A DNA stretch of 28,869 nt from positions 1-28,869 of IMG/VR virus record IMGVR_UViG_3300029309_000248. One strand, given 5' to 3'. This document shows positions 1 to 28,869 of the stretch, in pieces (the stretch's first letter is position 1; the number at the start of each line of letters is the position of its first letter). This DNA comes from a virus. The notes under the pieces were generated by a model. It did not search any database. It worked only from the letters and a program-made list of their open reading frames with translations, and was not told the DNA's origin. Position numbers and translations under genes: made by a program.

Positions 1-3000
1 GTTGTTTTAATCTTTCAACCTCAGCTTCTTTTTTTGCATCTTTAGCTTGCTTTGTTTTAGCTTCTAATTTTCTTTGTGCCGCAGATAGTGACACTTGCTG
101 GCTAAATGTTTTAGCAGAACCTTTTAATAACTGACCTATAACAGATCTTTTATCACCAGCTGGTAATTCGTTTACTTGTTGCCCTTCTGTTATACCTAGG
201 TCTCTTTGAAACTTAATAATAGTTTCATTGCTAGGATTTATAAACTGATCTTTAAGCTGCCACAAAGCAACTTGTGATGTTTTACCTTTTGACCTTGCTC
301 TTTTACCATCTGGCTTAAACTTTTTGTCGTAAAAATACTCTAAAATTCTATTTGGTAAACCTATACCTCTACCTAAAGTTTCTCTTGAAACTTCTATATT
401 TTCACCAAGTTTATTTATATCAGCATCTTGTTCTGTTACGTTTGTTTTTGGTAATATTCTTATAAAGCTATTTGCTGTTTTAATATCAGCAAAAAAATCT
501 TGTATACTTTTTGCTTCAGATGGAGATGGTATACCTTTTTGTCCTTTAGAAACTTCTCTACCTGTTGTTGGATCTAGTATTTTGTTTGAATAAGTTAAGT
601 TCTTTTTAGGATCAGAAACTTTTTGCCCTGGTACTCCAAATATTAAATTAGCTACAATAGCCTCGTTGTTATCTATAACCTCTTTAAAAGTATCTCCATC
701 TTTTACTTTAACACCATCTATTATATCTTGGCTTTTACCAGCTGTTTTACCTATTTGTAAAACATTTATTTTTTTAACTCTATCGTCAGCTAATTCATTA
801 TCTAATTCTGTAGTAGTGTCATCTACATCTGCAACTTCTCTAGCTTCTTTAGTATCAATACTTTGTTCTTCTTTAGCGGCTTTTGTAGCTAAAGCTTTTG
901 CAGCATCTAGTTTAGCAAAATTAGTATTTGCAAATATAAATTCAGCAAAAGTAATTTTTTGTGTGCTATCTGTTTTTCTTTTAGCTTCAGGATTAAAATT
1001 AGTTAATCTCATCCTAACAGAATCTATAGCTTCTTCAAATTCTTCTCTGCTTTTTGTTTTAAGTTTTACATAATTACTTATAACACCATTATCTAATGTA
1101 GCATTAAATACAGCTGGAAATTTTCTACGATCTTGAGTAAACTCAATGTATTGTTCTCTTGTTTTTATATTGTCAGGTATAAGGTTGTTTATTGAAGTAA
1201 TAAGTTCACCTTCAGAAAATTTAACTCTATCAGGAGTATCTACTATTTCATCCTCAGGTGCTAACTGTAATGTACCTGCAACTGCTTTCTTTTGAAAATT
1301 TCTAACATAAGCTATAATATCACTAGCGTCTTTTAGTTTAAACAACCAAGCATGTTTACCTAAACCAGGCACGCTTCTAAAAGCATTGTTTAAAGCAATT
1401 TTTATATTAGACATTGTGCTAGCTTCGTTTTTGTTTAATACACCCGCGTCTATAAACTCACCTACTATTTGAACAAACTCTTTTACGTTTACAGCACCTG
1501 TTTTTTTAATACCATTTCTATATTGATCTAAACGACTTTTTAGTATATTATAATCTTTTTTTGTTACACTACCTTCTTGTTTTCTTTGTTGTAAAAGTTT
1601 TTCAACAGAATTAAAAGATGTTTTAGTGTAGTTTAAAACTTTACCATCTTTAACTTTAAACAAACCGGTAAAAGCATCATAACTATGTCCCATTTCATGT
1701 ATTGGAGAATAAGCATTTATAGATTTAGCTATATCATTACTAGAATTATATATGTTACTAAATACATTATCTTCTATCATAATGTTTTCTGCAAACTCAG
1801 TGTTTATACCATTAACACCTCTGTTAACACCTCTAATAGACTCGTTATATCTTTCTTGTGCTATTTTTTCTGCTTCTTGTTGAGTATAATTCTTTTTAGT
1901 TTTAGAATTTTTTTGTTTTTTTAGATATTTAACAGCGTTACCGTTTACGTCTATTTGACCATCTTTAACTCCATATAATTCATCTAACCTAGCTATCGCC
2001 TCTTCTCTTGTTTTATACTCTTTAGTTTCCTTACCATCCATAGCTTCCATTAATCTAAGAGCTTGCTTGTATTTACCTACAAAATATCTATCAGTAACCG
2101 TAGCATTATCTTTACCAACTAAATCATCAAGTTTTTGTTTTACTCTTTCGCTCGGTTTTTTTCTTAAATTAGATATTCTAGAATCTATAGTGTTTAACTC
2201 GTCTTTTAATTTTTGTACTTTATCTTTGTCTCTTTTGCCTTTAACTACATCTAAAACACCGGCTTCAAAAGCATCTTGTTTTATTTTTCTTGCTTTTTTA
2301 TTTAATTCAAAAACTTCGGCAATTTCACCTTGAGTCATGTTAGCCATATCAGCAAAAGTAAAAGCATCTCTAAAAGCAGCTTTTTTCATTATATTTTTCA
2401 TTTCATCTCTTAAGTTTTGCTTCTTAAAAAATGAATCTCTACCAGGTTTTTTATTTAATTCTTGTATTTCAAGGTTTAAATTAGCAAGCTCAAGTAAGTC
2501 AGCAGCGTTAGCTCTTCTTTCTTGAAATGTACTAAACTCACTTCTAATGGTATTATAAACATTACCAACCATAGAAGGTGATTGTAAAGCCATACTAGAA
2601 AATAATACATTTACATTAAAATCAGCGTCTATACCATCTATTAAGCTTTTATCTTCTTTTAAAACAGCTATATCAAGTAAATTATGAGATATTTGAGTAA
2701 GAGCTTCTTCACCCCATTCTACAGCACCCATTTTACCATACAACAAGCTAGTTCGTAGAGTGTTTTTAAAAGCAGCTTTACCAGTTATTTTAGAAACATT
2801 ATAAAGATCGTCTATAACTTTCATTGTACCTAGTCTTTCAGCAAACATGGCTGTTGCACCGTAAGCTATAGAAGTAAAAGCTTTTAAATATTCAGGTATA
2901 CTTAAAATATCTTCAGTTCTTTCAAGTTCTTTTAACGCATTTTGATAATCCTGATTTTTTGTATAATTACCACCTCTTTTTTCTATAGACTCTTTTATTT

Positions 3001-5194
3001 CTGTATATTTTTCCTGATCTCTAAGCGCTTGAAGTTCTTCTAGTTTAAGCTCTGAGTTTTTTCCACCAGCTTCTAAAACACCAAAACCAACTCCAATAGT
3101 TCTTTTTAATTGTTTTGCACTCCATTTTGTTATATATTTTTTAGAAGCAGCTTTTGCTACACCAACATAAGAAAAAGACAGAGCTAAACTAGGAGCATTA
3201 TTTGCAACAAGATCAGATACAGCATCACCTAAATTATCCATAGTCATGTCTTTAAACTTCATAGGTTGTGCATAAAGGCCTTGACTTGTCTTAGCAACCG
3301 CATCTCTTACTAAAACAGTATCGTGTAATTGTTTTTGACTTACTAAACCTGAATAACTACCTAATGTATCCATTAAAAGCACAGATTCCATAGCAACATT
3401 AAGAAATGAATTACTTATTTTTTCAAAAAAACCATATTTCATTTGTAAAGCATTTATTGCCATAGTAGCACTCTCTACTTTTGGAATATTTTTGCTAAAA
3501 ACATCTATTTTTCTATACAAATCATTTGCCTCAACTACAAGTTTGTTGTATTTATCTATGTCTTCTTGTGAAGAGTTTTCATCTACGTCTCCTAATTTAT
3601 CAAGCTGATCTGTTATTGATTTGCTTTCAAATTCAAGATCTTGTTGTTTATTTATTAAATATTTGTTTAAAACATCAGCAGCTTCTCTACCTGCTAAAGC
3701 TTTTGCACCACCCATTTTTAATATTACAGCGTAGTCTTCAGGATTATTAGGATCTAAACCTTTTGGTATATAATCAAATCCAGACTTTCTTGATTTTCTA
3801 TCAGTTTTTACAGCTACTCTGTATAACTCTTTATAAAAAGCATCTGTTTCGCTATCGTCTTGAAAAATTGTGTAAAGATCTTCTTCAAGATTAAAAATCA
3901 TATTTTTTTGTCTATTATCTTCTCGATCTCTAAAATTACTTACTTTGTTAGCTTCTAACTGGTATTTTTGAACTTTTCTTTCTTGAAGTTTAGCATAAGC
4001 CTCTTCTTGTAATTCAGCGGGTAACTCATTTATTTTTTGAGGAACATAATCATAACCTTTATCAAGAAGTGCACCTTCATATTCTTTTAAAACTTCAATT
4101 TCAAGAGCTTCTTCATCAACCATGTTTTCTGCTTTTCTTATAGCCATACCGTCTTCACGTGCATTACTAGCAGCCCAGTTTTTAAATTTATTAAATTGTA
4201 CTAAACCATCGTTTCCATCAAAATTTGTGCTAAAAGTTTTCTTTTGTCCGTTAGGAGCTATAGCAACAACTTGATTATACCCGGCAAATTTTTTGTGAAA
4301 ACTAAAACCAAAAGTTTTAAAACTATTAGTTAAAAACTTAACAGTATTATCTGTGCTTTGATTAAAATGATAACCATCACCTTTAACAGATTTTATTTGT
4401 TTTTGTGTTTTTTCTTTTCTTATTCTTGTTTCTTTTGTTATTTCTGTGTATAAACTTGCGTAGTTTTCTGACTCTCTATATTCTTTTTCTAATTCAGCAA
4501 ACTTTTGTAAATGTTTATTCATTGCTTTTAACATTACTTCTCGAGCCCACTCAGAACCACCATTTTTAAACCTTACACGAAAACCTTCACCATCATTATT
4601 TCCAAAGTTTTCTATAGCTCTAAGGTCTTTTTGTCTACCACTATCTTCAAGCCAAGCTTTCATACCAGCTGGTATTTTAGTTTTATCAAACACAACACCT
4701 ACTCTTGCGGGTATAATACCCCAATCATCATTTACAGCATCATAAAAATTAAAATAACCATAATACGATTCATATTTTTTTGCTAAACTTGATGTGCTTG
4801 TAAAGTCTATACCACCAGCAGCATCCCAAGCTTCATTACCATATTTTTTAGAATAATAATTACCTTGTAACCTTTTGTTAAATTTAATGTCGTATGCGTC
4901 TTTTTTCTTTTGTTCTTCTTCAGATAGTTCTTTTTCTTTTTCAACTTCAACCTCTTCTTCAACTTCAACTTCTTCTGTTACAGTTTGAGTTTCGTACAAA
5001 GGTAAACCCATAATTTCTGCAAAGTGTTGGCCACTGCCATTATAACCGTTTTGAGCCATAAATTTATAAACTTTAACAAAATCATCTTCACTGTCTTTCA
5101 TTAAGTTATAAAAATTATCAGCAGTACCATTATAGCCAGTAGAAGCCATATAGTTATACACTTTATTAAAATCTTCTGTATAGTTTTTTTCCAT
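1..5194 (-). CDS. giant putative internal virion/injection protein with HExxH zincin motif (partial, 3' end outside window)
   Basis: The frame is open from an ATG at 5194 to the window edge, giving at least 1731 residues without a stop. The start follows the upstream gene by 14 nt behind an A/T-rich leader. Seen: two copies of a roughly 25-residue motif (residues 8-32 and 38-62, core GYNG); a Glu/Val/Lys-rich linker (about 71-97); long Lys/Glu-rich helical stretches; a hydrophobic Ala/Ser-rich patch near 660-680; an amphipathic segment around GAVEWGEEALTQ (from 823); and HEMGH at 1166-1170 (bases 1685-1699). A Glu in VGEFIDAG (residue 1246) is a candidate third metal ligand. HExxH preceded by a hydrophobic residue and followed by S/A-x-D is typical of zincin peptidase domains in giant phage proteins. 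Its place after the internal-virion-type genes suggests a protein ejected with the DNA. It could instead be a multidomain polyvalent protein; no RNA polymerase or transglycosylase signature was recognised. The C-terminus is not visible. Confidence 0.85.
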   Translation of the reverse strand, partial: MEKNYTEDFNKVYNYMASTGYNGTADNFYNLMKDSEDDFVKVYKFMAQNGYNGSGQHFAEIMGLPLYETQTVTEEVEVEEEVEVEKEKELSEEEQKKKDAYDIKFNKRLQGNYYSKKYGNEAWDAAGGIDFTSTSSLAKKYESYYGYFNFYDAVNDDWGIIPARVGVVFDKTKIPAGMKAWLEDSGRQKDLRAIENFGNNDGEGFRVRFKNGGSEWAREVMLKAMNKHLQKFAELEKEYRESENYASLYTEITKETRIRKEKTQKQIKSVKGDGYHFNQSTDNTVKFLTNSFKTFGFSFHKKFAGYNQVVAIAPNGQKKTFSTNFDGNDGLVQFNKFKNWAASNAREDGMAIRKAENMVDEEALEIEVLKEYEGALLDKGYDYVPQKINELPAELQEEAYAKLQERKVQKYQLEANKVSNFRDREDNRQKNMIFNLEEDLYTIFQDDSETDAFYKELYRVAVKTDRKSRKSGFDYIPKGLDPNNPEDYAVILKMGGAKALAGREAADVLNKYLINKQQDLEFESKSITDQLDKLGDVDENSSQEDIDKYNKLVVEANDLYRKIDVFSKNIPKVESATMAINALQMKYGFFEKISNSFLNVAMESVLLMDTLGSYSGLVSQKQLHDTVLVRDAVAKTSQGLYAQPMKFKDMTMDNLGDAVSDLVANNAPSLALSFSYVGVAKAASKKYITKWSAKQLKRTIGVGFGVLEAGGKNSELKLEELQALRDQEKYTEIKESIEKRGGNYTKNQDYQNALKELERTEDILSIPEYLKAFTSIAYGATAMFAERLGTMKVIDDLYNVSKITGKAAFKNTLRTSLLYGKMGAVEWGEEALTQISHNLLDIAVLKEDKSLIDGIDADFNVNVLFSSMALQSPSMVGNVYNTIRSEFSTFQERRANAADLLELANLNLEIQELNKKPGRDSFFKKQNLRDEMKNIMKKAAFRDAFTFADMANMTQGEIAEVFELNKKARKIKQDAFEAGVLDVVKGKRDKDKVQKLKDELNTIDSRISNLRKKPSERVKQKLDDLVGKDNATVTDRYFVGKYKQALRLMEAMDGKETKEYKTREEAIARLDELYGVKDGQIDVNGNAVKYLKKQKNSKTKKNYTQQEAEKIAQERYNESIRGVNRGVNGINTEFAENIMIEDNVFSNIYNSSNDIAKSINAYSPIHEMGHSYDAFTGLFKVKDGKVLNYTKTSFNSVEKLLQQRKQEGSVTKKDYNILKSRLDQYRNGIKKTGAVNVKEFVQIVGEFIDAGVLNKNEASTMSNIKIALNNAFRSVPGLGKHAWLFKLKDASDIIAYVRNFQKKAVAGTLQLAPEDEIVDTPDRVKFSEGELITSINNLIPDNIKTREQYIEFTQDRRKFPAVFNATLDNGVISNYVKLKTKSREEFEEAIDSVRMRLTNFNPEAKRKTDSTQKITFAEFIFANTNFAKLDAAKALATKAAKEEQSIDTKEAREVADVDDTTTELDNELADDRVKKINVLQIGKTAGKSQDIIDGVKVKDGDTFKEVIDNNEAIVANLIFGVPGQKVSDPKKNLTYSNKILDPTTGREVSKGQKGIPSPSEAKSIQDFFADIKTANSFIRILPKTNVTEQDADINKLGENIEVSRETLGRGIGLPNRILEYFYDKKFKPDGKRARSKGKTSQVALWQLKDQFINPSNETIIKFQRDLGITEGQQVNELPAGDKRSVIGQLLKGSAKTFSQQVSLSAAQRKLEAKTKQAKDAKKEAEVERLKQ
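5009..5173 (-). repeat. tandem 30-residue N-terminal repeat in the giant protein
   Basis: Residues 8-32 and 38-62 of the giant protein align without gaps: both begin Asp-Phe-x-Lys-Val-Tyr, contain Met-Ala-x-x-Gly-Tyr-Asn-Gly, and end with an aromatic residue followed three to four positions later by Met. Period is 30 codons (90 bp). The DNA copies are diverged, so this is an old protein-level duplication rather than a recent tandem DNA repeat. It may be a small helical docking motif at the very start of the protein; function is unknown. Confidence 0.75.
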
Positions 5195-5208
5195 TTTAAT
5201 TTAATTAT

Positions 5209-6501
5209 CTAATCTTGATTTGGATCCTCCTGAGTTAAGTCTGCACCTATTCTACCAGCATCTGTTTGCTGAAAACCTTGCTGATAAAAATCTTTTGCAG
5301 CAGTGTTACCTATGTAATTTACCATGATATCTTTATATAAAGCTTTATTTTCAGGCTTTTGTATTTCGTTTAATATATTGAAAACCATACGCGCGTTTAT
5401 TGATGGTTCATCATTAACATCAAATTTAAAATCATAATATTTACCTGCTATATCGTCTAAATTAAATGTACCGTCTTCATTTTTTATAACATCTTTTCTT
5501 CCGTCATTATCCATATCAACACCAGCCTCTTCTATAGCCATTAAAACAGCTTCTAAAGCAGAAGGATCTATAGTTAATCTATGTGCTTCTTCATTATTTT
5601 CATCAGTATAAGATTCGTACATGTCACCTTGTAAGTTTAATATTTCATGAAAACTATACTCTTGTTGAAAATTATTGTTTGCTAATATTCTAACTTGATC
5701 ATCGTTTGTAATACGTGAATTAAGAGATTTTTTAACTCTATTTAAGTCTTCTTCATTCATTGGTCTTTTTAAATTTTGAGCTTGCTCACCAAAAGGAACT
5801 AAAACATTTTTCATAACATCAGCCGCATAACCTTTGTCGTTTACAGAAAAACCTTTACGTATAGAAGACATAGTCATTGTAATAGGTTCGCCGTTTCCAT
5901 CTAACTTTGGCTGACCATTAGGATCATATAACGTATAATAAACATCACCATCTTTATACGTAGCGTTTGTTTTATTAGTATTGTTTTTTACGTCTTCAGC
6001 AATTTGTGTAAAAAGTAATTTTTCATCACTATTAAAATCTGATAAAATATCCCCATTAGCAGAGTTAAGCACAATGTTTTCCATGTATTTTTGGTTTTGT
6101 GACATCGTACTAGAGTATTTTCTTATTTCTACCTCTAATTTTTGTCTTAATAACTTTCCTTCTTTTGTAAACGGATCTATTTTTTCTAATTGTTCTCTAA
6201 AACCTAAAACAGTTTGTTGATGCATCTCTGCTAAGTGTTCATTAAACAAACCACCTTCTGTGTCCATTTGATCTATTATAGACTGGCTAAATTTAGTAAG
6301 AGACTCGTCTAAAGCTTTATTTCCAGCATAGGCTGTATCTATTACACCTTTAATGTTTTGTAACATACCTCTATTAGCCAATACTTGAGCTGCATAGATT
6401 TTTGAATTATCGTTTGGAACTAATGACTTAGCATAAGCACCGGCAGCTGCCACCAAGCCCATATCTGCTTGTCCATATGATTTTTTTACAGTTTTTGCCA
6501 T
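5209..6501 (-). CDS. putative internal virion protein, 430 aa
   Basis: I do not recognise a named family with certainty. The product is predicted to be mostly helical, soluble and acidic towards the C-terminus, which ends in an Asp/Glu/Asn/Gln-rich tail after a Gln-Gly-Phe-Gln-Gln segment. It has no signal peptide; the early Leu-Val-Ala-Ala-Ala-Gly-Ala-Tyr-Ala stretch (about 16-24) is short and amphipathic rather than membrane-spanning. Residues 329-337 (DMDNDGRKD) match a DxDxDG calcium-binding loop. It sits 13 nt after the Gln/Ala-rich internal-virion-type gene and 14 nt before the giant gene. By position, in podovirus-type genomes, such a protein is part of the ejected internal core or an accessory tail protein. 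Start chosen at MAKTVKK, behind an A/T-only leader with no Shine-Dalgarno. Function is inferred from context only. Confidence 0.8.
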   Translation of the reverse strand: MAKTVKKSYGQADMGLVAAAGAYAKSLVPNDNSKIYAAQVLANRGMLQNIKGVIDTAYAGNKALDESLTKFSQSIIDQMDTEGGLFNEHLAEMHQQTVLGFREQLEKIDPFTKEGKLLRQKLEVEIRKYSSTMSQNQKYMENIVLNSANGDILSDFNSDEKLLFTQIAEDVKNNTNKTNATYKDGDVYYTLYDPNGQPKLDGNGEPITMTMSSIRKGFSVNDKGYAADVMKNVLVPFGEQAQNLKRPMNEEDLNRVKKSLNSRITNDDQVRILANNNFQQEYSFHEILNLQGDMYESYTDENNEEAHRLTIDPSALEAVLMAIEEAGVDMDNDGRKDVIKNEDGTFNLDDIAGKYYDFKFDVNDEPSINARMVFNILNEIQKPENKALYKDIMVNYIGNTAAKDFYQQGFQQTDAGRIGADLTQEDPNQD

Positions 6502-6514
6502 ATTTTTTTATTTA

Positions 6515-7342
6515 TTATAATGTACCTACAAGAGTGGTAAACGCGTCTTGTTGCATTTGTGCACCCGCTAAGCTAGCGTTCATCATATTAGTTTGTGCTC
6601 CTTGCAGTGCCTCGTTAGCGCCCGCAGACATTTGAAACTGAATACCTAATAAGGTTGATTGTCTACTCATTTCAGCTTCTTGTAATGCTGCTTGACCAGC
6701 TCTTCTAATCTGATCAGCTTGGAAAGCACCTTGAGCAACTACTTGTTCTCTTTGTACACCTAATTGTCTAGCTTGTGAAGCGCCAGCTAAAATCTGCGCT
6801 TGTCTTTGAGCTTCTCCTTGTCTTGTTAATTGATCTATTCTAGCACCTTCTTGTGCAGCTAATAATCTATTTTGTCTTTCTTGCTGGCCTATAGTAGCAG
6901 CTATTTGTTGTGCTTGTAATTGCCCTTGTTGAGACAACGCTTGTGCTAAACCAGCAACACCACTAGCGCCAGCAGCACCTCTTAAACCTTGTAGTATATT
7001 TGCTCTTTGTTGTGCTCCTTGTTGTGCTTGAAACTCAGCTGCACGTGTGTCTACAGTTAAATCTTCCATACGGTTTTCCATACCAGCAAAAGGATTTACT
7101 ACGTTTTCTGCTAAATTATCAAACCTAGTTTGCATACCAGCAAATGGATTTGTTGTTCCAGCGTAAGGATCTGTAAATTGTATATTTCTATACGCTTCTT
7201 TTTGAGTTTCTAATAGAGCCGATTGTTCTTTTTGAAAAGCTAATGCTTCTGCTTGTGCTCTACTAGCCATACCACGCGATTTACTTGCGTTTCTATTTGC
7301 CGTAAGCATACCACCTACTGCTAATGCTGTTTGTACTCCCAT
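6515..7342 (-). CDS. Gln/Ala-rich internal virion protein (T7 gp14-like role), 275 aa
   Basis: The protein begins with a short hydrophobic Val/Ala/Leu/Gly segment (residues about 3-14) and is otherwise a long Gln/Ala-rich helix rich in Arg, with almost no Cys or Trp; residues about 105-240 look like a continuous coiled coil. Two NPFAGM motifs about 24 residues apart (near residues 65 and 88) flank a short acidic segment. I recall this architecture as a recurrent small internal-virion/core protein in marine podovirus genomes, and by size and composition it parallels T7 gp14, which forms part of the trans-envelope channel during ejection. The equivalence is inferred from composition and position, not from sequence identity. 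It is separated by 3 nt from the GNAT gene upstream, implying translation from the same message. Confidence 0.8.
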   Translation of the reverse strand: MGVQTALAVGGMLTANRNASKSRGMASRAQAEALAFQKEQSALLETQKEAYRNIQFTDPYAGTTNPFAGMQTRFDNLAENVVNPFAGMENRMEDLTVDTRAAEFQAQQGAQQRANILQGLRGAAGASGVAGLAQALSQQGQLQAQQIAATIGQQERQNRLLAAQEGARIDQLTRQGEAQRQAQILAGASQARQLGVQREQVVAQGAFQADQIRRAGQAALQEAEMSRQSTLLGIQFQMSAGANEALQGAQTNMMNASLAGAQMQQDAFTTLVGTL

Positions 7343-7345
7343 AAT

Positions 7346-7756
7346 TTATAATTTTTTGAATAATTCGTAAGATTCTTTTTTGTTATTACCCCAACCTAAA
7401 CCTTCGTGTATATCTATTAAATGCTTATTAGAGCAAACTGTAAACAAATAGCTATATCCTAGTTTTTTACAAGTTTTTTCTATTTTTTTAATTAATAGCT
7501 TTATTATTGATCTTCTATCTTTTTCTTTGTATTTTGGGTTTGATACAACCCAAGCTAACCACGTTACTTTTGAATTTGTTTCATATGTAAATCCACAAGC
7601 TATAGGTATATTATTTTTTTCAATCATATAACCTCCAACGCCATTTTCTGGTAAAAAATCTTTATATACTACTGTATTCCACCACCACTTCCACCAACCA
7701 CAAATAACTTTATAGTCTTCTTCTGTAAGACGTCTAAATACTAACTCTTCTTTCAT
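7346..7756 (-). CDS. GNAT-family N-acetyltransferase-like protein, 136 aa
   Basis: Predicted to be a compact GNAT domain. The N-terminus FRRLTEEDY is a typical beta1-alpha1 start; a Trp cluster (WWKWWW, 21-26) and LPENGVGGYM (35-44) follow. Central strands end in LAWVVSNP (67-74), then a Lys/Arg-rich helix (77-99), then GYSYLFTVCSN (100-110) and a C-terminal HEGLGW (117-122) typical of the last GNAT strands. The family transfers an acetyl group from acetyl-CoA to an amine, either small molecules or protein N-termini/lysines. The usual acetyl-CoA loop Arg/Gln-x-x-Gly-x-Gly/Ala is replaced by KYKEKDRRS, lacking Gly, so catalysis is uncertain. I recall very similar short GNATs in the virion-gene blocks of marine phages, which suggests modification of a virion component or host target. 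The substrate is unknown. Confidence 0.8.
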   Translation of the reverse strand: MKEELVFRRLTEEDYKVICGWWKWWWNTVVYKDFLPENGVGGYMIEKNNIPIACGFTYETNSKVTWLAWVVSNPKYKEKDRRSIIKLLIKKIEKTCKKLGYSYLFTVCSNKHLIDIHEGLGWGNNKKESYELFKKL

Positions 7757-7797
7757 TTAATTTAATTTTATTATAGTATAGTCACACTTTTTGTGCT

Positions 7798-8157
7798 TTA
7801 TTTACTACTAGGCGCTACATCTGAGCTTATAGCAAAAAGTTCTGCATAATCTGTAGAATTATTTTTTAATTTAAACTCAGCATAGTAACCTAACACGCTA
7901 GCATTGTTTGCTGTTTTGTTTTTTTGAAACATTAAAAAATCACCTTGAGTTGGCGCTACGCTTGAGTTGCTTGTGTCTACTTCTATGCTACTTTTGTTTA
8001 TAACTAAAACAGTGCCTACTAATAAAGGCGTATTACCATAAGAAAAAACAGGTTGACCACTACCTCCTTCAAATACACCAGTAGTTTGAACCGTATATAC
8101 ATAATCACCTACTTGTAAAGAATCGTTTTTTATTTCAGAGTTTAATGTTATTATCAT
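7798..8157 (-). CDS. small beta-rich structural protein, 119 aa
   Basis: Predicted as an all-beta protein: strands such as VGDYVYTVQTT (16-26) and LLVGTVLVINKSSIEVD (45-61), a GDFLMFQKN segment (72-80), then GYYAEFKLKNNS (90-101) and a Ser-Ser-Lys C-terminus. The pattern 'aspartate-phenylalanine-x-methionine-phenylalanine ... GYYAE-x-K ... AELF' matches small virion-cluster proteins I remember from marine T4-like and podovirus genomes that are usually annotated as hypothetical or structural. No enzyme motif, signal peptide or membrane helix. It lies 10 nt after the 427-residue beta-rich gene and 41 nt before the GNAT gene. Likely a decoration or tail-accessory protein, judged from context and fold type only. 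Confidence 0.75.
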   Translation of the reverse strand: MIITLNSEIKNDSLQVGDYVYTVQTTGVFEGGSGQPVFSYGNTPLLVGTVLVINKSSIEVDTSNSSVAPTQGDFLMFQKNKTANNASVLGYYAEFKLKNNSTDYAELFAISSDVAPSSK

Positions 8158-8167
8158 TTATTTATTT

Positions 8168-9451
8168 TTAAGAAGCTGTACCAACTGTTATTAAGTTATC
8201 TAAATCTATATTAATAATTTTATTTGTTGATGGCTGCTGAGTAACCTCATAAGTAAATTTAAAACTTATTTTTTGATTACTACCAACAAAAGTTAACTGT
8301 GATCCTGCTGTAACGCCAGTTTGATCTAAAGTCATAACTATACTACCAGCTGTAGAGCTAGCAGATACGCTTGCTACCGTGTTAGTCGTAGCATTATTAA
8401 CGTTTGCACCAAATATAGTAACATGATTACCTCCAGATATACCATATGTACCATTTAAATCTATTGTTGTGCTATTAGAATCAGTTCTAACTGTTTTTGT
8501 TAGTTTTATTGGTGTAATAACAAAATTGCTAAACTTTACAGCCATACCTTGAGTTAAATTTATTACTTTTTGGCCTATAGCTCTTATTGTTAAAGTAATA
8601 CCATCGCTAAAAGTTTGTGCGCTACTAATTGTTAATGTTTTACTTGCTGTGTCTATAGCTGTTATAGTTGGAGTACCACTTAAACTACCACTGCTAACAC
8701 CTACTATTGTCATATTAACACCTATGTCGGTTAAATCGTCAACTTTAACTTTAAGCCCTCCATTAATATCAGATGGAGAAACCGCACCGTCAACAGTTTC
8801 AGTTGTTTCAAAAAACACATCTGTTTTTTCATCAAAAGCAGTTTTTGTTTGTCGTAAACCAAAACCTTTTGCATCTGATTCAGTATTTTCTATATCAAAA
8901 GTAACTACCTTACTTGTTGTAGATGTAGTAGCTGCAGATGCTATTCTAGTATCAGTTGGTAGTGTTTTGTAAAAACTAGTATCAGAAGAGGTTGGTGCAA
9001 TAGTTATAGTAGTATCACTTGTTTGTAATATAGTTTTACTTATAACATGGTTATTTGAAATTACTGAGTCTGATATTCTTGTTTTTAAAGCTTCATTTGT
9101 TATTAACTTTACAATATAACTAGTTACTCCAGAAGGAAAATTAATAGCTCTATTAAAAGAACCACCAGATAACTCAACATATAAGTTTGTATTTGTATTA
9201 AAAGCAAGTTGAAACTCATTAGTCTCAAAATTATAAAATTTATCTAAAACACTACTAGAACTTGACTTTTGAACAACTTGAATATAAAACTTACAATCAT
9301 TACTACTTGTTATTTGTATCGATCTACTAACACCTGTTGTAGGCATTTCGCTATTATCTATAACAAAAGATTCTATAATACCAATAGAGTCAGACTCTAA
9401 AACGTTAATATCTTGAGATGAATCTTGTATGTGATTTATGTTATGTGCCAT
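8168..9451 (-). CDS. beta-rich Ig-like virion structural protein, 427 aa
   Basis: The start is placed at MAHNINHIQD (base 9451), because this ATG has an A-rich leader and begins 10 nt after the stop of the stabilization gene. An alternative ATG 39 codons upstream lies inside that gene and would add a hydrophobic out-of-frame extension. Composition is Ser/Thr/Ile/Val-rich with no Trp, typical of extended beta proteins. Residues about 1-120 form one beta domain; residues about 232-291 and 326-390 look like two related Ig-like units. Each has a Thr-Ile-Val-Gly/Thr-Ile-Phe-Gly strand, a Thr-x-Thr turn region, and a closing Thr-Leu-Thr-Ile or Thr-Phe-Val-Gly strand. Such units decorate capsids, tails and fibres and often contact cell-surface sugars. 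Location directly after the stabilization protein suggests a tail or capsid accessory role. No named family is claimed. Confidence 0.8.
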   Translation of the reverse strand: MAHNINHIQDSSQDINVLESDSIGIIESFVIDNSEMPTTGVSRSIQITSSNDCKFYIQVVQKSSSSSVLDKFYNFETNEFQLAFNTNTNLYVELSGGSFNRAINFPSGVTSYIVKLITNEALKTRISDSVISNNHVISKTILQTSDTTITIAPTSSDTSFYKTLPTDTRIASAATTSTTSKVVTFDIENTESDAKGFGLRQTKTAFDEKTDVFFETTETVDGAVSPSDINGGLKVKVDDLTDIGVNMTIVGVSSGSLSGTPTITAIDTASKTLTISSAQTFSDGITLTIRAIGQKVINLTQGMAVKFSNFVITPIKLTKTVRTDSNSTTIDLNGTYGISGGNHVTIFGANVNNATTNTVASVSASSTAGSIVMTLDQTGVTAGSQLTFVGSNQKISFKFTYEVTQQPSTNKIINIDLDNLITVGTAS

Positions 9452-9461
9452 TTTTATTTTT

Positions 9462-12400
9462 TTAATAAGTTCCACCTCCGCCTCCGCTGCTTCCAGTATT
9501 ACTACTACCAGTACTAACGCTAGTGCTTGTAGTACTAGTATCAACGCTACTTGCTTCAGTGTTACCACTGTCGCTTATATTTGCTTCAACGCTACCATTT
9601 GGTACAATATTATTAGACTCTACAGCAACGTCTGTGTCTACAACACCATCACTAACAAAACCTAAATTTGAAGCGTTAACACCTGAAACAGTACCAAGAC
9701 CTTGAAAACTAAATTCTGAAGTTAATATTTCTGCGTTTGGATTACCTTTTATATAATTAAACCACTTACCTTCTTTTTCTATAAACTCTTTTATATTACC
9801 AGTTTGTTTATCTGTAGTTATATAATCAATATACCAACCAGATTTTTCTGTAATATTATAAGGTTTAATAGTATCTTTTTTATAACTATCACTAAACTTA
9901 GTTACTCTAGACTGTGTTCCTTCGTAACTTAAAGTATTAAACGTTTTTACTAAAGATGGCTCTTGGTTAAAAATACCAGTTACAGAAGACTCTGTTATAG
10001 TGCTAATGTCTTGATCATAAAACTGATTTCTAGTAGAATTTGCATGATGTTGATATAATCTACCGTTGTTAAAAGTATAATACTGTTTTGCTAAGCTAAT
10101 TCCGTTTTCTGGTGTAAAAGATTTAAAACTAATCCAACCTTTATTTCTTTCGCTATAAGTAACTGTTTGAGGCTCAAACAAAGGATAAACTTGTTTCATA
10201 GAAATATTATCTATTGTAAAAGTAGTACCAGGCTCTAATATTTCTACAACAAATGTTGATATAAGATCTCCTGGTTCTGCCGTTTGGTCTCCAATAGTAT
10301 TAAACACGTAGTTACTTAAATGATTAACTTCACTGTCAAATGTTAAAACAGAACCTGACATACCAGCATCAAACTGTATTGTATCAGTTCTAAAACCATT
10401 TTTATTAATATCATTTATAAAATAATAAACTCTAAACGAGCCAGAATCTATAGTATAATTAAACTTCACTCTAAATTTATCTCCTAATTTTATATCTTTA
10501 TTTATAGCTTGTTGTATACTATAACTAGTTTCTGCATTATTAACAGATATTACACCTTGATCAAAGGCTATAGGTACAGGAAAAGCTAGAGTGTCAAAGT
10601 CAAAAGTCCAAGCGTCTGCTGTTCCACCTGTAACTACACTAGATTCATCAATTAAAGAAAAATCATCTAAAGTACAGTTTAATAAAACAGGATTTGTGTT
10701 AGGATTACTAGCGAAATAATAATTTTTATTATGTATTCTTATAGAGTTTTGCAAACTACTAGAGCTACCAATACCAGTTAAAATATCACCGTTACCATAT
10801 ACAACATAATCACCGTTAACATCTTTTTTCTTTAAAATAATATTTGAAACTTGACCATCTAAATTAAAATCAGCTTTATATTCTCCGCTATCATTAATCT
10901 CAATATCTATAAAATAATAACCAGGTGTACCACTGTCATCTACGTAATAAATAGAATTAACGTCTGTTTCTATACTACCTCTAAGTGTAATTCTAAGTGT
11001 ATCTCCACTGTAACCTGTAACTCTAAAAGTAAAGGTATAACCATTTGTAGTTGTTTGAAAATTCCAAGGGTTTGTAACTAAATTAAAATCTTGAAAAAGT
11101 ATTTGACTAGGCGCAGTAGCGTTAAAAAATGTTATTGAATCACTATCTGCATATAATCTTCTTTTTGAAATACTATTTACAACTAGCTCACTATCGTGTC
11201 CACCATAATTTTCTGGTAAAAAAGAATTTGGCTGTGCTGGCACAGACCAAGTAGTAGTTGCGTTTGGAAAAGTCCACTCGTTAGCGCTACCACCAACAAC
11301 AGTTTGAGTAATATCTTTAACGTTAATCAGCCTTACTTCACCAACAAAATCAAAAAAGTTTATTTTCAAATGTCCAACATTATTGACAACATTTAAACTA
11401 TTAGCATCTACTTGAACTACAGCCCTTAAATTTACAGCACCAGTAGGTGGTGTGTTCCAATAATCAGGAGTACTAGAGTTTGCAGGATCTAAAATATCAC
11501 CAGCATGTAAAAAATTATATTGTGGCCATTGATCAGTATCTAATAGAAAAAAGCCTCTATCTGAACCTACAGTTACGTTACTAGGCAATGTGTTTAGCGT
11601 ACCAAAACTACCATAAGGCATAGTAGAACCATGAAATTCAGTAGAATCAAAATAAGCAATACCATTATAAGCATTAGCATCTATTAAATTTCTAACAGAT
11701 ATACCTTTATAAGAGCTAGCTGACTGACTAGTAAATGTAGGGTTTATTAAAGTAACATCTACTAACAACCATTTATTAGTTGTTTTTAACTCATCAAACT
11801 CAACAGCAGTAGATATAGAGCTACTAGCACCAGGTGAATCTACATATATACTACTTTCTTGATGATTAAGTGTTATTTCAGTACTGTTAAGCGTTGTGTT
11901 AATACTACTGTTAAGATAAGGTGTATATACCGCGTTTAGAAACTCATCATTATGAAAAGCAGCCATATAAGATCCTATAGTGTTAAAAACACTAAGATCT
12001 GCGGCTGTAGCTACACCAGGATCAGGCCAAGTATATGTTGTTACTCCGTCTGCCGCTATAGCGCTACTAGTTCCAGGTGAAGGGTTTTCAGGGCCAAACT
12101 CTGTAAAACCTGTGTTGTTAAAAGCATTATATGCAGGCTGCATAGTAGCACCTGTTGCGGGTGATAAAACCCAATGGCCATTATAAGTCATATAATGACT
12201 TACTTCACCCCAAGCTGGAACTTCAGAAGAAGGTATTGCGTCAATACTAGGTGTTCCAGTTTGACCTAAATTTCTTGGTGTTTGTATTTTTTGTATTTTA
12301 CTTAACTTAACCTTATTAATAACAAAAAGTCCTGTAGGTTCGGAGCCGTAAGAACCACTAGTACCCAGTGTACTAACATTTATTTGTTGAATTTTTATAC

Positions 12401-15400
12401 CAACGTTATTAATAACAACTTCTTCAAATGTACCAGGCGCAGTATTGTCAGTAGTTAGTTTATAACGTCCTTTAAGTCTATAGTGAGACGCTGTTGTTTT
12501 ATCGGTTGAGTTATCAGAAGCTACTCTACAACTCATGCCTACATTACTCCCTTCTTTTACAAACCTATGTTTTGCAGTACCCGACGCATATCTTAAATCT
12601 TTCGTAACTATTGTGGTACCAGCAGTAACAGAATTAGTATCAACAACAGAACGGTGTTTTCCTAAAAATCCATTTGGAGAACTAAAATGCCTATATACAT
12701 TTGTTGGTGGTGTAAATTCGTATATTTTATCAATTACAAGTCCATTTGAGGTATTAACAGCAGATAATGGTCCTTGATTAAACATAGCGTTAGGAACTGC
12801 TGGATTTTGAAGTAATCCAAATATATTAAAAATTTTGCTATCGCTAACAGGTACACTACCATCCATTAAAGTTACTTCAAACTCATATTTATCATCACTA
12901 TAAGAACTATCATCAGAAAGGTGTGGTAGCGCTATTTCTATTTCAAAAGCAATTTCTTCTCCTGCAAAACAGGTTGTATTTGTAGCATTACTGTAATCAG
13001 TGCCAGCAATGTTTTCAGAGTCATTAACCCAATTTAAAACATCGCCTTCAACATCGTCGTCAGGCATTGTACCCGATTCATGACTATAAGGAAGTTTAAC
13101 ATGAGGATTGTTTGGAATTACATTTGTTGGATATCCAGATCCAAATGTTTTACACACTAAACCAAAAGGCGCAGTATTATTAAGACCCCAAGTAAGATCT
13201 AAGTCACTAACGTTAAGAGCAAAAACACCAACATATGTGCTTTTAGCAATAGGTTGCGGGTTTAAAACACCACTAATAGCTGTCGTATTTGATGAAGCTG
13301 AAGCTTGACGGTTGGCAAGAGTGTAGTTACCTGAGTTGTAATAACTACCACCAGCAGAAGTACTTGCGTAAAAACATTCTGGAGAATAATAAAGATACTG
13401 ATCATTTAAATTGTTATTTAAGTCTGTATTGTTATTAGAACCTTCAAAAGGTATTCTACTATTATTTATGGGTTGAGAACATTTAAACTCTTCGTTAACA
13501 ATAGTTTCTTCAGACTGAGTACCAAAAATACCTAAATTTGTACCACTAGGAAGTGTTGTACCGTCAACGCTTACATCGTGATAGCCACTTGTATTGTAAA
13601 CCGTAAAAACCGTGTTACTATAAGGCCAAGTTGGTGTACCAGGATCATAAGCTTGAAAATAACCTTCTGGTATTGCTGGGTATAAAGTTACTTTAGTAGT
13701 GCCATACAAATGTCTTTGACTATAATTTAACAAATGATTATTTAACAAATCACTAGTAACCTGCGCTTGATTATAACTTGTTGGGAAAAAGCTTCCGTTT
13801 TGAATAAGATTTTCTGGTGGAGTAGTAATGTTTACTACTTGTTGGCCTTCACTTACATCTGAATTAATTATTAAATTTTCAGAAAAATCTTTTTTTAACG
13901 TTAAATTATATTCTTTTTTATATTCATCATAAGTACCTATTAGCTCGTTTGGTAAAACTAAATTATCTCTAAACCAGTCGCGCATGCCAGCATCTGATAT
14001 AGGTGTTAAGCCATCCATTGATAATCTTAATACAGCACCTCTTTGTTTATCTGTAAAATAAGCTCTATAAGATTCTTTAGCAAAAGACTCTGGGTTTTTA
14101 GATATACCATAGTCTCCTACAAAAGGTGTTGCGTCTCCTAAAACTCTGTCTGTAGCTATTAACTGGGGATTACCATCAGCATTAAATAAAGTATCTTTAC
14201 CAGCTACAATATTAACAACTCTATCTTCACAGAAAGCAACTAAACCAACTCTTCTTTGAAATAACTTTTGTATACTACCATAAGTTGGGTTTAAATCTTT
14301 TGTTATTTTTTCAGCTTGTATAAATTGATTTAACTCGTTTATACTAGTGTCTGGATTATATATACCAGAATAAATTAAACCACTTGTTCTATTTTCTTCT
14401 GTATATGTAGTATCTATAGTTGAAGAAACAATAGGTCCGTTAGTTAGTTTAGTTAAGTTAAAACCATCTTTTATTCTATTAGACTCTAAGCCATTACCAA
14501 AAGAAAAACAGTTATACCAACTTAATCCAGCTTCTAAATCTTTACCAACTATAGGACTTAAAACAAATTTATTTTTTAAAGCAGAAGGAGAAGTACCACC
14601 TACACCTTGGTTATTGTCAGGATCAGAAGCTTGAGCAGCTAATCTACCAACAGTATAACTACCGTCGTTTCTAGTAAATTTAAATTTATAACCTGAATAA
14701 TCTATTTCTTTATATGTGCTTGTAGAATTATCAAAGTAAGAATAAGCAAAACCTTCAGTAACTTCAAACTCAGTTGAACTTAACCATCTTTTTAAAATAT
14801 TCTTTTTTAAATCTTTGTTTTGCTTTCTAACTTTTATATCTGTAAGATAATCACCTTCACTATTATCATCTATTATTTCAACAACACAACCAACCGGTGC
14901 AAAAAACTCTTTTGTTTGATCTGTTATTGTTGTAGGTATAGGATTACTTGCTTCGTGATAAATTTCTATATCAATAGATTCTTTTGGCTCTGTTTCCCAT
15001 ATAATAGGTTTTTGAGCATCTAATTCTATAAAGCTACTAGCTTTTTCTACAAACTGTATTCTAGTTGAAGTGTCAAGATCTATATTACTACCATCTACAG
15101 GGTTAAATGTAGAAACTCTAGGATCTTTATCAAGCTCTAATATATAAACAACTCTTCTGTTATTTGCTCTTCCAAAGTCTTGTATTCTGTTTTTAAAATC
15201 TAAAAGTTTAACAGCATCACCGTTTGGAGTAGAAACGCCTATAGTTTTAGCCCATCTTTGCCCCATGTTAGAAACACTATTTAAACCAACAGAGTCTAAA
15301 TGATTAGTACTGCCATCATATGTTCTTGTATAATGCCAAGAAGTATGATTATATATTTTTTTAACTGATTTTCTTAATATAGTATAAACAGTAGCATCAG

Positions 15401-18400
15401 TATCACCTTCAAACTTAAATTTATTACCAGGTTCTAAATTATCAATAAACTCTTGAATTTTACCACCCTCATCTTCTGGCCAAGCTGGGTTCCATTGGTT
15501 TTCATGTCTAGATCTATAGTTTTCATCATATCCAAAACTATTTGGTACACCAGGACCAGGTGGATCTCTATAATCATCGTCAAAAAACTTACCCTCCATT
15601 AATATAGCCGGTACATTAGCACCAACAGTAGTTGCTGTATTACCAAAACCATAACCATCTGGATCTGTAATCACACCACCTCCCCATATACCTTGTAATC
15701 CTTTTGCAACTGCGTTTTGACCAAATAAATCATCACCCATACCAGTTACACTATCTACTAAGTCTTCACCTGGAGCTAAGAAAGAAAGATGCATATAAAA
15801 CTTACCTTCTTTTTGACCATAAGTATTATCAATATTAAAATGAGATCTGTACATACCAGAACCAGTAGAATCTTCTGTTTTCCATTTTCTAATACCAGGT
15901 TTATCTCCACTTAAAGGTGTAGAGTCATCACCAACATGATAACTCGTTGTAGTAACAATACCTTCTAAACCATTAACACCTTTTGAAATATAATCATAAG
16001 ATCCATCTTCTAAAACAGAATCAACTCTATTTTTAGCAAAAAACTTCCAGCCTTTATGTACAACAATACCATCAACACCTTTTTCGTCTTGTGGACCTTC
16101 TTCTAAAGTGTTAGCAACCCACTCTGGATTAGGTGGATATGAAGAGTGTATTCCAACCCATGTTTTACCGCTGTTTTTAGCATAGTTATTATCTGATATT
16201 TGACCTGCTTTCATAAACATTGCGTCTATAAAAAACTTTCTACCTATAAACTGTTCTAATTCACCCCAGTTAGTTTCGTTACCTGTTATTGCAACACCAT
16301 GAATTTCTTCTGGACTATTGTTACCACCTGAAGGAACATTATAGTTATAAGTAGTATTTACAATTCCACTATTTTGATTGTGACTAGAGTATATTCTATC
16401 TGCAGCGTAAGAAACATCTTGCCTTGCTATCCAAACATATTGTTTAAGTAAAGAGTTATCATCTAATATATTGTCATATATAATTGGATCCGTAATTACT
16501 TTAACAAAAAACTTACCTGAAAAAAGCTCTGTATCTTTTTCTTTTCTTCTTTCTATTTGTATTGTTAAATCATCATCTAATGTAGTTGCGCTAATATTAG
16601 TGCTACCTGTTGATATAACGTGATCTTCTAATAATATTTTTTTATCTAAAGTTATATGTATGTTTCCGCTTGTTTGTCTAGTAGAATCTATTATTCTATA
16701 TTTATTAGAAGTTAATATGTTACCGTTAGATTCTGTTCTAAACCATGAAATATACATTTGTCCTTGAAGATAATCTCTGTTAGAATTTTCATCAGCATAA
16801 CCTTTTGCTCCGCTACTAATAGGTGCGTTTTTGCCATCGTTTAACCACTTACTACCTATTAATCTCAAGTGTCTTTTATTAAGAGTAGGTCTATTAGAAC
16901 TACTAGCAAACAACTCACTATTTAAAAAATCTACTCCAATAGTTGTTTGATCAGCATCTCCAAGTAAAGCATATTCAAACTTAACGTGATCAGGAGCATT
17001 ATCTTGTATGTCAAGAATTTTAAATCTATTTTTTTCAGTTACTTTAGATTCTCCAGTACCTATTTTCTTTTTTAATATTAAATAATCGTCAACAGTAACT
17101 TTGTTTCTTTCAGAAGAAGGAAACGAAAGCCATATATGATGCCTTGTTTCTTTTTTATAAGTAGACATATCCGCTGGTAAATAAGCCTTTTCCATTACTA
17201 AGTTGTAATATTCACCAGATGTTTCTTTTATATAATATTTAATATATTCTGCAAAGCTAGGTGGATCTTGTTGTAGTTTAGCTTCTATTTGATATGATTG
17301 TGTAGAAGATAAAATACCTTCACTGTTCTTCCAAGGTACTGTTATAGCGCTTTTATTAGAAGTAAAAACTGGAGTTTCTCTACCGTGCTTATCACCAAAA
17401 ACAACGCCTAACTGATAGTTTCTTTGAGATTTTATAGAAGGAAGAGCGCAGTCATCAAAATTAGTTAGCGGTAGGTTGTATTGTTTTCTAGGCTTATAAT
17501 CAGCTAGTAAGTTTGGTATTTTTGTATTAGAAGTATAACCTTGAACATAGTTTGCATAAACAATTCGATTACCAGTAACTTCTTGTGCTAGAGCTTTTTT
17601 AGGAACAGCATCCCAAGGTCTTAATATTTGGTTTTCTGGTAAAATATGACTAATGTTTTCAGACTCAACAATATATCTACCTTTTATTAAACCACCATAA
17701 ATAGATGGTCTATATTTAGGAACGTTGCTTAATCTTCTAACAGAGCCAACATCCTGGTTTTGACTCAAACCTACAGAATACCATTCTTCATCATTTCTGT
17801 TTATAGTTGCTATTGAGTATATAGCTGGTGAGTTTTCACTTTTATATATTATATCTATAGATTTTACTTCTTCATCTAAGTCAGGTTCAATAAAATCTGA
17901 TAATTCAATAGAGTCTATAAAGTTTGTCATAGATGTATTATAAGGCTCTTGTGCATTATATACAAAATCTAAACTTTTATTTTTATGATCAGGGTTAAAT
18001 ATTACATCCGTAAAAGGAGCAAAAGGAGAGTATTCGTTGTCGTTGTACTTGTATCTATACGAAAATCTTGGAAACACACTTTCAAACAAAGATTCTTTAT
18101 TAGGATTATCTGTAGTGTTTATTTTTACATTTAGTTTGTTTTTAGGCGCAGGCTTTATAACTAAAATGTTTTTTTCTTTTATATCAACAGGTATGCTTTC
18201 GCCAAATAAAATATCACCAATTTTAAACGTTCTATTAACGTCAGTAAAACTCATTTGGCTAGTGGCATTGTCATCTAAACGAGCGTGCATACCATTGTCG
18301 TTGGTTCCGTTATTCCATATCTTTAAACTAACATTACCTAAAAAAACACCGTCTCTATAATGCCTTAATATATTGCCTTCACTATTATGGTTTACTGAAT

Positions 18401-19073
18401 AACTAAAAAGTTTATCAAGTTGATCTTTGTGAAAATAAAAATATCTACCTTCTGTTATACCATCTATAAACGTTGTTCTCATACCTGCTGGACTCAACGT
18501 AGTGCCAGTATCATCTTGGTACAAACCTACTTCTTCAATAGTAAAACCATCAAAACTTCCAAAATCACTTATTAGTTGAGTGTGAGTAGATAAGTTTACA
18601 GTACCTTTTTTACAAGTATTTATATTTATTTTTCTAGGTTCGTTAAAACCGTCAGTCCAAAACAATAAATCATCTATTATATTTATACCAGTAATTATTT
18701 TTTCTGGAAATTTTAAAACCGCATCTGGAGTGTTTATTTTAGTATCAACTATAACAGGTATAACGCCAAAGTCTTCTGAGTATTCAATTATAGCTTCAAA
18801 GCTAGCACCTTGATAACTAAAATCTCTTTTTATAAACCAATATAATCTATTTGTTTTTTCATCAGCAACAGCACCAATACACTTACAGTTTGCAGGTACT
18901 ATGTTTTCTTTTGATAAGTTACCTAATATATTTTGAACAGTGCCTACATCAGAACCATCAGAAGTGCTTATCTGAATATTCATTGCATCTCTATACTCGC
19001 CGTTAGGCAAGATTCTTTCGTCAAGATCCTTGTTCATTCTACCTTGTAAAAAGGTATTTTTAATTTCTGCCAT
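9462..19073 (-). CDS. giant stabilization protein (P22 gp10-like annotation) with receptor-binding-type insertions, 3203 aa
   Basis: Residues 4-52 carry the signature of phage 'stabilization protein': KNTFLQGRMNKDLDERILP, then PNGEYRDAMNIQ and VGTVQNILGN. This family is thought to form a beta-propeller-rich part of the neck/tail that seals packaged DNA. Residues about 1-1726 hold the propeller-like part and end near FTDKQRGAVLRLSMDGL and YNLTL (1722-1726). The family's conserved end resumes at TVTYSERNKGWISFKSF (2970 on) with the motif GKWFNYIKG near 3120. Between them lie about 1240 residues of beta-rich modules ending in LFVINKVKLSK (about 2248), VRLINVKDI (about 2579), LDDFSL (about 2801) and FTIDNISMK (about 2950). 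This ending resembles that of carbohydrate-binding jelly-rolls. The C-terminus is Ser/Thr/Gly-rich. It starts 3 nt after the stop of the preceding gene. Family assignment is from remembered marine phage homologues; sugar binding is inference. Confidence 0.85.
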   Translation of the reverse strand: MAEIKNTFLQGRMNKDLDERILPNGEYRDAMNIQISTSDGSDVGTVQNILGNLSKENIVPANCKCIGAVADEKTNRLYWFIKRDFSYQGASFEAIIEYSEDFGVIPVIVDTKINTPDAVLKFPEKIITGINIIDDLLFWTDGFNEPRKININTCKKGTVNLSTHTQLISDFGSFDGFTIEEVGLYQDDTGTTLSPAGMRTTFIDGITEGRYFYFHKDQLDKLFSYSVNHNSEGNILRHYRDGVFLGNVSLKIWNNGTNDNGMHARLDDNATSQMSFTDVNRTFKIGDILFGESIPVDIKEKNILVIKPAPKNKLNVKINTTDNPNKESLFESVFPRFSYRYKYNDNEYSPFAPFTDVIFNPDHKNKSLDFVYNAQEPYNTSMTNFIDSIELSDFIEPDLDEEVKSIDIIYKSENSPAIYSIATINRNDEEWYSVGLSQNQDVGSVRRLSNVPKYRPSIYGGLIKGRYIVESENISHILPENQILRPWDAVPKKALAQEVTGNRIVYANYVQGYTSNTKIPNLLADYKPRKQYNLPLTNFDDCALPSIKSQRNYQLGVVFGDKHGRETPVFTSNKSAITVPWKNSEGILSSTQSYQIEAKLQQDPPSFAEYIKYYIKETSGEYYNLVMEKAYLPADMSTYKKETRHHIWLSFPSSERNKVTVDDYLILKKKIGTGESKVTEKNRFKILDIQDNAPDHVKFEYALLGDADQTTIGVDFLNSELFASSSNRPTLNKRHLRLIGSKWLNDGKNAPISSGAKGYADENSNRDYLQGQMYISWFRTESNGNILTSNKYRIIDSTRQTSGNIHITLDKKILLEDHVISTGSTNISATTLDDDLTIQIERRKEKDTELFSGKFFVKVITDPIIYDNILDDNSLLKQYVWIARQDVSYAADRIYSSHNQNSGIVNTTYNYNVPSGGNNSPEEIHGVAITGNETNWGELEQFIGRKFFIDAMFMKAGQISDNNYAKNSGKTWVGIHSSYPPNPEWVANTLEEGPQDEKGVDGIVVHKGWKFFAKNRVDSVLEDGSYDYISKGVNGLEGIVTTTSYHVGDDSTPLSGDKPGIRKWKTEDSTGSGMYRSHFNIDNTYGQKEGKFYMHLSFLAPGEDLVDSVTGMGDDLFGQNAVAKGLQGIWGGGVITDPDGYGFGNTATTVGANVPAILMEGKFFDDDYRDPPGPGVPNSFGYDENYRSRHENQWNPAWPEDEGGKIQEFIDNLEPGNKFKFEGDTDATVYTILRKSVKKIYNHTSWHYTRTYDGSTNHLDSVGLNSVSNMGQRWAKTIGVSTPNGDAVKLLDFKNRIQDFGRANNRRVVYILELDKDPRVSTFNPVDGSNIDLDTSTRIQFVEKASSFIELDAQKPIIWETEPKESIDIEIYHEASNPIPTTITDQTKEFFAPVGCVVEIIDDNSEGDYLTDIKVRKQNKDLKKNILKRWLSSTEFEVTEGFAYSYFDNSTSTYKEIDYSGYKFKFTRNDGSYTVGRLAAQASDPDNNQGVGGTSPSALKNKFVLSPIVGKDLEAGLSWYNCFSFGNGLESNRIKDGFNLTKLTNGPIVSSTIDTTYTEENRTSGLIYSGIYNPDTSINELNQFIQAEKITKDLNPTYGSIQKLFQRRVGLVAFCEDRVVNIVAGKDTLFNADGNPQLIATDRVLGDATPFVGDYGISKNPESFAKESYRAYFTDKQRGAVLRLSMDGLTPISDAGMRDWFRDNLVLPNELIGTYDEYKKEYNLTLKKDFSENLIINSDVSEGQQVVNITTPPENLIQNGSFFPTSYNQAQVTSDLLNNHLLNYSQRHLYGTTKVTLYPAIPEGYFQAYDPGTPTWPYSNTVFTVYNTSGYHDVSVDGTTLPSGTNLGIFGTQSEETIVNEEFKCSQPINNSRIPFEGSNNNTDLNNNLNDQYLYYSPECFYASTSAGGSYYNSGNYTLANRQASASSNTTAISGVLNPQPIAKSTYVGVFALNVSDLDLTWGLNNTAPFGLVCKTFGSGYPTNVIPNNPHVKLPYSHESGTMPDDDVEGDVLNWVNDSENIAGTDYSNATNTTCFAGEEIAFEIEIALPHLSDDSSYSDDKYEFEVTLMDGSVPVSDSKIFNIFGLLQNPAVPNAMFNQGPLSAVNTSNGLVIDKIYEFTPPTNVYRHFSSPNGFLGKHRSVVDTNSVTAGTTIVTKDLRYASGTAKHRFVKEGSNVGMSCRVASDNSTDKTTASHYRLKGRYKLTTDNTAPGTFEEVVINNVGIKIQQINVSTLGTSGSYGSEPTGLFVINKVKLSKIQKIQTPRNLGQTGTPSIDAIPSSEVPAWGEVSHYMTYNGHWVLSPATGATMQPAYNAFNNTGFTEFGPENPSPGTSSAIAADGVTTYTWPDPGVATAADLSVFNTIGSYMAAFHNDEFLNAVYTPYLNSSINTTLNSTEITLNHQESSIYVDSPGASSSISTAVEFDELKTTNKWLLVDVTLINPTFTSQSASSYKGISVRNLIDANAYNGIAYFDSTEFHGSTMPYGSFGTLNTLPSNVTVGSDRGFFLLDTDQWPQYNFLHAGDILDPANSSTPDYWNTPPTGAVNLRAVVQVDANSLNVVNNVGHLKINFFDFVGEVRLINVKDITQTVVGGSANEWTFPNATTTWSVPAQPNSFLPENYGGHDSELVVNSISKRRLYADSDSITFFNATAPSQILFQDFNLVTNPWNFQTTTNGYTFTFRVTGYSGDTLRITLRGSIETDVNSIYYVDDSGTPGYYFIDIEINDSGEYKADFNLDGQVSNIILKKKDVNGDYVVYGNGDILTGIGSSSSLQNSIRIHNKNYYFASNPNTNPVLLNCTLDDFSLIDESSVVTGGTADAWTFDFDTLAFPVPIAFDQGVISVNNAETSYSIQQAINKDIKLGDKFRVKFNYTIDSGSFRVYYFINDINKNGFRTDTIQFDAGMSGSVLTFDSEVNHLSNYVFNTIGDQTAEPGDLISTFVVEILEPGTTFTIDNISMKQVYPLFEPQTVTYSERNKGWISFKSFTPENGISLAKQYYTFNNGRLYQHHANSTRNQFYDQDISTITESSVTGIFNQEPSLVKTFNTLSYEGTQSRVTKFSDSYKKDTIKPYNITEKSGWYIDYITTDKQTGNIKEFIEKEGKWFNYIKGNPNAEILTSEFSFQGLGTVSGVNASNLGFVSDGVVDTDVAVESNNIVPNGSVEANISDSGNTEASSVDTSTTSTSVSTGSSNTGSSGGGGGTY

Positions 19074-19076
19074 AAA

Positions 19077-20744
19077 TTAGTGTTTTATATGCTTAGACTT
19101 ACCTCTAAGTATTTGAGTTAATTCTTCTAATTTAATATTCGATAATCTTAGTTTTGCTTGTCTTATAGCAGCAAACTTTTCTCTTTTAAGTCTAGGAACT
19201 AACTGTTGTGTCATTATTTGACTAGAAGCTATACCGTGTAATATATATCTATACATGGCTTCTTCTGCAAATTTATGAACTTGCATTTCTTCTTCTGTGC
19301 CTAAACTATCGCTTATATAATCTAATATCACAGTTTGTCCGGAAATATTAGAGCTAAAATGTATTTTTCCTCTTAGTTCATCTATATAAAAAGAACCGTT
19401 TATTTGAGCGTGAGAAGGTTCTAAACCATATCTTTCTCCTTCGTATGGCCAGTAAACTTCATCTTCATAATCTTTGTTTTGTACTTCGCTAGGCGTTACA
19501 GATTTAAAGTTAGTCCAAGTAGATGAGTTTCCTTCCGCATCAACTTCTTCTAAACTATCGTTTTGACCTGGTACAATTACAGAAACAAAATCAACTGCGT
19601 TTACTTGATGAGTATTAAACGTAGAGGCACTAGGTAATGGTTGTGTAGTAGCTCCGTTTAAAGGAACTGTAATTTCAGGAGTTGAAACATCATTGTCGTG
19701 GTCGTATGTATTTGTAACAGTTGTTACAGCGTTTGAAGTCCAAGGAGAATAACTTTGTATGTAAACCCAAATATCATCATAAGCACTAACGTCAATTGAC
19801 TCTATTTCTTTTTGACTTGTTGTACCATCTGACCACTCTAAATATCCTAATTCATAATTACTAGCAACGTTATTTGGTGTAATATTATTACCTCCAATAC
19901 GAGTGTTTGTTGCTGGTCTTAACACTCCATCTTCATCTGGCCAACCAATAGACGGATCAGTGTAAGTAATACCAACTCTAACAACGCCAAATTCACAAAC
20001 AGTTCTTGTTTCGGTGCCACCAAGACCATCGTCAAAAGTTCCTGTTTGTTTAGCTCCAGAAGTAGCTGTAGATTTTAAATTTATAAAGCTTGCGTTTTTT
20101 ACATTTATTTTTTGCCAAGCACCATATGCATTACTACCGCCTGTTACACCAAAACCGTTATTCCAAAGTTGGCTAAAATTAAGCTCGCCACTTGAAACAC
20201 TTATAATGTCATTAATATAATTAGCATAAAACTTACCACCGCTTGTTTCTCTAAAACTACTCCAAGCACTACTCCTTGCTACTCTAGAGACATTCCAAGT
20301 ATCAGTAAGCTCAACATCAAACTCTGGGTTTTTAACGTTATTTCCTTCTTCGCCGAAGAAATAACTACCGTTATCATTCTGTTTTATTTCAAAAGGATTA
20401 TTAGTATGTTTAGTAGGATACAAAACATGTTTTATACCGGAATCATCTACATGAGATATTTTAGTGTAGTTAACATAGTCATGTGGTAAAATCATCTGCA
20501 GAGAAGCAGGTAATTCAATTTGTTGTGACTTTATAGATTTAAAAGTATCAAACGATAGTTCTGCCAAAGCTCTTTGAGCAAAAAAAGCAACGTCTGTTCT
20601 ACTAGCGCCTTTAATTAATTTTCCATCGCCAACATAAACAACCATAAATTGTTTTATTATATCGTTTAAAGATACAAACTGATAGTTACCATAATTATCT
20701 CCTTGATAATATTGGTTTTGAGTAGTTCCGTCTAGTAATGCCAT
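19077..20744 (-). CDS. head-tail connector-type structural protein with beta-domain insertion, 555 aa
   Basis: The N-terminal part (SLNDIIKQFMVVYVGDGKLI, 25-44; LSFDTFKSIKSQQIELP, 63-79; LPHDYVNYTKI, 86-96) and the C-terminal part (GERYGL, 436-441; INGSFYIDELRGKIHFSS, 448-465; YISDSLGTEEEMQVHKFAEE, 476-495; LRLSNIKLEELTQILRGKSK, 532-551) match a conserved marine-podovirus virion protein that I remember as roughly 300 residues. It lies between the small adaptor and the stabilization protein, the position of a tail-tube or portal-ring adaptor. Residues about 138-405 appear to be an insertion: a Cys-poor beta-rich region with NPEFDVELTDTW (139-150) at its start, like a jelly-roll carbohydrate-binding module. 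The helical C-terminus would dock to the neighbouring ring. The gene is separated by only 3 nt from both neighbours. The connector role is inferred from position and family; the insertion from remembered homologue length. Confidence 0.8.
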   Translation of the reverse strand: MALLDGTTQNQYYQGDNYGNYQFVSLNDIIKQFMVVYVGDGKLIKGASRTDVAFFAQRALAELSFDTFKSIKSQQIELPASLQMILPHDYVNYTKISHVDDSGIKHVLYPTKHTNNPFEIKQNDNGSYFFGEEGNNVKNPEFDVELTDTWNVSRVARSSAWSSFRETSGGKFYANYINDIISVSSGELNFSQLWNNGFGVTGGSNAYGAWQKINVKNASFINLKSTATSGAKQTGTFDDGLGGTETRTVCEFGVVRVGITYTDPSIGWPDEDGVLRPATNTRIGGNNITPNNVASNYELGYLEWSDGTTSQKEIESIDVSAYDDIWVYIQSYSPWTSNAVTTVTNTYDHDNDVSTPEITVPLNGATTQPLPSASTFNTHQVNAVDFVSVIVPGQNDSLEEVDAEGNSSTWTNFKSVTPSEVQNKDYEDEVYWPYEGERYGLEPSHAQINGSFYIDELRGKIHFSSNISGQTVILDYISDSLGTEEEMQVHKFAEEAMYRYILHGIASSQIMTQQLVPRLKREKFAAIRQAKLRLSNIKLEELTQILRGKSKHIKH

Positions 20745-20747
20745 TTA

Positions 20748-21434
20748 TTATCTATTTTGTTGTTGTTTTTGTAATTCAAAAACTTCTTTTTGATTTGCTA
20801 ATTGAGCTAGGTTTAAATCTTTTATTCCAACACCTGCTAATTGTAGTATTTTATAAACTAACATTTTTTCTTCAGATTTATGTAGTTCAAAATCTCTATG
20901 GTCTAAAGCGCTAGAATTATATAAAGGTTTTTCGTTAACAACAATATATGTCCAGTTAACTGGCTCAGGCTTTTTAATATAAATAGCTTGAACATTTACG
21001 TTATCACTAAAAGGATAACAATATATTTCTTTATTTTTTATATAGTATATTGGTCTTTGTAAAGTGGCTTTTGTCAATGGAGTGTTTTGTGTTTCTTGAT
21101 ATTCTTTAAACGTTATTCTTTCTGCAGTACCTAAAAATCCTTCATTATACTGAGCTGTACTTAAAAAATTTATTTGTACTATTTTATAAGCATTTAAAGA
21201 CTCAATGTTAGTACCAAAAAAATCTATGCTTACAGGACCTTGCTCAAACTGAGATATTTTATACTCTGTAAAATCATATTCTTCACCATAATTAACGCTA
21301 TTAAAATAGTTGTCAAATATTTCTATTTGTGCTTGGTTAGCGTATAAGTTAAACTCTTGAGGAGTTATATATCCTCGTTGCTCTTTATTTGCTATTGCTA
21401 AAACTCTTTGATATACTGTATCTACACTTACCAT
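20748..21434 (-). CDS. small tail connector/adaptor protein, 228 aa
   Basis: Begins with VDTVYQRVLAIANKEQRGYI (residues 4-23) followed by TPQEFNLYANQAQIEIFDNY (24-43), the highly conserved start of a phage virion protein that I recall next to the portal-capsid block in marine flavobacterial and related podovirus genomes. The N-terminal half looks alpha-helical and packs like an adaptor ring subunit. The middle contains beta strands around RPIYYIKNKEIYCYPF (127-142), and the C-terminal third (188-226) is a helix rich in Lys, Leu and Gln, ending in Gln-Gln-Gln-Asn-Arg. Such proteins form the first ring below the portal. It starts 14 nt after a stable hairpin and is coupled by a 3-nt spacer to the larger connector gene. 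No catalytic motif. The adaptor role is a positional inference. Confidence 0.8.
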   Translation of the reverse strand: MVSVDTVYQRVLAIANKEQRGYITPQEFNLYANQAQIEIFDNYFNSVNYGEEYDFTEYKISQFEQGPVSIDFFGTNIESLNAYKIVQINFLSTAQYNEGFLGTAERITFKEYQETQNTPLTKATLQRPIYYIKNKEIYCYPFSDNVNVQAIYIKKPEPVNWTYIVVNEKPLYNSSALDHRDFELHKSEEKMLVYKILQLAGVGIKDLNLAQLANQKEVFELQKQQQNR

Positions 21435-21447
21435 AATATTTTTTTAT

Positions 21448-21486
21448 TGTAGTTTGTAATCGCCCCGTAGGGCGACTACCACTACA
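21448..21486 (-). terminator. intergenic two-tier hairpin (terminator-like or processing signal)
   Basis: In the 58-nt gap between the 268- and 228-residue genes, TCGCCC (21460-21465) pairs perfectly with GGGCGA (21470-21475) around the loop CGTA. Outer arms TGTAGT (21448-21453) and ACTACA (21481-21486) pair as well, separated from the inner stem by a small internal loop. It is GC-rich in an AT-rich setting. On the minus strand the stem is not followed immediately by a U run, so it may attenuate, protect or be cut rather than terminate. Confidence 0.6.
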
Positions 21487-21492
21487 GTTTGA

Positions 21493-22299
21493 TTATTTTA
21501 ATCTTTTTTCTATATTTGCATATATTTCCATACCTTCATCTGTTTTGAACCAGTGAGCTAAAGCAGTGTATGGATGCTCATCAAAAGGAACTGTCATTAA
21601 CTTTCTATCATTAGAAGTCCATAAAAAGTTTCTTTGATCACTAGATAATTTAATTATACCTAATTCAACAGCTTTAATACCAAAGTTTCTAAGTTGAACA
21701 TTATCATCAGAAGCTAACTCTAAGAATAAAACAGGGTTTCTTTTAGCAAACAATAATAAATCTCTTTTTATTTCCTTAGAACTCATCTTAGACACGCCAG
21801 AACCTATTTCAACTCTCATAATAGCCTCAGCAATATCTATTTCAACTGTTTTAGCTATATTTAAAGCTTCTAATTCTAACTCTAAAAACTCTAATTCATC
21901 AGAAGCTTCTACTTCTGGTTGATACTCTTCAAAAAGTTGATTTCTTTGAGGATGGTATAATGATAATAGTTTTTGTAAAGTCTGTTTGTTTCTCGGCACG
22001 TGTAACGCTCCGTTTCTAAAAATAATATGAGAAAGTCTTTGGTCACCTTTCATTTCATCTACAAAAGGAGTTTTTTGATTTTCACAATACTTTAATTCTC
22101 TTTCATATCCTAGTTCTTCATCAAAAAAGTATATGCCAGCAGATCGTATCATGTAAGATAAAGGTCTACGCTTTTGTGTTAAATAATAAACTCTATCTTT
22201 TATCTCCCAAGTAGGTTTTTTAGTTTTTGGTGTTTCAACAACTGGTGTTTCAACAACAGGTACTTCTACCTCTTTTTTTGTTTCTTGTTTTTTTGCCAT
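21493..22299 (-). CDS. conserved hypothetical virion-module protein, 268 aa
   Basis: I recognise this as a hypothetical often found between capsid and connector genes in marine phages, with no function assigned. The N-terminus (residues 1-30) is a disordered Lys/Glu/Pro/Val/Thr stretch with a doubled VVETP motif. A compact segment (about 35-125) contains VYYLTQKRRPLSYMIRS (37-53) and LHVPRNKQTLQKLL (99-112). Residues 130-165 are a Glu/Leu-rich helix, and the C-terminal half (170-268) is helical with Lys-rich patches, ending Glu-Lys-Arg-Leu-Lys. There is no signal peptide, membrane helix, or catalytic motif. The leader is AT-only, and the gene begins after the capsid-gene terminator, so it may be expressed less than the capsid gene. 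A head-completion or packaging-accessory role is possible by position only. Confidence 0.75.
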   Translation of the reverse strand: MAKKQETKKEVEVPVVETPVVETPKTKKPTWEIKDRVYYLTQKRRPLSYMIRSAGIYFFDEELGYERELKYCENQKTPFVDEMKGDQRLSHIIFRNGALHVPRNKQTLQKLLSLYHPQRNQLFEEYQPEVEASDELEFLELELEALNIAKTVEIDIAEAIMRVEIGSGVSKMSSKEIKRDLLLFAKRNPVLFLELASDDNVQLRNFGIKAVELGIIKLSSDQRNFLWTSNDRKLMTVPFDEHPYTALAHWFKTDEGMEIYANIEKRLK

Positions 22300-22328
22300 A
22301 ATATAATATATAATAAAATTAATAAAAT

Positions 22329-22358
22329 AAAAGGCCGAGGCCGCAGCCCCGGTCTTTT
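22329..22358 (-). terminator. strong terminator-like hairpin after the major capsid gene
   Basis: Just downstream of the capsid stop, a 13-position stem (AAAAGGCCGAGGC pairing with GCCCCGGTCTTTT, one G-T wobble and one A-C mismatch) closes the loop CGCA on the plus strand. Read on the transcribed minus strand, the GC-rich stem is followed by a T-rich tract (TTTTATTTTATT). Because the A/T ends are also complementary, a bidirectional terminator is possible. It occupies the 68-nt gap before the next gene, the longest gap in the window, and would uncouple abundant capsid mRNA from downstream genes. Confidence 0.8.
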
Positions 22359-22367
22359 AAAAATAGT

Positions 22368-23861
22368 TTACTTCATTAACATAAAGTTGTTAGCACCTTG
22401 TACTACTAAACATCTTTCAGTTAACATGTGTATTTGCATTACGTCTAACGCTGAAGTAGCAGCACCAACAGAACCAGTAACCCAAGTCTTCATTCTTCGG
22501 TCATCAGTTTGTGAAGCTCTATATCTAACGTGTAAGAAAGGACGTCTAACTGCAGCACCAACTGTTTGGTCATAAACAGAAGAAGCTCCAGCTGGAATCA
22601 TAACACCTCTTAAAGCTTCAGAACCAGCAGTTTCGTTAATACCACCTCTAGTAGCTTTATCGTTTAAGTATCTAAAGTCAGACTTGTAGAAGTCATAAGA
22701 ACCTCTTCGGAAGCCTGAGAAACCTAAGTTAAGTGCCATATCTTCAGAATTGTCAAATACTCCGTAAGAAGTACCACCAGCGCCGTAAGAGTTCATTGAA
22801 GCTAACATATCATCAATAGCTAAACTAGTAGCTCTGTTTACAAACATCATGTTTTCTTCAATAGCTCCTTGCTTATCAAACTCAGCTAAGATAGCATCAA
22901 ACTCAGCTAAATCAGTAGCCGCGTTAACACCTGCTACACCTGTAGTAACATTACCTCTTTGCTCGATAGCATGGAATAAACCTTCAGTACCAGCATCACC
23001 TTCTGGAGATAAACCTAATTCACCGTCAACGTTAGTTGAGTTAGAACCTGGAATAGACTCAAGCATTGCCATTTCTAAGTAATCAATAAAACGTGCTCTT
23101 GTATCAGCTTCAGCTTTTAAGTACCATAAGTACCCAGAAGCTCCACCTTCAGAAGAAACTTCAACCCAACCAATTCTACCAGCATCAGATCCAGATACTT
23201 CGTAGTAATCTTTCATAATAATTGGCTTGTTAGTAAATGTTTTGAAGCTTGGCTCGTTAGCACCTCTTCTAGTTTCTCCATCATAGTTATCACCTTTCTT
23301 AAACTCAGAACCAATAACTAATAAAGTACATGCACCAGCTGTTTCAGATAAAGCAGCTAAAGTATCAGCATTGTAAGCTCTAAGACCAATAGTGTTACCG
23401 TCAACAGCTACAACTAAAGCTCTAACTACAACTCCTGGAGTTGAAAGTAAAACAACATCGTGGTTTCTAACACCGTGCGTATCACCTGGATTTGTAGTAC
23501 CAAATCCATCTGCTACAACGTTTCCATCGATATCAGATACTACAGTAAATTTACCTTTAGCACCTGAAGAAGATACATTACCATCTCGATCAATAGTACC
23601 TTTTAAAGAGATATGAAGTCTTGATTGCTCAGACCATATAACTCGATCAGAAGACATCGCTTCTTCTGCACCTACTTGAGAAAGGAAACCAGAAATTGTA
23701 CGAGGTCCAAAGATCTCAGCTTCTTTTTCCATTAGCTCAGGCAGGTATTGTTGCGCCCACCCTTCAGTAGCGCTACTTGTAAAGTCAACATAATTTGTTG
23801 CTAGTGTCTGCTGCTGTGAGCTTGGGACACTATTCAAATCAGTTCCTGGATTAATTGCCAT
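22368..23861 (-). CDS. major capsid protein, 497 aa
   Basis: Length, position after portal and scaffold, and base use all point to the major capsid protein (HK97 fold expected). The N-terminus is Gln/Ser-rich (residues about 1-25), then TEGWAQQYLPELMEKEAEIF (32-51), the typical start of the N-arm helix of capsid subunits in this lineage. Residues about 90-200 are a Gly/Asp/Val-rich beta region that could be an inserted surface domain. The rest is a mix of helices and strands, including FKTFTNKPIIMKDYYEVSG near the middle, and ends NNFMLMK. Its codons are visibly more GC-rich and regular than its neighbours', as expected for the most highly translated phage gene. A strong terminator follows it. 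It lies 19 nt after the scaffold gene behind an AATTAAAAATT leader with no Shine-Dalgarno. Confidence 0.88.
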   Translation of the reverse strand: MAINPGTDLNSVPSSQQQTLATNYVDFTSSATEGWAQQYLPELMEKEAEIFGPRTISGFLSQVGAEEAMSSDRVIWSEQSRLHISLKGTIDRDGNVSSSGAKGKFTVVSDIDGNVVADGFGTTNPGDTHGVRNHDVVLLSTPGVVVRALVVAVDGNTIGLRAYNADTLAALSETAGACTLLVIGSEFKKGDNYDGETRRGANEPSFKTFTNKPIIMKDYYEVSGSDAGRIGWVEVSSEGGASGYLWYLKAEADTRARFIDYLEMAMLESIPGSNSTNVDGELGLSPEGDAGTEGLFHAIEQRGNVTTGVAGVNAATDLAEFDAILAEFDKQGAIEENMMFVNRATSLAIDDMLASMNSYGAGGTSYGVFDNSEDMALNLGFSGFRRGSYDFYKSDFRYLNDKATRGGINETAGSEALRGVMIPAGASSVYDQTVGAAVRRPFLHVRYRASQTDDRRMKTWVTGSVGAATSALDVMQIHMLTERCLVVQGANNFMLMK

Positions 23862-23880
23862 AATTTTTAATTTTTAATTG

Positions 23881-25056
23881 TTATTTTTTATTTTTAATTT
23901 TAAACTTAAAATCAGAAGAATTATTGCCTAACACTTTAAACTTCATACCACCCGCTTCAATATTACCATGACTTTGTCTTGGCGACATATCTACATTTTT
24001 AGATTTAGCAACACTATTTTTCATAGCATCAGCTTTACCTTGTTCGTAAAAGTGTTTTGCAACAGCATCAGGATTCATTGCTGTAAAAAGAGATTTATGA
24101 TAACCTTTAGCATCTGTTAACGTAGAATTTTTATCTAGAAACTTTCTAGTAAAATTATTCATATCGCTTTGGATGTTTTTAATCTCATCAGCATTGTTTA
24201 CATTAAACCTGTATTTTTTATCTCCAACATTGTATTCAAAACCTTTGAATTTGTCGTTAAAAACTTCATTAGTTTTTTTAGTAAAAATATCAGTGTTTTT
24301 CTGAATTACTTTTTTGTTTGCTTCTGACTCTTTGTTGTATCTATTAAAGAAATCCCAAGCTTTTTGTTGTTCAGGCGTTAGCTTTGAACCAGCTTTTATT
24401 TCTTCATAGTATTTAGACTTTCGCCCGTCTAAGTAGGCTTTAGCGCTGGCAACTTGCTCTTTTAACGCTAATTTTTTTCTTCGTATTTCTTTTGTGTCAT
24501 CGTTTTCTTCGTCATAAGAAAACTGATCTTCCATAAGAAAATTTATTTCTTCTACATTTAAATGAGGCTTTGTTTGTTTATAGTATTCATATAAAAGATC
24601 TTGATTGTCTAACTCACTATAATTTTGATTAAGCTTTACATAGTCATTTAAATCTCCACCGGTTTCTTCCATAAACTTCACAAGCTTTTGAATATCTTCA
24701 GGTAGTTCTTTACCTGTAGCATCTGCTTCAATTATAGCTTCCTCTATTTTTTCCTCTACTTTAGCAACTTCTTCTTCTGTAGATTCTTCAGTAATTTCTT
24801 CTAATATTGGAGCTTCTTGTGTTTCTGCCTCCGGTTGTATTTCTTTTTGTTCTTGTGTGGGCTCGGCATCTTTAGGCTTTGTATCCACTCCGCTGTCGTC
24901 AGCGTTATCTTCTTTAGTTTCATTTTTTTCTTGGTTTACTGGTTTATCTAAATTTACTTTAGTAATATTATCACTTTCTGTATCTTTGTTAATATTTACT
25001 TTAGTAACGTTTTCTTGTGTAGTTTCTTCAACTACGTTTTCTTTATTTTCTTCCAT
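23881..25056 (-). CDS. probable scaffolding protein, 391 aa
   Basis: Sits between portal and major capsid genes, where tailed phages encode the scaffold. The N-terminal third (about 1-125) is highly acidic and low-complexity, with a TKVN repeat (Thr-Lys-Val-Asn-Ile/Leu, near residues 18 and 32) and Glu/Thr/Pro runs. The central part (about 150-330) is helical and charged and likely dimerises as a coiled coil. The C-terminus is basic, ending FKFKIKNKK, which matches the known way that scaffold C-termini bind the capsid shell through positive charge. There is no protease motif. No separate prohead protease gene lies in this interval, so removal of scaffold would be by exit or by a protease elsewhere. 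The role is inferred from position and charge pattern. Confidence 0.75.
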   Translation of the reverse strand: MEENKENVVEETTQENVTKVNINKDTESDNITKVNLDKPVNQEKNETKEDNADDSGVDTKPKDAEPTQEQKEIQPEAETQEAPILEEITEESTEEEVAKVEEKIEEAIIEADATGKELPEDIQKLVKFMEETGGDLNDYVKLNQNYSELDNQDLLYEYYKQTKPHLNVEEINFLMEDQFSYDEENDDTKEIRRKKLALKEQVASAKAYLDGRKSKYYEEIKAGSKLTPEQQKAWDFFNRYNKESEANKKVIQKNTDIFTKKTNEVFNDKFKGFEYNVGDKKYRFNVNNADEIKNIQSDMNNFTRKFLDKNSTLTDAKGYHKSLFTAMNPDAVAKHFYEQGKADAMKNSVAKSKNVDMSPRQSHGNIEAGGMKFKVLGNNSSDFKFKIKNKK

Positions 25057-25083
25057 AATATAATATAATAATAATTAATAAAT

Positions 25084-27501
25084 TTACTTAGGTTCAAAGG
25101 CACCTAAATCAAAGTCTTCACCTAACATATCATCACCTGCAGATTCAAAGTTTTTAGGCAGTCCACCTGATTTTCTTTGTTCGATCATTTCACTTTGTTG
25201 AGTTGCTTGTATTTTAGTTCTTTGATCTTTTCTATCTTCTTTTTCAGCTTCTCTATTTTGTAGACCTTGAGTTTCAGCATTTTTTAACTGTAAGTTGTAT
25301 TGAAACTCTAAAGCCATAATTTGTTTTTTAATTTCAGCTTCAGCAGTTATTTTTTGCATGTCTAGTTGAGATTTTGCTTGCTCTATTTGTATTTTGCTTT
25401 GCGCTATAGCTTGTTCTTTTTGAACATCCGTTTGTGCCGCTGCTTGAGCAGCTTGAGCATTAGCTTGAGATTGTGCTTGTATGTTTTGTTGTTGACGCGC
25501 TTGATCTTGTTGTAATTTTTTCTTTCTTCTTATTTTAAGCATTTGATTAGCTGCTTTTAAATTACGTATTTCTCTAAGATCAATAGCATCTTCTAGTTCT
25601 ATATTTTTTTGCTGTAAAGCCATTTGTATATTAGCTTCTAATATAGCTTTTTGTTCTTCGTCAGGAGATAGTTCTATGAATATACCAAAATCATACAAAT
25701 GTAAATCTTTAATTTCTTCAAGTGTTGCTACATTGTGTGAACCTATAGCTTGTATAAACGCATCTGCTGTTGGTGAGTATTCTAATATATCAGATACTCT
25801 AAGCGACAAACACTCTGCAACTTGAGAAGTTAAAAACAAACCAGACTGCAATATATGTCTTGTTGCTGTATTACTGTTAGCTGCTGCTAATTTTTGAACG
25901 CCAACCAAAGCATTTCTGTCTGGCATACTGCCGTCTCTAGCTTCATTCAACCCGGTTACATCACGTATCATTTGTAAGTAATAATTGTAATTAGCTATAA
26001 GAGCTTGCATTTTATTACCACCACTACCACTTGTTATTTCTTGTATAGGTACTTTACCTGGGTTCATATCACCCTCGGAAGTAAATGATCTACCAATTAT
26101 ACTACCAGTTTGGAAAAACATATTTAAAGCTTCTTGTGGGTTATAGTTAGTACCATTACCAAGATCAACTTCTGCTAAACCATCTGCATCTAAATATACA
26201 CCATCTGGCACCATACGTGACATTACTTGTTGTAGTTTTAAATGAGTTAGCTGTATCATATCTGCAAAACCTGTTATACGTTTTACTAACGAGTCTATTC
26301 TACCATCATACATACGTGGAGCAACTAAAGCATAGTTCATCTTAACTTTAGTATAATCACTTTTTGGCCTCATCATATTTTTAGCCATTTCCCATTTAAG
26401 TAATTTGTCAGTGCCTAATATTAAAGCTCCTTCATAAAGAGTTTCTATAGATCTTAACAACCTTGAATAACCACCTTCTTTATCTTGTGGTGGATTAAAG
26501 TTGTCATCTTTTGGTATTATTTTTTCAGCACCAGTACCAGTTTCTTTTACTTTATAAACCTCATTCATATAAGTTTTATAATTAAAATATAGTACTTGTA
26601 TTTTATTGTTATCTTCTTTATCAGAGTTATATCTACTTCTATTTGTGTCTCTATGATAAGACTTGTTTTTCATTATCTCTTCAAGATCTGACTCTGATAA
26701 ATGTGGAAACTGTTTAGCTAATTCGTTAACTGGTATTGATTTTACTTCACCAACATAGTAAACGTCTTCAAAATAAGGAGAGTCAGTATAAGAATAAACT
26801 AAATTAGCTGGATCAACATATTCTATTGTAACACCTTCAGATGTAGTAAAGTTAGTTTTAACAGCACCTATACCTAATACTGTTAAATCATAATAAAAAC
26901 GTTTTTTAATTAACTCGTAATTATTTCCTTCCATTAACACACTTAAAGCTTGTTCTTGTGCTATCTCTACAGCTTGTTTATATTCTAACTGCATATGAAG
27001 TTTTAATTCATCTGTAGTTTCAAACAGCTCTTCTCTTTGAGATTTTTTAGTGTTAACTTGAAAAGCTTGTTTAGCAAAGTTATCAAACTCTCTAAGCTTC
27101 ATATCACTTAATATATCTTCCATATATTTAGTTCTTTTTTGAACACCATTTAGTGATTGTGAAAAAGCTTTTACATCGTATGTTCTTTCAGCTATACCGT
27201 TGACAACTATGTCTACAAATTTAGAAACTATAGGCACAGGCGTCCAGTCTAAATTTAAATAAGACAAGTCACCATTTATAGATAATTCATCTTTATATTT
27301 TTGTATAGACTGTTCTCCTCTAGCATATAATCTTAGATTATGAAAATTATTGTAATTATTTCTATATCTATTATTATTTGTATCATCGTTAAACCACTCT
27401 GTCTCTATAGCTTTAGCTACTTTCAAACCATAGTCATAACTTAGTTTTTCAACATCGCTAACTGTTTGGCTGGGAAAATAACTTCTACTAGTATATGCCA
27501 T
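25084..27501 (-). CDS. portal protein, 805 aa
   Basis: Directly follows the terminase gene (1-nt gap). The N-terminal half contains the portal-type core with helices near 10-35, NYNNFHNLRLYARGEQS (48-64) and a TPVPIVSKFVDIVVNGI segment (87-103). The middle holds a Gly/Ser-rich portion, followed by a region with VTGLNEARDGSMPDRNALV (typical of portal tunnel/crown helix). Residues about 615-777 form a very long Gln/Lys/Glu/Ala coiled coil, consistent with the crown or barrel of large podovirus portals. The tail (778-805) is Gly/Pro then acidic/aromatic, ending GAFEPK. Portal dodecamers are the DNA entry and exit channel and dock the terminase and connectors. At 805 residues this is longer than P22-type portals, chiefly because of the coiled coil. 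Confidence 0.88.
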   Translation of the reverse strand: MAYTSRSYFPSQTVSDVEKLSYDYGLKVAKAIETEWFNDDTNNNRYRNNYNNFHNLRLYARGEQSIQKYKDELSINGDLSYLNLDWTPVPIVSKFVDIVVNGIAERTYDVKAFSQSLNGVQKRTKYMEDILSDMKLREFDNFAKQAFQVNTKKSQREELFETTDELKLHMQLEYKQAVEIAQEQALSVLMEGNNYELIKKRFYYDLTVLGIGAVKTNFTTSEGVTIEYVDPANLVYSYTDSPYFEDVYYVGEVKSIPVNELAKQFPHLSESDLEEIMKNKSYHRDTNRSRYNSDKEDNNKIQVLYFNYKTYMNEVYKVKETGTGAEKIIPKDDNFNPPQDKEGGYSRLLRSIETLYEGALILGTDKLLKWEMAKNMMRPKSDYTKVKMNYALVAPRMYDGRIDSLVKRITGFADMIQLTHLKLQQVMSRMVPDGVYLDADGLAEVDLGNGTNYNPQEALNMFFQTGSIIGRSFTSEGDMNPGKVPIQEITSGSGGNKMQALIANYNYYLQMIRDVTGLNEARDGSMPDRNALVGVQKLAAANSNTATRHILQSGLFLTSQVAECLSLRVSDILEYSPTADAFIQAIGSHNVATLEEIKDLHLYDFGIFIELSPDEEQKAILEANIQMALQQKNIELEDAIDLREIRNLKAANQMLKIRRKKKLQQDQARQQQNIQAQSQANAQAAQAAAQTDVQKEQAIAQSKIQIEQAKSQLDMQKITAEAEIKKQIMALEFQYNLQLKNAETQGLQNREAEKEDRKDQRTKIQATQQSEMIEQRKSGGLPKNFESAGDDMLGEDFDLGAFEPK

Positions 27502-27502
27502 A

Positions 27503-28869
27503 TTATTTTATTATTTTTGAATTACTTCCAGTGTTACTATATTTGGAAATACTTATATTTATTTTTGGTTTTTCAATTTTAACATTAGGTCTATATAGAT
27601 GCTTATTGTTTGCCATTATAGCTAAACCAGAACTTATAGACGCATCGTGTTTTGTTCTTTTGTTTATATCAAACTTACTCCAATCGTTTAGCAAGTCGTT
27701 AAAATACAAACTTCCAAAGCTACCATCTTCTTTCATACCTACATGACTTTGTATATACATTTCAATAGCAGCAGCGTGTGCTTGTTTTATATCTTCACTT
27801 GAGTTAGGCATGCCACCTATTTCTTTTTCAGCTGTTGATAGTTTATTCCAAACTTTATCAGGTCTATTCATACTAAAACCTCTATAGCCTCTACGCCTTA
27901 AATAATACAAAAGACGCGGTTTGTTATTTTCCGCAAGTATTGGCATGCCGTAAAAAACTAGTGCCATTAATACATCTTCAAAAAATATTTCAGCTGTAGG
28001 TGGTCTTGATAAGTATTCTAAAAAAAAGCTGTTTGCAGGAGCGTCCTCCATGCTGAACTTGGTTAGCCCATGTAGTGCGCCTTTTGAACCTTTACCATCT
28101 ACAGTTCCTGATATATCATAAGAGTCACAACCAAAAGCTCCTATGTGTTCATTACCAGGATATCTAACACCATTTTTTAAAACCACTCTATTTTGTAAAT
28201 GTTGAGATGGAACCCAACTAACTTTAAATCTACCGTTTGGATCTGGATAAAATATAACACTAGAATCTTTTACACCGTTGACCCATTGAAAATTACCAGT
28301 AGTAATACCGTTAGCCCTACCCATTTCTTCATTATAATCTATTTGCTCGTATATCTTAATTAAATTAAATATACTGTTTTTTGTTTCATCTCTAAATGCA
28401 TGTTCTTCTGTACGCGGAAACTGTCGGTAAAATTCGTTTAAAGCGTCTTGATCGTTTTTTAAACCATCAGCTTCGTTTTGCCAATGATCTATAACACCTA
28501 TATCAATTAATTCACCATCTGGGGCAAACACGTCGACGTCAGAACTATTGAATACTGGAACTCCGTACTCATCAATAAATCCTTCGTAGTTCCATTCCAT
28601 TGGGATAAACAAAGAATATAAACCAGATTTTGTTTGACCATTTCTATTTCTCTTAGTGACATCTGATGCATTGTATAATTTTTTAAAGTTATCACCTCCT
28701 TTGTCTAAAGCGTTTGATGTTGAGCCCATCATACACTTACCAACTATTCTACTACCTAAACGTAAACATGTTTTTGTAACACGCCAGTTGTTTAATATAT
28801 TATCAGGTCTTTCCCATTTACCACTTTCATCGTGAACTAATAAATTAAGCTTTTCACCGTCGTAGCTAT
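27503..28869 (-). CDS. terL: large terminase subunit, ATPase/nuclease (5' part outside window)
   Basis: The frame stays open past the right edge; 454 residues are visible. The ATPase end shows a Walker B LLVHDE (bases 28826-28843), and a coupling-motif region VGKCMMGSTSN follows about 28 residues later. Walker A and the start lie outside. The nuclease domain shows the RuvC-like acidic set: Asp in GCDSYD, Glu in ILAENNK, and Asp in KHDASISSGL. These match the three metal ligands of TerL nucleases. The enzyme powers DNA translocation into the procapsid and cuts concatemers. Residue spacing and the ENN motif resemble TerL from marine Bacteroidota podoviruses that I remember. A Met at 28732 is an internal codon, not the start. 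The gene ends 1 nt before the portal start. The sequence ends with Ser/Asn/Lys-rich residues. Confidence 0.9.
   Translation of the reverse strand, partial: SYDGEKLNLLVHDESGKWERPDNILNNWRVTKTCLRLGSRIVGKCMMGSTSNALDKGGDNFKKLYNASDVTKRNRNGQTKSGLYSLFIPMEWNYEGFIDEYGVPVFNSSDVDVFAPDGELIDIGVIDHWQNEADGLKNDQDALNEFYRQFPRTEEHAFRDETKNSIFNLIKIYEQIDYNEEMGRANGITTGNFQWVNGVKDSSVIFYPDPNGRFKVSWVPSQHLQNRVVLKNGVRYPGNEHIGAFGCDSYDISGTVDGKGSKGALHGLTKFSMEDAPANSFFLEYLSRPPTAEIFFEDVLMALVFYGMPILAENNKPRLLYYLRRRGYRGFSMNRPDKVWNKLSTAEKEIGGMPNSSEDIKQAHAAAIEMYIQSHVGMKEDGSFGSLYFNDLLNDWSKFDINKRTKHDASISSGLAIMANNKHLYRPNVKIEKPKINISISKYSNTGSNSKIIK

Follow-up and report, generated by a model that had tools for sequence, protein, structure and literature searches.

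A hypervariable insert with predicted CBM-like folds in a crAss-type tail muzzle, probably a host-surface adhesin

Introduction

The muzzle of crAss001, gp44 (1,371 aa; PDB 7qok, 7qol, 8ckb; PF25731/PF25729), sits at the tail tip (PMC10172136), and this tip has been proposed to touch the cell and start the opening of the gate (PMC10172136, PMC10136315). The large extra parts of gp44 (IG1, IG2 and the crass domain) all lie before residue 1021, with published limits of 318-1021 for IG2 and the crass domain, and crassvirus muzzles vary in length through insertions in the IG2 and crass regions (PMC10172136). Tail-associated tandems of beta-sandwich domains have also been described in crAssphage, namely the BACON arrays, in which single domains undergo duplication and horizontal transfer (PMC6949934). 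Both insertions that alter muzzle length and tail-linked arrays of carbohydrate-binding-type domains are already known. Host-recognition parts diversify fast as well, as is seen in the DGR-diversified receptor-binding proteins of crAss-like phages (PMC11054128, PMC12386605). How crAss-type phages recognize their hosts, and how this recognition opens the muzzle gate, is the question on which the present insert bears.

We analyzed a stretch of 28,869 bases from an IMG/VR virus record (the window), whose main genes are all on the minus strand, as are all features located below. The closest cultured relatives found, Cellulophaga phage phi38:1 and Flavobacterium phage elemo, share its gene order of portal, capsid, ring and muzzle. 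Their muzzles, gp97 and gp25, respectively, carry the same conserved blocks that flank a large insert in the window but do not have the insert itself. The literature search, which left most subscription journals and preprints outside its reach, returned no CBM-like jelly-roll array placed inside a muzzle, at a propeller hairpin and with module swapping.

The carrier protein and its gene context

The insert is carried by a 3,203-aa ORF (9462-19073, minus strand) that matches PHROG_14478, a virion structural protein family (E 1.2e-120), phrog_18548 (E 3e-14) and the Pfam family PF25729, crAss_MUZ_C (28.9 bits, above the cut-off of 27). A relative without the insert, L030, matches PF25731, crAss_MUZ (E 2.9e-19), and a profile of insertless muzzles aligns with the C-terminal propeller region of crAss001 gp44 (hhalign E 7.6e-8). 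The neighbors of the ORF are portal, capsid and ring-type proteins (PHROG matches to portal and head/ring-type families), a neighborhood like that of gp44. The earlier note had spoken of a stabilization protein at the neck or base of the tail. The family matches, the gp44 alignment and the gene order instead identify the carrier as a homologue of the crAss-type muzzle, a protein of the tail tip.

The conserved core of this muzzle (residues 1-1726; 13896-19073) ends in YNLTL, and its last 357 residues define the set used for comparison: 80 viral loci out of a 458-locus set, 49-71% identical to the window over this stretch before the insert. After the insert, the block at residues 2970-3203 (9462-10166) continues the propeller region, with crAss_MUZ_C at 3014-3111. 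The very C-terminal end is rich in Gly, Ser and Thr (SVSTGSSNTGSSGGGGGTY; 9462-9540).

A single insertion site

Residues 1727-2969 (1,243 residues; 10167-13895, minus strand) form the insert, bracketed by YNLTL (1722-1726) and TVTYSERNKGWISFKSF (2970-2986). These are exactly the limits at which a discrete insert had been proposed from the window alone, along with the expectation that the two blocks would be nearly adjacent in shorter homologues. Indeed, the gap between them is 0-26 aa in eight of the 80 loci (L019, L027, L030, L031, L032, L069, L071 and L074), and they are adjacent in the phi38:1 and elemo muzzles too. Complete inserts, counted where both flanking blocks are present on the locus, occur in 58 of the 80 loci and in the window; these 59 muzzles have 654-1,393 aa between the blocks (median 1,135). 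In every case the join is identical and directly follows YNLTL, with YDxYxxxYNLTL before it and T(V/L/I)S(Y/F)xExxKGWxSFKSF after it. Since the same breakpoints are empty in eight loci and in phi38:1 and elemo and filled in 59 muzzles, the insertion has a single fixed site, and the insert is carried by most of the clade.

A linker resembling IPxxxVPAW or IPxxxIPAWxEV (residues ~2272-2290; 12204-12260) could be aligned in nearly all inserts, which suggests that they most likely share a common ancestry. The core tree, in which phi38:1 and elemo are on very long branches, requires the insert to have been gained or lost several times, and well-supported branches force at least four changes of the "none" label. 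A pattern search of the collection with the N-terminal part of the insert gave no match. The modules might have moved to another gene in the insertless relatives; on their partial contigs, however, no relocated module turned up, and the last two modules (D3-D4, described below) were not found elsewhere. The insert is thus dispensable somewhere. Most of it (11001-14000) has a somewhat higher GC content, 0.33-0.37, and an AT skew less negative than most of the window.

In the profile alignment of the insertless muzzles, the site falls between FTYKDH and CLCYSE of gp44, at about residue 1199-1201. With the IG2 and crass domain of gp44 ending at 1021, the site must belong to the C-terminal propeller part. 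The insert was also considered as an expanded part of the gp44 crass domain, and this was rejected because D3-D4 have no detectable homology to gp44 (E 0.45). Its position differs from that of the extra parts of gp44, and it represents a second muzzle insertion point besides the crass and IG2 regions known so far. From the order of the strands (GTYDEYKK, EYNLTL, TVTYSE, GWISFKSF), the site is probably the B-C hairpin of a propeller blade. In propellers, B-C hairpins and inter-blade loops share one face. In crAss001 gp44, IG1 exits from the loop that links blade 2 to blade 3, beneath the propeller on its distal face; by this topology, the insert would therefore be on the distal face as well.

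Modules and predicted folds

Three modules of the insert were modeled with confidence. D2 (residues ~2290-2590; 11304-12206), D3 (~2591-2812; 10638-11303) and D4 (~2813-2966; 10176-10637) were predicted by AlphaFold2 from residues 2262-2990 together with 43 relatives, giving three beta-sandwiches at a pLDDT of 77 and a pTM of 0.72. Foldseek searches of the PDB with this model returned many CBM jelly-rolls with a probability of 1.00, among them CBM4 (1ulo, TMt 0.60; 1gui, TMt 0.55), CBM29 (1w8t, TMt 0.59; 1gwm, TMt 0.56), CBM16 (3oea, TMt 0.56) and a tandem CBM22 (4xup); query-normalized TM-scores are low because the tandem domains were searched as one chain. In a viral library, tail-fiber and CBM-cenC-labeled phage proteins were among the matches. 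The models therefore support at least three discrete jelly-rolls of the CBM4/16/22/29 type; the earlier note had compared the insert with CBM4/9-type jelly-rolls.

This relationship is one of fold. Identity to CBM4, CBM16, CBM22 and CBM29 is 10-14%, and no CBM match appeared at the sequence level: Pfam gave no CBM family, and no family at all at E<=0.1, for the window's insert, no CBM family for 44 relatives, and a PDB profile search with the insert gave no match. One relative matches the HpiC1-like family, which has a CBM-like fold, at 4e-4. We consequently refer to D2-D4, predicted folds on a phage muzzle, as CBM-like and not as members of a CBM family. In contrast to the BACON domains, which are Ig-like and reside in a separate tail-associated protein, they are jelly-rolls inside the muzzle. 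D3 and D4 are duplicates by profile comparison (hhalign probability 96.7, E 3.4e-10), while homology of D2 to them is not clear. A GG(x)nW motif marks the start of each, GGSANEW within 2592-2602 for D3 and GGTADAW within 2813-2824 for D4, and D4 is the best conserved module of the insert.

The part before these modules is less well defined. It consists of an N-terminal segment (residues ~1727-1860; 13494-13895; pLDDT mostly <50) with a conserved NLIxNSxxxxG (profile in 68 loci), and of D1 (~1861-2265; 12279-13493), which is beta-rich and the part most often swapped. The model of residues 1722-2290 is of low confidence (pLDDT 59), and no PDB match below E 0.1 was obtained for it. Of the at least four jelly-rolls originally suggested, the three in D2-D4 therefore stand, while the first, D1, is a low-confidence model. 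All four closing strands that the earlier note had picked out lie in or largely within the last long strand of their unit: LFVINKVKLSK of D1 (2249-2259, in predicted strand 2249-2265), VRLINVKDI of D2 (2580-2588, against strand 2570-2587), LDDFSL of D3 (2802-2807, in 2798-2815) and FTIDNISMK of D4 (2952-2960, in 2950-2964). The two suggested opening strands did not hold up, as NLIQNGSFF (1755) is in a strandless region with pLDDT<50 and NLVTNPWNF (2664) is in the central part of the third unit, between two strands.

Variation and module exchange

In many pairs of near-identical phages, no part of the muzzle diverges more than the insert. The core and insert are 90% and 37% identical in L023/L053, 87% and 38% in L003/L004, and 94% and about 52-53% in L062/L066. 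The neighboring virion genes of L062/L066 and of L061/L062, whose inserts are 66% identical, are mostly 78-100% identical, and in several pairs the insert ranks last or close to last in conservation among the virion segments. This is not universal: a few close pairs, such as L067/L075 (84% vs 84%), have an insert that is no more divergent than their core.

The differences are often confined to single modules. In L042/L043, with a core of ~100% identity, the inserts are near-identical up to residue ~80, then differ over one unit (mostly 30-75% identical) and return to 90-100%. In L061/L062, most differences fall in the final third of the insert, and identity beyond it is again 90-100%. L050 and L055 are missing nearly all or most of the N-terminal half of the insert. 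L038 and L066 have a nucleotide identity of ~0.92 over the first half of the insert, and the similarity of one insert module exceeds that of the core; at identical residues, the same codon is used in 80% of cases in the insert compared with 63% in the core. Such a codon pattern calls for recombination and not selection alone. These alignments indicate that the insert is hypervariable and that single modules are swapped between related phages, as would be expected of a host-recognition part.

Variation driven by a DGR, with the insert as its target, was rejected: no reverse transcriptase was found on the 15 related contigs searched (partial contigs), and the window has no high-identity repeat pair (TR/VR). 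Unlike the DGR systems of other crAss-like phages, the inserts of this clade vary by module exchange and divergence.

Proposed function

An insert that has a fixed position on the gate protein of the tail tip, carries tandem folds of a sugar-binding type, is hypervariable, exchanges its modules and is optional fits a modular host-surface adhesin that forms part of the muzzle itself, a reading to which we assign a probability of roughly 0.6. The CBM-like jelly-rolls D2-D4 would be arranged in series, preceded by the fast-evolving, beta-rich D1, on a chain that leaves and re-enters a hairpin of the C-terminal propeller region, probably the distal-face B-C hairpin. Were the muzzle a hexamer like that of crAss001, the exit channel would be ringed by about six copies of the insert. 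The modules may bind glycans or glycoproteins on the surface of the host, presumed to belong to the Bacteroidota from the hosts of phi38:1, elemo and crAss001; a search of bacterial genomes for relatives that could give a clue to the host found none. Binding would bring the muzzle gate against the cell and possibly help to trigger its opening, and specificity would be changed by exchange or divergence of single modules with the muzzle core remaining fixed.

Jelly-rolls also act as spacers or assembly parts, and together with Ig-like folds they are common as spacers in phage tails. The insert could accordingly be structural or decorative, lengthening the tip or docking the tail fibers or the downstream ~427-aa protein, with its variation reflecting the relaxed constraint of a surface loop. 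The comparatively good conservation of the final module D4 and the missing CBM assignment at the sequence level agree with this. Relaxed constraint, however, predicts neither clean swaps with a codon similarity above that of the core (L038/L066) nor the complete absence of the insert in some relatives, and we regard this explanation as unlikely. Slightly less likely still, the insert may bind free or environmental glycans or mucus, providing a loose adhesion that enriches the phage near its hosts, with the infection receptor bound by tail fibers. Many polysaccharides are ligands of CBM folds, some relatives do without the insert, and crAss001 has separate fibers on its tail barrel (PMC10172136), all of which would be compatible with such a role. 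However, the insert is on the gate-bearing muzzle and not on the capsid or fibers, and the divergence between near-identical phages resembles an arms race.

An enzyme in the N-terminal half (the N-terminal segment and D1), for example a capsule depolymerase that D2-D4 would serve as binding modules, would account for ~540 residues without a confident fold and for the usual company of CBMs, which is that of glycoside-active enzymes. Yet this half had no Pfam, PHROG or PDB match in the window and none that was convincing among 41 relatives; catalytic folds tend to be conserved, whereas no other part of the insert is as variable as this half, and L050/L055 are without nearly all of it. We consider an enzyme highly improbable.

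A stronger form of the adhesin reading is that the clade uses the muzzle itself for primary receptor binding, with swappable jelly-rolls on a propeller hairpin that read the host glycan and couple binding mechanically to gate opening. This we put forward only tentatively, as the less probable case. If true, the adhesin and the gate would be merged in one polypeptide. An exchangeable CBM-like adhesin at a single hairpin of the gate protein would, in addition, offer a defined sequence for testing host specificity.

Neighboring genes

A 136-aa ORF (7346-7756; phrog_17252) has by eye the look of a GNAT-type acetyltransferase; many relatives retain it within the virion gene block, where its conservation is often among the highest, and others lack it. 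In phi38:1 and elemo the C-terminal domain is within the muzzle, whereas the window encodes a counterpart separately, as a 119-aa ORF (7798-8157) whose family profile matches elemo gp25 at 1381-1468 (E 1.2e-16) and phi38:1 gp97 at 1245-1321 (E 6e-12), and which matches phrog_18548 at 165-237. Between the muzzle and this ORF is a ~427-aa gene (8168-9451), and every relative with this region on its locus shows the same split arrangement. The true start of the ~427-aa gene is most likely near the ATG of MAHNINHIQD and not at the GTG at 9568. A programmed frameshift from the muzzle into the downstream 466-codon ORF was rejected, as the relatives' gene mostly starts 2-20 nt past the muzzle stop; the two ORFs most likely overlap in the window because the start of the second was set too far upstream. 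On the other side of the muzzle, the ring-type protein (19077-20744) has 555 aa in the window and 444-745 aa in relatives, compared with 283-286 aa in phi38:1 and elemo, so that roughly 200-250 extra residues are present there too.
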